From: Kangiella sediminilitoris
GTDB taxonomy: Bacteria; Pseudomonadota; Gammaproteobacteria; Enterobacterales; Kangiellaceae
DNA: 64,000 nucleotides
Assembly (NCBI RefSeq): GCF_001708405.1
Contig: NZ_CP012418.1
Span: 2,356,001 to 2,420,000 of the forward strand
Direction of reading: 5' to 3'
The notes beneath the pieces were generated by a model. That model was not told the origin of the DNA. It searched no databases and saw only the letters and a list, made by a program, of their open reading frames with translations. The translations under genes and the position numbers were made by a program. Below, one piece after another: positions 1 to 64,000 of the stretch (position 1 is the stretch's first letter; each line of letters opens with the position of its first letter).

Positions 1-1581
1 ACCTCGTCAGGTAATTTTGCGTTTAATCTAGACGCTTTTAAATCTAAAACTGATGATTATGAAATTCCTGGCTATGCTGAATCTTCTTATCTGCGTGAGC
101 AGGAAGAAGCCGAGCATGCAGGAGAAACGGCGGAAGAGCATGCTGAGCATGAAGAAGAATTTGGCGGTACTTTGAACAATACCAATACCGATACTAAAGG
201 CGGCAGCTTTGGTCTGTCTTATATCGGTGACGATGGTTATATCGGTGCCTCCTACACAGAGTATGATCGCTCCTACGGTCTACCTGGTCATGCTCACGAA
301 GAGCCTATCCACGAGGGTGAAACGCCTGAAGAGCACGCCGAGCATGCCGAAGAAGAAAGCGTCATGATCGATGTTAAGCAAAAACGTTATGACCTCAAAG
401 GGCAACTTGACGATCCGTTCGCAGGCTTTCAGAACCTTAAATTCAGCTATGCCAAGACCGACTATGAGCATATGGAAGTTGAAGGTGAAGCGATCAGCAC
501 TCAGTTCACTAACGACGCACAGGAGCTTAGAGTTGAAGCCGTTCATAAAGCATGGCATGGATGGCAAGGGGCTTTCGGCCTCCAGCTGAGCGACAGTGAC
601 TTTGCTGCCATCGGTGCAGAGACATTTATCCCCGGCTCTAATACTAAAAACTACGGTTTATTCTGGCTGGAAGAAGTGGATAAAGGTGACTGGCATACCG
701 AGCTTGGTCTGCGAGTAGATAAGCAGGAAATTGATGTCGCTTCTGATGGCGCTTTTGCCGGTGCGAAACGCAACGACAATGCCTTCAGTTTTGCAGCGGG
801 TACCGTCTGGCACATTGATGATAACTGGTCTTTACCAATTAACGCAGCATACGCACAGCGTCTACCGTCAGTTGAAGAGCTCTACTCGAATGCAGGAAAA
901 GATGAAAGCACTTATGTACCACACTTAGCAACTCTGACAATTGAAGTGGGCAACCCAGAGCTCGATGAAGAAACTGCTAATAATTTGGATCTTGGTTTGC
1001 GTTACCATACCGATGACATTCATGCTTCGATCTCACTATTCCATAACCAGGTCTCAGACTACATTTATCTGGAACATGCTGAACATGAAGCTGATGGGCA
1101 TGATGGCGTTCACGAGGATCTTCCAATCTTGGAATATACCCAGAACGACGCAACCTTTACCGGACTCGAAGCAGAAATCGACTGGACCTTTGGTTATCAG
1201 GGCGATAAGTACTGGAAAGCAGGTCTATTCGCTGATTATACCCGTGCGACCTTAGATCAGGGCGGTTACCTGCCACGCACACCGGCTAAACGTTTCGGTG
1301 GTAATTTTGGCTTTGTCGATGGCGGTTTCAGTGCAGACTTCAGCGCAATCAAGGTCACCGATCAAACTCAGCTGGCGGAAGACGAATTACCAACAGATGG
1401 CTACACGCTAATCAATATGAACTTCGGCTATAGCATCTTCTTTGATAACTCTGATCTACTGCTATTCCTGAAAGGGGAGAATATGGCGAATGAAGAAATT
1501 CGTGACCATGCATCATTCTTAAAGGATAGAACGACCCGAGCAGGAAGAACTTTGTCAGCAGGGTTCCGTCTGACATTCTAG
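1..1581 (+). CDS. TonB-dependent outer-membrane receptor, C-terminal part (ZnuD-like, probable zinc uptake)
   Basis: The reading frame is open from base 1, so the plug domain and signal peptide lie outside the window. What remains is the C-terminal beta-barrel of a TonB-dependent receptor. It has alternating aromatic strands, NPELDEE followed by a NNLDLGLRYH strand, and a terminal strand ending in Phe (GFRLTF), the usual outer-membrane assembly signal. Three loops are crowded with His and Glu: EEHAEHEEE near base 135, EEHAEHAEEES near 330 and LEHAEHEADGHDGVHED near 1070. His-rich loops are typical of zinc piracy receptors of the ZnuD type, so zinc, or another soft divalent metal, is the inferred substrate. 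An alternative is a siderophore receptor with acidic loops. Family assignment is firm; substrate is inferred. Confidence 0.85.
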   Translation, partial: TSSGNFAFNLDAFKSKTDDYEIPGYAESSYLREQEEAEHAGETAEEHAEHEEEFGGTLNNTNTDTKGGSFGLSYIGDDGYIGASYTEYDRSYGLPGHAHEEPIHEGETPEEHAEHAEEESVMIDVKQKRYDLKGQLDDPFAGFQNLKFSYAKTDYEHMEVEGEAISTQFTNDAQELRVEAVHKAWHGWQGAFGLQLSDSDFAAIGAETFIPGSNTKNYGLFWLEEVDKGDWHTELGLRVDKQEIDVASDGAFAGAKRNDNAFSFAAGTVWHIDDNWSLPINAAYAQRLPSVEELYSNAGKDESTYVPHLATLTIEVGNPELDEETANNLDLGLRYHTDDIHASISLFHNQVSDYIYLEHAEHEADGHDGVHEDLPILEYTQNDATFTGLEAEIDWTFGYQGDKYWKAGLFADYTRATLDQGGYLPRTPAKRFGGNFGFVDGGFSADFSAIKVTDQTQLAEDELPTDGYTLINMNFGYSIFFDNSDLLLFLKGENMANEEIRDHASFLKDRTTRAGRTLSAGFRLTF

Positions 1582-1600
1582 CCTTGTTCTTCAACATTTT

Positions 1601-1630
1601 GCGAGCAGTTTCCATCAGGTGACTGCTCGC
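1601..1630. terminator. Hairpin between convergent genes
   Basis: A perfect 9-bp stem (GCGAGCAGT at 1601-1609, ACTGCTCGC at 1622-1630) sits between the receptor stop and the convergent transporter stop. Neither side has a strong T-run, so termination is likely but not certain. Confidence 0.5.
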
Positions 1631-1650
1631 CTTCTCGTATTAAAAGACCG

Positions 1651-3426
1651 TTATAATGGGAAAAACCACGGTATCACCACCGTGGCCACAATCGCAAAAA
1701 GTAAATTTAATGGTACGCCAACCTTAAGGAAATCGTTAAATTTGTAGCCTCCAGCGACATAAATAAATGTATTCGTCTGGTAACCAATCGGCGTAGCAAA
1801 ACTCGCGCTGGCAGCGAACATGACAGCCATAATAAAAGGTCTCGGATCCAGCCCAAGCTGCTGAGCCAGTGCAATCACAATTGGACCGATTAAAACGGCT
1901 ACGGCGTTATTACTCACCATCTGTGTTAACAATGCTGTTACCAGATAGACCGCAAACAAGATGCCATGAGGGCCGACATCACTACTGATTGTAACAATAC
2001 TGCTGACTAACCACTGTGCTGCCCCAGTCTTTTCCAGACCAAGACTGAGGCCCAGCATACCGAATATTAAAAACAAAATTCGCCAGTCAATCGCCTCAAA
2101 AGCCTCGTCGGGGTCAACGCACCGCGTCAATAACACAACAGAAGCACCGATTATAGCCAGACCGGCAATGGGCAGTACTTCCATTGCGGCCAGTACCATC
2201 ACCACTAAAATGGTCATAAATGCAACCGGTGCCTTTGCTCGTCTAATAGGCCTGTCCTGCGGCTCAGTAAGATTGATGACGTTACCATCTTCAATGAGCC
2301 GCTTAATACCCTCAGGGGCTCCCTCCAGCAACAGAGTATCACCAAATTTAAGTTTTATTTTGTCGAAATTTTCATTGATACTTTCATCTTCACGATGAAC
2401 AGCGATGACATAAACACCGTACTTACGAGCCAGCCCCAACTCTGCAACACGACGTCCAATCAGCCGAGACTTCAGACTGATACTGGCCTCCATAATCAGC
2501 GACTCGCTTGCGGTAACCGGCTCAACACCCTGCGGCAATGAAGCGGTAAACTCAACTTCACCATCTTCTTTCAGACTCAAGAGTTCACTTGCTCCAGTTT
2601 TCAAAATCAGACGGTCACCAGCCTTGATGCTTAACTGATGCATTCCTCTCCTGACCGAAATGTTGTGCCGAACCATATCAATCAATCGAGCACCATCCAT
2701 TGCTTTGGCAAATTCCGTTACCGTCTTTCCTATATGCGTCGAGCCGGTAGGGATGAAAACTTCGGCAATAAATTTGCGTTGTGATTTTTGCTTCATCACA
2801 TCAGATAACGACAACCTGTCAGGCAGCAGCCAACGCCCAACCGTCAGCATGTAAATAAACCCCACCGCCACAAAACAAAGCCCCGGCAAAGTCATTTCAA
2901 ACATCCCTATCTCGGCCTGCCCATGATCGGCAGCAATACTGCTCATCAAAATATTTGAAGAAGTTCCAACCAGGGTCAAAGTGCCACCGAAAATTGAAGC
3001 AAAAGACAGGGGAATAAGAAGCTTTGAAGGCGTCATATTAACACTGGCGGCCAGCGATATAACCACAGGAGTCAACATCAAAACAATGGGAGTATTATTC
3101 ATGAAAGCCGATGCCACCATGCAGAAAAACATGATGATAAAGAGTGAACGCAGGTAGGAGCCTTTGGCCTTGCGTTTTAAAATATTGCTGACCACCTGAA
3201 GCACACCAGTTCTCTCTAAGGCTGCACTGAGTATCAGCATCATGGCAATCGTTATTGGAGCACTATTGCTGAAAACGGACAGGAACTCTTCAGTACCCAG
3301 AACATCCGTCAACAATAACGCCGCGCAGGAAGTCAGCGCGACCACTTCCGGTGGATATTTTTCCCAAACAAAAGCAATAAAGACAGCCAGTACCAGGACT
3401 AGTACAAATATTGCTTCAAGGGTCAT
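1651..3426 (-). CDS. SLC13/DASS-family anion transporter with two RCK_C (TrkA_C) domains
   Basis: An inner-membrane permease of the divalent anion:sodium symporter/ArsB-like superfamily. Transmembrane segments at both ends flank a soluble centre of about 190 residues. That centre holds two TrkA_C-type modules, each with the turn GD.LLL or GDRLIL. MNNTPIVLMLTPVV and SNNAVAVLIGPIV are the paired re-entrant hairpin motifs of this fold. Substrate could be sulfate, dicarboxylate or another anion; the sequence does not decide. A TTG 33 bases upstream (3459) is in frame, but the ATG at 3426 has GGAG five bases before it and gives a clean hydrophobic N-terminus, so I chose it (591 aa). It converges on the TonB receptor and has no operon partner. 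Confidence 0.85.
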   Translation of the reverse strand: MTLEAIFVLVLVLAVFIAFVWEKYPPEVVALTSCAALLLTDVLGTEEFLSVFSNSAPITIAMMLILSAALERTGVLQVVSNILKRKAKGSYLRSLFIIMFFCMVASAFMNNTPIVLMLTPVVISLAASVNMTPSKLLIPLSFASIFGGTLTLVGTSSNILMSSIAADHGQAEIGMFEMTLPGLCFVAVGFIYMLTVGRWLLPDRLSLSDVMKQKSQRKFIAEVFIPTGSTHIGKTVTEFAKAMDGARLIDMVRHNISVRRGMHQLSIKAGDRLILKTGASELLSLKEDGEVEFTASLPQGVEPVTASESLIMEASISLKSRLIGRRVAELGLARKYGVYVIAVHREDESINENFDKIKLKFGDTLLLEGAPEGIKRLIEDGNVINLTEPQDRPIRRAKAPVAFMTILVVMVLAAMEVLPIAGLAIIGASVVLLTRCVDPDEAFEAIDWRILFLIFGMLGLSLGLEKTGAAQWLVSSIVTISSDVGPHGILFAVYLVTALLTQMVSNNAVAVLIGPIVIALAQQLGLDPRPFIMAVMFAASASFATPIGYQTNTFIYVAGGYKFNDFLKVGVPLNLLFAIVATVVIPWFFPL

Positions 3427-3522
3427 AGGTACTCCATTTACCTGTAGGATAAACTCCAATTTATCACATTTTAAAAAGGCCTAAACCCACTTTAAGGCCT
3501 GGCACCAGCCCTATACTCTATA

Positions 3523-4485
3523 TCAGGATGCTTTTTTCGCTGTCAGCCTGGAAGCCCGTCGTCGCTTATTTTGCTGCTTGACCACGCCAATAGTGTAGGC
3601 CACCAGGCCAGCCCAGATTAAGGCAAAGGTTGCCAGCAAGTGCAGATCGAGCGGTTCCTTGAAAGCGAAAACCGCCAGGAGGAAAGTCAGACTTGGCGCT
3701 AGATATTGAATAAAGCCAATTGTATTGAGTGGCAGAATTCTCGCACCCGCTGAGAACAGAGCTAGCGGAATAGTCGTAATGACACCACCAGCGACCAGTA
3801 ACCAGTTTATAGTTACCGAAGAATATAAAAACTTACCTGTTCCCGTGTCCCAAAGGTAATAGATATAGCCAGCTGTAACAGGTAATACAATAAGGGTTTC
3901 AACCAGCAGACCCTGCAAAGGACCAATGTTGACCTGTTTACGCAGTAAGCCATAAAAACCAAATGAAAAAGCTAACACCAGAGACACCCAGGGAAGGCCC
4001 TCTAAAACATATATTCTATAACCGACACCTGCTATTGCCAGCCCCAGTGCCAGCTTACTCCAGAACGTCAACTTTTCTTTAAGGAATAAAATACCGAGTG
4101 CCACACTAATCAGGGGGTTTATAAAATAACCCAAACTGGTTTCTAAGACCCTGTCGTGAGTTACCGCCCAGGTAAACACCAGCCAGTTACCCGAAATTAG
4201 GATTGAAGTAATAAACAAAATCCCCATTGTCTTTCTGTCCCTGAGGACTCCTTTGGGGAATGGGCGTTTGATCGCCCACATAATCAGCAACACCACCGGT
4301 ACCGACCAGGCAACGCGATGCGCCAGAATCTCCAGTGCTGACACTTCCTGTAGTGCCTTAAAATATATCGGCGCCAAGCCCCAGATAATAAAAGCGCCCA
4401 AGGCAAAAACATAGCCTGTCTTTTGGCTTGGCTCTTCCTGACCTGAATTAGTACTCTGCTGAGTTGGTGTATTTTCAGCTTTCAT
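3523..4485 (-). CDS. rarD: RarD, EamA/DMT-family transporter
   Basis: A 320-residue protein with ten predicted membrane helices and two EamA repeats. After a polar N-terminal tail of about 20 residues the sequence GAFIIWGLAPIYFKAL and the LAHRVAWS motif match RarD (family first named as chloramphenicol-sensitive protein in Pseudomonas). Mid-protein NWLVFTWAV and the ETSLGYFINPL motif are also typical. The true substrate is unknown for the family. The neighbouring gene upstream on the same strand is a YigI-like thioesterase, the same pairing as in E. coli (rarD-yigI), which supports the assignment. The start ATG has AAGG upstream. A short Lys/Arg-rich cytoplasmic tail closes the protein. Confidence 0.88.
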   Translation of the reverse strand: MKAENTPTQQSTNSGQEEPSQKTGYVFALGAFIIWGLAPIYFKALQEVSALEILAHRVAWSVPVVLLIMWAIKRPFPKGVLRDRKTMGILFITSILISGNWLVFTWAVTHDRVLETSLGYFINPLISVALGILFLKEKLTFWSKLALGLAIAGVGYRIYVLEGLPWVSLVLAFSFGFYGLLRKQVNIGPLQGLLVETLIVLPVTAGYIYYLWDTGTGKFLYSSVTINWLLVAGGVITTIPLALFSAGARILPLNTIGFIQYLAPSLTFLLAVFAFKEPLDLHLLATFALIWAGLVAYTIGVVKQQNKRRRASRLTAKKAS

Positions 4486-4527
4486 GGGGTTAACCTTCTG
4501 ATTTGTTTCGGAAAGAGTCTTAGCGGC

Positions 4528-4989
4528 TTAGCCCACCATAAAACTTCCCGTAGCGACAGCTATCTGTACGCCTTCTTCATTTCGTAGTTCAGTGCGAACC
4601 ACCGCAACCCGTTTACCGGCGCGTAATAATTCTGCCCTGGCAATAAACTGCTTGCCACGGCCCGGGCGTAAAAAGTCCACCCTTAGATCGATGGTACTTA
4701 ATTTTGCGATTTTCTTTTGAAGCTCTTCGAGGTGCGTGGCTGGATTACTATGTAATATACCCACCGCGGCCATAGTCCCTCCAACCATATCCATAGCCGA
4801 GGAAATGACTCCTCCATGCAATATACCCTGGATATAGTTACCCACCAGCTCTGGTTTCATATCGAAAGTGATGACACACTCTTCTTCGCTAACTGTTTGA
4901 TATGTAAGACCAATATGCCGATTAAAAGGAATATTATTGACTAAGGCTTCGCCCAGCATGTGCAGGGCTTCTTGAGGTAAAGAACTCAT
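4528..4989 (-). CDS. YigI-like hotdog-fold thioesterase
   Basis: A 153-residue single-domain protein of the PaaI/YigI acyl-CoA thioesterase group. The signature GILHGGVISSAMDMVGG contains the HGG catalytic loop and the following hot-dog helix. TIDLRVDFLRPGRG is the central strand, and GKRVAVVRTELRNEEG is the late strand pair. It probably hydrolyses an acyl-CoA in the cytoplasm; the acyl group cannot be read from sequence. It lies 42 bases upstream of rarD on the same strand, so the two are probably co-transcribed. An insertion of about 15 residues (HLEELQKKIAKLS) sits between the helix and the following strand, a feature of the YigI branch. Confidence 0.82.
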   Translation of the reverse strand: MSSLPQEALHMLGEALVNNIPFNRHIGLTYQTVSEEECVITFDMKPELVGNYIQGILHGGVISSAMDMVGGTMAAVGILHSNPATHLEELQKKIAKLSTIDLRVDFLRPGRGKQFIARAELLRAGKRVAVVRTELRNEEGVQIAVATGSFMVG

Positions 4990-5097
4990 AGGATTTCAGC
5001 ACCGAGTATTTGTGCTTATTGTGCCTGAAACATTCCTAAAAAAGTATGCCTAAATCGGAATAATCCATATAACGACAGCTTATTTTGTCTTGCCTAT

Positions 5098-5125
5098 TTG
5101 ATCACGGCCTGTTTACGGTTATAAT
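5098..5125 (+). promoter_or_regulatory. Candidate sigma-70 promoter of the cytochrome c gene
   Basis: TTGATC at 5098-5103, then a 16-base spacer and a perfect TATAAT at 5120-5125. This leaves a leader of about 85 bases before the ATG at 5216. Confidence 0.55.
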
Positions 5126-5161
5126 TTGCCCACTGAATTTTCCACCTTCGGGTGCTGAGAT

Positions 5162-5183
5162 ATCGCTTAAGCCGCTAAGCGAT
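5162..5183 (+). other. Perfect hairpin in the cytochrome c leader
   Basis: ATCGCTTA at 5162-5169 and TAAGCGAT at 5176-5183 form an uninterrupted 8-bp stem with a six-base loop, in the 5' leader between the candidate promoter and the ribosome binding site. It has no T-run, so it is not a simple terminator; it could affect mRNA stability or translation. Confidence 0.4.
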
Positions 5184-5215
5184 TACTCTAACTGTCTATT
5201 TTGATGAGAGAGACC

Positions 5216-5653
5216 ATGACTAAATTAAAATTAATGTTCGTTTTAGCTGTGAGCTTCACAGCAGCAGTATTTGCCGGAGCAGCGGCAGCGAAACACTTAA
5301 GCGACAAAAATGTTAAAGATCGCTTGGAACCGGTGCACAAGGTGTATGTTGAGGGTGATGATGTACCACAGGTATCAAACGCCGCTCCGACTACAGCAGC
5401 TACATCTGGTCCTCGCGCACCAGAAGATATCTACAATACATACTGCTCTGCGTGTCACGTCGCGGGCGTAGCTGGCGCTCCTAAGCTAGGTGATGTTGCC
5501 GCTTGGGATTCACGTCTTGCTAACGGCATCGAGACTGTTTACTCAAACGCTATTAACGGCATTAACGCAATGCCGCCAAAAGGTACTTGTTCAGACTGTT
5601 CAGACGACGAAATCAAAGCCGTTGTTGATTACATGGTTGAGCAAAGTAAGTAA
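5216..5653 (+). CDS. Cytochrome c5-like c-type cytochrome (periplasmic or membrane-anchored)
   Basis: A 145-residue protein with an N-terminal hydrophobic segment (residues 5-25, signal peptide or anchor), a linker rich in Ala/Thr/Pro, and one cytochrome c domain. The haem motif is CSACH (C77, C80, H81) and the distal ligand is probably M119 in MPPKG. C125 and C128 (CSDC) match the extra Cys pair of the cytochrome c5 family. It is likely to carry electrons in the periplasm between the bc1 region and terminal oxidases. The ATG at 5216 is preceded by GAGAGAG; in-frame upstream starts at 5201 and 5204 lack this. A strong terminator follows directly, so it is a single-gene unit. Confidence 0.88.
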   Translation: MTKLKLMFVLAVSFTAAVFAGAAAAKHLSDKNVKDRLEPVHKVYVEGDDVPQVSNAAPTTAATSGPRAPEDIYNTYCSACHVAGVAGAPKLGDVAAWDSRLANGIETVYSNAINGINAMPPKGTCSDCSDDEIKAVVDYMVEQSK

Positions 5654-5666
5654 GCATTATTTCAAG

Positions 5667-5692
5667 AGCCGATCCTAGTGATCGGCTTTTTT
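5667..5692 (+). terminator. Rho-independent terminator after the cytochrome c5 gene
   Basis: GCCGATC (5668-5674), loop CTAGT, GATCGGC (5680-5686), then six T residues. This is a classical terminator lying 14 bases after the stop. Confidence 0.85.
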
Positions 5693-5710
5693 GTGCCTGT
5701 CATATTTCCA

Positions 5711-6181
5711 ATGGAACTGATCAAGCCGACTCCCGAACACATCCGCACCATCATGGAGTGGGTGAAGCCTCCCAAGATTTTTAATATCTGGGCTGGCCCG
5801 GGTTTTCGTTACCCTTACGATCAGAAAAGCTTTACTGAAGATCTTCAACTGGATAAATTACACAGCCGGGTTCTGATTGATGGCAGTAAACTTGTTGCTT
5901 TTGGCCAAGTTTATGATCGACTTGGTCATACCCACCTCGGACGATTAGTCGTCAACCCTGACAACCAGGGGCAAGGTATTGGAAAAGAACTAATCCAACA
6001 GCTGATGGCACTGGGTGATCAGTGTCTTGATACGTCAGGCTATTCACTATTCGTGCTGGCTGAAAATCAACGAGCAAAACACCTCTATGAAAAGCTCGGT
6101 TTCGTAATCAAGGAATATCCTGAAATGATCCCGATGGCTAACTGTTACTACATGGTTAAAGACAATGCGCAATCTTTATAA
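5711..6181 (+). CDS. GNAT-family N-acetyltransferase
   Basis: A 156-residue single GNAT domain. The acetyl-CoA site motif A is visible as LVVNPDNQGQGIGKELI (Q-x-x-G-I-G), preceded by the strand HLGRLVVNP. The C-terminal motif B reads LFVLAENQRAKHLYEKLGF. The acceptor substrate cannot be told. The ATG at 5711 is chosen because the longer in-frame start at 5678 lies inside the terminator hairpin. The gene ends 17 bases inside the next one, a lipoprotein cytochrome, which suggests co-expression, although no functional link is evident. Confidence 0.82.
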   Translation: MELIKPTPEHIRTIMEWVKPPKIFNIWAGPGFRYPYDQKSFTEDLQLDKLHSRVLIDGSKLVAFGQVYDRLGHTHLGRLVVNPDNQGQGIGKELIQQLMALGDQCLDTSGYSLFVLAENQRAKHLYEKLGFVIKEYPEMIPMANCYYMVKDNAQSL

Positions 6182-6494
6182 ACTGATTACTTCTCTGTTA
6201 ATTCCTGTAACCCTTATTGCCTGCACTCCGGAGCCACAGAAACGAGACGGTGAAAGCATTTATTATCGCTCATGTTTTAGTTGCCATGAACGTGGTCATG
6301 GTGGCGCACCGATTACAGGCAATATGGAACAATGGCAACCAAGACTGGATAAAGGTGAGGATGTATTGCTCGACAGTATGGTAAACGGCTACAAAGGAAT
6401 GCCACCTAAAGGCGGCTGCTTTGACTGTAGTGAAAAAGAGTTACAGATGGCATTAGAGTTTATGATAAAGCCGGACGATTTAAAGCAGAAGTGA
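6165..6494 (+). CDS. Lipoprotein cytochrome c5-like c-type cytochrome
   Basis: A 109-residue relative of the cytochrome at 5216-5653, but with a lipoprotein signal: LIAC with the lipid-bearing Cys at residue 20. The haem motif is CFSCH (C37, C40, H41), the likely axial Met is M79 in MPPKG, and the paired Cys are C85 and C88 (CFDC). It would be tethered to a membrane facing the periplasm. It overlaps the end of the GNAT gene by 17 bases. Two c5-type paralogues, one with a free or uncleaved N-terminal segment and one lipidated, therefore flank a GNAT gene. Function as an electron carrier is inferred from the family. Confidence 0.85.
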   Translation: MRNLYKLITSLLIPVTLIACTPEPQKRDGESIYYRSCFSCHERGHGGAPITGNMEQWQPRLDKGEDVLLDSMVNGYKGMPPKGGCFDCSEKELQMALEFMIKPDDLKQK

Positions 6495-6501
6495 ACAAAA
6501 A

Positions 6502-6535
6502 AAAGGGCAAAAATTTAAAACAACCTTTGCCCTTT
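6502..6535. terminator. Bidirectional terminator
   Basis: AAAGGGCAAA (6502-6511) pairs with TTTGCCCTTT (6526-6535). Read on the minus strand, the stem is followed by an uninterrupted T-run (complement of the A-run before 6502), so it serves the minus-strand gene well. It lies between convergent genes. Confidence 0.75.
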
Positions 6536-6557
6536 GATCTAACCTAAGCTCCAGCAA

Positions 6558-7115
6558 TTAGGAGTCTTTACTCCAGGCTTCAGCTTCAAACTCCTTGTTC
6601 ACTTCCGTACCCGTAATATGGTTGGTGTAGTTACTGATAGTCTTCATCGCTACACCAAGTACCACTTCCAGCACTTGCTGTTGGGTATAGCCCGCATCAA
6701 GGAATTTTTTAACCTTGCTTTCATCGACCCATCCACGCTGACGAACAACTTCCTGCGTAAATTCAATTAACGCATTAATCTTATCCTTGTCGCTGTCTTT
6801 CTGTTCACGAATAGCATTTACAATTCCTTCATCGACACCGACCATCTGTTTTGCAATGACCGAGTGTGCTGCAACACAGAATTCACAGTTATTTTCAACG
6901 CTGGCACTTAATAAAATAACCTGCTGTTCTTCCTTGCTGAAGCTTGAATTTTCCATCAACTTATCCAGCTGCATATAAGCTTTTAAAGCTTGCGGAGCCT
7001 CAGCTAAGTTCGCATATAAGTTTGGCAGAAAACCTAACTGTTTTTCCGCGCTTTCTAGAATACTTTTCGATTCTTCTGGAGCAGTTTCTGTTGTATGACT
7101 TGTAAATAAGCTCAT
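6558..7115 (-). CDS. AhpD/carboxymuconolactone-decarboxylase-like peroxidase-related protein
   Basis: A 185-residue alpha-helical protein of the CMD/AhpD superfamily. The redox motif E-x-x-C-x-x-C-x-x-x-H is complete: E74, C77, C80 and H84 in SVENNCEFCVAAH. It is typical of the uncharacterised peroxidase-related branch, which reduces peroxides with a thiol partner or acts in a related detoxification step. An upstream in-frame start at 7169 would add 18 residues with no ribosome binding site; the ATG at 7115 has AGGAG eight bases before it. It is monocistronic by position, with a terminator directly downstream. The substrate is not predictable. Confidence 0.8.
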   Translation of the reverse strand: MSLFTSHTTETAPEESKSILESAEKQLGFLPNLYANLAEAPQALKAYMQLDKLMENSSFSKEEQQVILLSASVENNCEFCVAAHSVIAKQMVGVDEGIVNAIREQKDSDKDKINALIEFTQEVVRQRGWVDESKVKKFLDAGYTQQQVLEVVLGVAMKTISNYTNHITGTEVNKEFEAEAWSKDS

Positions 7116-7279
7116 CAATAAACTCCTGTGCCTTAATGAATGTACTCTTAAGAGTATCGGAAGCTGCAAATGTTACAGTTGATTCTTACACTGCCTTAAG
7201 AGTCTAATCTATCTACTAAAGACATGGCGATAGTTATTCAGATTTCAACAGCAGGAGCTTATTACCGTCAATAAACTAA

Positions 7280-7633
7280 TTATCTAGCCTTTATGACGAT
7301 CTGTTTTTCTTCCCCTGCTTCATCCTGCACAGTCAAGATAAGCTCTTCTCCCGGAGCCACTTCCATTAACTCCTGTGCATCATCAGTATCACAGCCGGGT
7401 ATCCTGCAGTCTTCGATGGCGACAACTTTTTGACCCTTCTTTAATCCAGCCGCCTCGGCAGCAGATCCTTCGACAACACCGTCAACTTCAAAGCTTGAAA
7501 TTTCAGGATTAAAAATGCCATCCACTCCAACATTCCCGGAAAAGCCCAGTGAGCCCTTTTCTTCTTCTGCTAATAAAGCTGATGAGCTCATGGTGGCTGC
7601 AACGGCAAACAAAACAATAATAATCTTTTTCAT
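7280..7633 (-). CDS. Secreted single PDZ-domain protein
   Basis: A 117-residue protein with a clean Sec signal peptide (basic KK, hydrophobic stretch, cleavage near LLA-EE at residue 22). The remainder is one PDZ fold: the motif VVEGSAAEAAGLKKGQKVVAIED is the carboxylate-binding region of Trp/DegP-type PDZ domains. C84 and C88 could form a disulfide in the periplasm. There is no attached protease domain, so it probably works as a periplasmic adaptor or binding protein. AGGGA precedes the ATG. The DoxX gene lies upstream on the same strand with an 85-base gap. Confidence 0.72.
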   Translation of the reverse strand: MKKIIIVLFAVAATMSSSALLAEEEKGSLGFSGNVGVDGIFNPEISSFEVDGVVEGSAAEAAGLKKGQKVVAIEDCRIPGCDTDDAQELMEVAPGEELILTVQDEAGEEKQIVIKAR

Positions 7634-7718
7634 AGTATTCCCTTTTTATAATTAAAAACTCACTAATGAGACCATGGTTATCTCAATAGTTTCAGCTACA
7701 TCAATAAGAATGACTATG

Positions 7719-8084
7719 CTAACGTCTGGATAATGAACGCTCGATTAATATCTGAATTTTTTCTCGTCCCAGGTAAGTGCGATATAACGTCAGCACCAAG
7801 ATAGCTAGGGCAACAATTAGCATCAGCCATTCATGATGCATCATATGGGTTGCTATCGCACCAGCCATCACCCCAGCCATGACGAGACTTCCAATACTAG
7901 ATACCTTCGGTATTAGCAACAAAACCACCGCTGCAATTTCTATGAAGCCAACCAGGTACATAAACCAGATGGGATAACCCCAGCGAGTAAATGCTTCCAA
8001 TTCAAAGTTAAGCCCCATTAATTTCGCACTCCCTGATACCAGGAAGATCACCAGTAAGATCAGAACCACAACTTTACTTTTCAT
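7719..8084 (-). CDS. DoxX-like small membrane protein
   Basis: A 121-residue protein with four hydrophobic helices. The FLVSGSAKLMGL motif after the first helix and the central WFMYLVGFIEIAAVVLLLIP segment are characteristic of the DoxX/DoxD-like family. Family roles are uncertain (quinone or sulfur-related redox, some linked to oxidative stress). It lies 37 bases downstream of the CDGSH/glutamate synthase gene on the same strand and is plausibly in the same transcript, which would fit a redox theme. Confidence 0.72.
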   Translation of the reverse strand: MKSKVVVLILLVIFLVSGSAKLMGLNFELEAFTRWGYPIWFMYLVGFIEIAAVVLLLIPKVSSIGSLVMAGVMAGAIATHMMHHEWLMLIVALAILVLTLYRTYLGREKIQILIERSLSRR

Positions 8085-8121
8085 AGACCCTCTCTATTTC
8101 CAAACCCAGGCTTAACTGTGA

Positions 8122-9669
8122 CTAATAGGATGGCTCAATAAAACCCGCATATTGAACACCCGATAACATCGCCATGTCACGATGAAATGTCGCCAAGTCA
8201 TCGACATTAAACTTGCTTAAATGTTTGTGACCGCAAGCTCGTGCCATAATTTGCATTTGCGCTACTGAAACTTCAAAAAAGTTTTTCAGCTGTTGCGCTG
8301 ATTTATCGATATCCAGCAACTGCCGTAACTCTTTCTTCTGGGTAGCAACCCCTGAAGGACAGTTGTTGGTATTACAGATTCGAGCAGCTACGCACCCTAT
8401 CGCCTGAATCGCGCTGTTGGCTAAAGCAATACCATCAGCACCTAACGCCAGCGCCTTTACAAAATCCATCGGGGTTCGCAATCCGCCGGTTATTATTAAA
8501 GTGACCTTTCCGCTTGCTCCCTGTTCATCCAAAAACCGTCTTGCACGAGCAAGGGCCGGTATCGTCGGTACGCTGATATGATCACGGAATATCAACGGCG
8601 CTGCGCCGGTTCCTCCTCCTCGACCGTCCAGAATGACATAATCTGCGCTCGCCTCCAGAGCGAACTCAATATCACGTTCGATATGATTGGCGCTGAGTTT
8701 AAATCCAACGGGAATTCCCCCGGTAATCTCACGAACACGATCGGCGAAACGTTTAAAGTCTTTGACTGAATGAAGATCCTCAAATGTCGGCGGGGATACC
8801 GCATCTTGTCCTTCTGGCGTTCCACGCACTTCTGAAATTTTACCCACATTTTTATTCCCTGGAAGGTGCCCTCCTGTACCTGTCTTTGCCGCCTGTCCAC
8901 CCTTAAAGTGGAAACTTTGTACACGTGTCAGCAACTTCTCTTTATAACCGAACTTGGCGCTGGCCAGCTCATAAAAATACCGTGAGTTTTCCTGCTGTTC
9001 CTCCGGTAACATTCCGCCTTCACCTGAGCATATGCCAGTCCCGGCCAGCTCAGCGCCACGCGCCAGGGCAATTTTGGCTTCTTCCGATAAAGCACCAAAA
9101 CTCATGTCGGATACAAACAATGGAATATCCAGCTTCAGTGGCTTCTTTGCCTCAGGCCCAATCACCAGCTCTGTGCCTACCGGAACATCTTCCATTAGCG
9201 GCTGGGTCGACATCTGTGCCACCATAATTTGAATATCATCCCAATTCGGCAGTTTATATCGAGGTACACCCATCGCGCTCATGGGGCCATGCTGTCCCAT
9301 CTTTTTGAGACCTTCCCGTGCCATCTGATGAATAAGCTCTACGGTTGGTTCTTCTTTGGTAGCCTTTGCTTCCGGAGCTTTGCCCTTTTTATCTTCTACA
9401 CCCGGGCCTTCCTTACCTACATCCTCATCGGAAAACTGCTTATGCGTTCCATCGCAAAAGGGTGAGTCATTGGTATGCTTGCATTGACAGAGGTAGGCGT
9501 CACCATCTTCCTCAGCCACAAAACTTTTTGGCGTAAAATCCGTGCCCTTATGCGAGCCATCACAAAATGGCTGATTCTCAGAACGCCCACAGCGGCAGAA
9601 GTAATATTCTTCGCCATTTTTTAGCTCGACTTTCTTTGGTTTATTATCAGCAACAACAGGCTTACTCAT
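8122..9669 (-). CDS. Fusion of two CDGSH iron-sulfur domains with an FMN-binding glutamate synthase-like domain
   Basis: A 515-residue cytoplasmic protein. The N-terminus carries two CDGSH modules with all ligands in place: C25, C27, C36, H40 and C61, C63, C72, H76, each expected to hold a 2Fe-2S cluster. A charged linker (about 80-115) leads to a glutamate synthase large-subunit central/FMN domain. That domain has a phosphate-binding GGLRTPMDFVKALALGAD loop and the 3Fe-4S-type cysteine motif CVAARICNTNNCPSGVATQ. The glutaminase domain of true GltB is absent, so ammonia-dependent glutamate synthesis or another FMN redox reaction is possible. GGAGG lies upstream of the ATG. The enzyme activity is not known for this fusion. 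Confidence 0.85.
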   Translation of the reverse strand: MSKPVVADNKPKKVELKNGEEYYFCRCGRSENQPFCDGSHKGTDFTPKSFVAEEDGDAYLCQCKHTNDSPFCDGTHKQFSDEDVGKEGPGVEDKKGKAPEAKATKEEPTVELIHQMAREGLKKMGQHGPMSAMGVPRYKLPNWDDIQIMVAQMSTQPLMEDVPVGTELVIGPEAKKPLKLDIPLFVSDMSFGALSEEAKIALARGAELAGTGICSGEGGMLPEEQQENSRYFYELASAKFGYKEKLLTRVQSFHFKGGQAAKTGTGGHLPGNKNVGKISEVRGTPEGQDAVSPPTFEDLHSVKDFKRFADRVREITGGIPVGFKLSANHIERDIEFALEASADYVILDGRGGGTGAAPLIFRDHISVPTIPALARARRFLDEQGASGKVTLIITGGLRTPMDFVKALALGADGIALANSAIQAIGCVAARICNTNNCPSGVATQKKELRQLLDIDKSAQQLKNFFEVSVAQMQIMARACGHKHLSKFNVDDLATFHRDMAMLSGVQYAGFIEPSY

Positions 9670-9751
9670 GCTCCCTCCTGGCGCAATGTTTTCTCGTACT
9701 GCCCCTACTGTAAGCCCTGCTCATTTTTCATACAAGTTTATTTGCCAGAGG

Positions 9752-10876
9752 TTACTCTTGTGTAATTACATCCCATAAACTTTTTCCCAACCTCTTGCAG
9801 CCATCATGATCCCAGGCCACCGTTGTTCCATTTCTTTCCAGTTCCTTAAACGAAGTTTCGAGTATCAGGGATACAGCATCAAAATTTTCAGCAACGAAGT
9901 CAGTAGCCTTAGCACTGATATTACAGCTCGAATTACAGCAGCTTGTCTGGCAACAGGACTCCGAACTGTCTAAGCCATCATTGTCATAGTCATATACCAG
10001 TTGAAAGTCCGGATTAACTGAAGCTAATTTTTCCTTTATTTTGTTTCCAGATTTCATATCACCACTGACCATCATAAAGTTATGCGGAATAGCTTCATCT
10101 CCATGAAGATCAATGAATACGTCAACTCCATGTTTTAATAAAGCTTCACGCACATAAAATACTTCTGGGGCTTCTATCTTATCGGCACTATGCCAAACTC
10201 GGTTCAAGTTTATACCCGCATTATTGGTTCTATGATTACCTATCTGAGACCCATCGGGATTCATGTTGGGAACAATATAAAAATTTACTTCCGATAGTAT
10301 TTGTTCCAACTTTGGCTCGTTTAAAATTGACTCTAACATACCCTCTATGACCCATTGCGACATACTCTCTCCGGGGTGTTGCCGGGCAATTAACCATACC
10401 TTTTTGTTATTCTTTTTTTTCGCCCTCAGCTTTATTAGCTCTATCGAGTTTTCTAGCGGTGTTTTACACAGTTCCTCTATCTCTACATACGAACTTTTTT
10501 TAAGTTTTTCTATAAGGTTGCTTTTCCTCTCCAGTGGATAGGGCACAAAGTAGGCGTAGTACACCTTTTGTTCTGTTGCCTGATGCTCAATCTTAAGCTC
10601 ACCCTGTTCGAATATGGTGTCCACACGAAACCAGTTTTGTAGATCGTAAGAAGCAAAAGCTCTATACCCTTTCCATCCCATCAAATAAGTAGTCTTTCCT
10701 GCATTTACAAGACTTATTTTTTGAGTTTCCGGCTTTTCAGTTGTTACTGAAAAATAGAACCATTGACGGGTACAAGCCTTGCTATCTTTTGGTATTTCCA
10801 GTCTTATATCCCCTGCCCTTTTTGCAGAAAGTACGTTAACCGAACCACTTTCAAAATCTCCCCTGATACTAATCAT
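9752..10876 (-). CDS. M14-family zinc carboxypeptidase (cytosolic carboxypeptidase-like) with a Cys-rich insert
   Basis: A 374-residue protein without a signal peptide. Residues 1-130 form the beta-sandwich domain found in front of the catalytic domain in cytosolic carboxypeptidases. The zinc ligands H167 and E170 (HPGE) and H258 (DLHGD), the substrate-binding NLNR motif near 223-226 and the catalytic E340 (LILETSF) are all present, so it should be active. Unusually, residues 304-320 hold five Cys (C308, C309, C313, C314, C318) in a short insert that I do not associate with the family. The gene starts 11 bases after the permease gene and is probably in the arsR-permease operon. The substrate is unknown. 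Confidence 0.82.
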   Translation of the reverse strand: MISIRGDFESGSVNVLSAKRAGDIRLEIPKDSKACTRQWFYFSVTTEKPETQKISLVNAGKTTYLMGWKGYRAFASYDLQNWFRVDTIFEQGELKIEHQATEQKVYYAYFVPYPLERKSNLIEKLKKSSYVEIEELCKTPLENSIELIKLRAKKKNNKKVWLIARQHPGESMSQWVIEGMLESILNEPKLEQILSEVNFYIVPNMNPDGSQIGNHRTNNAGINLNRVWHSADKIEAPEVFYVREALLKHGVDVFIDLHGDEAIPHNFMMVSGDMKSGNKIKEKLASVNPDFQLVYDYDNDGLDSSESCCQTSCCNSSCNISAKATDFVAENFDAVSLILETSFKELERNGTTVAWDHDGCKRLGKSLWDVITQE

Positions 10877-10887
10877 TTCTTTCTCCT

Positions 10888-11859
10888 TTAAATAATAGTT
10901 AATAGCTCAATACTTATACCTGTCACACAAGCGGTAACAAAAACCAGCACAATAAACGCAACTAGAAGCGGCCAATGGAATAATTTTTTCAACATAATAA
11001 GCTCAGGCAGGCTGGCTCCCGCTCCTGCGATAGTTAAAGACATCACGGCACCTAACGCCATCCCCTTCGCAGCCAGTGAAGCAGCGATAGGGATCATGGT
11101 AGAAGCTCTTACGTACAAGAAAACCCCGATAATCGCTGAAAGCGGTATCATGATCAGTAAATGACGTGACGATAATTTGCTGAAGAGTTCTGAAGGAACA
11201 AATCCGTGCAGTGCAGCGCCCACAGCTACTCCTACCACCATGTATGGCAACATGATTCTCAGCTGACTCATTGACTCCCTGGCCAACTTCATCCCCAGTG
11301 ACTGCTTTTTGTCGGAAGTGGTATTACTACAACTTGTTTTAGTACTGTTATGACACTTTGCCTGCTTTTCCTCTTCCCGAATTTTTACTTTTGAATCGCT
11401 ATTACAAGACTCGTCCTGCATTAAATCTCTTCGAACATATCGCTCAAAGCCGAAGTTTTGCAATAAAACACCGAAGATATAGGCCATTAGCAATACGAAC
11501 ACTGAGTACACTATGGTTACCTGAGCACCAAATATCACCCAGAACAAAGCGACCACAAATGGGTTTAATAATGGCGATGTGAATAGGAAAGCCATTACCG
11601 GTCCGAATTTAGCCCGCGCTTTAAGAAGACCAACCATCATCGGCAGTGTCGAGCAACTGCAAAACGGAGTCGCTGCTCCGATCATCATCGCGATTCCATA
11701 ACCATGATTGCCAGACAGCAATTGCCTGACCTTATCCTTTGGCAGGAAGTGATCCAGCAAGCTAACTAAAAAACTCACCCCAACAAATAAAATCGCGAGT
11801 TCCGCAAAAGTTGTGAGAAAAAAATCTAAGGCACTTTGCCATCGTTCAGATTCAAACAT
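10888..11859 (-). CDS. ArsP / SO_0444-type permease (DUF318), metal or metalloid efflux
   Basis: A 323-residue polytopic membrane protein. The family hallmark TPFCSCSTLP (C67, C69) lies in the first half and a PLLNPFVV motif follows. The two membrane halves are joined by a hydrophilic loop carrying C152, C169, H170 and C177. Relatives export organoarsenicals (ArsP) or Cu/Zn (SO_0444 type); which applies here cannot be decided. It lies between an ArsR-type regulator and the M14 peptidase on the same strand, and a palindrome matching one upstream of the regulator lies 22 bases before its start. This supports metal-responsive control. GAGG precedes the ATG. Confidence 0.82.
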   Translation of the reverse strand: MFESERWQSALDFFLTTFAELAILFVGVSFLVSLLDHFLPKDKVRQLLSGNHGYGIAMMIGAATPFCSCSTLPMMVGLLKARAKFGPVMAFLFTSPLLNPFVVALFWVIFGAQVTIVYSVFVLLMAYIFGVLLQNFGFERYVRRDLMQDESCNSDSKVKIREEEKQAKCHNSTKTSCSNTTSDKKQSLGMKLARESMSQLRIMLPYMVVGVAVGAALHGFVPSELFSKLSSRHLLIMIPLSAIIGVFLYVRASTMIPIAASLAAKGMALGAVMSLTIAGAGASLPELIMLKKLFHWPLLVAFIVLVFVTACVTGISIELLTII

Positions 11860-11880
11860 ATGAAACCTCTTTCTTAATTT

Positions 11881-11906
11881 TATATTTCTAGATATATAGA
11901 AATATA
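11881..11906 (-). promoter_or_regulatory. Candidate ArsR operator 1
   Basis: A perfect 10-bp inverted repeat, TATATTTCTA and TAGAAATATA, separated by GATATA, between the regulator stop and the permease start. It shares the core ATTTCTAGA with the site upstream of the regulator, suggesting the same protein binds both. Confidence 0.6.
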
Positions 11907-11919
11907 GTCGTAAAAAATT

Positions 11920-12210
11920 TTAATTTGTCCCCTGGCAGCATTCTTCAGAAAGAAACTCTATTAAACTATCAAGTTCCTTATACTGCGCTTCACATCTTAG
12001 TACCCGCCCCTCTCGAATCTGTTTAACAAGACCAACTTTCATCAACCGAGAAATATGATGCGATAAGGTTGAGCCCGGAATATCCAGCTTCTGTTGAATA
12101 GCCGAAACCGCAAGCCCCTCTCGTCCGGCTCGGACCAAAGTACGGTAGATTTTAAGGCGGGTGGTATGTCCCAACTCCGCTAACTGTGCAGCAGCTTGTT
12201 CAACTTTCAT
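11920..12210 (-). CDS. ArsR/SmtB-family metal-responsive repressor
   Basis: A 96-residue winged-helix repressor. The recognition helix region reads GSTLSHHISRLMKVGLV and the wing is IREGRVLRCEAQ. The metal-sensing cysteines appear to be C73 and the C-terminal pair C91-C92 (EECCQG). A C-terminal Cys pair recalls the AfArsR branch, where As(III) is bound by Cys near the C-terminus; the classical E. coli ELCVCDL box is absent. It is first in a minus-strand cluster with the permease and M14 genes, and two similar palindromes flank it. The expected ligand is As(III) or another thiophilic metal. Confidence 0.85.
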   Translation of the reverse strand: MKVEQAAAQLAELGHTTRLKIYRTLVRAGREGLAVSAIQQKLDIPGSTLSHHISRLMKVGLVKQIREGRVLRCEAQYKELDSLIEFLSEECCQGTN

Positions 12211-12246
12211 GCCTGAAGTTTATAGCTAGCAGATACCAAGATCAAG

Positions 12247-12270
12247 ACATTTCTAGAAATATCGAAATGT
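12247..12270 (-). promoter_or_regulatory. Candidate ArsR operator 2 upstream of the regulator
   Basis: ACATTTC (12247-12253) pairs with GAAATGT (12264-12270), and within it ATTTCTAGAAAT (12249-12260) is a perfect palindrome. It abuts a minus-strand TTGATC (12240-12245) and TATAAA (12219-12224) pair with a 15-base spacer. Autoregulation of the repressor is inferred. Confidence 0.5.
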
Positions 12271-12351
12271 ATTTATTACAGACTTAATTATTCCTTATTA
12301 CGGGTATAAGGGGTAGGATTGGTAGTAATAGCTTATCGCAAAGGAGTTGCT

Positions 12352-12591
12352 ATGACTTTTTACATTATTATTTCTATCGTGGCGTTACTGCTTATCGCTG
12401 GTGTAATTTTTCAACGTCGCAAGGACACTGACAAACAAACCTTCACTGCCCTTGCCGCTTTAGCTTTTGTGTTTGTCATTCTTGGCATTACCTTCGGCGA
12501 AGACCGCCTGATTGGCTACTCCCTCATTGGTTTCGGTGTGCTATTAGCCATCATTGATATTGTCCAACAACATCTTAAAACAAAAAAATAG
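12352..12591 (+). CDS. Small two-helix membrane protein, unknown function
   Basis: A 79-residue protein with two or three hydrophobic segments separated by short polar turns (FQRRKDTDKQ near residue 20, EDRLIG near 50). AAGGAG precedes the ATG at the right distance, so the gene is likely real. It is divergent from the arsR operon and shares its intergenic region. No family recognised; it resembles small inner-membrane proteins with no assigned role. Confidence 0.6.
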   Translation: MTFYIIISIVALLLIAGVIFQRRKDTDKQTFTALAALAFVFVILGITFGEDRLIGYSLIGFGVLLAIIDIVQQHLKTKK

Positions 12592-12740
12592 TCAGTCGAT
12601 TTACAACTTAATGTTATTAACGACATTACCCAATTAAGTAAATGTCTCTCTTCACTTTTGCTTTTGTCATTTTTACTTTTTATTTTAACTTCTGTAGGGT
12701 ATTACTCGGAATTTAACAACACAAAAGGACTAATGACGTT

Positions 12741-13202
12741 ATGAAAAAATTCTTTCCTTATATTTTTCTATTATTGCTACCCATTCTGAATGTCAGCGTG
12801 GCACACGAAAAAGTTAAAGACAAATCCGAAGAATTTAAAAAAGAAATCAACCAAGCCTATAAAGGTTTTACTAAGTTCCTGGAAGAAGGTAAGCCAATGG
12901 AACTAGCCAACGAGTATTACACCGAAGACGCTCACTTTTTCCCACCGACCGGAGGCATGGTCGAGGGTAGAGAAGCGATAGGTCAGGCCTTCAAACAAAT
13001 GATTGAAGCCGGTTACACTATTAAAGCAGAAGCCAAAGATGTCGAAGACTATGGTCACCATATTTACGAATACGGCGTAGCGACTACGTATGACAAAGAA
13101 GGTAAATCGCTAGGCAAACAACGTTATGTTGTTATCTGGAAACTTGACGACGGGCAGTGGCGCATTCACCGCGACTTCGTCAAAGGTCGAATGATGGAAT
13201 AG
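12741..13202 (+). CDS. Secreted SnoaL/NTF2-like (DUF4440-type) protein
   Basis: A 153-residue protein with a signal peptide (cleavage near VSVA-HE, residue 22) followed by an NTF2-like alpha+beta cone. The EYYTEDAHFFPPTGGMVEGREAIGQAF motif is the standard SnoaL/DUF4440 core, where a tyrosine/aspartate pocket binds small ligands. The C-terminal strand WRIHRDFVKG closes the sheet. These proteins may be enzymes or ligand-binding proteins; the ligand is unknown here. It stands alone between its neighbours. Confidence 0.72.
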   Translation: MKKFFPYIFLLLLPILNVSVAHEKVKDKSEEFKKEINQAYKGFTKFLEEGKPMELANEYYTEDAHFFPPTGGMVEGREAIGQAFKQMIEAGYTIKAEAKDVEDYGHHIYEYGVATTYDKEGKSLGKQRYVVIWKLDDGQWRIHRDFVKGRMME

Positions 13203-13318
13203 TACTTTATTATGCCCTCTTACTACTCTAAAGGGGGCTTAATCTTTACCTACTCGGTTCACTATTTATCTAATAAAGCGTAATCTTAATATAAGACTTC
13301 CCTAAAAATGGAGTTCTT

Positions 13319-14005
13319 ATGGCCAAAAAGCACAAAGCATTACCACCCATTGTTTCTTCTGAGAAATGGCAAACCGCCATAGATGACTTTGTTGAGAAAG
13401 AAAAAGAGCTGACTCGCGCCCGCGATGCTTTAAATGCACAGCGTCGACGACTGCCCATGCGAAAAGTCGATAAGGCATACATTTTCCAGTCCGACAAAGG
13501 TGACATGAGCCTGCTGGATATGTTCGACGGTCGCAAACAACTCATTGTTTACCATTTTATGTTTGGCCCAGACTGGGACGCAGGATGTCCCGGATGCTCA
13601 TGGGTCACGGACGCCATGACACACCCTGCTCACTTCCATGCACGAGACACCAGCTTTGTTATGATCTCTCGCGCTCCATTGGAGAAGCTTCAACAGTACC
13701 GTAAGCGCATGGAGTGGAATAAACCGATTCCCTGGTATTCTTCGCTGAATAACGATTTTAATTATGACTTTGGTGCCACCACCGACAACGGAGAGCAGCA
13801 CGGCGTCAGCGTGTTTCTACGCGACGGGAATGATATTTATCAGACCTACCATGTCGGCGCACGCGGTGTGGAATATTTGGGAACTCACTGGAGTTATTTA
13901 GATTTAACTCCTTACGGTCGACAGGAAGAATGGGAGGACTCCCCCAAAGGATGGCCACAAACGCCAACCTACGAATGGCAAAAGCGCCATGATGAATACG
14001 AATAA
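13319..14005 (+). CDS. DUF899 thioredoxin-fold protein
   Basis: A 228-residue cytoplasmic protein of the DUF899 family, which has a thioredoxin/AhpC-like fold. The sequence starts with a helical N-terminus (EKELTRARDALNAQRRRLP) followed by YHFMFGPDWDAGCPGCSW, which includes the CPGCS motif. A late WSYLDLTPYGRQEEW segment is conserved in the family. A redox or dithiol role is inferred. GGAG precedes the ATG. The next gene begins one base after this stop, so the two are almost certainly translated from one mRNA. Confidence 0.82.
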   Translation: MAKKHKALPPIVSSEKWQTAIDDFVEKEKELTRARDALNAQRRRLPMRKVDKAYIFQSDKGDMSLLDMFDGRKQLIVYHFMFGPDWDAGCPGCSWVTDAMTHPAHFHARDTSFVMISRAPLEKLQQYRKRMEWNKPIPWYSSLNNDFNYDFGATTDNGEQHGVSVFLRDGNDIYQTYHVGARGVEYLGTHWSYLDLTPYGRQEEWEDSPKGWPQTPTYEWQKRHDEYE

Positions 14006-14419
14006 ATGAAAAACAGTAATCTGCTCCAGTGGCTGGCAGACATCGTGCTCATCCTGCACATGTCGCTGGTGTTATTTGTTGTCGGCGGTTTGGTCCTCAT
14101 TGTTATCGGTAATATCCGCCGCTGGCACTGGGTCAATCGATTATGGTTCAGGTTGCTTCATCTAGCCATTGTTATCGTGATTATTGCTGAGGTCTGGCTG
14201 GGGATGGTTTGTCCCTTAACCACGCTGGAAATGTGGTTACGTCATCAGGCAGGTAATACAACATATCAGGAAGGCTTTATTGAGCACTGGGTACAAATGA
14301 TCCTCTACTGGGATCTGCCTGCCTGGGTGTTTACCGCTGCATACTCAACCTTTGGTCTGCTGGTACTGCTCACCTGGATTTGTTACCCACCGCACTTCCG
14401 CAAAAACAGCCGAAACTAG
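14006..14419 (+). CDS. DUF2784 family membrane protein
   Basis: A 137-residue protein with four membrane helices. LADIVLILHMSLVLFVVGG, WVNRLWFRLLHLAIV, and the VWLGMVCPLTTLEMWLR motif are diagnostic of DUF2784. Function is unknown for the family. The start ATG follows the DUF899 stop directly (TAA then ATG), so expression is coupled. Confidence 0.85.
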   Translation: MKNSNLLQWLADIVLILHMSLVLFVVGGLVLIVIGNIRRWHWVNRLWFRLLHLAIVIVIIAEVWLGMVCPLTTLEMWLRHQAGNTTYQEGFIEHWVQMILYWDLPAWVFTAAYSTFGLLVLLTWICYPPHFRKNSRN

Positions 14420-14579
14420 CTGAGAATCGAATAACATCTAAAGGCTCAACATTTATGGCATTTTGTGCATTTCAAATAGCTGCTTTATTACAGCCGGAAA
14501 ATTCTTATAAGTTGCGAATCCACATAAGCCTGTCTATATTAACCGGCAACAGTCTAGATAGCTCTCTCCTAGGAACCGC

Positions 14580-15095
14580 ATGACTCCAGCATACGTAACA
14601 CCAAGATTAAGTGTTTTTGAACTTACCAGCGACACGGGTCAGCGTGAAGTATCAGAGCTTCTGTCTCGACTGCCGAAGCTTCTCACTCCTGCTGTAACTG
14701 AGAATCTTCCACCTCACTTCCACGACATCACTTCGGATACGGATGCTCAGGCATGGTACGATAGGATGATGTCTGAAAGTCGTTTGTTTATCGTCAAGGA
14801 AAATGACAAAGACTCGATTATTGGATTGCTGTTCGCTTCTACCGAACATCCGCATAACGTTCATATCGGCTATCTGTTGGGAGAACACTACTGGGGTCAG
14901 GGTTTAGCCAGCGAATTGCTACAAGGTTTTATTCAACACGTAACGAAGACAGAAAACTGGACGACATTAGTCGGCGGCGTCGATAAACACAATAAAGCTT
15001 CGTCCCGACTGTTAACCAAGCTTGGCTTCGTTGTCAGACCAGCTGAGGACGAGCCCGTCGTATTTTACGAATATTCGCTGTATTCAGAGAAATAA
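14580..15095 (+). CDS. GNAT acetyltransferase, RimJ/RimL-like
   Basis: A 171-residue GNAT protein of the RimJ/RimL-like branch. HIGYLLGEHYWGQGLASELL is motif A with the acetyl-CoA pyrophosphate loop Q-G-L-A. NKASSRLLTKLGF is motif B. AGGA precedes the ATG. The N-terminal half (about 65 residues) is less typical and probably defines the acceptor, which is not known. It precedes a small membrane-protein gene by 29 bases. Confidence 0.8.
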   Translation: MTPAYVTPRLSVFELTSDTGQREVSELLSRLPKLLTPAVTENLPPHFHDITSDTDAQAWYDRMMSESRLFIVKENDKDSIIGLLFASTEHPHNVHIGYLLGEHYWGQGLASELLQGFIQHVTKTENWTTLVGGVDKHNKASSRLLTKLGFVVRPAEDEPVVFYEYSLYSEK

Positions 15096-15124
15096 ACAAC
15101 TATCAGGGAGGGAATCATAATCTA

Positions 15125-15451
15125 ATGAGTCAGCCCGTTTTGACTATATTGAAAAACATTCTGCTCATTGCACTAGCATCTGTCCTGCTGGCTATCGCCT
15201 GCGGTTTATTACTTCCTTTTCTCCAAAGTTTGGGCCTCCTCGATGACCTCGGCGGACACGGACTCGGTAACTTCGCCTATCTTTTTTATGGTGCTCTGTT
15301 TGGCGGCGCACTTGGTTTAGTGCTTGCAATTTATATGGTGACGAAACACCCGCATCACCTTATCCGTTTTTTCACAGTACTAGCTGTTCTCGCCATTGTC
15401 GTGGTAGGCGCGGTTCTGATGTGCATCCACTTTTTTGGTATCAGCTGGTAA
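15125..15451 (+). CDS. Small membrane protein, unknown function
   Basis: A 108-residue protein with three strongly hydrophobic stretches (about 9-35, 50-75 and 85-106). A glycine-rich hinge (GLLDDLGGHGLGNFAYLFYGALFGG) separates the first two. No recognisable family motif. It starts 29 bases after the GNAT gene on the same strand and may be co-transcribed. Confidence 0.55.
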   Translation: MSQPVLTILKNILLIALASVLLAIACGLLLPFLQSLGLLDDLGGHGLGNFAYLFYGALFGGALGLVLAIYMVTKHPHHLIRFFTVLAVLAIVVVGAVLMCIHFFGISW

Positions 15452-15459
15452 GTATAAGT

Positions 15460-15546
15460 AGGTTGGGCTAAGCATAGCGATGCCCAACGAATATCAAGTG
15501 TTAGGGTTCATACATTCACCCGGTGCTCTCCCTCTGGGTACAACCT
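15460..15546. repeat. Intergenic repeat, copy 1 (short element with terminal inverted repeats)
   Basis: The unit begins AGGTTG and ends CAACCT. Its left end is a hairpin (GTTGGGC 15462-15468 / GCCCAAC 15482-15488). Its right part aligns with copies at 22329, 25158, 25203 and 26579. No ORF of its own. Confidence 0.65.
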
Positions 15547-15630
15547 TTGAATGATAAAACGCTTAATGTACGAATAATATCCACTTTCAAGTAAGCCAAT
15601 TAAGCTGTTCGCCTGCGAAGTACTGCCGCA

Positions 15631-16266
15631 TTAACACTTAGCCGAATAACCATAAGGGAAATAGCAACTCTCTCCTTCCCTCCTTAATTTATTCATCTCA
15701 CCAATTCTTTCCGAGAGCTCATCGCAGTGAATACTTCGGTTTGCACCGCTATGTTGATTAATCTTCGTATGCAGCTCATAAGCACGACCAACCAGCCAAC
15801 GACATTTTGCTGTGCTATTTCTAGCGACTAGCTGCTGCTTCAGAATGGTTGGATTAAGAGGCTTATCACTATAGCTTGAACTTGTCCTACGCTCTTCACG
15901 CCTCATTGGTTTTGCTTTTTCCATTTCAACCACGCTATAACCATCTTCTGACAACTCTAAATTCTGGTATTCCCCTTTTGTACGTGGTCTCTCTGAAATG
16001 ACTACATTTCCTTTCTCATCTTTCCAGGTATACAGTGACGGCTCCCTTTTATTGATAGTAGTAACGTTCTCATTTTTAATTACGGGTTTCTGAGTAGGTT
16101 TTTGCGGATCTTTGAGTAAGTTCCTATTCGGCGGAACCGTCTTCTGGCTTGGTACTTCTTTAACTTTATACTTACGATCCATTTCGTAATATTGATAGAT
16201 AGTGAATATGCCGAAAAATAATAAGACAAAACACATTCCAATAAGTATTCCGATTAAATAGCGCAT
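15631..16266 (-). CDS. DUF4124-domain membrane-anchored protein
   Basis: A 211-residue protein with a single N-terminal membrane helix (residues 3-24), a Pro/Lys-rich linker, and a short DUF4124-type domain around YTWKDEKGNVVISERP. The C-terminal half holds four Cys (CRW, HCDEL, SCYFPYG, AKC) and is helical. The ATG at 16266 has AAGGAAG upstream, whereas the longer ORF start at 16329 does not. DUF4124 proteins are envelope proteins of unknown role, common in gammaproteobacteria. Confidence 0.7.
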   Translation of the reverse strand: MRYLIGILIGMCFVLLFFGIFTIYQYYEMDRKYKVKEVPSQKTVPPNRNLLKDPQKPTQKPVIKNENVTTINKREPSLYTWKDEKGNVVISERPRTKGEYQNLELSEDGYSVVEMEKAKPMRREERRTSSSYSDKPLNPTILKQQLVARNSTAKCRWLVGRAYELHTKINQHSGANRSIHCDELSERIGEMNKLRREGESCYFPYGYSAKC

Positions 16267-16420
16267 TACACTTCCTTGTATATAGTTATGATTCAAGTCT
16301 ACCCAACAGATTATGATATTTGAAGCCATAAAACCTATTTGGCTTATTTTTCACAACTAAACCTTTTACTGACCAAGCGCATCTTAATAACTAACAATAG
16401 CAGTAAAAAGGATATGGGGA

Positions 16421-17860
16421 ATGAGGATCATCTATGCGCTTTTGACGTCACTTTTGGTGTCGTCATGTTACGTTGCGGCAAAGCAGGAACTTCAAGATAC
16501 AGACAATCAGTCTTCTCGCGCCAACAATATCGAACAAAACTTAACGCCGATTTATTCCATTAAAGGCAAAACGCCCCGCAAATCGATTCAGGATTTTATG
16601 CAGAGGGATAAGATTCCGGGCCTGAGCATGACCTTTATTGATAAAGGGCAAATCGCCTGGACCAGAACCTATGGCTACTCCAATCTTGAGAATAAAACCA
16701 AGGTTACCAAGGACACGGTTTTCGCTGCGGGCTCAGTCAGTAAGCCCGTCTCGGCCACTGCGGCGCTGGCTTTGGTCGATCAAGGCGTTCTAACTTTAGA
16801 CAGCGACGTTAATCAGTACCTTAAAGGCTGGACAGTTCCCGAGAACGAATATACCAAGAATGAAAAAGTAACACTGCGCAGGCTCATCAGCCATACCGCG
16901 GGTTTTAATCGATACTTCCACTCACGCTATTCTCCTAAAGAGCAGATGCCGACGGTGGAACAAATGCTAAGCGGAGAAGCACCATCCAAGGATCAGCCAG
17001 CGAAACTTATCTATGAGCCTGGCTACGGTTATAAATATTCCAACCCCGGCTATTTAGTGCTGGAAGAATTGCTGACCGACGTAACGCAACAATCTTTCGT
17101 AGAGACGCTGGATGAGCTGGTTCTAAAACCTTCAGGCATGAGCCACAGTTCTTTTCAGCAACCTATCGCAGCTCATCTGAAAGACAAGAAAGCAACCGGG
17201 TATTCTGCAAACCAAAAACCGTACCCTTATCGAGCCTACTCTTTTAAAGCGCTTGGCGGACTCTGGGCGACATCGAATGATTTAGGCAGATGGCTTATCA
17301 CCCTGTTAAATGATCATCACGCAGGAACCAACACGCTTTTATCGCAGAAGCTGACCAATCAAATTTTTGATCAGGATGGTAACAGACTCAGCTTCGCGCT
17401 ATGGGCGTGGAAAGATGATATTGTATTCCGCCACACAGGCCATAACCCCGGCTTCACCTCCTTTGTCTTTGGCTCGGTCAATAACCAGCAGGCCATCGTA
17501 GTCATGACTAACAGCGATAACACACAGGACCTGTTTGATCATATTCAACGAGCCGTCGCCGAAGAGTACCAGTGGGACTACTTCAGACCTGAAGCTTATG
17601 ACGTGTATCAGGGCGAAACCATTGACCTGCTAAAGATTTCGCGTCAGTTCGAATGGAATGGTAACTACATGAACTTCAGCGATGAAGAAGATGGCTTCTA
17701 TATGCAAATCAATAACGAACGCTTCTTGCTGGTTCCTATCGCCAAGAATCAGTTCTTATCGCCAGACAATTCGTTAAAAATTATTTTTGATGAAGACAAT
17801 TTAGATCAGGTCACAATCTGGAAAGCTAACGGCGATAGAACCACCGCGAACAGGATGTAG
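16421..17860 (+). CDS. Serine beta-lactamase-fold hydrolase, predicted lipoprotein (first of a tandem pair)
   Basis: A 479-residue protein with a lipobox-like signal (LVSSC, Cys16), so it is probably tethered to the outer membrane. The catalytic S105-x-x-K108 (SVSK) and Y206-S-N (YSN) match class C beta-lactamase/D-Ala-D-Ala esterase-type enzymes. A HTGHNPGF segment near residue 345 is the third (H/K-T-G-like) element. About 90 extra residues at the C-terminus form a beta domain seen in peptidase/esterase relatives. It could act on peptidoglycan peptides or esters; true antibiotic hydrolysis is not implied. A paralogue follows four bases later. Confidence 0.8.
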   Translation: MRIIYALLTSLLVSSCYVAAKQELQDTDNQSSRANNIEQNLTPIYSIKGKTPRKSIQDFMQRDKIPGLSMTFIDKGQIAWTRTYGYSNLENKTKVTKDTVFAAGSVSKPVSATAALALVDQGVLTLDSDVNQYLKGWTVPENEYTKNEKVTLRRLISHTAGFNRYFHSRYSPKEQMPTVEQMLSGEAPSKDQPAKLIYEPGYGYKYSNPGYLVLEELLTDVTQQSFVETLDELVLKPSGMSHSSFQQPIAAHLKDKKATGYSANQKPYPYRAYSFKALGGLWATSNDLGRWLITLLNDHHAGTNTLLSQKLTNQIFDQDGNRLSFALWAWKDDIVFRHTGHNPGFTSFVFGSVNNQQAIVVMTNSDNTQDLFDHIQRAVAEEYQWDYFRPEAYDVYQGETIDLLKISRQFEWNGNYMNFSDEEDGFYMQINNERFLLVPIAKNQFLSPDNSLKIIFDEDNLDQVTIWKANGDRTTANRM

Positions 17861-17864
17861 CCGC

Positions 17865-18983
17865 ATGAATCCCTTAAACAAGTTGATTTATATTTTTGCT
17901 GTGGCGCTATGCTCCTGCGCCACAACTAAACCAGTGCAGCCAACCATCAAGACCAGTACCGGCAGAGACATTAAGGTCGCGGAGTTTGAACAGTTTGTTG
18001 AGCAGAAAATGCAGCAGCATGATATCCCGGGGCTGTCTATCGCTATCATTACTGACGACGAATTAACCTACAGCAAAAACTTTGGCGTAAAAAATAGTCT
18101 CACCAAAGAGCCTGTCGCGCCTGATACCTTATTCGAGGCTGCCTCGGTTTCTAAACCGCTATTCGGCTTTTTTGTTTTACAGCAGGCCGAGAAAGGCGTG
18201 ATCAATCTCGACCAGCCTATTGCCGAATATTATCAGGACGATGAGATTGATACTCAGGATCCAAACCACAAACTGTTAACCGCACGGATGATCCTTAATC
18301 ACAGTTCGGGCTTTGTGAACTGGCGTGAAAAATCAGAAGATAACAACAAAAAAGACAAGCTACGTTTTACCTTTAAACCGGGAACCCAATACGGTTATTC
18401 TGGCGAAGCCTATCAATACCTTAAGCGAGCCCTGGCCTATCAACTATCATTGTCGGATATTGAACTAGACCAATACTTTCGTAACGAAAACAGCAGCTAC
18501 TTCGACACCAGCGACATGGCCTTCACCTGGAAAGAAGAATACGCAAAACGCAAAGCCTATTCGCACCGAAACGGTGAACCAACGGACAACAGCTCGCAAG
18601 GCCCAGCCGACTGGTTTGGCTCGGCAGGCAGTTTACACACCGACGCCAAGAGCTACGCACAATTCCTGCTCTATCTCATGCAGCACCAAAACCACAGCCA
18701 AGAACAAAACCAGAATCTTGCCCAACAATCTCTAGCACTGCAAAACGATTTACCCAAAGTACCGAACGGCAACTATCGAAGCCTGCTCTTCCCCTACTGG
18801 GAAGTCGACGGCGAAATCCGCTTTGCCCACTCCGGCAATAATGGCGACACTCGCGCCTACTGTCACTTCTACCAAGACAAACCCTTTGGCATCGTCATGT
18901 TCAGTAACACCGACAAGTTTTTTGCTTCGCAATTCGCTAAACAAATCCTGGGTTATCTTGACGAACCCTACCCTTACCACTAA
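17865..18983 (+). CDS. Serine beta-lactamase-fold hydrolase, predicted lipoprotein (second of the pair)
   Basis: A 372-residue relative of the upstream gene. The lipobox-like ALCSC gives a lipid-attachment Cys at residue 18. The nucleophile is S94-x-x-K97 (SVSK), but the second motif is Y178-S-G (YSG) rather than YSN, as in many esterase-like members. The third element is HSGNNGDTR. It starts four bases after the previous stop, so the two are one operon. The different second motif suggests that the paralogues have different substrates. Confidence 0.78.
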   Translation: MNPLNKLIYIFAVALCSCATTKPVQPTIKTSTGRDIKVAEFEQFVEQKMQQHDIPGLSIAIITDDELTYSKNFGVKNSLTKEPVAPDTLFEAASVSKPLFGFFVLQQAEKGVINLDQPIAEYYQDDEIDTQDPNHKLLTARMILNHSSGFVNWREKSEDNNKKDKLRFTFKPGTQYGYSGEAYQYLKRALAYQLSLSDIELDQYFRNENSSYFDTSDMAFTWKEEYAKRKAYSHRNGEPTDNSSQGPADWFGSAGSLHTDAKSYAQFLLYLMQHQNHSQEQNQNLAQQSLALQNDLPKVPNGNYRSLLFPYWEVDGEIRFAHSGNNGDTRAYCHFYQDKPFGIVMFSNTDKFFASQFAKQILGYLDEPYPYH

Positions 18984-19188
18984 CTTTTGAAGTCTATAGT
19001 CTTGATACAACCGTGCAATGCGCATCTGCATTAAAGCACAAACAACTCGTCATGATCTGGGGCGGAGCAAACTCCATACAAGGCTACAGCGACTATAGGT
19101 GGCACTACTAGTGTTAAAGGACTTGGCTCACCGGGGCTGATCCTGCATTTGATGAAGGATGTTTGTCGATAATGTGCTTGAAAAAAAA

Positions 19189-19210
19189 ACGCCATAAGAA
19201 TGGCGTTTTT
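19189..19210. terminator. Bidirectional terminator
   Basis: ACGCCAT (19189-19195), loop AAGA, ATGGCGT (19200-19206), with a nine-A run before and a T-run after. It can end transcripts from both the serine hydrolase pair and the minus-strand proteasome-like operon. Confidence 0.75.
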
Positions 19211-19237
19211 GTAGCTACGAATTTTGTTAGTTCTTTC

Positions 19238-19381
19238 CTACCAGCTCTTTAAAGCATTCTCCATAACTTGGGTAGAATCTTCCATTTTTTTATTTTCATT
19301 TCTGAAAAAACGACGCTCTATCAAATCCTTACGATCTAGTTTGCGGCTTTTTTCCTTCTTAGTTTCTGTTCCTAACATCAT
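19238..19381 (-). CDS. Small charged protein encoded downstream of the proteasome-like protein
   Basis: A predicted 47-residue, very charged protein (MMLGTETKKEKSRKLDRKD at its start, ALKSW at its end), with no hydrophobic segment. It begins 16 bases after the proteasome-like gene and has GGGGG before two adjacent ATG codons, so it is likely to be translated from the same mRNA. The same frame is open further upstream, but that part overlaps the larger gene and is unlikely to be used. No known family. An adaptor, regulator or substrate tag for the upstream protein is a guess. Confidence 0.5.
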   Translation of the reverse strand: MMLGTETKKEKSRKLDRKDLIERRFFRNENKKMEDSTQVMENALKSW

Positions 19382-19397
19382 AGTTTTCCCCCTTGCG

Positions 19398-20696
19398 TTA
19401 ATGCCTATAATAGTTATCAAAAAAGTGTCGATTGAACTCCGGTTTGAAGTAATGCTTCCTTTTAACCCAAACAAAACCGTCACCTTTCGAAATAACTGCA
19501 ACATCTACAGGACCACCAACGGATTCTGCAGCATCTGACATTTTCATCCTTAATGCTACCATACTTACTAATGATTCTGCCATCTCTATTAACTCATTCT
19601 TTGGTAAAGAGTTTATTACACTTGCCATTGGGCTTAAGTGCTCACTAACAATATAGCTAGAAATATCTTCTTTACTGGATTCCGCACATTTACTCATTTC
19701 TTCTACTAGCTTATCGGTATCAAACTCAATTTCCGCTAACTTTTGCAGTGCACCACTGTCTTTTAATAAAGATATGTATTGATTTTTAAGTGTATTACTA
19801 TATTCATATATATACCCTTCTAGAATTGGATCTACACCTCTTATAAAACTCCTAGCAGTGTTGGTTTGTGCAAATGTAATTACATCGCCTTGGCAGCCTT
19901 CTTCGTTGGTGCTTTCATGGATAGAAGATTGAGATTTTCTTATTTTGTTATTGAACATTACTCCGACATTAAAAGCCTGAAGTTGTGGAAATAATTCTTC
20001 TTTCCCGTATCCAGCTATTACTACCTCACTATATACAATAAAACTTCTTCGAATTATTAATTCTCCGAGTAAATCGACTAAAGTTTTAAAATCTTCATCT
20101 TTGAACTGCTCAACCGCATAACCCAATATTGATTTAGACATATCAATAACAGTATCTGAATACTCTTCTATGAACTTCTCTTTGTCTTCATCATTAAAGT
20201 TTTTTAATATCTCACCTTCTTTAGCTTTTTCTTTCTCATTATCAATCAATTGTAAAGTCAACTCATATGCTCGAGCTTTCAACTTCTGATAATCAAGCTC
20301 TTGATCTAGCTCTTTATCAAAGCAATTCAATATTAACTTCTTTAGTGACTCGATTTGCTGCCCCACTCTCTTCTCACATAAACTTCTCTGTACATTTTCA
20401 GTAAAGTATTTACTCCCATTACCAACCTCTAAGTATGACCAAAAATGCTCTACATACTCAGAGAGAGTACTAAATACACCGTCCCTAAGCTCTTCTCTAA
20501 AGTCTTTTATTAAAGTTTCCCAAGGAACATGCATGTAGTGACTTGAACCATTGATCATAATTCCTATAGGTTCATATTTAGAAAGCATGAATAATTTATT
20601 TGCTGTATTGTATACTTTTCCATTATTTAAAGTTGCTGCACTATCAGCGGCTAAAGCAACTCCATATTGGTTAATCACTGCTACTTCTGCTGTCAT
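19398..20696 (-). CDS. Proteasome-superfamily Ntn-hydrolase-like protein, unusually large
   Basis: A 432-residue protein with no signal peptide. Met1 is followed directly by Thr. Numbering from that Thr, T1, D17 (in ALAADSAAT) and K33 (in NTANKLF) fall at exactly the positions of the proteasome beta / HslV active site. GIMINGSS near 45-52 would be the substrate-binding glycine strand. Residues about 60-215 are a long helical insertion. The second half of the fold then seems to resume: VVIAGYGKEELFPQLQAF near 225, and a last helix and strand, GGPVDVAVISKGDGFVWV near 394. Its 432 residues are about twice the length of HslV or a beta subunit. AAGGAG precedes the ATG. Lower GC than its neighbours suggests transfer. 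No unfoldase gene is nearby. Confidence 0.75.
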   Translation of the reverse strand: MTAEVAVINQYGVALAADSAATLNNGKVYNTANKLFMLSKYEPIGIMINGSSHYMHVPWETLIKDFREELRDGVFSTLSEYVEHFWSYLEVGNGSKYFTENVQRSLCEKRVGQQIESLKKLILNCFDKELDQELDYQKLKARAYELTLQLIDNEKEKAKEGEILKNFNDEDKEKFIEEYSDTVIDMSKSILGYAVEQFKDEDFKTLVDLLGELIIRRSFIVYSEVVIAGYGKEELFPQLQAFNVGVMFNNKIRKSQSSIHESTNEEGCQGDVITFAQTNTARSFIRGVDPILEGYIYEYSNTLKNQYISLLKDSGALQKLAEIEFDTDKLVEEMSKCAESSKEDISSYIVSEHLSPMASVINSLPKNELIEMAESLVSMVALRMKMSDAAESVGGPVDVAVISKGDGFVWVKRKHYFKPEFNRHFFDNYYRH

Positions 20697-20818
20697 TATT
20701 ATCTCCTTTTTTATTTATTTTTATCGTTCATTAGTACTAACTTACCACTAACCCGCTAATTTAATAAAGCCTCTTATAGTTGACACGTTAAACGGTCATT
20801 TCAACGTATACAAAATTA

Positions 20819-20848
20819 ATGGGGTAGAGTACAATTTACTCGCCCCAT
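20819..20848 (-). terminator. Terminator of the RhlE-like helicase gene
   Basis: GGGG-TAGAGTA and TACTCG-CCCC arms form a long hairpin 28 bases past the helicase stop on the minus strand, followed there by TTAATTTT. Confidence 0.65.
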
Positions 20849-20876
20849 TTATTACTTAAATGACATACCGAGTTCG

Positions 20877-22262
20877 TTAACCGTTTTTGTTCCGGTTTTT
20901 ATTCGCACTCTTATTGATCGGTTTCTTCTTACTCGGTTTTCTTTTAACTGTAGATTTTCCTTTATTCGCTGACTTGCCTTTATAACCGTTCTTGCCTCTT
21001 TTGGGTTGGCTTCCTTTATCTTTATTACTGCCTGATTTTTTGCCTGATTCTTTCAGCTTTGCTTTAGCCAGTTTCTTTTTATGGGGCTTCTTTTTCTTTG
21101 CGGCTTTTAGATCCGTTTCAGGAACTGAATGAATCGGCTCGAAGTCGTCGACAATTCTTCTTTCTAATTGTTTTTGGATCAGGTTCTGGATCGCTTTTAG
21201 ATCATCGACTTCATCGGCGCTGACTAAGGAAATTGCGTGGCCTTTTTCTCCGGCACGACCGGTACGGCCAATACGATGAACATAATCTTCGGCGACGTTT
21301 GGTAGATCGTAGTTCACTACCACTGGCATTTGATCAATATCGAGCCCGCGTGCAGCGACGTCGGTCGCGACTAAGGCATGAACCTTGCCCGATTTAAATT
21401 CCTGTAACGCACGGTTACGCGCGTTCTGGCTTTTACCGCCATGAATCGAGGTGGCTTTTATGCCGCGCTTTTCCAGCGCAAGGCTTAACCTGTTCGCGCC
21501 TCGGCGCGTTCTGACGAATACCAGCAGCTGATGCCAGCGATGGTCTTCGATCAAATGGCTCAGCAGGGCAGCTTTCTGTTTTTTATCGACCGGGTGTATC
21601 CACTGTTTGACCGTTGACGCGGTGGTATTGGTGGTTTCCGTTTCAATCAGTTTCGGATTGTTTAGGAACTGCTGACTTAATTTTTTAATTGACTCGGAGA
21701 AGGTCGCAGAAAAAAGTAGCGTTTGGCGCTGTTTAGGCAGTTTTCCGATAATACGTTTAATGCTCGGTAAAAAGCCCATATCCAACATGCGATCCGCTTC
21801 GTCCAGGACTAGAAGCTCCAGATCATCAAAACGCACGGCATTCTTTTCCATCAGATCCAGTAATCGCCCTGGTGTCGCCACCAGCACGTCCGTACCTTTT
21901 CGTAGTTTCAGCATCTGTGGATTAATTTTTACACCACCGTACACCACCATGGATTTTAGCGATAAGTTAGCGGCATATTTTTGTACGCTCTGATGTACCT
22001 GCTCCGCCAGCTCTCGCGTCGGCGCTAGAATCAAACTACGCGCTGAATTCCCCGCTGGCCTTTTACCCTCCGACAGCCTCTGCAACATAGGAAGCGCAAA
22101 ACCCGCGGTTTTACCCGTCCCCGTCTGCGCGGCCGCCATAATATCCTCGCCAGCGAGGATCAGAGGAATCGCTTTCTGCTGGATTGGGGAAGGTTTTTCG
22201 TAGCCGCTCTTGTGCAAGGCATCGAGAAGGGGTTGGATCAAATTAAGGTTAGAAAAGGTCAT
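20877..22262 (-). CDS. DEAD-box RNA helicase, RhlE-like
   Basis: A 461-residue ATP-dependent RNA helicase. It carries the Q motif (YEKPSPIQ), motif I AQTGTGKT, Ia PTRELAEQ, Ib TPGR, II DEAD, III SAT, V ARGLDI and VI HRIGRTGR in order. The last 90 residues are a Lys/Ser/Gly-rich tail that should bind RNA non-specifically. It belongs to the RhlE group, with roles in ribosome assembly and cold growth. An in-frame TTG one codon upstream is less likely than the ATG at 22262. No strong ribosome binding site is visible. Confidence 0.88.
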   Translation of the reverse strand: MTFSNLNLIQPLLDALHKSGYEKPSPIQQKAIPLILAGEDIMAAAQTGTGKTAGFALPMLQRLSEGKRPAGNSARSLILAPTRELAEQVHQSVQKYAANLSLKSMVVYGGVKINPQMLKLRKGTDVLVATPGRLLDLMEKNAVRFDDLELLVLDEADRMLDMGFLPSIKRIIGKLPKQRQTLLFSATFSESIKKLSQQFLNNPKLIETETTNTTASTVKQWIHPVDKKQKAALLSHLIEDHRWHQLLVFVRTRRGANRLSLALEKRGIKATSIHGGKSQNARNRALQEFKSGKVHALVATDVAARGLDIDQMPVVVNYDLPNVAEDYVHRIGRTGRAGEKGHAISLVSADEVDDLKAIQNLIQKQLERRIVDDFEPIHSVPETDLKAAKKKKPHKKKLAKAKLKESGKKSGSNKDKGSQPKRGKNGYKGKSANKGKSTVKRKPSKKKPINKSANKNRNKNG

Positions 22263-22328
22263 CAAAGGCTTTATCAGTGCAATAGGCCACTAGTTTAACG
22301 GTTATGCCAGTAAACTCCTAATTTAAAA

Positions 22329-22376
22329 GATGGGTTACGCTGAAGCTAACCGGGCCTGCCCCCTGGGTGCATCCTA
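22329..22376. repeat. Intergenic repeat, right-half copy
   Basis: This half unit starts GATGGGTTACGCTGAAGC and ends GCATCCTA. It matches the right part of the 25203-25303 copy at most positions. It lies between the helicase start and the end of the secreted metalloprotease-like gene. Confidence 0.6.
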
Positions 22377-22403
22377 TTTGATTACAATATCACTTTCAAC
22401 TTC

Positions 22404-24353
22404 TTACCTTGCCTTTAAAACGGCATCTTTGCCGGGGCCGCGTTCTCTTTCGTCGGCTGGTATTAGCGTTACGCCATTATCATCGCAAGAGGCAATCCAC
22501 TGGCCACCACCGCCGACGTAGGACGAGTGTTTATTGCTGCCCCCGAAGGTTTGTGGTCCATCCGACACGGGGCCTTCGACTGTACCCTTGTAGGTAAAGT
22601 CTTGCAGGTCAATTTTTAGCACACCGTTCTCAATTATCCACTCACCGGAATGGATATAGGTATTGTAATTAACGGTACTTTTACCGTCTGTAAGCGTATG
22701 AGGATCTTCGATGATGAACGAACCGCCAGGCTTAAAAGTGACTATCGGGCCATCGTTATCGTAAGTGACCTCTCCTTCACCACCCAGCTCAAAAATCTGC
22801 TCGGCAGCTCCTCGAAAGCGGAATCGGTCCTTGGTGTCCGACGATTGGATCATCTGCTTGGCCTTTTCCAACTCAGCAAGCTGATCCGGCGGTACCATGC
22901 CGCGGTACATCTCAATTGCTTCGAGCGCGCCATCGAAGGTATCTTCGGCTTCATCATCCGCCGTGGCCTGCTCCATCCAACTGCCAATATGACAGGCGCA
23001 GGTTAAGCCCCCGCTATTATCCAGCGACATGGTGACGTTTAGATCTTCGCCCGATGGCATGATGGCGGCAATTTGCATCGGGCCACTTGGCGGTTCCAGC
23101 TCGGTCGTATCAGAGACTGGCGCCCATTTACTGGGTTCACCACTTCCATTCGGGTCTACCACATAGCGATAGGCCAATTGAGCGCCATTTGGATTAATGG
23201 TTAATGGCGACGCAGCGCCTTCCGGGAAGGTTACTTCGCGCAACTGTACCGACAGCGGCGGCCCCTCGATGGTCGTCTCGCAAGAACCGGTAATCCTTAG
23301 CGGCTCGAACTCTGCCTTGTGTGGTAAAGGTCGACCATCGGGCATGGTGATACTCTGATCAGCCTGAGCTATCGCCCACTCCAGCCATTGCGCTGGTGGT
23401 AGAATTTCCGCAGCACGGCGTGGGTATTTCAGGTATTCCGGTCCAGCCATGCCTAAAGAGATCCCCCAGTCGGTTCCGTATTCCTGCTCACCCCAGAAAA
23501 AGAATGGCTGGGCGTCATAACTGTGTTGAGTCAGCGAACATTCCGGCTGGCGATCAAAGAATTGCTCAATCTTATGATCTCGAATATCAGAACCTTCGAT
23601 GACTTTATGCGCGCCCCACTCCGCAGAGCCCTCCTGCCACCACAATGGCTTCTCAGTAAAGTCATAAGAACCGCTCTGCATCGTATGTACCCACTCGTGA
23701 GCCAGCACAAAGCGCATCTCCTCGGCACTGTCGATGGTATGCGATCGAACGGCAACTATACACAGGCTCTCTGGCAGCGGGACTGCACGCTCTATTACTT
23801 CCCCATCCTCATCCACTTCGACGAAACTGTTTAAATCATGCATTTCCCCTTTTTCGGCACAGGTTGTGAACGCCAGGGTACTGCCCAAAAGGTCAAGGTC
23901 GCTTTCAACTAGCAAGACAGGACGATCGGGAGGAGTCGGTACATACTTCAATTCATCTTCATCTCCGCTTTCTACCCGTTCCAGAGCTTCCTCACGCTCC
24001 GCGGCAGTCGGGAAATAACGTTGAAACTCTTCAATGCGCGGAGCAATTGCTCGCAGATGTTCCAGCACGCTATCCCTGGTGCGTCTATCACTACGCTTAC
24101 GCACCCGATAAATCATCTGATCGCCGATCTGAAAATCCACCGGCTCGATTTCACCCATACTGGCGATTTCATTCATGTGGGCATCCCAGATTGCTGTAGA
24201 AGTACCACCACCGGGAGGCGTCGTGCAGACAGCATTGGCCGCCGGGATTGCCATCATTAAACCTATGAGACCCGCAATCGCTGTCGTGTAGAAACGCTTC
24301 CCGCTCGTTTGCCCCAAACTAAACGAAGGAATAAATTTTGATTTCATATCCAT
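22404..24353 (-). CDS. Secreted HEXXH metalloprotease-like protein
   Basis: A 649-residue exported protein (signal peptide to about residue 41, IPAANA). Near residue 220 LAHEWVHTMQ is a zinc-binding HEXXH helix, and WWQEGSAEWGAH about 25 residues later supplies the third ligand Glu, as in gluzincins. The C-terminal half is beta-rich with a GGSFIIED strand and no second catalytic signature; C-terminal Cys are few. Probably an outer-surface or extracellular zinc peptidase, fitting a protein-degrading lifestyle. AGGTG precedes the first ATG; the ATG two codons later is possible. Family name is not known to me, so the function is inferred from the motif. Confidence 0.65.
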   Translation of the reverse strand: MDMKSKFIPSFSLGQTSGKRFYTTAIAGLIGLMMAIPAANAVCTTPPGGGTSTAIWDAHMNEIASMGEIEPVDFQIGDQMIYRVRKRSDRRTRDSVLEHLRAIAPRIEEFQRYFPTAAEREEALERVESGDEDELKYVPTPPDRPVLLVESDLDLLGSTLAFTTCAEKGEMHDLNSFVEVDEDGEVIERAVPLPESLCIVAVRSHTIDSAEEMRFVLAHEWVHTMQSGSYDFTEKPLWWQEGSAEWGAHKVIEGSDIRDHKIEQFFDRQPECSLTQHSYDAQPFFFWGEQEYGTDWGISLGMAGPEYLKYPRRAAEILPPAQWLEWAIAQADQSITMPDGRPLPHKAEFEPLRITGSCETTIEGPPLSVQLREVTFPEGAASPLTINPNGAQLAYRYVVDPNGSGEPSKWAPVSDTTELEPPSGPMQIAAIMPSGEDLNVTMSLDNSGGLTCACHIGSWMEQATADDEAEDTFDGALEAIEMYRGMVPPDQLAELEKAKQMIQSSDTKDRFRFRGAAEQIFELGGEGEVTYDNDGPIVTFKPGGSFIIEDPHTLTDGKSTVNYNTYIHSGEWIIENGVLKIDLQDFTYKGTVEGPVSDGPQTFGGSNKHSSYVGGGGQWIASCDDNGVTLIPADERERGPGKDAVLKAR

Positions 24354-24506
24354 AACACCTATTGTTCTAAATCCTGTTATTTATGTGCGGAGTATACTGT
24401 TTTCTTTAAGAGTTTTCTGTGTAATCGATTAGAGTGATAGAGCACTCTGAGCAACCTGTACTGATCCGTTTACCGTACACAGTTCAGTTATTATTGCAGT
24501 TAAACC

Positions 24507-25157
24507 ATGTATTTAAAAATCGTGGAAGAATGCTATAGTGCCTTTGGCAAAAAAAATACCAAAGGGAAATTTACATTGAAAAAATTACTTAACTTTTCTT
24601 TTTACCAAGGAATATCCATACCACTCTGGGGAGCTGCGTTAATAATCGTGGGACTGCTAGCGCCTGGACATGATTCAATCTCCCAACACCTCAGTACCAT
24701 CAGTTTATACTCATCGCCATGGCCTCTCGTGTTACAAATAATCAGTATCTGTCTCGGCCTGTCAGTCTGCGTATATTCAATAGGTGCTTCTTATATTCTA
24801 AAACGGTTTGCATGGTTCTCCATACCGTCCTTAGCTTTTGGTGTCGCGATGATATTCAATGGCTTGTATAAAATGGGAAGTCCTTTGCATGGATTGTATG
24901 GCATGGCCTTTTTCAGCCCATTAGTGCCCATAATCTTTGCACTCGAGTTTAAAGAAAGACTTAATTCTTATACGTTTCAAGTTTATTCAATTATTACCGC
25001 AATTCTAGGAATGATTTATATGTGGTTAATGCTGACACAGTTTGATCCCCATGGATATATAGGATTAACTCAGCGGATATTTATCCTATTAATGACTGTG
25101 TGGTATGGCGTAAGTATTTATAAATCCTGTGGCAACGCGCACCAAAGAGAAGCTTAA
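24507..25157 (+). CDS. DUF998-like multi-spanning membrane protein
   Basis: A 216-residue protein with six predicted membrane helices. SQHLSTISLYSSPW and NGLYKMGSPLHGLYGMAFF resemble the DUF998 family. Function unknown. The start is uncertain: the ATG at 24507 gives a polar 30-residue extension that spans an inverted repeat (CCTTTGG 24541-24547, CCAAAGG 24559-24565). The TTG at 24576, with GGGAAA upstream, gives a start right at the first helix. Flanked by repeat units on its 3' side. Confidence 0.6.
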   Translation: MYLKIVEECYSAFGKKNTKGKFTLKKLLNFSFYQGISIPLWGAALIIVGLLAPGHDSISQHLSTISLYSSPWPLVLQIISICLGLSVCVYSIGASYILKRFAWFSIPSLAFGVAMIFNGLYKMGSPLHGLYGMAFFSPLVPIIFALEFKERLNSYTFQVYSIITAILGMIYMWLMLTQFDPHGYIGLTQRIFILLMTVWYGVSIYKSCGNAHQREA

Positions 25158-25188
25158 TAGGTAGCACCTAAGGAACAGACCCGGTTAG
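25158..25188. repeat. Intergenic repeat, inverted right-half fragment
   Basis: Reads TAGGTAGCACCTAAGGAACA onwards to CCCGGTTAG, which is the reverse-complement orientation of the right arm in the other copies. It sits just before the full copy at 25203 and directly after the DUF998-like stop. Confidence 0.5.
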
Positions 25189-25202
25189 AGATTCGCAGTT
25201 TA

Positions 25203-25303
25203 TAGGATGGGTTAGGCAATCGCCGTAACCCATCAAGATGAAAACATGCTTAAAACGATGGGCTTCGCTAACGCTAGCCGGGCCTGCCCCTGCGTGCATC
25301 CTA
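25203..25303. repeat. Intergenic repeat, full copy with perfect terminal inverted repeats
   Basis: TAGGATG (25203-25209) and CATCCTA (25297-25303) are exact inverted ends. Inside, GATGGGTTA (25206-25214) pairs with TAACCCATC (25226-25234) as a hairpin. It is 101 bp with no ORF and is the best-preserved copy in the window. Confidence 0.75.
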
Positions 25304-25327
25304 TTCAACTAGTTCTCGCAAAATTTT

Positions 25328-25843
25328 TTATAATTCCTCTACAAGACTTTGCAGCTTTTGATAATCAACCACTAACTCAATATCGAGCTCTTGGTCATTT
25401 ATTTTTATCACTCGCTCGTACTTTAATGAATCAGTTTCATCCCCCTCTCGATTCTCTACATAACCACGCATTAGACCTGGAGAACGCCTTAAAGATGAGT
25501 CGGTATAAAAGTAAGAGTGGGGGTACATTTCTCGTTCGTAACTAAAATAGTTAACCCCATAGCTGTAATGCTGTATGCCTTTATCCCTCTGTTTCAATTT
25601 TAATACACCCAGGTTTGTGGGAAAGTTTTTGTTAAGCTCGTTTATCTTTTTCTTTAATTTTTCTTCGCTCTCGATGTAATACAGAGATTCAACTTTACCC
25701 AGTAATTCCCCGTATATTTCTTCTACTGCTTCTTTTGTGACATTTTCATCAATTTCATACTTGGATTTAATGTAGTAATTTATTAGCCATGAAGCTCCAA
25801 CTCCCAGTATGGAAGCTATTATCAAAACATATAAAAATCTCAT
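25328..25843 (-). CDS. Membrane-anchored protein of unknown function
   Basis: A 171-residue protein with one N-terminal helix (residues 2-22) and a Glu/Lys/Tyr-rich soluble part. No recognisable family. A tyrosine-rich middle (HYSYGVNYFSYEREMYPHSYFY) is unusual. The ATG at 25843 is preferred to a TTG one codon before it. It has lower GC than the core genes and lies beside repeat copies in the accessory region. Confidence 0.5.
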   Translation of the reverse strand: MRFLYVLIIASILGVGASWLINYYIKSKYEIDENVTKEAVEEIYGELLGKVESLYYIESEEKLKKKINELNKNFPTNLGVLKLKQRDKGIQHYSYGVNYFSYEREMYPHSYFYTDSSLRRSPGLMRGYVENREGDETDSLKYERVIKINDQELDIELVVDYQKLQSLVEEL

Positions 25844-25915
25844 CAACTTTCCCCATTATACCCCGGTTACAAAGTCCCTCAGAAAACCTGCTATTATCCA
25901 TTCCATAAATTTGGC

Positions 25916-26530
25916 TTAGACATTGTTTGTGATGACCTTGCCGTGATGATGTCTCAGCTCCCTAGCCCACCACTGCTGATCGGATTCGCCATCAATAAAT
26001 CGCATATGAGACGCCATATTTGTAAAGGCTGCCTCATCAGGATCTAATGCCTTTTGAACAAAGTCAGTAATAGAGTTGCCCAGCTTAATAAACTCAAAGC
26101 CATCATGTTCAAACTCATATGTCGCTCCTGCTTCAAAACCGTCAGTAATAACTAGAATATAGTTTCCGCTAGCAGGAATTTCTCCAATTACTATATGTTC
26201 CCCATACCAGTCTGGTAGCACCGCCTCTTTTTCATCTTCATCGAGCATATTTGTCCAGCCTGAAAATTCGTTTTCAAGAGTTTCCCATTGCTCTGGTTTT
26301 GCAATATAGAAAGCTGCTTCATTATCTTTCTCACAAGAATACAGGGTGAGCGATGATGCCAAATCATAGAATTCTCTTAGTCCACCTATATTTGGGACTG
26401 AGAAACTGCTCTGGGGAGGTTCTATATGGTGCTTGAACCTTACTATCTTTTCTTTGGATTCAGAACCAATTGCTTCGCAGAGAAACTCTCCATGATGCCC
26501 CTTTATTTTTTGTAGTAATTCTTTATCCAA
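25916..26530 (-). CDS. SMI1/KNR4 (SUKH)-family protein, probable immunity protein
   Basis: A 204-residue protein of the SUKH superfamily. The core ASGNYILVITDGFEAGATYEFEHDGFEF is the diagnostic turn and strand set, preceded by the usual helical N-terminal half. SUKH proteins are widespread as immunity proteins against contact-dependent or polymorphic toxins; no toxin gene is nearby, so this is an orphan. The start is a TTG with an excellent AAGGAGG five bases ahead. A tiny ORF in front overlaps this start. Confidence 0.75.
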   Translation of the reverse strand: MDKELLQKIKGHHGEFLCEAIGSESKEKIVRFKHHIEPPQSSFSVPNIGGLREFYDLASSLTLYSCEKDNEAAFYIAKPEQWETLENEFSGWTNMLDEDEKEAVLPDWYGEHIVIGEIPASGNYILVITDGFEAGATYEFEHDGFEFIKLGNSITDFVQKALDPDEAAFTNMASHMRFIDGESDQQWWARELRHHHGKVITNNV

Positions 26531-26549
26531 ACAGCCTCCTTGTTTTCAT
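26523..26549 (-). other. Possible 8-residue leader ORF ahead of the SUKH gene
   Basis: ATG-AAA-ACA-AGG-AGG-CTG-TTT-GGA-TAA encodes MKTRRLFG. It has AAAGGA six bases before its ATG. It contains the AGGAGG that serves the SUKH start, and its stop overlaps that start region, so translation of the leader would cross the ribosome binding site. Real translation is unproven. Confidence 0.35.
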
Positions 26550-26578
26550 ATTGTGTCCTTTCGTATTGATACAACTAA

Positions 26579-26725
26579 TAGGATAGGCTGAAACTAGCCG
26601 TATACTATAAATGATAAAAAGCGATGAGTTATCCTTAATTTAATGCATTCTATACAATCAGCGAAGTTCCATATAGCATAGCTGGGGTTCAATAACTGAC
26701 CCGTGTCTGCCCCTAGGTGCAACCT
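26579..26725. repeat. Intergenic repeat, diverged long copy
   Basis: Begins TAGGATAGGCTGAAAC and ends CCTAGGTGCAACCT. The right arm aligns with copy 1 (GGGTTCA, a spacer, then the TCTGCCCCTAGGTGCAACCT end). The inner part is longer than in the other copies and probably contains an unrelated insertion. Confidence 0.45.
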
Positions 26726-26740
26726 GCTTGCTTACTACTT

Positions 26741-27214
26741 TCAATTCGGAAAAGAAATAACACCTTTACTTACAAAGTACCAGATTAATAAAGCACCAGC
26801 TCCCATAAGTAAAAAGAGAATTGTAGGTTCTAATTTAAAAAAACATGCCTTTAATTTTTGAAATACAGAAACATCTTTTCGATGATATTTGTTAGTAAGA
26901 TCATATACAGATATTTCTGATAATTCTGGCGTGCTAGAATTAAGTGTGTCTCTTAGGAAACGGTATCTATCTACATATTTAAACCAATACTGATGTCTCA
27001 TCATACCCTCAAAAAACCAATACAGTATCGAAAGGAAAGCTGCAAGGTTAGGAACAAAAGTCGATTTAATTGTAAAAGACAAACCCAGACATGCTAACCA
27101 AAGAGTAATAAAGAAATTCCTATTTCTGAAAATTAAATCATCGTACTTATCTAACGTACTCTGAATCAAAGTCATTTCAATTTTTAATATTTCTATTTTT
27201 TCTTTATTTTCCAT
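26741..27214 (-). CDS. Small membrane protein of unknown function, perhaps SLATT-like
   Basis: A 157-residue protein with two hydrophobic helices around residues 32-70, a charged cytoplasmic middle containing RFLRDTLN and YHRKDVSVFQK, and a final helix near 130-150. The layout (coiled N-terminus, paired helices, charged loop) resembles SLATT-type pore proteins in some defence loci, but the match is weak. It lies 3' of an attC-like site on the same strand, as the next cassette would. The start ATG has only a weak ribosome binding site. Confidence 0.5.
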   Translation of the reverse strand: MENKEKIEILKIEMTLIQSTLDKYDDLIFRNRNFFITLWLACLGLSFTIKSTFVPNLAAFLSILYWFFEGMMRHQYWFKYVDRYRFLRDTLNSSTPELSEISVYDLTNKYHRKDVSVFQKLKACFFKLEPTILFLLMGAGALLIWYFVSKGVISFPN

Positions 27215-27233
27215 ATCAAGACTCTATGTTTCT

Positions 27234-27300
27234 ATATAACGCTTACGCCAGTGGTTGGTGGAGCGTAGCGTAATCAATCCACTGCGCGTTCTTGTTAAGT
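27234..27300 (-). other. Integron attC recombination site (orphan)
   Basis: Read on the minus strand, ACTTAAC (27300-27294) is a perfect RYYYAAC box and GTTATAT (27240-27234) a GTTRRRY box with one mismatch. The arms AAC-n4-ACGC-AGTGG line up on both sides, with one extra base on one arm, the extrahelical-base feature of attC. The stop codon of the 105-residue gene lies inside the first box, as in real cassettes. No integrase gene is in the window. Confidence 0.7.
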
Positions 27301-27612
27301 GTCACTTAGCTCGCCGTATCTCAAAAACAACAGGTTTTCTCCTGAGCCAACTTTCCAATGAGCATAGCTATCTCGCTCAATAGACTCATGCAACTTTATT
27401 TCACTAGAGAAACAGGCTAGTACTTCAGCAAGCACTACACTTGCACACTCAAGATGGTCATCAGGTGCATCGTCGGTGAATACAGCACGAAAATGCAATG
27501 TATCTGATGACATATAGGCATAAAGAAACCTAAGTGTTGCAGGAACCTCTCCAAGCATTGCTTTTTGTATTATCTGTGGAATATTCACATTTTCCATAAA
27601 GACACTTAACAT
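27295..27612 (-). CDS. Hypothetical protein in a probable integron cassette
   Basis: A 105-residue protein with no signal or membrane segment and no family I recognise. It is acidic, with the segments LHFRAVFTDDAPDDHLECA and SYAHWKVGSGENLLFLRYGE suggesting a small alpha/beta fold. Its stop codon is embedded in the attC site that follows it on the minus strand. An alternative ATG at 27597 removes five residues. Cassettes often carry adaptive genes, but no function is assigned. Confidence 0.5.
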   Translation of the reverse strand: MLSVFMENVNIPQIIQKAMLGEVPATLRFLYAYMSSDTLHFRAVFTDDAPDDHLECASVVLAEVLACFSSEIKLHESIERDSYAHWKVGSGENLLFLRYGELSDT

Positions 27613-27977
27613 AAGAATACCAGAATTGGCTTGTAACCCTATAATTCATAAGGAAGTATTTTTACAGTTCCAAAAAAGTGGCTAATACCATAGTAAAGGC
27701 GGCCATCTAGTACATTATCGTTCTGATTTCCGAGTTTTTCGGTACTAAGTGGCTTTTTTCCTACAAGCTATTCCAGTTTCTTCTATTCTTTTTATTAATT
27801 GAATGTTAAGACTACTGCATGCCCCTATTTGAGTCAAAATCATCGGAAATTCAGTACCCTGCTTAGCGGATTAACCTTTTCTTACAATTTTCGACAAAAC
27901 TTATCCCGCCCTTCTTTGCCCTTTGCGTGCCAAGTCTTTATATTGCTATGTTCGGACCATTTTATAAGAATGTGACA
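27613..27977. other. Intergenic gap before the amidohydrolase gene
   Basis: About 365 bases, AT-rich, with no convincing ORF, tRNA or second attC. A small CCGA/TCGG hairpin with T-runs near 27735-27770 may terminate plus-strand read-through. I see no strong promoter. Confidence 0.5.
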
Positions 27978-30900
27978 ATGCATAAATATTCCATGATAAG
28001 CGGCCTTTTAGTGGCTTCTTTGGGCTTCGCGGCGCAGGCTGAGGAGAAGAAAGAAGAGGCTAAGTGGGACGTGAACAATCCTCCCGGCGAAGCAATCTTT
28101 GCCGAATTAAACGTGACTGAAGGTACTTGGATGAACCTTGATGTTAGCCCGGATGGCGAAACCATTGCCTTCGATTTATTAGGCGACATCTATACTATGC
28201 CGATTTCTGGCGGTAAGGCGACGAACATTACCAACAGTATGGCATGGGATATGCAGCCTGACTTTTCTCCGGACGGTAAGCAGCTGGCTTTCACTTCGGA
28301 TCAGGGCGGCGGCGACAACATCTGGATTATGGATTTGGATGGTAGTGACCAGGTTCAGGTAACTAAAGAAAATTTCCGCCTGTTGAACAACCCTAAATGG
28401 AGCCCTGACGGTGACTATATCGCGGCTCGTAAACACTTCACAGGCACACGCTCGCTGGGTGCCGGTGAAATCTGGTTATATCACAAGTCTGGCGGTAGTG
28501 GCGTTCAGTTAAACAAGCGCCCGAACGAACAGAAAGATCTGGGCGAACCAGCCTTCACGCCTGATGGCCAGTATGTGCTATATTCGCGCGACTCGACTCC
28601 GGGCGGATATTTCGAGTACAGCAAAGACTCGACTAAACAGATTTATGAAGTCTATGCGATCAATCGCGACACGGGCGAAACCGAAACCTGGATCGATGGT
28701 CCTGGTGGCGCGGTACGTCCAGAGCCTTCGCCAGATGGCAAATACATTGCATTCGTTCGTCGAATCAGCGGTAAGTCAGCATTATTCCTGAAAGATCGTG
28801 AATCTGGTGCTGAGTTCCCGATTTATAAAGACTTAGAACGTGATATGCAGGAAACCTGGGCGATTCACGGGGTTTATCCTAATTTCTCATGGACTCCAGA
28901 CAGCGAACAGATCGTGTTCTGGGCTGCGGGTAAAGTACACAAGATCGACGTCGAGTCGAAAGAAGTCGAAGAGATTCCTTTCGAAGTTAAGGATCGTCGT
29001 GAAATGCGTACTGCTGTTAAACAGCAAAACCCTGCATTCGAAGAGCGCTTTAACGCAAAAATGCTACGCTGGCTACAGGTATCTCCTGAAGGCGATCAGG
29101 CCGTGTTCCAGAGTCTTGGTAAAATCTACACAGTGGATCTACCTAACGGTAAGCCTGAGCGTTTAACGCGTCAGAATGATCACTTTGAGCTATACCCAAG
29201 CTACTCTCCTGATGGCGACGATATTATCTACACCACCTGGGACGACGAGAAACTGGGTACGGTACGTATCGTTTCTTCCAGCGGTGGTCGTGGCGACGTA
29301 ATTTCTGAAAAGCCGGGGCATTACACCAACCCTAGCATCAGCCCGAATGGCGACTTCGCAGTTTATCAGGCGATCAGTGGCGGCTATATTACGAGTCCAC
29401 TGTACTCAGAAGACACGGGTATATTCAGCGTTGATCTGGACGAAGAAGAAGTGACTAAAGTCAGCGACTCTGGCTCCAACCCTTTCTTTGCTGGTCAATC
29501 GGATCGAGTCTTCTTCAGCAAAACGGTTCCACACGGTGAGACTTATGAAAGTAAGCTGGTGAGTACTGACTTAGCTGGTCATGAAGAGCGCGAACATTAT
29601 GCGGGCAATTGGATTTCTGATTTTGCTATTTCGCCTGATCAGAAATGGCTTGCGTTCACTCAACGCTATCAGGTTTACGTCACGCCTTTCGTTAAAAGCG
29701 GCAAAGCCATTTCCACCGGCCCTGATGCACGCAACCTACCGGTCAAGAAATTCTCGACTTTCTCGGGTGCGAACCTCGCATGGTCAGAAGACGGTACGGA
29801 GCTTTCGTGGTCACTCGGCCCAACGCTTTATCAGCAGAAGCTATCAGATCGATTTGATTTCTTAGCAAACGGCAGTAATACCAACGAAGAAGAGGCCGAA
29901 GTTCCTGAAGCCAAGGCGACTCAAATCGCTATGCCGGTTAAAGCAGCTAAGCCAGAAGGCCTGACAGCACTGGTTGGCGCTAAAGTTGTCACGATGGAAG
30001 GCGAACAGGTCATCGAAGACGGCGTGGTTGTGATTGAAGATAACCGCATTAAAGCTGTCGGCAAACGTGGAGATGTGTCGATTCCTTCTGGTGCAGAAAC
30101 CATTGATGTTAGCGGCAAAACCATTATCCCTGGCCTTGTCGACGTTCACTGGCACGGCTCTTACGCTAACGATCAAATCCAGCCTCAGACTAACTGGAGC
30201 GCCATGGCCTCTCTGGCGTTTGGTGTGACCACGACGCACAACCCATCAGCCGATACCGAAGCGGTATTCTCGGCGAGTGAAATGCAGAAAGCCGGTTTAA
30301 TTACAGCGCCACGTATTTTCTCTACGGGTACGATTCTGTATGGTGCGAACCACTATATTACGGCTGAAGTCGACGGAATGAATGATGCTACGAATCACCT
30401 TGAGCGTATGAAAGCGGCCGGTGCATTCTCGGTTAAGAGTTATAACCAGCCTCGCCGTGATCAGCGTCAACAAATTCTTCAGGCGGCTCGCGAAACTGGT
30501 TTGCTTGTAGTGCCAGAAGGTGGCTCTCTGTTCATGCACAACATGAGCATGATTATCGATGGCCATACGACAATCGAACACTCGATTCCGGTGGCTCATA
30601 TCTATGATGACGTTAAGCAGTTATGGAGTCAGGCTGATACGGACTATGTACCGACGCTTGGCGTAGCTTACGGCGGTATCTGGGGTGAGCGTTACTGGTA
30701 CGATAAAACTGACGTCTGGAAACACCCGCTTCTAAGCAAGTTTGTTCCACGTAATGTGCTGGAGCCTGCGTCACGTCGTCGCTTCAAAGCACCAGACGAG
30801 GACTATAACCATATCAATAACGCAACGGTTGCGGCCGAACTGCAGGACCTTGGCGTTAAAGTACTTCTCGGTGCTCACGGTCAACGCGAAGGTCTAGCCT

Positions 30901-31187
30901 CGCATTGGGAAATGTGGATGTTCGGCCAGGGGGGTATGACACCGATGGAAGCACTGCGTGCGGGTACCATCGATGGTGCCGAAATGCTGGGTATGGATTC
31001 AGAAATTGGGTCTATCAAAGCGGGCAAATTAGCTGACCTGGTTATCCTTGATGCTGACCCACTGGAAAACCTGCGAAACTCAGACAAAGTTAACATGGTA
31101 ATGTTGAACGGTAAGCTTTATGAAGCCGAGACAATGAACCAGATTGCACCTGAGGAAAAAGATCGTAACTCATTCTTTTTTGAGTAA
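27978..31187 (+). CDS. Secreted TolB-propeller / amidohydrolase fusion
   Basis: A 1069-residue protein. After a signal peptide (cleavage near QA-EE, residue 21) come about 600 residues of WD40-like TolB propeller repeats (S-PDG-x-I-A-F units recur). A linker is followed by an amidohydrolase with metal ligands in VDVHWHGS (about residue 720), EHSIPVAH (about 866) and LLGAHGQ. The pairing is seen in marine gammaproteobacteria and is thought to serve peptide or dipeptide breakdown, though the substrate is not established. The ATG at 27978 gives the best signal peptide; the ORF is open to a longer, unlikely N-terminus. A strong terminator follows. Confidence 0.85.
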   Translation: MHKYSMISGLLVASLGFAAQAEEKKEEAKWDVNNPPGEAIFAELNVTEGTWMNLDVSPDGETIAFDLLGDIYTMPISGGKATNITNSMAWDMQPDFSPDGKQLAFTSDQGGGDNIWIMDLDGSDQVQVTKENFRLLNNPKWSPDGDYIAARKHFTGTRSLGAGEIWLYHKSGGSGVQLNKRPNEQKDLGEPAFTPDGQYVLYSRDSTPGGYFEYSKDSTKQIYEVYAINRDTGETETWIDGPGGAVRPEPSPDGKYIAFVRRISGKSALFLKDRESGAEFPIYKDLERDMQETWAIHGVYPNFSWTPDSEQIVFWAAGKVHKIDVESKEVEEIPFEVKDRREMRTAVKQQNPAFEERFNAKMLRWLQVSPEGDQAVFQSLGKIYTVDLPNGKPERLTRQNDHFELYPSYSPDGDDIIYTTWDDEKLGTVRIVSSSGGRGDVISEKPGHYTNPSISPNGDFAVYQAISGGYITSPLYSEDTGIFSVDLDEEEVTKVSDSGSNPFFAGQSDRVFFSKTVPHGETYESKLVSTDLAGHEEREHYAGNWISDFAISPDQKWLAFTQRYQVYVTPFVKSGKAISTGPDARNLPVKKFSTFSGANLAWSEDGTELSWSLGPTLYQQKLSDRFDFLANGSNTNEEEAEVPEAKATQIAMPVKAAKPEGLTALVGAKVVTMEGEQVIEDGVVVIEDNRIKAVGKRGDVSIPSGAETIDVSGKTIIPGLVDVHWHGSYANDQIQPQTNWSAMASLAFGVTTTHNPSADTEAVFSASEMQKAGLITAPRIFSTGTILYGANHYITAEVDGMNDATNHLERMKAAGAFSVKSYNQPRRDQRQQILQAARETGLLVVPEGGSLFMHNMSMIIDGHTTIEHSIPVAHIYDDVKQLWSQADTDYVPTLGVAYGGIWGERYWYDKTDVWKHPLLSKFVPRNVLEPASRRRFKAPDEDYNHINNATVAAELQDLGVKVLLGAHGQREGLASHWEMWMFGQGGMTPMEALRAGTIDGAEMLGMDSEIGSIKAGKLADLVILDADPLENLRNSDKVNMVMLNGKLYEAETMNQIAPEEKDRNSFFFE

Positions 31188-31254
31188 GTTTCTCTCTTTG
31201 AGCATGTATCAGTTTGTAATAATATGCATCATGTCTGATCGTGTTCATATTTTT

Positions 31255-31300
31255 AACCGAGCAATGCGCTTTTGCATTGCTCGGTTATTCATTTTTTAAG
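31255..31300 (+). terminator. Rho-independent terminator of the amidohydrolase gene
   Basis: A perfect 13-bp stem (AACCGAGCAATGC at 31255-31267, GCATTGCTCGGTT at 31274-31286), loop of six, then ATTCATTTTTT. One of the longest hairpins in the window. Confidence 0.85.
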
Positions 31301-31352
31301 CGCTTTAGTGTACAGTGCGATTTATTACTACTAATTAATATAAAGGAAGCAC

Positions 31353-33293
31353 GTGTACATTCTTAGGAAAAGCCTCTTTATTTTCTTAATATTATGTAGC
31401 TGTAACGTGTTTGCCTATGTTTTTAATAACGTTCAAGGCCCACTTCTTTCCGCTTCAGAATCCAATATTAACCAAGGCCAGGCCCTACAGCAGCAGCTGT
31501 ATAATATGTCGAACCTATCGGTTCCAGAGCGTAAACAAGAAGCTTTTTTCCTAAAAATTAACAACCTGCTAAATCGATCCGAACTCGACAATCATTCCGA
31601 AGCGTTGGCAAATATTCTAATGGCCAACTATCAGATCCTGAATGGTGAAGCCCTGCGAGCCAGAGAGTATCTATCCATTGCTGAGCCTCTGATGAAAAGT
31701 GTCAACGACAGCCGTCTAAAGAACCAATATACCTACGTCAATATCTTTGTACTCCGTAGCGAAGGTGATCTGGTCAAAGCTCTTGACGATGCTGAAGAAC
31801 TTTATAATGAAGTTAAAGATAAGTGGGGACTGAATAAACTCGGGGACCTGGTATTAGAACAAGCCTATATCAGCTCTCTATTATCAATGTACCAGGAAAC
31901 GATTCCATTACTCGAGTTAGCTTTGGACTACTCGCTTGAAGCGAACGATCCTTATCTTATCTCCGAAACTTATAATGTTTTCGGCATCCTATACAGCTTT
32001 TTAAACGATACCCAGTCGTCGATCATGTACTTCAAGAAGGCGGTTGAAGTGATGGAGCGTCACCCGGCACTGGTTAGCAACATTTATTTCTATGCCAACC
32101 TTGCCGATTCTTATGGTATGAATAAAGAATACGACAAGGCCCTGGAATTGATCGAAAAGGCACGAGTACTTGCCATTCAAGAAGGTGATGTCCCCCTTCA
32201 GGCTTTTGCTCATCAGGTAAAAGCTCGCGTGTATACCAACACCGAAGATTATCGTGATGCCATTTCCGAACTAGTCAAAGCTAAGGAGCTTCAGGAACAG
32301 GTAGGCGAACAACTTTTCGGTTATGAGCTACATATTGATTTTGCCTATGCCTACCTCAAACTGGATGAAATAGATGAAGCCGAGAGTCATCTGGATAAAG
32401 CGATTATCAGCGCAGAAAAAGTTGCCGCGCTTGATGACTTTTATTTAAAGCGACTCCGCTCAGAAATCAGTGCTGCCCGTGAAAACTATAAAAGCGCCTA
32501 CGAGCTGCTACAGGAATCATACGAGACCTATCGTAAGACGTTTAACGACAACCTGACCTATGTTTCCAATCTATCGCGGGAACAGCTCGATCAGGAACGC
32601 CTTTCTTTTGAAAATAAGCTATTAGAAAAAGAAAACCAGATTAATACTAAGTACGTTAAGAAGTATAAAAAGTACAACATCATTTTATTTACTCTGATTA
32701 TTCTTTTGTTAATCCTGATAGGGATTGGTATCTGGTTAGTTATTAAATACCGCATAGCTGCACGAAAGAATGAAGAAATGGCTCTTACCGATAACCTGAC
32801 CGAGTTACCCAACCGTCGACAAATGTTCCGTCAGCTCGACAGTGAGCACCAAAAAAGTGAAGGCGGCAGATCGGTTTACAGTCTCATCATTTTTGATATC
32901 GATCACTTCAAAACTATTAATGACCGCTTTGGTCATCGCATGGGTGATAAAGTTATCAGCAGGCTGGCAGCGATTACTCGCAATACGCTTCGCGAAGACG
33001 ACACCATTGGCCGCATTAGTGGCGAAGAATTCTTAGTCATCCTGCCCAATACCAAGGTGCAAGAAGCTGTTCAGATTGCTGATCGCCTGAACAAGCAGTT
33101 TGCTGATGCAGACTTCCGTGATCTGGACGAAGGCATTCATTTAACCGCAAGTTTCGGTGTGACTGAGTATATGCCGGACGATGAAAGTTTAGATATGGTT
33201 ATTAATCGGGCCGACCGATTATTGTATAAGGCCAAAAACGAAGGCCGAAACCGAGTGGTTTCGACCTTTAATGATGAACCCGATGAAGACTGA
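31353..33293 (+). CDS. Membrane diguanylate cyclase with periplasmic TPR-like sensor
   Basis: A 646-residue protein: signal segment, about 400 residues of TPR-like helical repeats (periplasmic), one transmembrane helix near 440-466, and a C-terminal GGDEF domain. The active-site loop is S-G-E-E-F (RISGEEFLV) in place of GGDEF, with the substrate-binding SLIIFDIDHFKTIND motif intact. It is probably active, but the first Gly is replaced by Ser. It makes c-di-GMP and likely responds to an external peptide or protein through the TPRs. GTG start with AAGGAAG upstream. It converges on dps with no gap. Confidence 0.85.
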   Translation: MYILRKSLFIFLILCSCNVFAYVFNNVQGPLLSASESNINQGQALQQQLYNMSNLSVPERKQEAFFLKINNLLNRSELDNHSEALANILMANYQILNGEALRAREYLSIAEPLMKSVNDSRLKNQYTYVNIFVLRSEGDLVKALDDAEELYNEVKDKWGLNKLGDLVLEQAYISSLLSMYQETIPLLELALDYSLEANDPYLISETYNVFGILYSFLNDTQSSIMYFKKAVEVMERHPALVSNIYFYANLADSYGMNKEYDKALELIEKARVLAIQEGDVPLQAFAHQVKARVYTNTEDYRDAISELVKAKELQEQVGEQLFGYELHIDFAYAYLKLDEIDEAESHLDKAIISAEKVAALDDFYLKRLRSEISAARENYKSAYELLQESYETYRKTFNDNLTYVSNLSREQLDQERLSFENKLLEKENQINTKYVKKYKKYNIILFTLIILLLILIGIGIWLVIKYRIAARKNEEMALTDNLTELPNRRQMFRQLDSEHQKSEGGRSVYSLIIFDIDHFKTINDRFGHRMGDKVISRLAAITRNTLREDDTIGRISGEEFLVILPNTKVQEAVQIADRLNKQFADADFRDLDEGIHLTASFGVTEYMPDDESLDMVINRADRLLYKAKNEGRNRVVSTFNDEPDED

Positions 33294-33770
33294 TTAGTCT
33301 TGCAAGTGTGAGCGCAACATCCAAGCCGTTTTTTCGTGTACGACTAAGCGATCACCGATGAGGCTTGCAGATGACTCATCACTCGCTTCTTGTGCAACCT
33401 CTAATGCTTCACGCGCTGTTCTAACTACCGTTTCATGACTGTCTACTAAACGGCTTATCATTTCTTCAGCGCTGATATCACCAGAAACTTCTTCAATGCT
33501 CGATAGCTTAGAGAACTCCTGGTAGGTACCTGGCGATAAAATACCCAGTGCACGAATACGCTCTGCAATTTCGTCCACCGCTTCAGCCAATTCAACATAG
33601 TGCTCTTCGAACAATACGTGTAGCTGCTGGAAGAATGGACCTTTCACATTCCAGTGGAAATTGTGAGTTTGCAAGTACAGTGTGTAAGTATCAGCTAATA
33701 AGCGAGATAAACCTTGACCAATCTCTTCACGAGCACCTTGGTCAATTCCAATATTGATTGCCTTGTTCAT
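33294..33770 (-). CDS. dps: Dps-family DNA-protecting ferritin
   Basis: A 158-residue four-helix-bundle protein. The Dps ferroxidase signature is complete: HNFHWNVKGPFFQQLHVLFEEHY and the acidic helix that follows, with two-fold interface ligands. It forms a dodecamer that stores iron and shields DNA in stationary phase and under peroxide stress. It ends one base from the end of the convergent GGDEF gene. No operon partner. Confidence 0.88.
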   Translation of the reverse strand: MNKAINIGIDQGAREEIGQGLSRLLADTYTLYLQTHNFHWNVKGPFFQQLHVLFEEHYVELAEAVDEIAERIRALGILSPGTYQEFSKLSSIEEVSGDISAEEMISRLVDSHETVVRTAREALEVAQEASDESSASLIGDRLVVHEKTAWMLRSHLQD

Positions 33771-33954
33771 CTATTAATCTCCTTTCCGTTAATTTATGCA
33801 TTTACTATAACGAATATTTATAAATTAACAAAATTAATCCTTTAAACCAACTTAATGCATTCTGACTATAATTCGTCAATTTACTTCCGATAAGTGGCTA
33901 AAAAGACTAAAATTCGCACAATTTTTAATGTTATAACATATATATTGATCCTTC

Positions 33955-34206
33955 ATGACAGATATCAACTTTGACAGTTTCGATCGCAAACTCGATGCAC
34001 TGGGTCTACGTTGCCCGGAGCCGGTAATGATGGTTCGCCTAAACGTGCGTAAAATGCAGGAAGGCGAAACCTTGCTTGTGATCGCTGACGACCCGTCAAC
34101 CACGCGGGATATACCCAAGTTCTGTACTTTTATGGATCATCAGTTATTGGCAAGCAGTACCGACGAAATGCCATATAAATACTTAATCAAAAAAGGGTTA
34201 CCCTAA
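33955..34206 (+). CDS. tusA: TusA-like sulfur-carrier protein
   Basis: An 83-residue protein with the conserved [14 protein letters not shown] motif, whose Cys20 carries persulfide sulfur for tRNA 2-thiouridine formation. The length and the P-x-M turn fit TusA rather than the YedF branch. It is directly followed by the DUF1285 gene, whose start codon adjoins this stop. Confidence 0.85.
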
Positions 34207-34785
34207 TTGAGTAAGGAACAAGACACTAACACCAGTTTTAATAACATACTGAGTCAGATTAATCAGTCTCAGGAAGGTAACAAGCTACCTCCCGTTGATC
34301 AATGGAATCCCGACTTCTGTGGCGATATGGAGCTGGTAATTAAACGCGATGGCAGTTGGCACTACCAAAACTCTCCCATCGGGCGGCACCGTCTGGTAAA
34401 ACTTTTTTCTACCGTTTTGAAAAAAGAAGACGACCAATATTTCCTGGTAACTCCTGTGGAAAAGCTCGGAATTCGAGTTGAGGATGCACCTTTCCTGGTT
34501 ACCAGAATGAAAGTGGAAGATACTGACAAAGGCCCCGTTATCGTCTTTACCGATAATTGTGATAACACAATCCCACTAAGTTCCGATAACCCTCTTTGGG
34601 TAGAACAGGATAGTCGGACAGGAGAGCCTTCTCCTTATGTCATGGTCAGACGTAACCTCCATGCATTAATTCATCGTAATGTGTTCTATCAATTGGTCGA
34701 GATGGCAGAGGAACGGATTATTGATGACAAAAAACACTTGGGCGTTGTTTCCGCCGGTGAATTTTTTAGTTTGGGTACGATATAA
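34207..34785 (+). CDS. DUF1285 family protein
   Basis: A 192-residue protein matching DUF1285 end to end: LPPVDQWNPDFCGDMEL, DGSWHYQNSPIGRHRLVKLFSTVL, and YFLVTPVEKLGIRVEDAPFLV. Role unknown. It starts with TTG immediately after the tusA stop, with AAAGGG some ten bases ahead. It is probably co-translated with tusA. Confidence 0.82.
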   Translation: MSKEQDTNTSFNNILSQINQSQEGNKLPPVDQWNPDFCGDMELVIKRDGSWHYQNSPIGRHRLVKLFSTVLKKEDDQYFLVTPVEKLGIRVEDAPFLVTRMKVEDTDKGPVIVFTDNCDNTIPLSSDNPLWVEQDSRTGEPSPYVMVRRNLHALIHRNVFYQLVEMAEERIIDDKKHLGVVSAGEFFSLGTI

Positions 34786-34789
34786 CGTT

Positions 34790-35005
34790 ATGCCAAAGTT
34801 CCAGTCCTTATCTAAATTTACTATCAGCTGCTATCTCATCTCTGTCATAGTTATTGCAAGCATTCTCGCCAATGATTACTGGCAGTGGCTTGAGTTGCCA
34901 ACAAAGGTACGCGTGGGCATTTTAGTGGTCGCAGTCATTATCGGCCTCTCAGGCTCTTTGGTGAGTATAGTGAAGCAACTTAAAGACATTCTTCGCGGTA
35001 AATAA
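34790..35005 (+). CDS. Small membrane protein, unknown function
   Basis: A 71-residue protein with two hydrophobic helices (about 10-28 and 40-57), a short hinge (DYWQWLELPTKVRVG), and a basic tail. It begins five bases after the DUF1285 stop, so it belongs to the tusA operon. No known family. Confidence 0.5.
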   Translation: MPKFQSLSKFTISCYLISVIVIASILANDYWQWLELPTKVRVGILVVAVIIGLSGSLVSIVKQLKDILRGK

Positions 35006-35140
35006 ATTTCAAATTCACTGCAACACGTATCGTCAGCGACAACTGATCTGAACTTGCTGGTCTGATTAACTTACTAGCCTTGAATAATCTGATTATCGTC
35101 ACCATGTTATAAGGACACTCACGCCAATAGGAGCTTTTTT

Positions 35141-35821
35141 ATGAAGGTACTAATGGTTCTAACCTCTCACGATAAGTTAGGCGACACGGGCGAAAAAACA
35201 GGATTTTGGCTCGAGGAATTTGCCTCGCCTTACTACGCCTTTAAAGATGCTGGCGCAGACATAACTCTTGCTTCACCGAAAGGTGGACAACCTCCACTGG
35301 ATCCAAATAGTGATTCGGAAGATGCCCAGACTGATGCTACACATCGTTTTAAGTCTGATGAGGACGCTCAGAAAGATCTGGCTTCTACGACAAAGTTATC
35401 AGAAATCAATATCGAAGATTTTGACGCGGTGTTCTATCCCGGCGGACATGGACCACTGTGGGATTTGGCTGAAGATAAAGATTCTATAGCCATCATTGAG
35501 CAGGCCTATAAAATGCAAAAGCCTATCGGTGCGGTTTGTCATGCCCCAGCGGTATTTAAGCAGACAAAAGCCCCTAACGGCGATCCTCTGGTAAAAGGTA
35601 AACGCGTCACTGGTTTCAGCAACAGCGAAGAAGCCGCCGTACAGCTTACCGAAGTAGTGCCATTTCTTGTCGAGGATATGCTACAGGAAAAAGGTGGCCT
35701 TTATTACAAAGGTGATGACTGGCAAGACTTTATTCAGATTGATGGCGACCTGATCACAGGACAAAACCCTGCATCTTCAGAAGAAGCTGCCAAAGCGGTT
35801 ATCGCACAACTGCAGTCATAA
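35141..35821 (+). CDS. DJ-1/PfpI (Hsp31-like) class I glutamine amidotransferase-type protein
   Basis: A 226-residue protein with the nucleophile elbow GAVCHAPA and the oxyanion FYPGGHGPLWDL motif. The class includes Hsp31 chaperone/glyoxalase III and PfpI proteases. The acidic insertion after SPKGGQPPLDPNS is in the Hsp31 style. It probably detoxifies methylglyoxal or repairs glycated macromolecules; the substrate is inferred. A hairpin follows. Confidence 0.82.
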   Translation: MKVLMVLTSHDKLGDTGEKTGFWLEEFASPYYAFKDAGADITLASPKGGQPPLDPNSDSEDAQTDATHRFKSDEDAQKDLASTTKLSEINIEDFDAVFYPGGHGPLWDLAEDKDSIAIIEQAYKMQKPIGAVCHAPAVFKQTKAPNGDPLVKGKRVTGFSNSEEAAVQLTEVVPFLVEDMLQEKGGLYYKGDDWQDFIQIDGDLITGQNPASSEEAAKAVIAQLQS

Positions 35822-35829
35822 AAAATAAC

Positions 35830-35852
35830 GCGCTGCTAAAACCTAGCAGCGC
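35830..35852 (+). terminator. Hairpin after the DJ-1/PfpI gene
   Basis: GCGCTGCT (35830-35837), seven-base loop, AGCAGCGC (35845-35852). Only a weak T-tract follows (TTGCTTTG). Confidence 0.55.
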
Positions 35853-36187
35853 TTGCTTTGACTAAGACAGAAATATAAATTCTGGGCATTTCCTTTGCCC
35901 AACGTCTTCCCTAAAGTTCTTGATTTGAAATCCCTTAGTGCCTGTCCTTCGGCCCCAATCCATGGAACACAATCCCGGTGCTCTCCCAAACCTTCCTAGA
36001 TCTTATATTATTTTTTCCTAAAACCTACCAACCCTTTCTTCAGTTGTAGTATCGCTTCCTCAGATGACGATAATATGACGGAAACTTTTCTGTTTGGTTA
36101 AATCACTGCACTTCTTGAGAATGCAGTTTCTTGCTCAACCCTACCTTCTCAGTTATGGTTTGTGTAAATTTATGGAACCGGACTCCT
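35853..36187. other. Gap before the L,D-transpeptidase
   Basis: 335 bases with no supportable ORF. CCCGGTGCTCTCCC at 35974-35987 also occurs at 15519-15532, inside repeat copy 1, and may be a remnant of the same repeat. Nothing else recognised. Confidence 0.4.
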
Positions 36188-36901
36188 ATGAATAAACTCA
36201 TTACCATCATCGTATTACTGGTAGCAGCAACCGGTTTTTATCTAGCTTTTATATACGGACGAGCCTACTGGCATCCTTTGTACTTAAAAGTTGCCGGAGC
36301 GCGTACTGTTTCGGACGTTGTTGCTCAATTTGGTGACGAATCCCGCCAGCGCATGACACCTTATTTTAAAGCTGCTGGCGTAACCTACCCTCCAAAATCT
36401 GTTTCTTTATTGGCAGTCAAAGACGAATCATTACTCGAGCTTTGGGATACATCGAAATCCGACCCAGTTTTTATACGCAAATATCCAATTCAGGCATTGA
36501 GCGGAGTCGCTGGGCCTAAGTTGCGAGAAGGCGACCGACAGGTGCCAGAAGGTATTTATCAAGTTGAATACCTCAACCCAAACAGTTCATACCACCTGTC
36601 GATGAAACTTAATTACCCTAATAGTTTTGATTTAAAGCATGCTAGAGCCGAAGGCAGAGATCAGCCGGGAACCAATATATTCATTCATGGTAAAGCCGTA
36701 TCGATTGGTTGTTTAGCTATGGGAGATTCGGTTGCTGAAGAGTTATTTATTCTGGCTAGCGATATCGGTCAACACAATATCGAAGTTGCCATCGCTCCAA
36801 GCGATCCAAGAACCAATTCGTTAAAGCCTATTGCCGACTTGGCATGGAGTAAAACACTATACAAGAAGTTAAGCGACTACTTTTCAGACTACAAACAATA
36901 G
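36188..36901 (+). CDS. L,D-transpeptidase (YafK/ErfK-type)
   Basis: A 237-residue protein with an N-terminal hydrophobic helix (membrane anchor or signal). The YkuD catalytic motif is HGKAVSIGCLAMGD, where the Cys is the nucleophile that crosslinks peptidoglycan peptides or attaches a protein to meso-diaminopimelate. YafK-type proteins in E. coli remove or attach Braun lipoprotein. The upstream region includes the long 36131 ORF extension, but the ATG at 36188 begins the signal helix and is preferred. Confidence 0.78.
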   Translation: MNKLITIIVLLVAATGFYLAFIYGRAYWHPLYLKVAGARTVSDVVAQFGDESRQRMTPYFKAAGVTYPPKSVSLLAVKDESLLELWDTSKSDPVFIRKYPIQALSGVAGPKLREGDRQVPEGIYQVEYLNPNSSYHLSMKLNYPNSFDLKHARAEGRDQPGTNIFIHGKAVSIGCLAMGDSVAEELFILASDIGQHNIEVAIAPSDPRTNSLKPIADLAWSKTLYKKLSDYFSDYKQ

Positions 36902-36916
36902 AAGAGAAAATATGGC

Positions 36917-37465
36917 TTAACCCAAAAAACAATCTTTCACATGGTCATCAACCATACCCGTTGCTTGCATGAAGGCATAACAGATGGTGCTGCCGACAAA
37001 TTTAAAGCCGTCTTTTTTCAGCTGTTTGGACATGGCATCGGATTCGGGTGTTGTCGCCGGTACTTCTTTTAAACTTTGCCAACGATTATTCACTGGCTCG
37101 CCACCAACAAATTGCCATAGATAATCTTTGAAGGTTTGTTGCTGTGTGATTTCAAGATAACGCTGGGCATTAACAATAAAGGCATTCACTTTGAGCCTAT
37201 TGCGAATGATGCCGGGATCGGCCAAAAGCTCTTCACGTTTAGATTGATCGTATTGGGCAATTTTGACGGGATTAAAGTTATCAAATACGCGGCGATAATG
37301 TTCGCGCTTTTTCAAAACGGTTATCCAGCTCAAACCGGCCTGGGCTCCTTCAAGACACAGCATTTCAAACAGCTTCTGGTCGTCGTATTCAGGCCGTCCC
37401 CACTCCTTGTCGTGATACTCAATGTATAAAGGGTCATCGCTGACCCAGCCACAGCGTTTAGTCAT
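36917..37465 (-). CDS. tag: DNA-3-methyladenine glycosylase I
   Basis: A 182-residue Tag enzyme. The zinc-binding N-terminus MTKRCGWVSDDP, the YHDKEWGRPEYDD loop and LCLEGAQAGLSWITVL are diagnostic. It removes 3-methyladenine from alkylated DNA. It starts just after the stop of a TspO-like gene (12 bases) on the same strand, so they may share a transcript. Confidence 0.88.
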   Translation of the reverse strand: MTKRCGWVSDDPLYIEYHDKEWGRPEYDDQKLFEMLCLEGAQAGLSWITVLKKREHYRRVFDNFNPVKIAQYDQSKREELLADPGIIRNRLKVNAFIVNAQRYLEITQQQTFKDYLWQFVGGEPVNNRWQSLKEVPATTPESDAMSKQLKKDGFKFVGSTICYAFMQATGMVDDHVKDCFLG

Positions 37466-37477
37466 GTTCGTCTTTAT

Positions 37478-38272
37478 TTAATCTTTGCTGGACGCAGAGT
37501 AAGAGCTGTTCCATTTAGAGCCATGATATGCGGCGATAAGCAATAATATGAGCGCGAAGAAAGCCGAAACATAGACCAGCAGGTTCGGATTGCCCGTACC
37601 GTTTTTGACCAGAATCGACATATAGGCCCAGACACCGACCAGTGGATACACGAACACCGCTGGTTCCAGGCTTCTTCTGATGGGATTGAAGCTGAGTACC
37701 AGTGCGAAAATGACCAAGGCCAAAGCACTCTGCATCACACTGAAACTGGGATCATGAAGGAAAGCGCTCTCTTTGTTATCACTGACCAGATCCAGACTGA
37801 CCAGCCAGGCAGCTTCATTAGCCACCAGGGCGACGCTGATCCAGCCTAAAAATAAAGATAAAGTTATACTGGCGCTTACCGGACGCTCCGACTGCGATAA
37901 AACTGACCATACGAGCGATGCAAATATCGCTGCCATTACCACCAATGACCAGCCGATCAGAATATAAGACCAGACAAATACCCAGGCGATAGTCAGCACC
38001 ATGGCCACACTTAACCCAGCATTAAAATTTAAGGTCATTGTGGTTTCTTCAGTAAATACCGCACGGATATCTTTTATCGCCACAATTATCAGCATAACGA
38101 AAATGGCACCCCATATCGTAAAAGCATAGCCTGCCGGTGTAAAAGCCGATGAATAAGCTGCACTGACCGTGGCCTGTGTCTGCCCATTAATACCCACAAT
38201 GCTGCTGTAATAACTGATAAAGATCACCGCAGCGACTAATAATAGGTTCACAACAGCTCTAATCTTCAACAT
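37478..38272 (-). CDS. TspO/MBR-related multi-spanning protein
   Basis: A 264-residue protein with seven or eight hydrophobic helices. FTPAGYAFTIWGAIFVML matches the tryptophan-rich sensory protein (TspO/MBR) signature, and the length is that of the longer bacterial branch. An ATG at 38272 preceded by GGAG is preferred to the TTG at 38290. TspO proteins bind porphyrins or respond to stress; the role here is not known. It is followed closely by tag. Confidence 0.68.
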   Translation of the reverse strand: MLKIRAVVNLLLVAAVIFISYYSSIVGINGQTQATVSAAYSSAFTPAGYAFTIWGAIFVMLIIVAIKDIRAVFTEETTMTLNFNAGLSVAMVLTIAWVFVWSYILIGWSLVVMAAIFASLVWSVLSQSERPVSASITLSLFLGWISVALVANEAAWLVSLDLVSDNKESAFLHDPSFSVMQSALALVIFALVLSFNPIRRSLEPAVFVYPLVGVWAYMSILVKNGTGNPNLLVYVSAFFALILLLIAAYHGSKWNSSYSASSKD

Positions 38273-38386
38273 TTTCACTTTCTCCTGCAATAGTTATGCT
38301 TTCTAGGTTAGAAAATAACCCAAATTCCCGTATAATCCGACCATTAATTTCAAATTCTTAGAAACACCTTAGCGAAAGGCAATCCC

Positions 38387-39298
38387 GTGACTCAAGGTAA
38401 CGATAGTACAAAAACATTTCAGGGACTAATCTTAACCCTACAAAACTACTGGGCCGACCAAGGCTGTGTCATTCAGCAACCGCTCGATCTCGAGGTGGGT
38501 GCTGGTACCTTCCATCCGGCAACATTCCTACGCGCTATTGGCCCGGAGCCCTGGAGCGCGGCTTATGTTCAACCTTGCCGCCGCCCAACAGACGGTCGCT
38601 ATGGTGAAAACCCTAACCGTTTACAGCATTATTATCAATATCAAGTAGTTATCAAGCCTTCACCGCTGGATATTCAGGAAATGTACCTGAGTTCTTTAAG
38701 AGCGATTGGAATAGATCCGCTTGAACACGATATTCGTTTCGTCGAAGACAACTGGGAATCACCAACGCTTGGTGCCTGGGGCCTTGGCTGGGAAGTCTGG
38801 TTAAATGGCATGGAAGTGACTCAGTTTACTTACTTCCAGCAAGCAGGCGGACTCGAATGTAAACCGGTTATGGGAGAAATCACTTACGGCCTTGAGCGTA
38901 TCGCGATGTATCTTCAGGGCGTGGATAGCATCTATGATCTCGTATGGACGGACGGTCCTCTGGGCAAGGTTTATTACCGTGATGTTTTCCACCAGAACGA
39001 AGTGGAACAGTCCAAATATAACTTTGAACATGCCAACGTTGATAAATTGTTCGAGCTGTTCGACTATTTCGAGTCTGAATCGAACAGCCTGATTGAAAAT
39101 AATCTGCCGCTTCCAGCTTACGAAATGGTGTTAAAAGCCTCGCACACCTTCAACCTGCTTGACGCTCGTGGCGCTATCTCGGTCACTGAACGCCAACGCT
39201 TTATTTTGCGCGTTAGAACCATTGCTCGTGCCGTAGCAGAAACTTATTTCCATGCTCGTGAACAGCTTGGATTCCCAATGTTGAAGGAGGACAAATAA
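38387..39298 (+). CDS. glyQ: Glycine-tRNA ligase, alpha subunit
   Basis: A 303-residue Gly[22 protein letters not shown], the motif [21 protein letters not shown] and [20 protein letters not shown] identify it. It carries the aminoacylation core of the two-subunit (alpha2beta2) enzyme. The GTG start is used. Its stop overlaps the glyS ATG by one base, which couples subunit synthesis. Confidence 0.95.
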
Positions 39299-41442
39299 TG
39301 CACCATTCAGATCTACTATTTGAACTGGGCACGGAAGAGCTTCCTCCAGTTAGTTTAAAAACATTACGTGACGCATTAAAAAAGAATGTTGTCGACGCAT
39401 TAAAAGCCAAAGACTTTGAGTTTGACGAAGTAGAGGCTTTTGCCACACCTCGTCGCCTGGCTCTAATCGTACGCGATCTGAGCGACGCACAACCCGATAA
39501 AGAAGTTGAGCGTCTGGGTCCTGCTGTTGCAGCCGCATTTGACGATGATGGTAATGCTAAACCAGCGGCAGCCGGTTTCGCTAAGTCCTGCGGCGTTGAA
39601 GTGGATCAGCTGGAGCGTATCCAAACGGATAAAGGCGAGCGCCTGGGTTATACCATTTCTCAGAAAGGCCAGACTCTGAGCGATCTTATCGAAGATATAT
39701 TAACGGGCGCCCTGAAAAAACTTCCAATCCCTAAACCTATGCGCTGGGGCGACAGTTCAGCTCAATTTATACGCCCGGTTCATTGGACGGTTCTTCTTTA
39801 CGGTTCTTCGGTTCTCGATGCGACCATCTTAGAAACTAAGACTGGTAATATCAGTCACGGTCATCGCTTTATGGCTGAAGGCCCAGTGTCTTTACATGAT
39901 GCAGACGACTATGTGACCAAGCTAAAAGCCGAGAATGTCCTGGTTGATTATGAAGATCGTCAGCGCATCATTACGGAGCAGGTAAAGGCAGAAGCTGAAA
40001 AGCTGGGTGGTTTTGCTCAAATTGATCCCGACCTGTTAGACGAAGTCACTGGTCTAGTTGAGTGGCCAGTAGCACTGACCGGTCAGTTCGATACTGAATT
40101 CCTTAAAGTGCCCTCTGAGTGTCTTATTTCTTCCATGGCTGAGCATCAGAAATACTTCCACATTTTGGACAAGAGCGGCAACTTACTGCCAAACTTTATT
40201 ACCATCAGTAACATTGAAAGCTCGAACCCAAGAAGTGTTATCGAGGGTAACGAGAAAGTTATTCGTCCTCGACTTGCTGACGCTATGTTCTTCTATGATA
40301 AAGATCAGCAGACCACTCTAGAGAGCCAGCAGGAGCGCCTGAAGAAAGTTGTATTCCAGAAACAATTGGGTACGGTTCAGGAAAAAGCTGAGCGCGTTGC
40401 AGAACTGGCTAAAACGATTGCTCCGACCGTTGGTGCTGATCCTGAGTTAGCTCATCGAGCAGGATTATTATCTAAGTGCGATTTAACCACTCAGATGGTC
40501 GGTGAGTTCGATAAGCTACAGGGAATTATGGGTACTTATTATGCTCGTCATGATGGCGAAGATGAAAGTGTGGCCATTGCCATGACAGAGCAGTACCTGC
40601 CAAAGTTCTCTGGCGATAAGCTGGCAGCCAACCCAGTCGGTCAATGTCTGGCCATCGCTGATCGCGTCGATACGCTGGTCGGTATCTTTGGTATTGGTCA
40701 GGCTCCAAAAGGCGCTAAAGATCCTTTCGCCCTACGTCGCGCCGCTATTGGTTTAGTTAGGACTTTGATTGAAAAGAAAATTCCTTTGGACTTGAAAGAG
40801 TTAATACATAAAAGTATTAAGATTTACGGTGATGTACTTCCGAGCAAGATTGAAGGGAAACTTAAAGAACAAATGGAAAATGTGTTGGGAAAAGAGTCCC
40901 CGAGAATATACTCTGATGTTTTTACACGAGAGGATGTCATAGAGTTTATTTTCAACTTTGGAATAGAGCGTCTACGTTCTTGGTATTTTGACCAAGGGAT
41001 TAATAATAGTATGATTTCATCTGTATTAGCAATACGCCCAACCCAACCATTAGACTTCGATTTAAGACTTAAGGCCGTTCAGCACTTCCAAACGCTACCG
41101 GAAGCGGAAAGTCTTTCTGCCGCCAATAAGCGTGTAAAGAATATCCTGGCCAAGGCTGATGTTGAGGTGCCAGATTCGATAGATAGTTCATTACTGCAAG
41201 AAAGCGCCGAAAAATCACTGGCAAAAACTATCGCTTCCGTAGAGTCTGAACTGGCATCTATTGATAACTACCAGGAACGCCTGACTCGTATGGCAGCACT
41301 ACGACATGATGTAGACGCATTCTTCGATCATGTCATGGTGAATGCCGACGATCCCGCGATTAAAGCTAACCGTCTGGCACTGCTTAAAAAGCTAGAGGAT
41401 ATGTTTGGATCAGTTGCAGACATTTCACAGCTACAAAACTAG
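39298..41442 (+). CDS. glyS: Glycine-tRNA ligase, beta subunit
   Basis: A 714-residue GlyS. DLLFELGTEELPP starts it and the HD-type and anticodon-binding regions follow. It is some 25 residues longer than typical. The extra length is near residues 505-535, between IYGDVLPSK and RSWYFDQG. Around 40759-41055 codon use turns AT-rich, with AGA, AGG and ATA codons, unlike the rest. No stop or frameshift interrupts the gene, so it is presumably functional. Confidence 0.93.
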   Translation: MHHSDLLFELGTEELPPVSLKTLRDALKKNVVDALKAKDFEFDEVEAFATPRRLALIVRDLSDAQPDKEVERLGPAVAAAFDDDGNAKPAAAGFAKSCGVEVDQLERIQTDKGERLGYTISQKGQTLSDLIEDILTGALKKLPIPKPMRWGDSSAQFIRPVHWTVLLYGSSVLDATILETKTGNISHGHRFMAEGPVSLHDADDYVTKLKAENVLVDYEDRQRIITEQVKAEAEKLGGFAQIDPDLLDEVTGLVEWPVALTGQFDTEFLKVPSECLISSMAEHQKYFHILDKSGNLLPNFITISNIESSNPRSVIEGNEKVIRPRLADAMFFYDKDQQTTLESQQERLKKVVFQKQLGTVQEKAERVAELAKTIAPTVGADPELAHRAGLLSKCDLTTQMVGEFDKLQGIMGTYYARHDGEDESVAIAMTEQYLPKFSGDKLAANPVGQCLAIADRVDTLVGIFGIGQAPKGAKDPFALRRAAIGLVRTLIEKKIPLDLKELIHKSIKIYGDVLPSKIEGKLKEQMENVLGKESPRIYSDVFTREDVIEFIFNFGIERLRSWYFDQGINNSMISSVLAIRPTQPLDFDLRLKAVQHFQTLPEAESLSAANKRVKNILAKADVEVPDSIDSSLLQESAEKSLAKTIASVESELASIDNYQERLTRMAALRHDVDAFFDHVMVNADDPAIKANRLALLKKLEDMFGSVADISQLQN

Positions 41443-41457
41443 AGCTATAGATTTTAT

Positions 41458-42015
41458 ATGATCGATTGGTCAAAAAAGAAAATCGTGGTACTGGATCGTG
41501 ATGGCGTCATCAATCACGATTCAGATAATTACATAAAGTCGCCTGAAGAGTGGATTCCCATTGCAGGAAGTTTACCGGCTGTCGCGGCTTTAAATAAACG
41601 ATTTAAGGTAGCCATCGCTACAAACCAGTCGGGTATTGGTCGCGGCTACTATGACGAGTCTGTGCTGGATGCCATGCATGAAAAGATGGCGAAACTTCTG
41701 GACGAGCATGACGGTCATATTGATCAGGTTGAATTCTGCCCACACCACCCGGATGACGGCTGTGACTGTCGAAAACCCAATCCAACCATGTTGAAGCGAA
41801 TTGCCGAAAAGTTTGACGCATCTCCAGAAGAAGTTGTCTTTGTCGGTGACTCAAGCTCTGACTACCACTGTGCACAGGAGTTCGGCTGCGACTTCGTTTT
41901 ATTGTTGACCGGAAAAGGTCTTAAAACATTGGACAAACTGGCTGGCGAAAATATCACGGTGGAAAAAAGCCTGGCTAAACTAGTTGAAGCCATCAATTCA
42001 GAGAACAAACAATGA
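41458..42015 (+). CDS. gmhB: D-glycero-beta-D-manno-heptose-1,7-bisphosphate 7-phosphatase
   Basis: A 185-residue HAD-family phosphatase. The nucleophile motif is VVLDRDGVINHD, and the zinc-finger loop FCPHHPDDGCDCRKPNP identifies GmhB. It makes ADP-heptose precursor for lipopolysaccharide core. It lies 15 bases after glyS and overlaps the following epimerase by four bases (ATGA), forming an operon with glyQS. Confidence 0.9.
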   Translation: MIDWSKKKIVVLDRDGVINHDSDNYIKSPEEWIPIAGSLPAVAALNKRFKVAIATNQSGIGRGYYDESVLDAMHEKMAKLLDEHDGHIDQVEFCPHHPDDGCDCRKPNPTMLKRIAEKFDASPEEVVFVGDSSSDYHCAQEFGCDFVLLLTGKGLKTLDKLAGENITVEKSLAKLVEAINSENKQ

Positions 42016-42788
42016 ATACTCTTATCATAGGCGCAGGCAAACTTGGCCAGCGATTTTATAATTTCCTGAAAAGTGAGGGTGAGAATCCTATAACCTTGTC
42101 ACGTTCAGAAAAAGAATGGTCTGACAATCATATTCAGTTCAATATGCTGAAAGCTGGCGTCGAGCTGCCTGAACTGCCAAAACTGGATCAGGTTTATATT
42201 ATCGTCGCGCCCGATGAACGTAATGAGGTTGCTTACCGTCAGACTTATATCCATGCTGTAGCAAATATCGTCCAGATCCTGCACAAGCAGCAAGACCTGT
42301 TCCATTGTACCTTTGTATCGTCGACTTCGGTATATTCGGGTAACCTGGAGCCAGTTATCGACGAGTCGACAACGCCAAAGCCCGCCAGTTTTTCCGGCAA
42401 GGTATTACTGGATGCTGAAAAGAGTCTGCTTAATCTGCACCCTAATACCAGTATTGTTCGCGCTTCGGGACTTTACTCTAATCAACGTAGTAAATTGATA
42501 GACAGCCTACTGGATAAAGACAAGTACCTAGACCCCAAATGGCTAAACCTCATTCATGAGAAGGACCTGTGCCACTGGCTACATTATGCTGGTGAACGCG
42601 AGATTAACATGAGCATTGCTTCTGATGGCCATGCTTTTACGCGAAAACAGCTTCAGGACTTTGTGAAAACAGGTCAATATGAAGAGAAAAATGCAGAGAA
42701 ATGTTACCGCTCAGCACTATTGAAACGTATGCACCTGAAATACCCCTCAATTTTTGATTGGGCCAAGGAAAATATTCACAATTCCTAA
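42012..42788 (+). CDS. NAD(P)-dependent epimerase/reductase-like protein
   Basis: A 258-residue Rossmann-fold protein: LIIGAGKLGQRFYNFL is the nucleotide-binding turn. TFVSSTSVYSG and a later SLLDKD region are typical of extended SDR relatives, though the Y-x-x-x-K pair is not clear. A role in sugar nucleotide metabolism is likely from its place after gmhB. It overlaps gmhB by four bases. Confidence 0.7.
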   Translation: MNTLIIGAGKLGQRFYNFLKSEGENPITLSRSEKEWSDNHIQFNMLKAGVELPELPKLDQVYIIVAPDERNEVAYRQTYIHAVANIVQILHKQQDLFHCTFVSSTSVYSGNLEPVIDESTTPKPASFSGKVLLDAEKSLLNLHPNTSIVRASGLYSNQRSKLIDSLLDKDKYLDPKWLNLIHEKDLCHWLHYAGEREINMSIASDGHAFTRKQLQDFVKTGQYEEKNAEKCYRSALLKRMHLKYPSIFDWAKENIHNS

Positions 42789-42880
42789 CGTTTTACATGC
42801 TGAAGACACTCTAATTTCTGTTACAATTTGGCCAGCATTATTTCCCCTTTTAATATTAAAGTTTGTTTGCGAGTTTGATT

Positions 42881-43612
42881 ATGACAATGAAAAAAACTTT
42901 TGCAGCACTTGCTGTTATTTTTGCAGCCCCAACGGCCTTCGCTGATGGTCTACTTTCTGACGCGCCTGAAGAGGGTTATATCGGTAATATCGATATTGGA
43001 TATATCAGTACCTCTGGTAATACAGAAACCGAGAGCATGAACGGTGAATTCAACTGGACTGCGCGCGCCAGTGAGAACTGGGCCACCGGTATTCAAATTA
43101 CGGGAGTAACAAACTCCAGTGAAGGGACTCGTGATGCTGAAAATTATACCTTTAGCTGGAATAATCGTTATGACTTAACTGAGAAAAGTTTCTTCTACGG
43201 CCTTGTTGATTACATGAATGATTATTTTGGTGCTTATGACTATCAGGCTGGTGCCTATGTTGGTTACGGTCATCAGTTTTATAAAAGTGATGATGGACAC
43301 TTATCTCTTGGTTTTGGTTTAGGTTACCGTATTAATGCCGTTTTCATTGGTGAAGATGAAAAAGAAAACGTACTTCGTGGTGACTTTGACTTTGCCCACC
43401 AATTGACTGACACAGCACGTTTTACTCAGGTCATTCGAGCAGTTTGGGGTGATGAGGTTGATACTTATACTTCAAAGTCGGCTATTACTACTAAGATCTC
43501 TGAAAACCTAGCCATGAAGCTCGCTTACCTGGTTAACTACAACTCAGTAGTCCCAGCTGGCGCGGAAAAAACAGACCGCACCACCACAGTCGGTATCAGC
43601 TACAGCTTCTAG
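42881..43612 (+). CDS. DUF481 outer-membrane protein (YdiY-like)
   Basis: A 243-residue protein with a signal peptide (to AFA-DG) and a barrel of alternating aromatic strands: GNIDIGYISTSGNTETESMN, ends in VGISYSF. It matches DUF481, predicted salt-inducible barrel proteins. The ATG at 42881 is used. Its terminator follows at 43632. Function unknown. Confidence 0.8.
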   Translation: MTMKKTFAALAVIFAAPTAFADGLLSDAPEEGYIGNIDIGYISTSGNTETESMNGEFNWTARASENWATGIQITGVTNSSEGTRDAENYTFSWNNRYDLTEKSFFYGLVDYMNDYFGAYDYQAGAYVGYGHQFYKSDDGHLSLGFGLGYRINAVFIGEDEKENVLRGDFDFAHQLTDTARFTQVIRAVWGDEVDTYTSKSAITTKISENLAMKLAYLVNYNSVVPAGAEKTDRTTTVGISYSF

Positions 43613-43631
43613 CAGTTCTCTTGATAATAAA

Positions 43632-43652
43632 AAACCGGCTAACAGCCGGTTT
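43632..43652. terminator. Bidirectional terminator
   Basis: AAACCGGCT (43632-43640), AAC, AGCCGGTTT (43644-43652), with A-run before and T-run after. It separates the converging DUF481 and gamma-carbonic anhydrase genes. Confidence 0.85.
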
Positions 43653-43679
43653 TTTTATGCTTGATGTTAAAGTATTTCT

Positions 43680-44210
43680 CTAATCTTCCATATGCTGATT
43701 TTTTAGCTTCACATAATTATCAGCAGAATACTTGAAGAATTTCAGTTCTTCTTCTGTCAGCTTTCTGATTTTACGCGCAGGTGATCCTACCCAAAGATAA
43801 CCACTCGCCAACTCACGACCAGGAGGGACAAGGCTGTTGGCACCAATAATGGCATTCTCACGAACAATAGCCCCATCCATAACAACAGCACCCATACCTA
43901 TCAGACAGTTATCCTCAATGGTACAGCCGTGTAAGATGGCTTTATGACCAACCGTCACATTATCACCGATAGTAAGGTCATGTCCCTCAGGATCGTAAGG
44001 TCCAGCATGTGTAACGTGACAGACAGTTCCATCTTGAATACTGGTTCGTTTACCAACTCTGATTGAATGTACATCACCTCTCAATACTGCCATCGGCCAT
44101 ATTGAGCTGTCATCACCGATCTCAACATCTCCAAGGACTAATGCAGAATCATCAACGAAGGCTTTGTCACCGAGTTTTGGTGTTTTTTTCTGAAAAGTTC
44201 GAATTGTCAT
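43680..44210 (-). CDS. Gamma-carbonic anhydrase family protein (YrdA-like)
   Basis: A 176-residue left-handed beta-helix with hexapeptide repeats. Zinc-type histidines occur in VCHVTHAG and VGHKAILHGC. Probable carbonic anhydrase or acyltransferase-like protein; E. coli YrdA is the closest familiar relative. It is alone on its strand. Confidence 0.82.
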   Translation of the reverse strand: MTIRTFQKKTPKLGDKAFVDDSALVLGDVEIGDDSSIWPMAVLRGDVHSIRVGKRTSIQDGTVCHVTHAGPYDPEGHDLTIGDNVTVGHKAILHGCTIEDNCLIGMGAVVMDGAIVRENAIIGANSLVPPGRELASGYLWVGSPARKIRKLTEEELKFFKYSADNYVKLKNQHMED

Positions 44211-44380
44211 AAGGTATCTTTGCTATAAGCTTGCCCTATTTTAGCGATAAACTCCACAATCGCAAAATAAAACCCACATTAGGGTATTTGACAAAAGCCT
44301 AACTCAAGCTATTCTAGGTATGTTTATTAGAAAAAAATAAAATTCAACACGGGGTTAACTTTGAGCAAAGGACTAGGCCA

Positions 44381-46804
44381 GTGGATAAGCAACTTCTAAA
44401 TCGCTTATTTTCCAATGATTATTCAGCATTACTGATATGTAGCAAATCGCATGTCATCAAAGTTATTTCTATTGATCCCGTTATCTCAGAAAGCTTACTT
44501 CAAGGAAGCCCAGTGGAGGAACTCCTCCCTCGTGCAGTTCAAAATGGTTCGGAGCGACGCGCCATCATTAAGCTTCCTCAGCTTGGCGTCGATAAGAATT
44601 TCATTGTGTCCTCTTTACAGATGGAAGAGGACGAGTCCCATATAGATCGAATTCTGACCCTACAGGTGTTACCAACACTTAACCTTGCTTCACCCGATCT
44701 GAACGATGTTGTTAAAGATTATAAAGAGACCGTAATCAGGAACTCCCCTATTTTTATCTATGTTCTTGATTACAAAGAAAAGATATTTTCAGAGGGCATG
44801 CATAACTATTCCAAGCTTCTTGGCTATAGTGAGCGCGAAATTATGGACATGCCCGATGGAGTATATAGCTTTATTCATCCAGAAGATCTTGAGGCGGTAG
44901 ACAGGCAGGAAAAAGAGCTTCGTAGTAGTGACAACCGAACGGTTGTGCCAGTAGAGTTCAGGCTACAGCATAAAAATGGTGACTGGATATGGGTTCAGGT
45001 CCACAGCACCATCTACTCTCGCAGCGAGGATGGGGAGCCACTGATAGAAATCGGTACCATCCATAAAATGAACAAGGATCAGGAAGCCGAGAATGCTCTC
45101 CGTCAAAAGGATAAATATTACCGGACGCTCGTTGAAAATAGCTATGACTGTATCTTGATGTATAACAAAGAAGGAATTGTCACTTATATTTCTCCTTCTG
45201 TCACCCGTGTCACAGGCTATCAGGAAGAAGATTTACTGGGCAAAACCCTGGAAGGATTTATTTATGAGGATGACAGGGAAGATGCCTCCGTCAATTTACG
45301 TTACGTTGCCGAGAACCCCGGAGCATCTTCCGTGGTCGAACGCCGCATAAGACATAAAAATGGCGATATTCTATGGATCGAGAGTCGTCTCGCAAACCAC
45401 TTGAATGATCCAGACATTCAGGGTGTCACCATTAATTTCCATGTCATCAGCGACCGCAAGGAAGCAGAGCAGGAAATTCATCGGTTAGCCAATTATGATG
45501 CCCTCACAGGCCTTGCCAACAGACACCTGCTGCAAAGCTGTTTATTACGCGATATCGAAAGCTGTAGTGCCAAGCAATCCAAACTGGCATTCATGTATGT
45601 CGACCTGGATAGATTTAAGCAGATTAATGATACGTTAGGTCATTCCATTGGTGACGATCTTCTGGTTTCTGTCACTAATTATATGAAAAAATGCCTGCGT
45701 AATGGTGATACTTTGGCACGCGTTGGCGGTGATGAGTTTGCAATCGTCTTACCCAATACCGAAACACACGAAGCACAGGCGGTTGCCGAAAGATTATTAC
45801 GACATCTAAAGCAACCAATACAGGCAGGGCCACACCGTGTGCAATCAGGCGCCAGTATTGGTATCAGTATGTTCCCTGAACACAGCAGTAATGCAGAAGA
45901 CTTATTCCGTTATGCGGATATGGCAATGTATTCAGCAAAATCTGATCGCAACCGCTTTAAATTTTATCAACGAAAATACAGTCAGCAGGAAAACAAACGA
46001 AGACTGATTGAAAAAAAATTAAAAGTTGCCATAGAAGATCAGCATCTGCATTTATACTATCAGCCTCGGGTCGATATCAGTTCAGGAAAAATCACCAGCG
46101 TTGAAGCCCTTTGTCGATGGGATGATAAAGAGAATGGCAGTATCCCTCCCAATATCTTTATTCCCATTGCTGAAGAGACGGGACTCATTCATGACCTCAG
46201 CCAATTGGTTACCAAAATGGTTTGTAGGCAATCTGTCGAATGGCATGGCATGGGAATCCATATTCCTATTGCTTTTAATTTATCGGTGAAAGACCTCAAA
46301 TATTTTGATCTAGTCCATAACATAAACGATACCATCGACCAGTTTGGTGTTTCAGGAAAAATGCTTGAAGTCGAAATCACAGAAAGTGCTGCCATGACGG
46401 ATGTTGTTAATACCGTCAAGGTACTGAACCAGCTGCAAGAAAATGGTATTAAATTGTCGATTGATGACTTTGGTAAAGGTTACTCATCTCTGGCCTATCT
46501 CAGTCAATTACCGGTCGATAATTTAAAGATCGATAAATATTTTGTCTCGCGTTTAAGTCCTAACTTCAATGACCACAAGATCAACCTCAACATTATCCGA
46601 ACCATTATTTCATTGGCCCAAAGCCTGAATCTTAAAACAGTTGCCGAAGGTATTGAGACACCCAACCAATACAACACTCTCAAATCCCTGGGTTGCCATA
46701 TGGGACAGGGTATTTTCTTCTACCACCCCATGCCAGCTCAACAACTGTCAAAGCTACTAAACCGGGAAGCCCGTTTAGCCCGTCAAACCATCAACATCCA
46801 ATAA
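44381..46804 (+). CDS. PAS-PAS-GGDEF-EAL c-di-GMP turnover protein
   Basis: An 807-residue cytoplasmic protein. Residues 1-110 are unassigned. A PAS/PAC pair follows near 115-235 and another near 240-365. The GGDEF motif at about 447 (VGGDEF) is intact, as is the EAL motif near 573 (VEALCRW), with EITES and DDFGKGYSSL supporting an active phosphodiesterase. It is probably bifunctional, or one site is regulated by PAS ligands. A GTG start with AAAGGA upstream is used. No partner genes. Confidence 0.9.
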   Translation: MDKQLLNRLFSNDYSALLICSKSHVIKVISIDPVISESLLQGSPVEELLPRAVQNGSERRAIIKLPQLGVDKNFIVSSLQMEEDESHIDRILTLQVLPTLNLASPDLNDVVKDYKETVIRNSPIFIYVLDYKEKIFSEGMHNYSKLLGYSEREIMDMPDGVYSFIHPEDLEAVDRQEKELRSSDNRTVVPVEFRLQHKNGDWIWVQVHSTIYSRSEDGEPLIEIGTIHKMNKDQEAENALRQKDKYYRTLVENSYDCILMYNKEGIVTYISPSVTRVTGYQEEDLLGKTLEGFIYEDDREDASVNLRYVAENPGASSVVERRIRHKNGDILWIESRLANHLNDPDIQGVTINFHVISDRKEAEQEIHRLANYDALTGLANRHLLQSCLLRDIESCSAKQSKLAFMYVDLDRFKQINDTLGHSIGDDLLVSVTNYMKKCLRNGDTLARVGGDEFAIVLPNTETHEAQAVAERLLRHLKQPIQAGPHRVQSGASIGISMFPEHSSNAEDLFRYADMAMYSAKSDRNRFKFYQRKYSQQENKRRLIEKKLKVAIEDQHLHLYYQPRVDISSGKITSVEALCRWDDKENGSIPPNIFIPIAEETGLIHDLSQLVTKMVCRQSVEWHGMGIHIPIAFNLSVKDLKYFDLVHNINDTIDQFGVSGKMLEVEITESAAMTDVVNTVKVLNQLQENGIKLSIDDFGKGYSSLAYLSQLPVDNLKIDKYFVSRLSPNFNDHKINLNIIRTIISLAQSLNLKTVAEGIETPNQYNTLKSLGCHMGQGIFFYHPMPAQQLSKLLNREARLARQTINIQ

Positions 46805-46925
46805 TATAAGCTACTTGATTTGTTTCACTTTTTTCCTTCAAGACTGAGGATATTTGGCCTGAGCTGGTGTAAGCTATAATTATCACTGAGGCTATACTTA
46901 GATAGCATAAATTGAGGTTGAGTCC

Positions 46926-47813
46926 ATGAATATAGCCATTGCCAGTTGTCAGAATTTACCGGACTGGGAAAAAGACGATATACCATTCTTTAATGAACTG
47001 GATGAACTCGGTGTTTCATATCAGATTCTTGCCTGGGACAGCGATACAGACTGGTCACAGTTTGACGCCTGTCTACTTCGCACCACCTGGGATTATCAAG
47101 AACGTATCGATGAATTCATGCAATGGATTAAGTCTGTCAGTACACAGACTCGATTGATTAACTCCAGAGCCATCGTTGAGTGGAACAGCCATAAAAGCTA
47201 TTTGAAAGAGCTGGAACATGCAGGGATTAGAATTACACCTTCGGAATGGCTTCAGCAAGGCCAGTCCTACGACGTCAAAGCATTAATGGACAAGCATGGC
47301 TGGCAAAAAGGATTCCTCAAACCACTTGTCGGAGCCAATGCTCGCGAGTGTCTACGCTTCTCGATCCGTTCAGAATTTGAACTTGAGTTAGCACAAAAAC
47401 ACATTGATAAACTTTGCCCCGTAGAAGATCTCGTTTTACAGCCCTATCTTTCCAGTGTTGAAACGTTCGGGGAGACTTCTGGTATATTCTTTGGTGGCAA
47501 ATACAGTCACGGCACCCGTAAAGTTCCGGTGAAAGGTGATTTCCGAGTACAGGATGATTATGGAGCCAGTGACTATGTGTACCACTTGACCGACGATGAA
47601 CTGGAACAGGCTCACAAAGCTATCCAATACATCACCGAAAAAGCGGGGCCACCACTATATGCTCGAGTGGACTTCCTTCACCATAAAGGGGGACCGGTAT
47701 TCGTTAATGAACTTGAGCTGATTGAACCTTCGTTATTCTTTCGCCATGGAGGCCGCGAAAGTTGTAAAAAGTTTGCACAGGAACTTGTAAATACACTACA
47801 AAAGACCCATTAG
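46926..47813 (+). CDS. ATP-grasp ligase, glutathione-synthetase-like
   Basis: A 295-residue protein with an ATP-grasp fold. FDACLLRTTWDYQERIDEF and INSRAIVEWNSHKSYL match the N-terminal region of a family near glutathione synthetase/DcsG. ADP-forming ligase of an amino acid or carboxylate is likely. FVNELELIEPSLFFRHG near the C-terminus supplies the metal-binding residues. The substrate is not known. Confidence 0.72.
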   Translation: MNIAIASCQNLPDWEKDDIPFFNELDELGVSYQILAWDSDTDWSQFDACLLRTTWDYQERIDEFMQWIKSVSTQTRLINSRAIVEWNSHKSYLKELEHAGIRITPSEWLQQGQSYDVKALMDKHGWQKGFLKPLVGANARECLRFSIRSEFELELAQKHIDKLCPVEDLVLQPYLSSVETFGETSGIFFGGKYSHGTRKVPVKGDFRVQDDYGASDYVYHLTDDELEQAHKAIQYITEKAGPPLYARVDFLHHKGGPVFVNELELIEPSLFFRHGGRESCKKFAQELVNTLQKTH

Positions 47814-47849
47814 TTTAAAATAACGCATTAAATACATTGGAGAATATTA

Positions 47850-48863
47850 ATGAACAAGATTTTAGGGATTGTCTTAGCTGGGTTAATTGGAATGATAGGA
47901 TGCAGCAATGAGCCCACCAATAATAAAGACCTTGATGTTAGCAAGGCTACAAAAAGCGTTGAGACAAAACAGTCAGACGAAAACCAACATAACAGTAAAC
48001 CAGATGTTAAGTCAGAGATAACCGATGAGAGTGTCAACACAGATTACACGCCGGCTCTATGGAAAATAGAACATAACGGAACGACTTCCTACCTGTTCGG
48101 TTCTATTCACATGGGAGAGGCTGATATGTACCCTCTTCCAGATGCTGTCAACAAGGCCTTTTCTGCTTCAGATTCTATCGCGGTAGAAATCGATCTTTCC
48201 AGCATCAATCAAGCAGAGCTTGCACAAACTATTCAAAGCATTGCCATTGATCCCGAAAACCCGTTAAACACCGTGTTAAAGGAAGAAACCCTGGCTGAAT
48301 ACGAGGAGTACTGTGAAGAGACGAAAAGTCCCTGCCAGATGTTTAATTCCTTCGAGCCATGGTTTGCGGGCATGACGCTGGAAGCACTAAGCATGCAACA
48401 GTCCGGTTATAGCGAACAGTATGGTATCGATAATTACTTCCTTGGCCAGGCTAAAGACAAAAATAAAAACATCATTGAACTCGAATCCATTGATTTTCAG
48501 TTATCTCTTTTTGATCAGATGCCACTAGAGCTTCAGGACATGTTTCTCTACAGTGTGGTTACCAAAGAAGGTAATGATACTGACGAGCTGGTATCAGCCT
48601 GGAAGCAAGGTAATGTGGAAGAATTCATAGCTAACAGTTACGAAGATGCTAAGCAAAAAGGAATGGATGAGGAAGCCTATGAGCAATTTATGGATGCTTT
48701 GCTTTATCAGCGTAACCGTGGCATGGCGGATGGCATCGCTGAACAGATTGAGCAAGGTAAGGCCTTATTCGCAGTCGTAGGCGCCGCTCATTATGGTGGA
48801 GACAAAAGCGTAAACCACTATCTTGAGGAAAAAGGATATAAGGTAGAGCGTGTAGATTACTAA
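47850..48863 (+). CDS. TraB/GumN-family lipoprotein
   Basis: A 337-residue protein with a lipoprotein signal (LIGMIGC, Cys18). After a low-complexity stretch (about 20-55), SYLFGSIHMGE and AVEIDLSS mark the TraB/GumN (Tiki-like) metallopeptidase-related domain, and the terminal VVGAAHYGGDKSVNHYLEE is its last conserved element. Role is not well known; some relatives are secreted or envelope metalloproteases. Terminator follows. Confidence 0.78.
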   Translation: MNKILGIVLAGLIGMIGCSNEPTNNKDLDVSKATKSVETKQSDENQHNSKPDVKSEITDESVNTDYTPALWKIEHNGTTSYLFGSIHMGEADMYPLPDAVNKAFSASDSIAVEIDLSSINQAELAQTIQSIAIDPENPLNTVLKEETLAEYEEYCEETKSPCQMFNSFEPWFAGMTLEALSMQQSGYSEQYGIDNYFLGQAKDKNKNIIELESIDFQLSLFDQMPLELQDMFLYSVVTKEGNDTDELVSAWKQGNVEEFIANSYEDAKQKGMDEEAYEQFMDALLYQRNRGMADGIAEQIEQGKALFAVVGAAHYGGDKSVNHYLEEKGYKVERVDY

Positions 48864-48878
48864 GATATTCTTAAAAAA

Positions 48879-48905
48879 AGCCCGGTTACTTACCGGGCTT
48901 TTTTA
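48879..48905. terminator. Terminator between the TraB/GumN and gor genes
   Basis: AGCCCGGT (48879-48886) pairs with ACCGGGCT (48892-48899), a five-base loop, then a T-run, with an A-run before. It can terminate both converging genes. Confidence 0.8.
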
Positions 48906-48917
48906 TTACTGTCAAAA

Positions 48918-50273
48918 TCAACGCATGGTGACAAATTCTTCTGCAGAGGTTGGATGAATCGCCACAGTATTGTCAAAATCAGCTTTTCTCGCCCCCATTT
49001 TCACCGCAACAGCAAAGCCCTGCAGCATTTCGTCTACGCCAAAACCAATTCCATGGAGCCCAACAATGCGCTCTTCCGGCCCTGCACAGACAAGTTTCAT
49101 CTTAGCGGGCTCTCGATGCTGCGTGAGTGCCGAGTACATCGATGTAAAGGAGGAATTATAGACCTTGATATTATCCTCACCGTAGGTTTCCTTCGCCTTC
49201 TCTTCGGTCATGCCAACTGTACCGATGGGTGGGTGACTGAATACCACAGTCGGAACGTTGGTATAGTCCAGGTGCTCCTTATCTTTGCCATTGAACAGAC
49301 GTTCCGCCAATCGTCGACCTGCCTGAATAGCGACAGGAGTTAGCGCCAGTCTTCCGGTATTATCACCTATAGCATAAATCCCTTTAGCCGTCGTATTTTG
49401 GTATTTATCAGTCTTGATAAAGCCATCTGCGTCTTTAGTCACATTGGTTTTATCAAGATTCAGGCTGTCAGTAGCCGGAGCACGACCCACCGCCCAAATC
49501 AAAGTTTCTACAGGGCCTATGACATCACCATTTTCCAATTCCAGTTCCAACTGACCATCATCCAATTTTTTAACCGACCGAGGAACGCTATGCGTATGTA
49601 ATTTCACACCGTTGTGATTCATCACCTCGACCAGACTGTCAGACAATAAGTCATCAAAATCACGTAGTGGTTTATGCTTACGTACAGCCAGACAGGTCTC
49701 CGTACCCAGCGCATTAAGCACGCCGGCGATCTCTACGGCAATATAGCCAGCCCCTACAACCACAGCCGATTTAGGCTGTTGCTTAAGTGCAAAAAAACCA
49801 TCCGAATCGATGCCATGCTCTGCTCCTGGCACATCAGGGATAATGGGATAACCACCAGTAGCGATAACAATATGATCTGCTGTATAACGCTCTCCATCGA
49901 CCTCAAGTTCGTGCTTACCCACAAACTTGGCATGTCCATGAATGACATCGACGTTATTATTACCAAGATTTCGTTCATAGCTTTTGTGGATACGTGAAAT
50001 ATAGGCTTCACGACTTTCAACCAGCTTGCCCCAGTCAAAGTCCACATTAGAAGCATTAAACCCGTAATCAGGAGCGTATTTAAATGCCTCGGCCACCTGA
50101 GCGCCGTACCACATTGCTTTCTTCGGTACACAGCCAACGTTGACACAGGTGCCGCCTAATGCCTTGCTCTCAATGATTGCAGCTTTAGCGCCATGCATGG
50201 AAGCACGATTAGCGGAAGCAATACCTCCGCTGCCTCCACCAATAGCGATAAAATCATAGTGTTTAACAGTCAT
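48918..50273 (-). CDS. gor: Glutathione-disulfide reductase
   Basis: A 451-residue flavoenzyme with FAD-binding GGGSGG, the redox disulfide C43-x4-C48 in [13 protein letters not shown], an NADPH fold near residue 170, and the C-terminal [10 protein letters not shown] with the active-site His. It keeps glutathione reduced with NADPH. The bacterial length is normal. It converges on the TraB/GumN gene. Confidence 0.92.
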
Positions 50274-50369
50274 AGTTATTTCATGGCCTTTCTGGTTATA
50301 ATGAACGGATTATAAACACATCAAGCGCTTATTTATAATAAGTGCTAAAAGAATTTAAAGTAGTCCGTT

Positions 50370-51431
50370 GTGAAAATATTTTTTGATGTAGCTTATTTAT
50401 ACTATTTACCTCACTTCGAACCCGTAATTAATGCTCTTCTCGACAATCCAGAGAGTAGCATAACTGTGGTTTTCAGTTCTGAGCCACCCAGTGAAATATC
50501 AGACTCACTTCATAGTAAGAATGTTACAACGGAAGTCGTTGATTCTGAACAGAGGCTAGACTATTACCGCAAGCATAATCCCGACTGGGTGATTTTCGGT
50601 CACGCTACGGAAATTGCTGAAGAACTCAACCAATTCTGCAAAACAGCGCTGATACTGCATGGTCTTGGTCCCAAATCCACCTATTACAATGCCTCCGGTG
50701 GAGACATACTGTATCGCTTTGTCGAATCAGAAAGTCGTCAGCAAAAACTCCAGAGCCTATACCCTGATAAACATTTTATACTCACGGGTTACACAAAATT
50801 AGATCCTATTATTAATGATCCATCCATAGCAATGGATTTAGCTGCTCTGGGTTTAGATCCTAAAAAACCAACTCTGCTGTATTCTCCAACTTTTTATCCC
50901 AGTACTATTGAGAACTTTCCCAAGGACTGGCCTGCAGAGTTTTCAGATTATAATATTCTACTGAAGCCACACTATCTGTCTTTAATAAAGTCCGCTTATA
51001 AAAATCAGCGAGCTCTAATAAAACACTGGGAAACTTTCGATAACGTTTATCTAGCCAAAGAGAGCGAACAAAACCTGGTTCCATTTATGGCCACCGCCGA
51101 TCTTATGATCAGTGAAACCTCTTCCGCCCTTTTTGAGTTCATTGCTCTGGATAAACCCGTCGTGATATGTCACTTCTTGAAATTACGTTGGGGCTATCGA
51201 GGTCTCTTAAAATTCCGTCTTAATAAACGTTTATCGGATGACTATCAATTGTTCCAGTCCATGGGCGCTAATATAGACCATTATCGTGAACTAAAATCTG
51301 CGGTAGAATCAAATCTTCAGGATCACTCACTATATAAACAGGCACGCCAGGAAATCACCCAGCAGGTTGTTGGAACAATTGACGGGCAAAGCTCTCAGCG
51401 AGTGGCACAATTTATTTTAAATCAGGACTAA
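50370..51431 (+). CDS. CDP-glycerol glycerophosphotransferase-like protein
   Basis: A 353-residue GT-B-like protein. LHGLGPKSTYYNASGGDILYR and DLMISETSSALFEFIALDKPVV are signatures of the CDP-glycerol transferase group known from teichoic acid making (TagB/TagF). It has no membrane-spanning segment. It starts a tight group of three, with two bases before the cytidylyltransferase. Because the host is Gram-negative, a role in glycerol-phosphate decoration of lipopolysaccharide or another surface glycan is likely. The start is a GTG. Confidence 0.72.
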   Translation: MKIFFDVAYLYYLPHFEPVINALLDNPESSITVVFSSEPPSEISDSLHSKNVTTEVVDSEQRLDYYRKHNPDWVIFGHATEIAEELNQFCKTALILHGLGPKSTYYNASGGDILYRFVESESRQQKLQSLYPDKHFILTGYTKLDPIINDPSIAMDLAALGLDPKKPTLLYSPTFYPSTIENFPKDWPAEFSDYNILLKPHYLSLIKSAYKNQRALIKHWETFDNVYLAKESEQNLVPFMATADLMISETSSALFEFIALDKPVVICHFLKLRWGYRGLLKFRLNKRLSDDYQLFQSMGANIDHYRELKSAVESNLQDHSLYKQARQEITQQVVGTIDGQSSQRVAQFILNQD

Positions 51432-51433
51432 AC

Positions 51434-51838
51434 ATGAGAGTCATTACTTTCGGTACCTTTGATGTATTTCATGTCGGACACGTCAATATTTTAGAGCGGG
51501 CCAGAGCTTGCGGTACAGAACTGTATGTAGGTGTTTCATCTGATAAACTTAATTTCTCTAAAAAAGACCGATATCCAATATACTCAGAGGCTGACCGAAT
51601 GCGCATCATAAGCGCCTTGTCCTGTGTCGATTTTGTTTTCCTAGAAGAGTCATTGGAACTTAAAAGGGATTACATTCAACAGTACGAGGCCGACCTCTTA
51701 GTTATGGGGGATGACTGGCAGGGTAAATTTGATGAATTATCGGATATATGCCAGGTTAAATATTTGCCTCGTACTCCTTCTATATCTACTACCGAAATAA
51801 TCGAAGTTGTTCGTCACAAAGCTCCCGGTCATGACTAA
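51434..51838 (+). CDS. Cytidylyltransferase-like nucleotidyltransferase (TagD-like)
   Basis: A 134-residue nucleotidyltransferase with the HxGH motif FDVFHVGHVN and the ISTTEII segment seen in glycerol-3-phosphate cytidylyltransferase. It probably makes CDP-glycerol for the upstream transferase. It starts two bases after that gene and overlaps the next one if that starts at 51831. Assignment to glycerol-3-phosphate is from context. Confidence 0.78.
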   Translation: MRVITFGTFDVFHVGHVNILERARACGTELYVGVSSDKLNFSKKDRYPIYSEADRMRIISALSCVDFVFLEESLELKRDYIQQYEADLLVMGDDWQGKFDELSDICQVKYLPRTPSISTTEIIEVVRHKAPGHD

Positions 51839-52598
51839 TCATATGAGTACTATTCCTGTCAGCGTATTTATAATTGCCCAAGATGAAGAGCAGCATATCG
51901 GTCGTTTATTGGATAGCTGTCAGATGTTTGATGAGATAATTGTGGTTGATAGCGGCAGCAAAGATAATACACAGTCTATTGCTGAGAGTAAGGGTGCAAA
52001 AGTTGTCCATCATGACTGGCAGGGTTACGCTCGACAAAAGCACTTCGCAATGGGTTTGTGCCAACATGAGTGGGTTCTAAACCTCGATGCGGACGAAGAG
52101 CTAACCGATGAATTCGTTAATGAGGTACAAAGCTTCATTGCCGGAAATCATGACTGTGTAGCGCTCAAATGCCGACGCAACGATCTTTTTATTGGTCGAT
52201 TTTTCTCCCGGTTTACGCGTCTCCCAACCAACACCCGACTTTTTTTAAAAGCCCATGCCAAGTACCGCTTAGAAGATAAAGTACACGAAGGGCCTGATTT
52301 TGAAAAAAAGATCGGCTATACCAATGTCTATTTTAAGCATTATGGTTATTCCAACATAGCCGAGCTAACAGACAAATATAATAAATACTCCTCACTCAAA
52401 GCCGAAGAAAAGTTTCACAAGGGTAAGCGCCCGTCGGTTCTTAAATTAATTCTTATTTATCCGTTAGAGTTTATTCGAAATTATTTAGTATACCGCTACT
52501 GTTTCTCGGGACTCAGAGGCTTTATTTTTTCACATTTGTCCGCATATTATGCTTTATTGAAAGAAGCAAAACTCTTTGAATTCAGCAAAACATCCTAG
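51831..52598 (+). CDS. Family 2 glycosyltransferase, WaaE-like
   Basis: A 255-residue GT2 enzyme. SVFIIAQDEEQHIGRLLDS, VVDSGSKDNTQSIAE and NLDADEE are the nucleotide-sugar-binding elements, with the D-x-D-like site in the last. It resembles WaaE/KdtX, which adds glucose to inner core. The start is either ATG 51831 or 51843 (no strong ribosome binding site for either); I chose the longer. Confidence 0.78.
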   Translation: MTNHMSTIPVSVFIIAQDEEQHIGRLLDSCQMFDEIIVVDSGSKDNTQSIAESKGAKVVHHDWQGYARQKHFAMGLCQHEWVLNLDADEELTDEFVNEVQSFIAGNHDCVALKCRRNDLFIGRFFSRFTRLPTNTRLFLKAHAKYRLEDKVHEGPDFEKKIGYTNVYFKHYGYSNIAELTDKYNKYSSLKAEEKFHKGKRPSVLKLILIYPLEFIRNYLVYRYCFSGLRGFIFSHLSAYYALLKEAKLFEFSKTS

Positions 52599-52607
52599 AA
52601 GGTATTT

Positions 52608-54653
52608 ATGTCGAATCCTCTTTTAAATCTAACTACATTGCCTCCCTTTAAAAAGATAGAGCCATCACATATGGTTCCGGCAATTGAAACCATCATCAAC
52701 GATAGTCGCAAAGCCATTAATGAATTGACAGATGCACAGGATAAAGACTCAATCACCTGGGAAAGCTTTGTAAAACCTCTTGAAGATATTAACGACCGTC
52801 TGGATCGTGCCTGGTCTCCTATTAGCCACCTCAATGCTGTTGCCAACTCTGATGAAATCCGTGAAGCCTACAACCGTTGTTTACCGTTATTATCTGACTA
52901 CGGAACAGAAATGGGTCAGCACCAGGGATTATATCAAGCGGTTAAGGCCCTCAATGATCGTGCTGAAGAGCTCAATCTGGATAAGGTACAACGCAAAATA
53001 CTTAAGGATGATTTGAGAGATTTTAAACTGTCAGGTGTTGCCCTTGATGCAGAAAAGCAAAAGCGATACGGCGAAATACAAAAACGTCTGTCGGAACTAA
53101 CCTCTAAATTTGAGCAGAATCTGCTGGATGCCACGATGGCCTGGCACAAAGATTTTGACTCAGCTGACGCACTTGATGGCTTGCCCGAATCAGCTATTGC
53201 AGCAGCTAAACAAACTGCTGAAGCAAGCGATGTAGACGGTTATCGTATCACGCTGGACTTCCCGTCATACCTGCCCGTTATGATGCATGCCAATGACCGT
53301 GAATTAAGGAAGGAAGTATACACCGCTTTTTCCACTCGAGCTTCTGACCAGGGCCCTCAGGCGGGTCAGTTTGATAACAGCGAACTCATGCCAGAAATTT
53401 TAACTTTACGTCACGAGCTTGCCAAGCTTTTAGCTTATCCACATTATGGCGAGCTATCGCTGGCGACCAAGATGGCGAAATCCACTGATGAAGTACTGGC
53501 TTTCTTGACTGACCTGGCAGAGAAATCAAAACCTCAGGCTGAAAATGATCTGAAAGAGCTTACGCAATATGCAAAAGATAAGCATGGCATAAGCGAATTA
53601 AAGGCTTGGGATTTGGCTTACTACAGTGAAAAGCTTAAGAATGAAAAGTACAACATCTCACAAGAAGAGTTACGTCCCTGGTTCCCAGAAAATCAAGTTA
53701 TCAAAGGGATGTTCGAAATAACTGGCACCTTGTTTGATATAAAATTTCAGGAGAGAGACGATGTAGACACGTGGCATCCTGATGTACGTTTCTTTGATAT
53801 CTACAGTAAGGATGATGAGTACATTGCCAGCTTCTATCTGGATCTATACGCTCGCCGTCATAAACGGGGCGGTGCCTGGATGGCTGACTCTGTCGGCCGC
53901 CGCGAAACATCGGCAGGCATTCAAAAACCTGTTGCTTTCCTGACCTGTAACTTTAATGGTCCGGTAGGTAATAAACCCGCTCTTTTCACCCACGACGAAG
54001 TGACTACCCTCTTCCACGAGTTTGGTCATGGTCTGCATCATATGCTGACCCAGATTAATTACGCCTCTGTGGCTGGCATTTCTGGAGTGCCGTGGGATGC
54101 TGTTGAGTTACCGAGCCAGTTTTTAGAGAACTTCTGTTGGGAAGAAGAGGGTCTGGCCAAAATTGCTAAACACTATGAAACCGGAGAGCCTCTGCCCACA
54201 GAAAAGTTAGAAAGGCTCCTGGCAGCCAAGAATTTTCAATCTGCGATGCAGATGATGCGTCAGTTAGAGTTTTCTATTTTTGATTTTAGAATTCATAGTG
54301 AGTTTGATCCCGAAAATCCTGATCAAATCCAATCAACTTTAGACAATGTTCGCCAGCAGGTTGCGGTTATTCACCCTCCTGAATTTAACCGTTTCCAACA
54401 CAGCTTTGGACATATCTTTGCTGGTGGTTACGCAGCGGGTTATTACAGTTATAAATGGGCTGAAGTTCTCTCAGCTGACGCTTTCTCGCGTTTTGAAGAA
54501 GAAGGTATCTTCAATCCCCAGACAGGTAACGACTTTTTAGTTAACATCCTGCAGAAAGGTGGGTCAGAGGAACCGGATGAACTGTTTAAGGCCTTCCGTG
54601 GGAGAGAACCTTCTACCGAAGCTCTGCTTCGCCACTCAGGAATAGGAAAGTAA
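52608..54653 (+). CDS. prlC: Oligopeptidase A, M3 family
   Basis: A 681-residue zinc metallopeptidase of the thimet/oligopeptidase A family. The HEFGH motif near residue 469 (LFHEFGHGLHHML) is intact with its downstream Glu. It breaks down signal peptides and short peptides in the cytoplasm. It lies nine bases after the glycosyltransferase and shares a junction with the next gene (TAA then GTG). In E. coli, prlC sits next to rsmJ; here rsmJ is 8 kb away. Confidence 0.92.
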   Translation: MSNPLLNLTTLPPFKKIEPSHMVPAIETIINDSRKAINELTDAQDKDSITWESFVKPLEDINDRLDRAWSPISHLNAVANSDEIREAYNRCLPLLSDYGTEMGQHQGLYQAVKALNDRAEELNLDKVQRKILKDDLRDFKLSGVALDAEKQKRYGEIQKRLSELTSKFEQNLLDATMAWHKDFDSADALDGLPESAIAAAKQTAEASDVDGYRITLDFPSYLPVMMHANDRELRKEVYTAFSTRASDQGPQAGQFDNSELMPEILTLRHELAKLLAYPHYGELSLATKMAKSTDEVLAFLTDLAEKSKPQAENDLKELTQYAKDKHGISELKAWDLAYYSEKLKNEKYNISQEELRPWFPENQVIKGMFEITGTLFDIKFQERDDVDTWHPDVRFFDIYSKDDEYIASFYLDLYARRHKRGGAWMADSVGRRETSAGIQKPVAFLTCNFNGPVGNKPALFTHDEVTTLFHEFGHGLHHMLTQINYASVAGISGVPWDAVELPSQFLENFCWEEEGLAKIAKHYETGEPLPTEKLERLLAAKNFQSAMQMMRQLEFSIFDFRIHSEFDPENPDQIQSTLDNVRQQVAVIHPPEFNRFQHSFGHIFAGGYAAGYYSYKWAEVLSADAFSRFEEEGIFNPQTGNDFLVNILQKGGSEEPDELFKAFRGREPSTEALLRHSGIGK

Positions 54654-56198
54654 GTGTCAAAAACCACTATCCTGGCTATTGATAATGGTACGCAAAGCCT
54701 GCGTGCCATTATTTTTGATCTAGAGGGTCGTATCCTCGCTAAAAGCCAGATCCCTATAAACAATTACCTTTCTGAAAAACCGGGATGGTATGAACAGCAC
54801 CCTCAGTTTTTTTGGGATACCCTTTGCCTTGCCTGCAAACGATTGAAAGAAAGTTCACCTCAGGCTTTCAATGCCATCAAGGCCGTCGCTGTCACCACCT
54901 TACGTAATACCGTTGTTAATCTCGATTCTGAAGGCGAACCCCTTCGCCCCGCTATTATCTGGACAGATCAACGTAAACTGAAGAATATCACTCCACTTGA
55001 GGGGTACTGGAAATACTTATTTAAAATTGCTGGACTCGAATCGACGTTACACAATTTCCAGTCCAGTTGTCAGGCTGCCTGGATTGCTCATCACCAGCCC
55101 GACATCTGGGCTAAAACCGATAAGTATCTGCTGTTGTCTGGCTATTTGAACTACAAATTAACCTCCCAGTTTAAGGACTCTACTGCCAGTCAGGTAAGTT
55201 ATATTCCTTTCGACTATAAACGCCACCAATGGGCAAAATCCTCAGACTGGAAGTGGCAAATAGCGCCTTTAAAGCCCGATCAGTTGCCTGAACTGGTAAA
55301 ACCCGGCGATACAATTGGCTATATCACTGGACGGGCTGCACAGGCTACAGGGCTTGAACCAGGCCTTCCAGTAATCGCTGCAGGCTCCGATAAAGCTTCC
55401 GAAGTTTTGGGCTCAGGCTGTATTGATGATCACCAAGCCTGTCTAAGCTTTGGTACCACAGCTACCATTAACGTTACCAGCCAAAAGTACCGCGAGCCCA
55501 TTCGATTTATTCCGCCCTACCCATCCTCAATAACCAACGCCTATACGCTTGAATTCCAAATTCATCGCGGTTACTGGATGGTGAGCTGGTTTAAAGAAGA
55601 GTTTGCTCAAATTGAGCAGCAATTGTCCGATAAGCTTGGCGTTTCCGCAGAGCAAATCCTAGAAGAATCTGTTTCTGATATTCCTCCGGGCTCTGACGGA
55701 TTGATCCTTCAACCTTACTGGTCACCTGGCGTCAAAGTTCCTGGCCCAGAGGCTCGAGGGGCTATTATTGGTTTCAAGGATACTCACACAAAGGCGCATG
55801 TGTACCATGCAATCCTGGAAGGCATTGCCTATAGTCTACGGGAAGGTATGGAAACCATTCAGAAACGCACTAAGCACAAAGTTGAACATCTTTATGTGTC
55901 TGGTGGGGGCTCACAAAGTGACGCCAGCATGCAACTTACTGCTGATATTTTTAACCTGCCAGCGACACGCCCACATACTTACGAAACATCAGCCCTGGGT
56001 GCAGCAATAAACGCAGCGGTAGGGGTTAACTTATATCCCGATTACCCTGCAGCTGTAAAAGCTATGTGCCGCGAGGGTAAAACATTTTATCCTAACCCTG
56101 ATAACGTTGCCGAGTACGAACAGCTTTATTCGAAGATTTATAAACGAATGTATAAAAGGCTTAAGCCTCTTTATAAAGCTTTACTTTTAAAATCCTAA
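54654..56198 (+). CDS. FGGY-family carbohydrate kinase
   Basis: A 514-residue sugar kinase with the N-terminal phosphate loop LAIDNGTQSLRAIIFD and the FGGY_C GGGSQSDASMQLTAD adenosine-binding loop. AIIWTDQR is the substrate Asp. Substrate is not evident (pentulose, glycerol or other polyol). A GTG start directly follows the prlC stop, with AGGAAAG before it, so the two are translationally coupled. Confidence 0.82.
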   Translation: MSKTTILAIDNGTQSLRAIIFDLEGRILAKSQIPINNYLSEKPGWYEQHPQFFWDTLCLACKRLKESSPQAFNAIKAVAVTTLRNTVVNLDSEGEPLRPAIIWTDQRKLKNITPLEGYWKYLFKIAGLESTLHNFQSSCQAAWIAHHQPDIWAKTDKYLLLSGYLNYKLTSQFKDSTASQVSYIPFDYKRHQWAKSSDWKWQIAPLKPDQLPELVKPGDTIGYITGRAAQATGLEPGLPVIAAGSDKASEVLGSGCIDDHQACLSFGTTATINVTSQKYREPIRFIPPYPSSITNAYTLEFQIHRGYWMVSWFKEEFAQIEQQLSDKLGVSAEQILEESVSDIPPGSDGLILQPYWSPGVKVPGPEARGAIIGFKDTHTKAHVYHAILEGIAYSLREGMETIQKRTKHKVEHLYVSGGGSQSDASMQLTADIFNLPATRPHTYETSALGAAINAAVGVNLYPDYPAAVKAMCREGKTFYPNPDNVAEYEQLYSKIYKRMYKRLKPLYKALLLKS

Positions 56199-56294
56199 TC
56201 TTATTCTTCTAGACACTTTAGCTACTTTCTATTTTCTAAAAGAATCCATAATTTAAAACAACCATATCAGGCATGTACTCTACCTATTTATTGG

Positions 56295-56915
56295 TTATGG
56301 CCTTAAGCTTTCCAGGTAATCCTGCAGACAAGCTCCGGCCTCATAAAAGGCATTATCATTCATATAGCATTTACATTGACCAATGATGCCTTCCATTGCT
56401 GCGATAAGAAAGCGCGCTACATTATTTGGCTTTACGCTGTCTTTCACAAAACCATTATCGATGCCTCTTTGTAATGTTTTAGCTAAAGCCTGATGCCATT
56501 CTTGCCAAATATCAGCAATACGCGTTCTGAAAGTTTCATCCAGTGGCGACATCTCTTGAGTCAAATTATTTAATGGGCAGCCTGTGTGTAATTCATTGGC
56601 ACTAATTTCGTCGCGAGCATCTTCGAGCATTCTGATTAAGTCATCAATCGGCTGCTTCATGCTCAATAGCGGGACAATCCACCGCTGCTCTATCCAAGGC
56701 TTTAAAACCTCGTCAATCACTGCATGACCTAGCTCTTTCTTACTTTTGAAGTGGTGATAAAAAGCACCTTTAGTTAATGATGTTTTTTTCAGCACACCAT
56801 CAACGCGTAACCCCTGATAACCTTTGAGGAGTATCTCCTCAAAGGCCACCTGAAGAATTTTACCTCGGGTAGCGTCAGCATCTCTGACGCTTTCTTTAAT
56901 TGCTTCTGCGGACAT
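56295..56915 (-). CDS. TetR/AcrR-family regulator
   Basis: A 206-residue repressor with an N-terminal helix-turn-helix (VDGVLKKTSLTKGAFYHHFKSKKEL). It is last in a minus-strand operon with the RND and LolA-like genes and overlaps the upstream gene by one base (TAATG). It probably regulates that operon. The ligand is unknown. Confidence 0.85.
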   Translation of the reverse strand: MSAEAIKESVRDADATRGKILQVAFEEILLKGYQGLRVDGVLKKTSLTKGAFYHHFKSKKELGHAVIDEVLKPWIEQRWIVPLLSMKQPIDDLIRMLEDARDEISANELHTGCPLNNLTQEMSPLDETFRTRIADIWQEWHQALAKTLQRGIDNGFVKDSVKPNNVARFLIAAMEGIIGQCKCYMNDNAFYEAGACLQDYLESLRP

Positions 56916-57727
56916 TATCTTGCTCGTTTCAAACTACTTTTATTGAAGTCACTTTCTTCCAGTCCTGTATTAAATTCATAATCCGACCACTTAACGATGG
57001 TGCTTTTCCCTGTTTGATGATTCTGCATGACCTGTCTATGGCCTCGCCAGTATTTATCCAGGTATAACTTAAAGTCAGAAACATCCATGGTTTTCAGGGC
57101 ATCGCCCTTAGTATCAAAAAACTCAATCCGATGTACGCGGAAGTGCTCTTGGTCCACCCAGGTTATCGTCTTGCTATAGCCTGAGTTCTCATACGTTGGA
57201 TACGATTCCACCACATACATTTTTTCACCATCAAGCTCGTCTTCACGTAAAAATTTATAGTCATACTTTTCTACTTCAAACGATGACAGATCTTCATACG
57301 CGAATTCACTGCCCATCCAGGGACCTGACTTGTTGGATGATGAAATACGTTTTACTCGTTTTAAGGCTGGTAAAAACAACCATTGGTCATCATTACCTTC
57401 AATATGTGAGTAAGTTAAGAATGCCGTTCCTTCGACATCACGTGGTTCATCAAAAATACTTAAACTTTTATCACCATCGCCTTCTACTTCAAGGCTTTTT
57501 ACGCGTACCTTACGGTCAGTTTCGTTCCCGCCTTTGTCACGTAATATCATGGTCATTTTCGCTTCGCTGTCGCCCCATCCTGTATTACGGGCTTTCATCT
57601 CTTCAGCAATGGCGAGCCCCTTCTCCTGAGGAGTGACAGCGTCTGTGATTTGCGGATTTACAATCTGATCCGCTTGTGACGTCAACGACGCTACTAATAA
57701 GCTTGCTATCAATAATACTTGCTTCAT
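56915..57727 (-). CDS. Outer-membrane lipoprotein-sorting (LolA-like) protein
   Basis: A 270-residue exported protein (signal peptide cut near SQA-DQ). A LolA/LolB-like half-barrel is suggested by SYPTYENSGYSKTITWVDQEHFRVHRIEFFD and FLPALKRVKRISSSNKSGPWMGSEF. This family is commonly paired with MMPL transporters and probably moves lipid or lipoprotein across the periplasm. The ATG at 57727 has AGGAG before it; a TTG one codon upstream is less likely. It starts 26 bases after the RND gene. Confidence 0.8.
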   Translation of the reverse strand: MKQVLLIASLLVASLTSQADQIVNPQITDAVTPQEKGLAIAEEMKARNTGWGDSEAKMTMILRDKGGNETDRKVRVKSLEVEGDGDKSLSIFDEPRDVEGTAFLTYSHIEGNDDQWLFLPALKRVKRISSSNKSGPWMGSEFAYEDLSSFEVEKYDYKFLREDELDGEKMYVVESYPTYENSGYSKTITWVDQEHFRVHRIEFFDTKGDALKTMDVSDFKLYLDKYWRGHRQVMQNHQTGKSTIVKWSDYEFNTGLEESDFNKSSLKRAR

Positions 57728-57752
57728 CAATATCTCCTAATTTATTGATTGA

Positions 57753-60287
57753 TTAATTCTGTTCAACTTGTTTCTTTTTTGGCTCAATCAGCATCAGTAA
57801 CGGCGGTAGTAACAAGAAGTCGATAATTAAAGCTACCGCTAGAGTGATTGCAGTTAAAATACCCATGTGGCTGTTCATCACATAATGTGACATGCCCAGC
57901 ACGAGGAAGCCTAATACCAGCACAATGGTGGTTACAGTCAGCGCCATGCCCACTGTCTGGAAGGCATATTTTACAGCTGCATGCGAATCCAGCCCTTTCT
58001 CTCTTCTGGCTCGTAGATACTTACTTAAAAAGTGTACCGTATCGTCTACCACAATACCTAATGTCATACCGGTCACGACTGACAATCCCATGCCTACTTG
58101 ACCCTGGAATATTGCCCATATACCGAATGCTACCGCCATGGGGATAATGTTAGGAATTAGGCTTAATAATCCCAATTTCAACGAACGTAGTGCGAAGATC
58201 AGCAACAATGAAATTAACACCAATGCCCAGGCGGTACCCGTCAACATAGAGTAAATATTATTCTGGCCGACATGAGCAAACATGACCGCTGGACTCGATC
58301 CCTGTATCGTATAGTTCGGAGCATTGTTATCGAACCATTCTGCAAATTTATCCTCCAGCGCCAGTAGCTCTACACTTGATAGATTTTTTAGTGCCAGCTG
58401 AACTCGTGTACCGGACTTGTCACTGCTGACCTGATTGTTCAGATCCATGCCTTTAGGCAATGACATTTCATACATCAGGGTAAACTGAGCCGTTAACTCA
58501 CGGATACGTGTATCCAGCTCCCCTTCTGCCTCGGGATCCTTTAACACCTCATTACACTCTTCACGCAAACTTTGCTTTGGAAGCGCGTAGCACCCTTCAT
58601 TGTCTCCATTCATGCTTTTATTCAGACGTTTCATCACATCGGTATAACTTTGAACATGAATAACTTCTGGCTGTTCCTCGGCGAACCTCACAAAGTCCTG
58701 TAGCGTAGACATAAACTCTGGCTCATGTATACCGCTATCCTTCTCCGTCTGAATACTATAGAACATGGTATAAAGGCCCGTTAGATTCTCAGCTGTATAG
58801 TCAGAGTCCACACGGAAGTCGATGGTTTTATCGAAGTATTTAACAAATTCATCGTTGAGTTCATTCTTCGGCAAGAAGGCTATGATGCCAATACAAAGTA
58901 CCGTCATGACGGGTAATAACATCTTCCTTTTTGCAACGACAAAGTCAGCGAACTGATCCATTTTCTCATGTTTTGCTGAGCGCCCCTTTGGAATTTTCGT
59001 TGGCAACAAAAGGATAAATGCGGGTAAGAATGTCACAGAAAAAATAAAGGCAAATGTCACACCAATGGCCACGACATTACCTAGATCCTGTAATGGCGGT
59101 ACATCACTGAAGTTCATCGTCAAAAAACCGATTACCGTGGTCACACTAGTCAGAAAAATTGGCATCATATTGATACGTAAACTTTCTACCATTGCATCAT
59201 TCTTATTCAAACCCTGCCTAAGGTTCTGCATATAGGTGACAAGCAAGTGAACAGAGTCTGCGACTGCCATTGTCGCTACGACGGTAGGTACCGAGAACAC
59301 GGGGGCCGTCAAGAAGATACCGAGCCACCCTTCTACGCCCATCGCGCCCATGATCGAGAATATGATGATCAATACGCTCCCGATAGTACCGCTGATACTT
59401 CTAATCATGAAGAATAACGCCAAAGGAATGACAAGCAGTAACATGATGGGCGTTAACGTTTTCATATCATTCAAACCGGTTTCGGCGAATGCAGTGTTCA
59501 TCATCACAACACCCGTTAAACGAACCTCTATATTAGGATTACGCTTTTCTACTTCGGCTTGAAGGTTACGTACATAATTAGCGACTGTTTGACCCGCCGA
59601 TAAAATTTCAGCCTTTTTCTCATCCCGCTCTTTTCCTTCTAACCCCTCCAGATCTTTATCATCGGGAAGTTGTACCGTGATATTCACTGCAGACACAGTA
59701 CCCTCGGGATTAATCATTCGATTAACAACCTGAGGTTCATTTAGTACGATTTGCTCCAACCGTTCAAGTTGTTTCTTTGACATATTATCAATCATGTCAG
59801 GTGTCACAGCTTCATGCTCGCAGGTACTATCGAAATCGGCCGACTTTGATGGGACGCACAATAAAGCCCCTACCAGCATATAATCCTCATCTTCAGGTGT
59901 AACCCAGGTATGCTGATAGTTAGTGACTGAATCTACCCTGGTTGAATATGGAGTTTGCCAAGCTTCTTCGGTTAACCACTGTATGGTTTTTAAGGTTTCT
60001 TTATCGAAAACCTTGCCTTCCTTAGGGGTCAGCACCATCATGGCATTGTCGGCTTTGTTGTAGGTGTCTTGAATATGATCAAACGCCACTAGCTGTGGGT
60101 TATCTTCTTTAAAGAATACTCTGTAGTCTGGCTTAATTTCTAAAAATCGCGCGCCGTATACTGCCACTGCCAGCAATAGTAAAGACGCTATGATAACGAG
60201 CCATCTATTGTTTGTGATAAAGCGACCAAATTTCACTGTCGCGTTATTATTATTTATGTGAGAGTTGTTCGATTGCTTTTCAGACAT
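57753..60287 (-). CDS. MMPL/RND-superfamily transporter
   Basis: An 844-residue protein with a leading hydrophobic helix, two large periplasmic loops and two blocks of six or so helices. MAVADSVHLLVTYMQNLRQG and VVDDTVHFLSKYLRARREKG carry the paired conserved Asp of this superfamily. It is closer to HpnN/lipid-exporting types than to drug pumps. The ATG at 60287 with AGGAAGG just upstream is preferred to a TTG at 60305. First gene of an operon with the LolA-like and TetR genes, so envelope lipid transport is inferred. Confidence 0.84.
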   Translation of the reverse strand: MSEKQSNNSHINNNNATVKFGRFITNNRWLVIIASLLLLAVAVYGARFLEIKPDYRVFFKEDNPQLVAFDHIQDTYNKADNAMMVLTPKEGKVFDKETLKTIQWLTEEAWQTPYSTRVDSVTNYQHTWVTPEDEDYMLVGALLCVPSKSADFDSTCEHEAVTPDMIDNMSKKQLERLEQIVLNEPQVVNRMINPEGTVSAVNITVQLPDDKDLEGLEGKERDEKKAEILSAGQTVANYVRNLQAEVEKRNPNIEVRLTGVVMMNTAFAETGLNDMKTLTPIMLLLVIPLALFFMIRSISGTIGSVLIIIFSIMGAMGVEGWLGIFLTAPVFSVPTVVATMAVADSVHLLVTYMQNLRQGLNKNDAMVESLRINMMPIFLTSVTTVIGFLTMNFSDVPPLQDLGNVVAIGVTFAFIFSVTFLPAFILLLPTKIPKGRSAKHEKMDQFADFVVAKRKMLLPVMTVLCIGIIAFLPKNELNDEFVKYFDKTIDFRVDSDYTAENLTGLYTMFYSIQTEKDSGIHEPEFMSTLQDFVRFAEEQPEVIHVQSYTDVMKRLNKSMNGDNEGCYALPKQSLREECNEVLKDPEAEGELDTRIRELTAQFTLMYEMSLPKGMDLNNQVSSDKSGTRVQLALKNLSSVELLALEDKFAEWFDNNAPNYTIQGSSPAVMFAHVGQNNIYSMLTGTAWALVLISLLLIFALRSLKLGLLSLIPNIIPMAVAFGIWAIFQGQVGMGLSVVTGMTLGIVVDDTVHFLSKYLRARREKGLDSHAAVKYAFQTVGMALTVTTIVLVLGFLVLGMSHYVMNSHMGILTAITLAVALIIDFLLLPPLLMLIEPKKKQVEQN

Positions 60288-60846
60288 ATTCCTTCCTGTT
60301 GACAATCAATAAAGTACAGCCGAGGAAAACGGCCATAGCTGTGAAAAAGTGCTGCCATTTAATAACAAACCAACTAGTCTGTCAATAACTCAATAGACAC
60401 TTTATAGTAGAAACTATTTTCAGGGAACTACGAAAATACGGATATCATTGCGACTCGATTAGAGTCAAAAAATACCATAATAAACAATGTGTTAAGAACT
60501 AAACTCGCCGCTTCGATAGAGTCCCAACCCTGTCACAGGCTTATTAAGAATAAGATCTTCAGAGTCATTGCTTGACGTCACGACCTGGTTTCACGCGAGG
60601 GGATATCGGGAGTTCTTTAGGCACTTAACCACACTTTACAGTAGATTAATTTCCTCTTGCTCCAGCCCGTAAACCGGTTATTCTGACAGAACTACTGTTT
60701 TTCCTGTAAAGCCATTCCAACGACTATTGTTTCAGATTCATATTTGGCTAACGCGACCGACTCAATGGTTTCTTCTCTTCTGACTTGTCAGCCTTGTGAC
60801 AACGTAATACTCTATCACCTCATTATTACGCTTGATTGACAGCCCT
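60288..60846. other. Divergent regulatory gap between the RND operon and DUF1415
   Basis: About 560 bases without a supportable gene. A minus-strand TTGACA with a 17-base spacer and TTAAAT lies near 60370-60400, and a dyad TGTC-n12-GACA sits near 60381-60400, a possible site for the TetR regulator. Nothing else recognised. Confidence 0.4.
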
Positions 60847-61410
60847 ATGACATCCACCATTCCAGTTCAGAAAGTCGTTGCCAGCACTCAATATTGGTTA
60901 TCGCATACCGTGATCGAGCATAACTTCTGCCCTTTTGCGCGTCGCGAATTCGTTAAAAAATCTATTAAATATCACGTATCTTCGGCTAACGGTATTGAAA
61001 ATGCACTTTACGAGCTTGCAGATGCCTTGCAGCTGCTTGATCGGGATTCCACAATAGAAACCACGCTCATCGTGTATCCATCAAGTTTTGATACATTTGA
61101 TGACTATCTGGATCTTGTGGAGTTTTCTACTCAGCTACTGGATCGTCTGAAGTATAGTGGAACCTATCAAATTGCCACCTTTCACCCCGACTACTGCTTT
61201 GAGGGTTTAAAACCTGATGATCCAGCGAACTATACCAATCGTTCGCCTTATCCTATGATTCACCTACTTAGAGAAGCCAGTCTAGAAAGGGCACTCGAAC
61301 ATTACGATGATCCGGGATCCATTCCTGACAATAATATCCAAATAGCAAGAGAAAAGGGCATCGCTCACTTCGAGCGGATTTTACAACAGGCCAAAAAAGC
61401 CAGCCCCTGA
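60847..61410 (+). CDS. DUF1415 family protein
   Basis: A 187-residue protein that matches DUF1415 throughout: QYWLSHTVIEHNFCPFARREF, TLIVYPSSFDTFDDYLDLVEFS, and the C-terminal SPYPMIHLLREASLERAL. Function unknown. The longer ORF uses a TTG at 60832; the ATG at 60847 is more likely. It converges on the glycosylase gene with a gap of three bases. Confidence 0.8.
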   Translation: MTSTIPVQKVVASTQYWLSHTVIEHNFCPFARREFVKKSIKYHVSSANGIENALYELADALQLLDRDSTIETTLIVYPSSFDTFDDYLDLVEFSTQLLDRLKYSGTYQIATFHPDYCFEGLKPDDPANYTNRSPYPMIHLLREASLERALEHYDDPGSIPDNNIQIAREKGIAHFERILQQAKKASP

Positions 61411-61413
61411 AAG

Positions 61414-62040
61414 TCAGTTTTCCAAGGCTGTTTGTACAGCCAGACGAAGTTCCGGTAGCAGTTCACCCTGAAACCATGGATTTTTTTTCAACCATAGGTT
61501 ATTGCGTGGACTAGGGTGGGGCAGGGGGAAGTAAGTTACCGTTTTTTCGACCCCGTTACCTAGATTTTGATAACAATTAATGTCAATTTGATGGTATTTC
61601 CTCCATTCTTTCACTACCGGGGTTATGGCCTGCGACCGTTTAATTCCAAGATGCCATTGGAGGGCGTATTTCCCAATGACCACCACCAACTCCAGTTCTT
61701 TCAACTCTTTTAATAACTTATGTTGCCAGGTTTTTGCACATTCAGGGCGAGGAGGTAGATCGCCTGACTGTCCCTTTCCAGGATAGCAAAACCCCATGGG
61801 CAATATGGCAAATTGCTCAGGCTTATAAAATGAATCCTGATCAACACCCAGCCAATGCCTGAGACGTACGCCACTTGCGTCATCAAAGGGTCTTCCTCGT
61901 CGATGGGTGATCCGTCCTGGCGCTTGTCCCGCTATTAGAATTCTGGCCTTTGAGTTAAACTGAAAAATTGGCTTTGGCCCAAGAGGCAAATCCTCACATA
62001 AGGTACAACCTTTTACTTGTTTGACTAGATCGGCAGTCAT
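61414..62040 (-). CDS. Uracil-DNA glycosylase, iron-sulfur family
   Basis: A 208-residue COG1573-type glycosylase. GQAPGRITH is the uracil-pocket loop and LPHPSPRN the late catalytic loop. C12, C15, C85 and C101 have the spacing of the 4Fe-4S ligands of family 4 enzymes. It removes uracil from DNA. It overlaps the RluA gene by four bases (ATGA), so the two genes are coupled. Confidence 0.85.
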   Translation of the reverse strand: MTADLVKQVKGCTLCEDLPLGPKPIFQFNSKARILIAGQAPGRITHRRGRPFDDASGVRLRHWLGVDQDSFYKPEQFAILPMGFCYPGKGQSGDLPPRPECAKTWQHKLLKELKELELVVVIGKYALQWHLGIKRSQAITPVVKEWRKYHQIDINCYQNLGNGVEKTVTYFPLPHPSPRNNLWLKKNPWFQGELLPELRLAVQTALEN

Positions 62041-62870
62041 GAAACCAGGCTGTAGTAGCGGTTTTCACCGGAAATGGGGCATTTAAACATCAATTTAGCT
62101 GCTTTTAACTGCAAATCAATATCGCCCTCGGTTGCGTTACCATACAGCCTATCACCAATAATCGGACAGCCAATCCCCGATAAATGTTTTCTAATCTGAT
62201 GTTTTCTCCCGGTTTCAATACTCACTTCCAGCAAGCTTTCATCCTTCTCAACCGTTAGTTCTTTAATGTGGCTTTTCGCGGGCTTACCGTCAATTGCCTC
62301 ACTGACTGTCATTTCAGGCTCTGGTAGTCTTCCTTTAATTCGAGCGATATATATTTTCTCGACTTCCCTTTTGGCAAAAAGGTGTGACAAAGCAGCTGCA
62401 GCTTTCTTGTTATGAGCAACAATCATCAGTCCGCTTGCAGCCCGGTCTAATCGATGCACAATATAACTTTGACGATTATAGTCAAAGTACTTTTCTACTA
62501 AACGCCCTATGGAACAGTGATCGCCCCATTTAGAGCCCTGAGCCCATACGCCATAGGGCTTATCCCACACTGAATAATCGCCTTCGTCTGCTACTAGTTT
62601 TGGCTCCGTCACTTTTTCAGCCAAAATATCCGGGTTATAGTAAAGATACAGTTGATCGCCTTCGCGTAATTTACTGTTCTTACGACGCACCGGCCTGGCG
62701 GAACCTTTCTTATTTTTACTTTGGGATAACCAGACAGCCCCTTTTGTCATCGCTTCTTTTATCTTCTGCTTTGACAAACCACTCTCATCAGCTAATAATT
62801 CAAGCGGATTTTGTTCAGAAGAGGTTACACCAACCTGTACCTCTAAACTGGAATCATTAGTTTCTATCAT
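62037..62870 (-). CDS. RluA-family RNA pseudouridine synthase
   Basis: A 277-residue enzyme. The catalytic Asp is in HRLDRAASGL, and VIGKxx-like and GRKHQIRKHL motifs follow. The N-terminal 90 residues look like an S4-type RNA-binding segment (ADESGLSKQKIKEAMTKGAVWLS). The target nucleotide cannot be told. It begins a two-gene minus-strand unit with the glycosylase. Confidence 0.82.
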   Translation of the reverse strand: MIETNDSSLEVQVGVTSSEQNPLELLADESGLSKQKIKEAMTKGAVWLSQSKNKKGSARPVRRKNSKLREGDQLYLYYNPDILAEKVTEPKLVADEGDYSVWDKPYGVWAQGSKWGDHCSIGRLVEKYFDYNRQSYIVHRLDRAASGLMIVAHNKKAAAALSHLFAKREVEKIYIARIKGRLPEPEMTVSEAIDGKPAKSHIKELTVEKDESLLEVSIETGRKHQIRKHLSGIGCPIIGDRLYGNATEGDIDLQLKAAKLMFKCPISGENRYYSLVS

Positions 62871-62909
62871 ATTGATATCATTACTCTTTTATTAAAGAAG
62901 GAAACATCA

Positions 62910-63689
62910 GTGACTCAATCGTTCGCATTTTATTCATCACCGGATTCTCCGAATTCTCCCAGTTTACTCAGCGAGCTACCGACTGTCACTGACTCTGTTG
63001 AATTAGATAACTATAGTGGCTTTTTCTCATACCAGATTGTTCACGAAGATCCTTGCCTTACATTTTCAGCAATGCTCGACGGAAAGCTTTCTTCTTTTCA
63101 TCTTGACTTCACGCAGGGTAAAGTTGCCTACCGACGCCAACATGGGGGAGGGCGTAAACAACACATTGCTAAAGCCTGTGGCCTCAAACACAACTGGACT
63201 CCTAACATTATAGACGCTACCGCTGGACTGGGAAGAGATGCTGCAGAACTGCGCAGCCTGGGTTGCTCAATGCGTTTAATAGAACGCTCGCCTTTTGTCG
63301 CCAGTTTACTCGAGGATGCCATAAACCGCGCAGCTGAAGCCAATCCCGAATTATTCGGTTCCAATTTTGAGTTATTCCAAGGCCAGTCGCTAGAACTGAT
63401 TCGTCGGCTTAGTCAGGAGCAGCAGCCGGATATTATCTACCTAGACCCTATGTTTCCGCCGCGCAACAAAAGTGCTGCGGTAAAAAAAGAAATGCGTTTG
63501 GTGAAATTACTCGTCGGAAATGATCCTGACGCAGATGAACTTTTACCCATAGCCCTAGACAATGCAAAATATCGAGTTGTTGTAAAACGACCAAGTTATG
63601 CGCCTTATCTCAATGAAATGAAACCCTCCATGAGTATCGAATCTAAAGGCAATCGTTTTGATGTGTATGTGCTGAAAGGAATCAACTAA
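62910..63689 (+). CDS. rsmJ: 16S rRNA (guanine-1516-N2)-methyltransferase
   Basis: A 259-residue SAM-dependent methyltransferase. IIDATAGLGRDAAELRSLG is the SAM loop, YLDPMFPPRNKSA the catalytic DP-x-F-P motif, and RRQHGGGRKQHIAKA the nearby basic segment typical of RsmJ. It modifies 16S rRNA. It starts with GTG. Confidence 0.9.
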   Translation: MTQSFAFYSSPDSPNSPSLLSELPTVTDSVELDNYSGFFSYQIVHEDPCLTFSAMLDGKLSSFHLDFTQGKVAYRRQHGGGRKQHIAKACGLKHNWTPNIIDATAGLGRDAAELRSLGCSMRLIERSPFVASLLEDAINRAAEANPELFGSNFELFQGQSLELIRRLSQEQQPDIIYLDPMFPPRNKSAAVKKEMRLVKLLVGNDPDADELLPIALDNAKYRVVVKRPSYAPYLNEMKPSMSIESKGNRFDVYVLKGIN

Positions 63690-63803
63690 CCCTTCGCTAG
63701 ACTGCCATGAATTTTTACAACTCATAAATTTAAATCCAGTTTAAGGTATTATTGACTCATAACCTGAAGGCTTATAAACGAACTTTTAACCTCTCAATAA
63801 CTC

Positions 63804-63869
63804 TAACCAATACCCTCCTGATCGCTTAACGGAATAGCACTGCTTTTACGGACATAGGGTCATTGGTTA
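63804..63869. other. Long imperfect stem-loop upstream of the last gene
   Basis: TAACCAAT-ACCCT (63804-63816) pairs with AGGGT-C-ATTGGTTA (63856-63869) with one bulged base, leaving a loop of about 39. Just upstream of the gene at 63924; may be a 5'-leader structure. Confidence 0.4.
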
Positions 63870-63923
63870 AAGGTAGGCCGTATTGGCAGTCTTTTCATAA
63901 GTCCTTATAGGAAAGGATGTGCC

Positions 63924-64000
63924 ATGAATACCCCAATTCTAACAGCACTTGCCCTGGCATTAGGGCTGGTTGGTGCTGTGCAATCTAAAGATAAACGAGA
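63924..64000 (+). CDS. Exported protein, N-terminal part only
   Basis: The first 25 or so codons of a gene cut by the window end. It starts with ATG preceded by AAAGGA. The residues MNTPILTALALALGLVGAVQ form a signal peptide. Nothing about the mature protein can be said. Confidence 0.6.
   Translation, partial: MNTPILTALALALGLVGAVQSKDKR

Follow-up and report, generated by a model that had tools for sequence, protein, structure and literature searches.

The window analysed here is a stretch of 64,000 nucleotides from the genome of Kangiella sediminilitoris (contig NZ_CP012418.1, positions 2,356,001 to 2,420,000). On its minus strand, it carries two adjacent genes, one for an enlarged protein with a predicted proteasome-like fold and one for a very small protein, which are arranged as follows.

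20701..20708, minus strand: ribosome-binding site AAGGAGAT of the large gene, read from the sequence
19398..20696, minus strand: gene for a putative proteasome-like Thr hydrolase, very probably of the PMI type (432 aa), recognised as an ORF with a match to phrog_5990, by its predicted fold and by the invariant T1/D17/K33 columns
20031..20426, minus strand: first helical insertion, residues ~91-222, after H2, from the secondary structure of the model, with H2 and S6 assigned by element order
19602..19838, minus strand: second helical insertion, residues ~287-365, between H3 and H4, from the secondary structure of the model, with approximate borders
19388..19394, minus strand: ribosome-binding site AAGGGGG of the small ORF, read from the sequence
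19238..19381, minus strand: small partner ORF (47 aa), supported by small ORFs at the equivalent position in 59 of the 63 testable clusters of homologues and by a coding substitution pattern
19185..19210, minus strand: terminator-like hairpin with a U run, 3' of the small ORF, from a folding-energy calculation

The large ORF translates into 432 residues with the N-terminus M-T. The small ORF begins 16 nt past its stop codon, with AAGGGGG preceding an ATG-ATG, just as a previous sequence-only reading of this DNA had described it (47 residues, a ribosome-binding site of its own). A hairpin with an 11-bp stem and a U run follows 27 nt 3' of the small ORF (-14.5 kcal/mol for a 66-nt stretch, z -3.45); the same hairpin was absent from the results of a pattern-based scan, and a promoter scan listed no minus-strand site.

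The sequence-only reading had also placed the pair in an AT-rich accessory region, and both parts of this description hold. The GC content is 35.3% at positions 19001-21000, compared with ~44% across most of the window. In the closest genome of the same genus, the neighbouring helicase is 96% identical, and DNA similarity stops at position 20877, the helicase stop codon, to resume in a 129-bp block (19038-19166), with ~2.2 kb of other sequence in between. None of the 19 other genomes of this genus contained a match to phrog_5990. Judged by these comparisons, the locus of the pair is a strain-specific insertion. A Pfam scan of ten neighbouring proteins, representing part of the ORFs in the window, identified a DEAD-box helicase and no unfoldase, in line with the earlier remark that no AAA unfoldase is near. 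The same genome encodes a separate HslV of ~180 aa, located beside a 445-aa ORF that we take to be HslU. Convergent to the pair lie two adjacent plus-strand genes of the serine beta-lactamase family (PF00144; 16421-17860 and 17865-18983), and comparison with a 16 kb stretch from the closest relative gave no match to the block from ~14.4 to 19.0 kb. A 649-aa ORF at 22404-24353 on the minus strand, which has no Pfam match at E values up to 0.001, contains the sequence HEWVH, an HExxH-type motif familiar from zinc peptidases.

Our results indicate that the large protein is a proteasome beta-like Ntn hydrolase in its predicted fold. The structure prediction proposed as a check in the sequence-only reading, made with AlphaFold from a 52-row alignment drawn from the window, one genome contig and viral contigs, yielded a confident model of the 432-aa monomer (pLDDT 88.5, pTM 0.84). 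All 50 PDB matches listed by Foldseek were proteasome or Anbu entries, 22 of them at E values up to 0.001 (best E 4e-5); TM-scores were low (0.25-0.30 by query, 0.40-0.58 by target) and rmsd values high because the alignments span the insertions. VIA-align, which re-aligns the chains ranked by Foldseek, a ranking outside which lie families such as HslV, BPH and connectase, gave Z scores of ~17 to proteasome beta subunits and its best row for the Anbu chain 5nyw_B (Z 17.2, 198 residues aligned, rmsd 3.5), with residue 2 superimposed on residue 1, the Thr1 position, in most rows.

The putative active site is strictly conserved. When homologues from 107 loci were grouped into 65 clusters at 80% identity and counted as one sequence per cluster, window residues 2, 18, 19 and 34 were T, D, S and K in all 65 representatives. 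Numbering from the Thr after the initial Met puts the Asp at position 17 and the Lys at position 33 in the window protein, as the sequence-only reading had stated for proteasome numbering, and no homologue lacking T1, D17 or K33 was found among the 65 clusters. The number of the Lys column varies among homologues because the length of a loop varies, and it is 37 before Met removal in two E. coli alleles. The glycine that had been noted near position 49 is present in the window protein and proved less fixed across the family (residue 50 is G in 45 and N in 16 of the 65 clusters). The late segment singled out at the same time stands, with its GGP..D element conserved (P396 in 65/65, G395 and D398 each in 62/65 clusters). 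A chance spacing of T1/D17/K33 is ruled out by the predicted fold together with this conservation.

The suggestion that the Thr becomes exposed by Met removal likewise gained support. A start codon immediately 5' of the Thr is present in 65/65 clusters (ATG in 53, TTG in 8, GTG in 4); the start finder favoured Met-Thr starts, and a separate codon check was unbiased in this respect. In one E. coli prophage (L168), RefSeq annotates the large gene from a start 99 nt further 5' than the Met-Thr start of the family. Met removal alone would thus expose Thr1 and presumably generate an active enzyme.

At the sequence level, the kinship is distant. At E values up to 1, NCBIfam and PADLOC profiles gave no match to the window protein and Pfam returned two noise rows, with PF00227 not among them; PF00227 matched four of 19 relatives weakly (best E 0.0061). 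In PHROGs v4, phrog_5990 covers residues 1-429 with an E value of 5.7e-100; this cluster has no assigned function and is silent on a small partner. Searching PDB sequences with the window protein alone produced noise only. A profile search against proteasome families had been recommended. With a profile of 19 relatives run against PDB sequences, the top three matches were archaeal proteasome beta subunits (E 0.015-0.018), whose register agrees both at the N-terminus and around GG.DVAVI..DG, followed by unrelated helical proteins, whereas a profile comparison with 11 HslV sequences stayed below significance (E 0.12-0.17). The kinship to the proteasome therefore rests on the fold, the active site and the weak match to beta subunits. 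An HslV paralogue is ruled out by the size of 432 aa, the insertions, the HslV profile comparison and the fact that no unfoldase was seen nearby.

A distinctive feature of the protein is its enlargement. The sequence-only reading had proposed that ~150 helical residues are inserted into the fold; helical insertions are indeed predicted, although they total ~200 residues at two sites (~130 after H2 and ~75 between H3 and H4). Helices at residues 59-70 and 78-90 precede the first of them. In 2021, Fuchs, Alva and Lupas named 22 new proteasome-like families (PMC8665760), among them PMI-4 (Proteasome homolog with Multiple Insertions variant 4, 501 sequences at nr90). According to the accessible part of that survey, both insertion sites are common to PMI-3 and PMI-4, and of these two Table 1 marks phages and most bacterial phyla for PMI-4 only. 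The element order in our model shows the two insertions, a feature that PMI-3 has as well. Relatives are found in Streptococcus, Porphyromonas, Providencia and Stenotrophomonas phages, in proteobacterial and Enterococcus plasmids and in Prevotellaceae, and the start codon abutting the Thr in every cluster agrees with the lack of a propeptide in PMI-4. Since both insertions are combined with a spread over phages and phyla that sets PMI-4 apart from PMI-3, the window protein very probably belongs to this family, to which it was matched by description, not by comparison with the representative HDY66466.1. The earlier claim of a distinct, undescribed branch thus needs to be divided: the protein is distinct from HslV, and, because the named family PMI-4 fits, the branch as such is not undescribed. 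The parts of the survey consulted report neither a function nor an informative genomic context for its families, and they name no partner gene (PMC8665760).

Better-known relatives share some features with the window protein and differ in others. Anbu, the source of the best VIA-align row, consists of compact chains of 228-241 residues without the two large insertions of the window protein. HslV aligns at the N-terminus in the register of Thr1, Asp and Lys; however, it is compact, with ~180 aa, and encoded beside HslU. Connectase shares the proteasome-like nature and, in the accessible text of the survey, the monomer logic proposed for insertion-bearing members, but it is a methanogen ligase that lacks H1/H2 and has a two-helix insertion between S3 and S4 (PMC8665760), whereas the window model contains the helices at 59-70 and 78-90 and no S3/S4 insertion. 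In the family f54, short relatives (loci L148-L161, frames of ~250-335 aa) match both ends of phrog_5990, as if they lacked the insertions.

The survey of the small ORF that the sequence-only reading had called for demonstrates a pairing far more general than this one window. Two of the 65 clusters (L022, L056) have no sequence past the stop codon and were left out. In 59 of the 63 testable clusters, a small ORF on the same strand directly follows the large gene, starting between -23 and +80 nt from its stop codon and encoding 34-76 aa in 55 of the 59 cases (longest, 139). The four clusters without it are L005, L008, L026 and L065, and in L008, L026 and L065 the large protein extends further at its C-terminus. 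When a small ORF was counted only with a Shine-Dalgarno match of at least 4, a start between -25 and +40 and a length of 34-76 aa, it was scored in 46/63 clusters, compared with 74/549 control genes, for which the remaining ORFs of at least 150 aa, called mechanically at the same loci, were used (Fisher p 7e-23). In 21 within-cluster pairs, substitutions in the small ORF were distributed as 107/74/248 over codon positions 1/2/3. By these sequence criteria, the small ORF is a genuine, if predicted, coding partner gene. The two E. coli copies opened contain small ORFs of 34 and 49 aa that are unannotated in RefSeq. Within the open-access PMC literature, we found no mention of this partner gene.

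The small proteins themselves are strongly diverged, and motifs emerge for subfamilies only, with a weak fit of the window ORF. A motif search on 49 of the 55 small proteins no longer than 76 aa scored 150.7 versus 98-112 and 228.1 versus 151-166 for eight shuffles at each of two widths, a lenient control because the search on the real set was allowed more starts and rounds. The idea of one universal motif is weakened accordingly, the motifs belonging to subfamilies, and a shared F-F motif including the window ORF was not upheld. A tandem read-through model left the small partner unplaced (pLDDT 30-50).

The pair is rare and scattered. The hydrolase gene is present in 13 of 50,697 phage records, including seven named satellite phages that measure 8-14 kb, and in 10 of 72,556 plasmid records, one of these a partial match. 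Viral contigs yielded 172 relatives among 204 pattern matches, of which 80 were kept. Ten of 398 genomes from the same phylum, including that of K. sediminilitoris itself, carry the gene (two with divergent copies only), as do 17 of 298 genomes of the family f54, six with full-length and eleven with short or weak copies. A DNA search, which will miss divergent alleles, detected it in 22/5,426 E. coli genomes; 13 of these matches cover one query in full and nine cover 12-15% of the queries, and the one genome opened among the nine encodes a full-length family member.

In the copy opened for the first E. coli allele (L168), the pair immediately follows the gene for a CI-like repressor within a Rac-type prophage. 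This arrangement is reminiscent, in position only, of RexAB in phage lambda, a gene pair located directly 3' of a CI-type repressor. In four of four opened E. coli genomes without the pair, the CI-adjacent slot holds other accessory genes, comprising, in one genome each, two hypothetical proteins; HTH, small membrane and HicB-like genes; a hypothetical protein and a fumD-named ORF; and KilA-N and a hypothetical protein. The opened copy of the second E. coli allele, likewise inside a prophage, has the gene for antiterminator Q on one side and the methylase, tRNA and holin genes on the other, and it points away from the late genes. Across the family, 17/62 clusters have a repressor-like gene in the same orientation no more than 1.5 kb upstream, a count made without a control, and two of these 17 are satellites with an HTH gene of 97-98 aa. 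In four phage contigs (L058, L059, L064, L087), the pair is isolated on the strand opposite to that of most neighbours, like an independent cargo unit. One plasmid copy (L030:8001-9220, R. leguminosarum TpK) is frame-broken towards its 3' end, while intact relatives exist. The niche of the family thus consists of cargo slots of temperate phages and satellites, together with plasmids and chromosomal islands. For P2 and P4, antiviral genes in variable slots or hotspots are established, according to the part of the source consulted (PMC9122126). A description of the mobile cargo niche of the present family was not found in the open-access PMC literature.

Five of the ten plasmid records with the gene also encode a ThiF-type E1 within ~3 kb, and a multiubiquitin gene is present in all four E1-bearing regions opened; four of the five records represent one homologous Rhizobium island, and Mesorhizobium provides a second arrangement. 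In the Mesorhizobium and Rhizobium plasmids L026, L028, L029 and L030, multiubiquitin, ThiF-type E1 and DUF6527 genes lie within ~3 kb, and a ClpP-like gene follows in three Rhizobium regions. Upstream of the Prevotellaceae copy lies another ClpP-like stretch (L002:23-703), which shares 36% identity with its Rhizobium counterpart. Such a ThiF-type E1 occurs in 110 plasmid records, so the conjugation operon does not need the proteasome-like gene.

A Pfam scan of the neighbours returned mixed functions and no recurring theme. Of the PADLOC families matched by 116 proteins around 11 chromosomal copies, the 25 of 31 listed include GmrSD-type type IV restriction (2), a TIR effector and candidate systems, with one restriction-type protein accounting for 11 of the rows; the 25 of 50 listed for 119 control proteins (ten regions of the same genomes) include UvrD/GajB, RTasHel and mad3. 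The 116-protein set left out three short ORFs near L164/L165 and the copies in L137, L141 and L142. The chromosomal neighbours lean towards a defence setting without proving one, and the control has matches as well.

The nearly constant association of an enlarged hydrolase with a tiny gene on mobile elements suggests a two-part system that helps the host. We consider the chances about even that the pair is a mobile cargo unit in which a PMI-type Thr hydrolase and a dedicated small protein block incoming phages; catalysis, the role of the partner and the anti-phage function are what we infer. In such a unit, the first gene would supply a proteasome beta-like Thr hydrolase, ready once Met is removed from Thr1, and the second a dedicated small protein that diverges quickly. 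The pair is held by temperate phages and satellites in slots that would suit expression in the lysogen, with copies also residing on plasmids and chromosomal islands, that in the window included. The bond attacked by Thr1 may be a peptide bond in one particular target. The helical insertions, which in PMI proteins are argued to hinder the standard double ring (PMC8665760, as far as accessible), would prevent closure of such a ring and could form a substrate or partner site. The small protein may either restrain the enzyme as an inhibitor or steer it to its target as an adaptor, and the outcome in the lysogen would be a block of the incoming phage by superinfection exclusion or abortive infection. 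The fact that the window protein matches no PADLOC model counts against a role in defence. Somewhat more tentatively, and short of an even chance, the pair could be a proteasome-based anti-phage immune unit of an undescribed kind that, in some Rhizobiales plasmids, sits beside a ubiquitin-like conjugation operon. Our search of the open-access PMC literature, outside which lie preprints and most subscription papers, found no paper on a function or phage role of this proteasome-like family.

Other roles would account for parts of this picture. Two genes on mobile elements, the second of them small and fast-diverging, could constitute an addiction pair that stabilises prophages, satellites and plasmids, with the Thr hydrolase harming the host unless held by a small inhibitor. 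This appears unlikely, given that typical toxin-antitoxin modules often place the antitoxin gene first and that the window copy has been retained as a solitary insert in the chromosome. It is slightly less probable still that the hydrolase is, similar to connectase, a specific protein ligase or processing enzyme, one that serves the host rather than defence and for which the small protein is a substrate or tag. Connectase is a proteasome-like relative that acts as a monomeric ligase (PMC8665760, accessible part), the insertions argue against a closed ring, and a co-encoded small protein could be a substrate; however, the small proteins have no universal motif, and the window model has the helices at 59-90 that connectase lacks and its insertions elsewhere.

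The repressor-like gene directly upstream in 17/62 clusters and in the Rac-type E. coli prophage raises the prospect of a lysis-lysogeny regulator, in which the hydrolase would cut the adjacent phage repressor or another switch protein, much as ImmA cuts ImmR. Yet in the 45 other clusters the available upstream sequence, which is short in some, contains no repressor-like gene up to 1.5 kb away, and the window, plasmid and Q-region copies have different neighbours. Cleavage of a repressor was rejected as a general role on these counts, and we regard regulation of the switch as improbable. The lowest probability among these alternatives goes to a lysogenic conversion gene that acts in metabolism or stress and has nothing to do with phages. 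Its presence on plasmids and at chromosomal loci such as the window would fit, but the sporadic occurrence (0/19 in the same genus, 22/5,426 in E. coli) and the very small satellite carriers would seem to suit conflict systems better.

The 2021 survey, in its accessible part, left 22 new families without a functional clue (PMC8665760). A conserved partner and a lysogeny-linked niche would turn one of the larger ones into a testable system. If a role in immunity were true, the proteasome fold would join the folds common to bacterial defence and eukaryotic protein surveillance. Natural hydrolase/small-ORF pairs exist in E. coli prophages, in which the unannotated small ORFs are located at L168:15322-15426 and L169:14264-14413.
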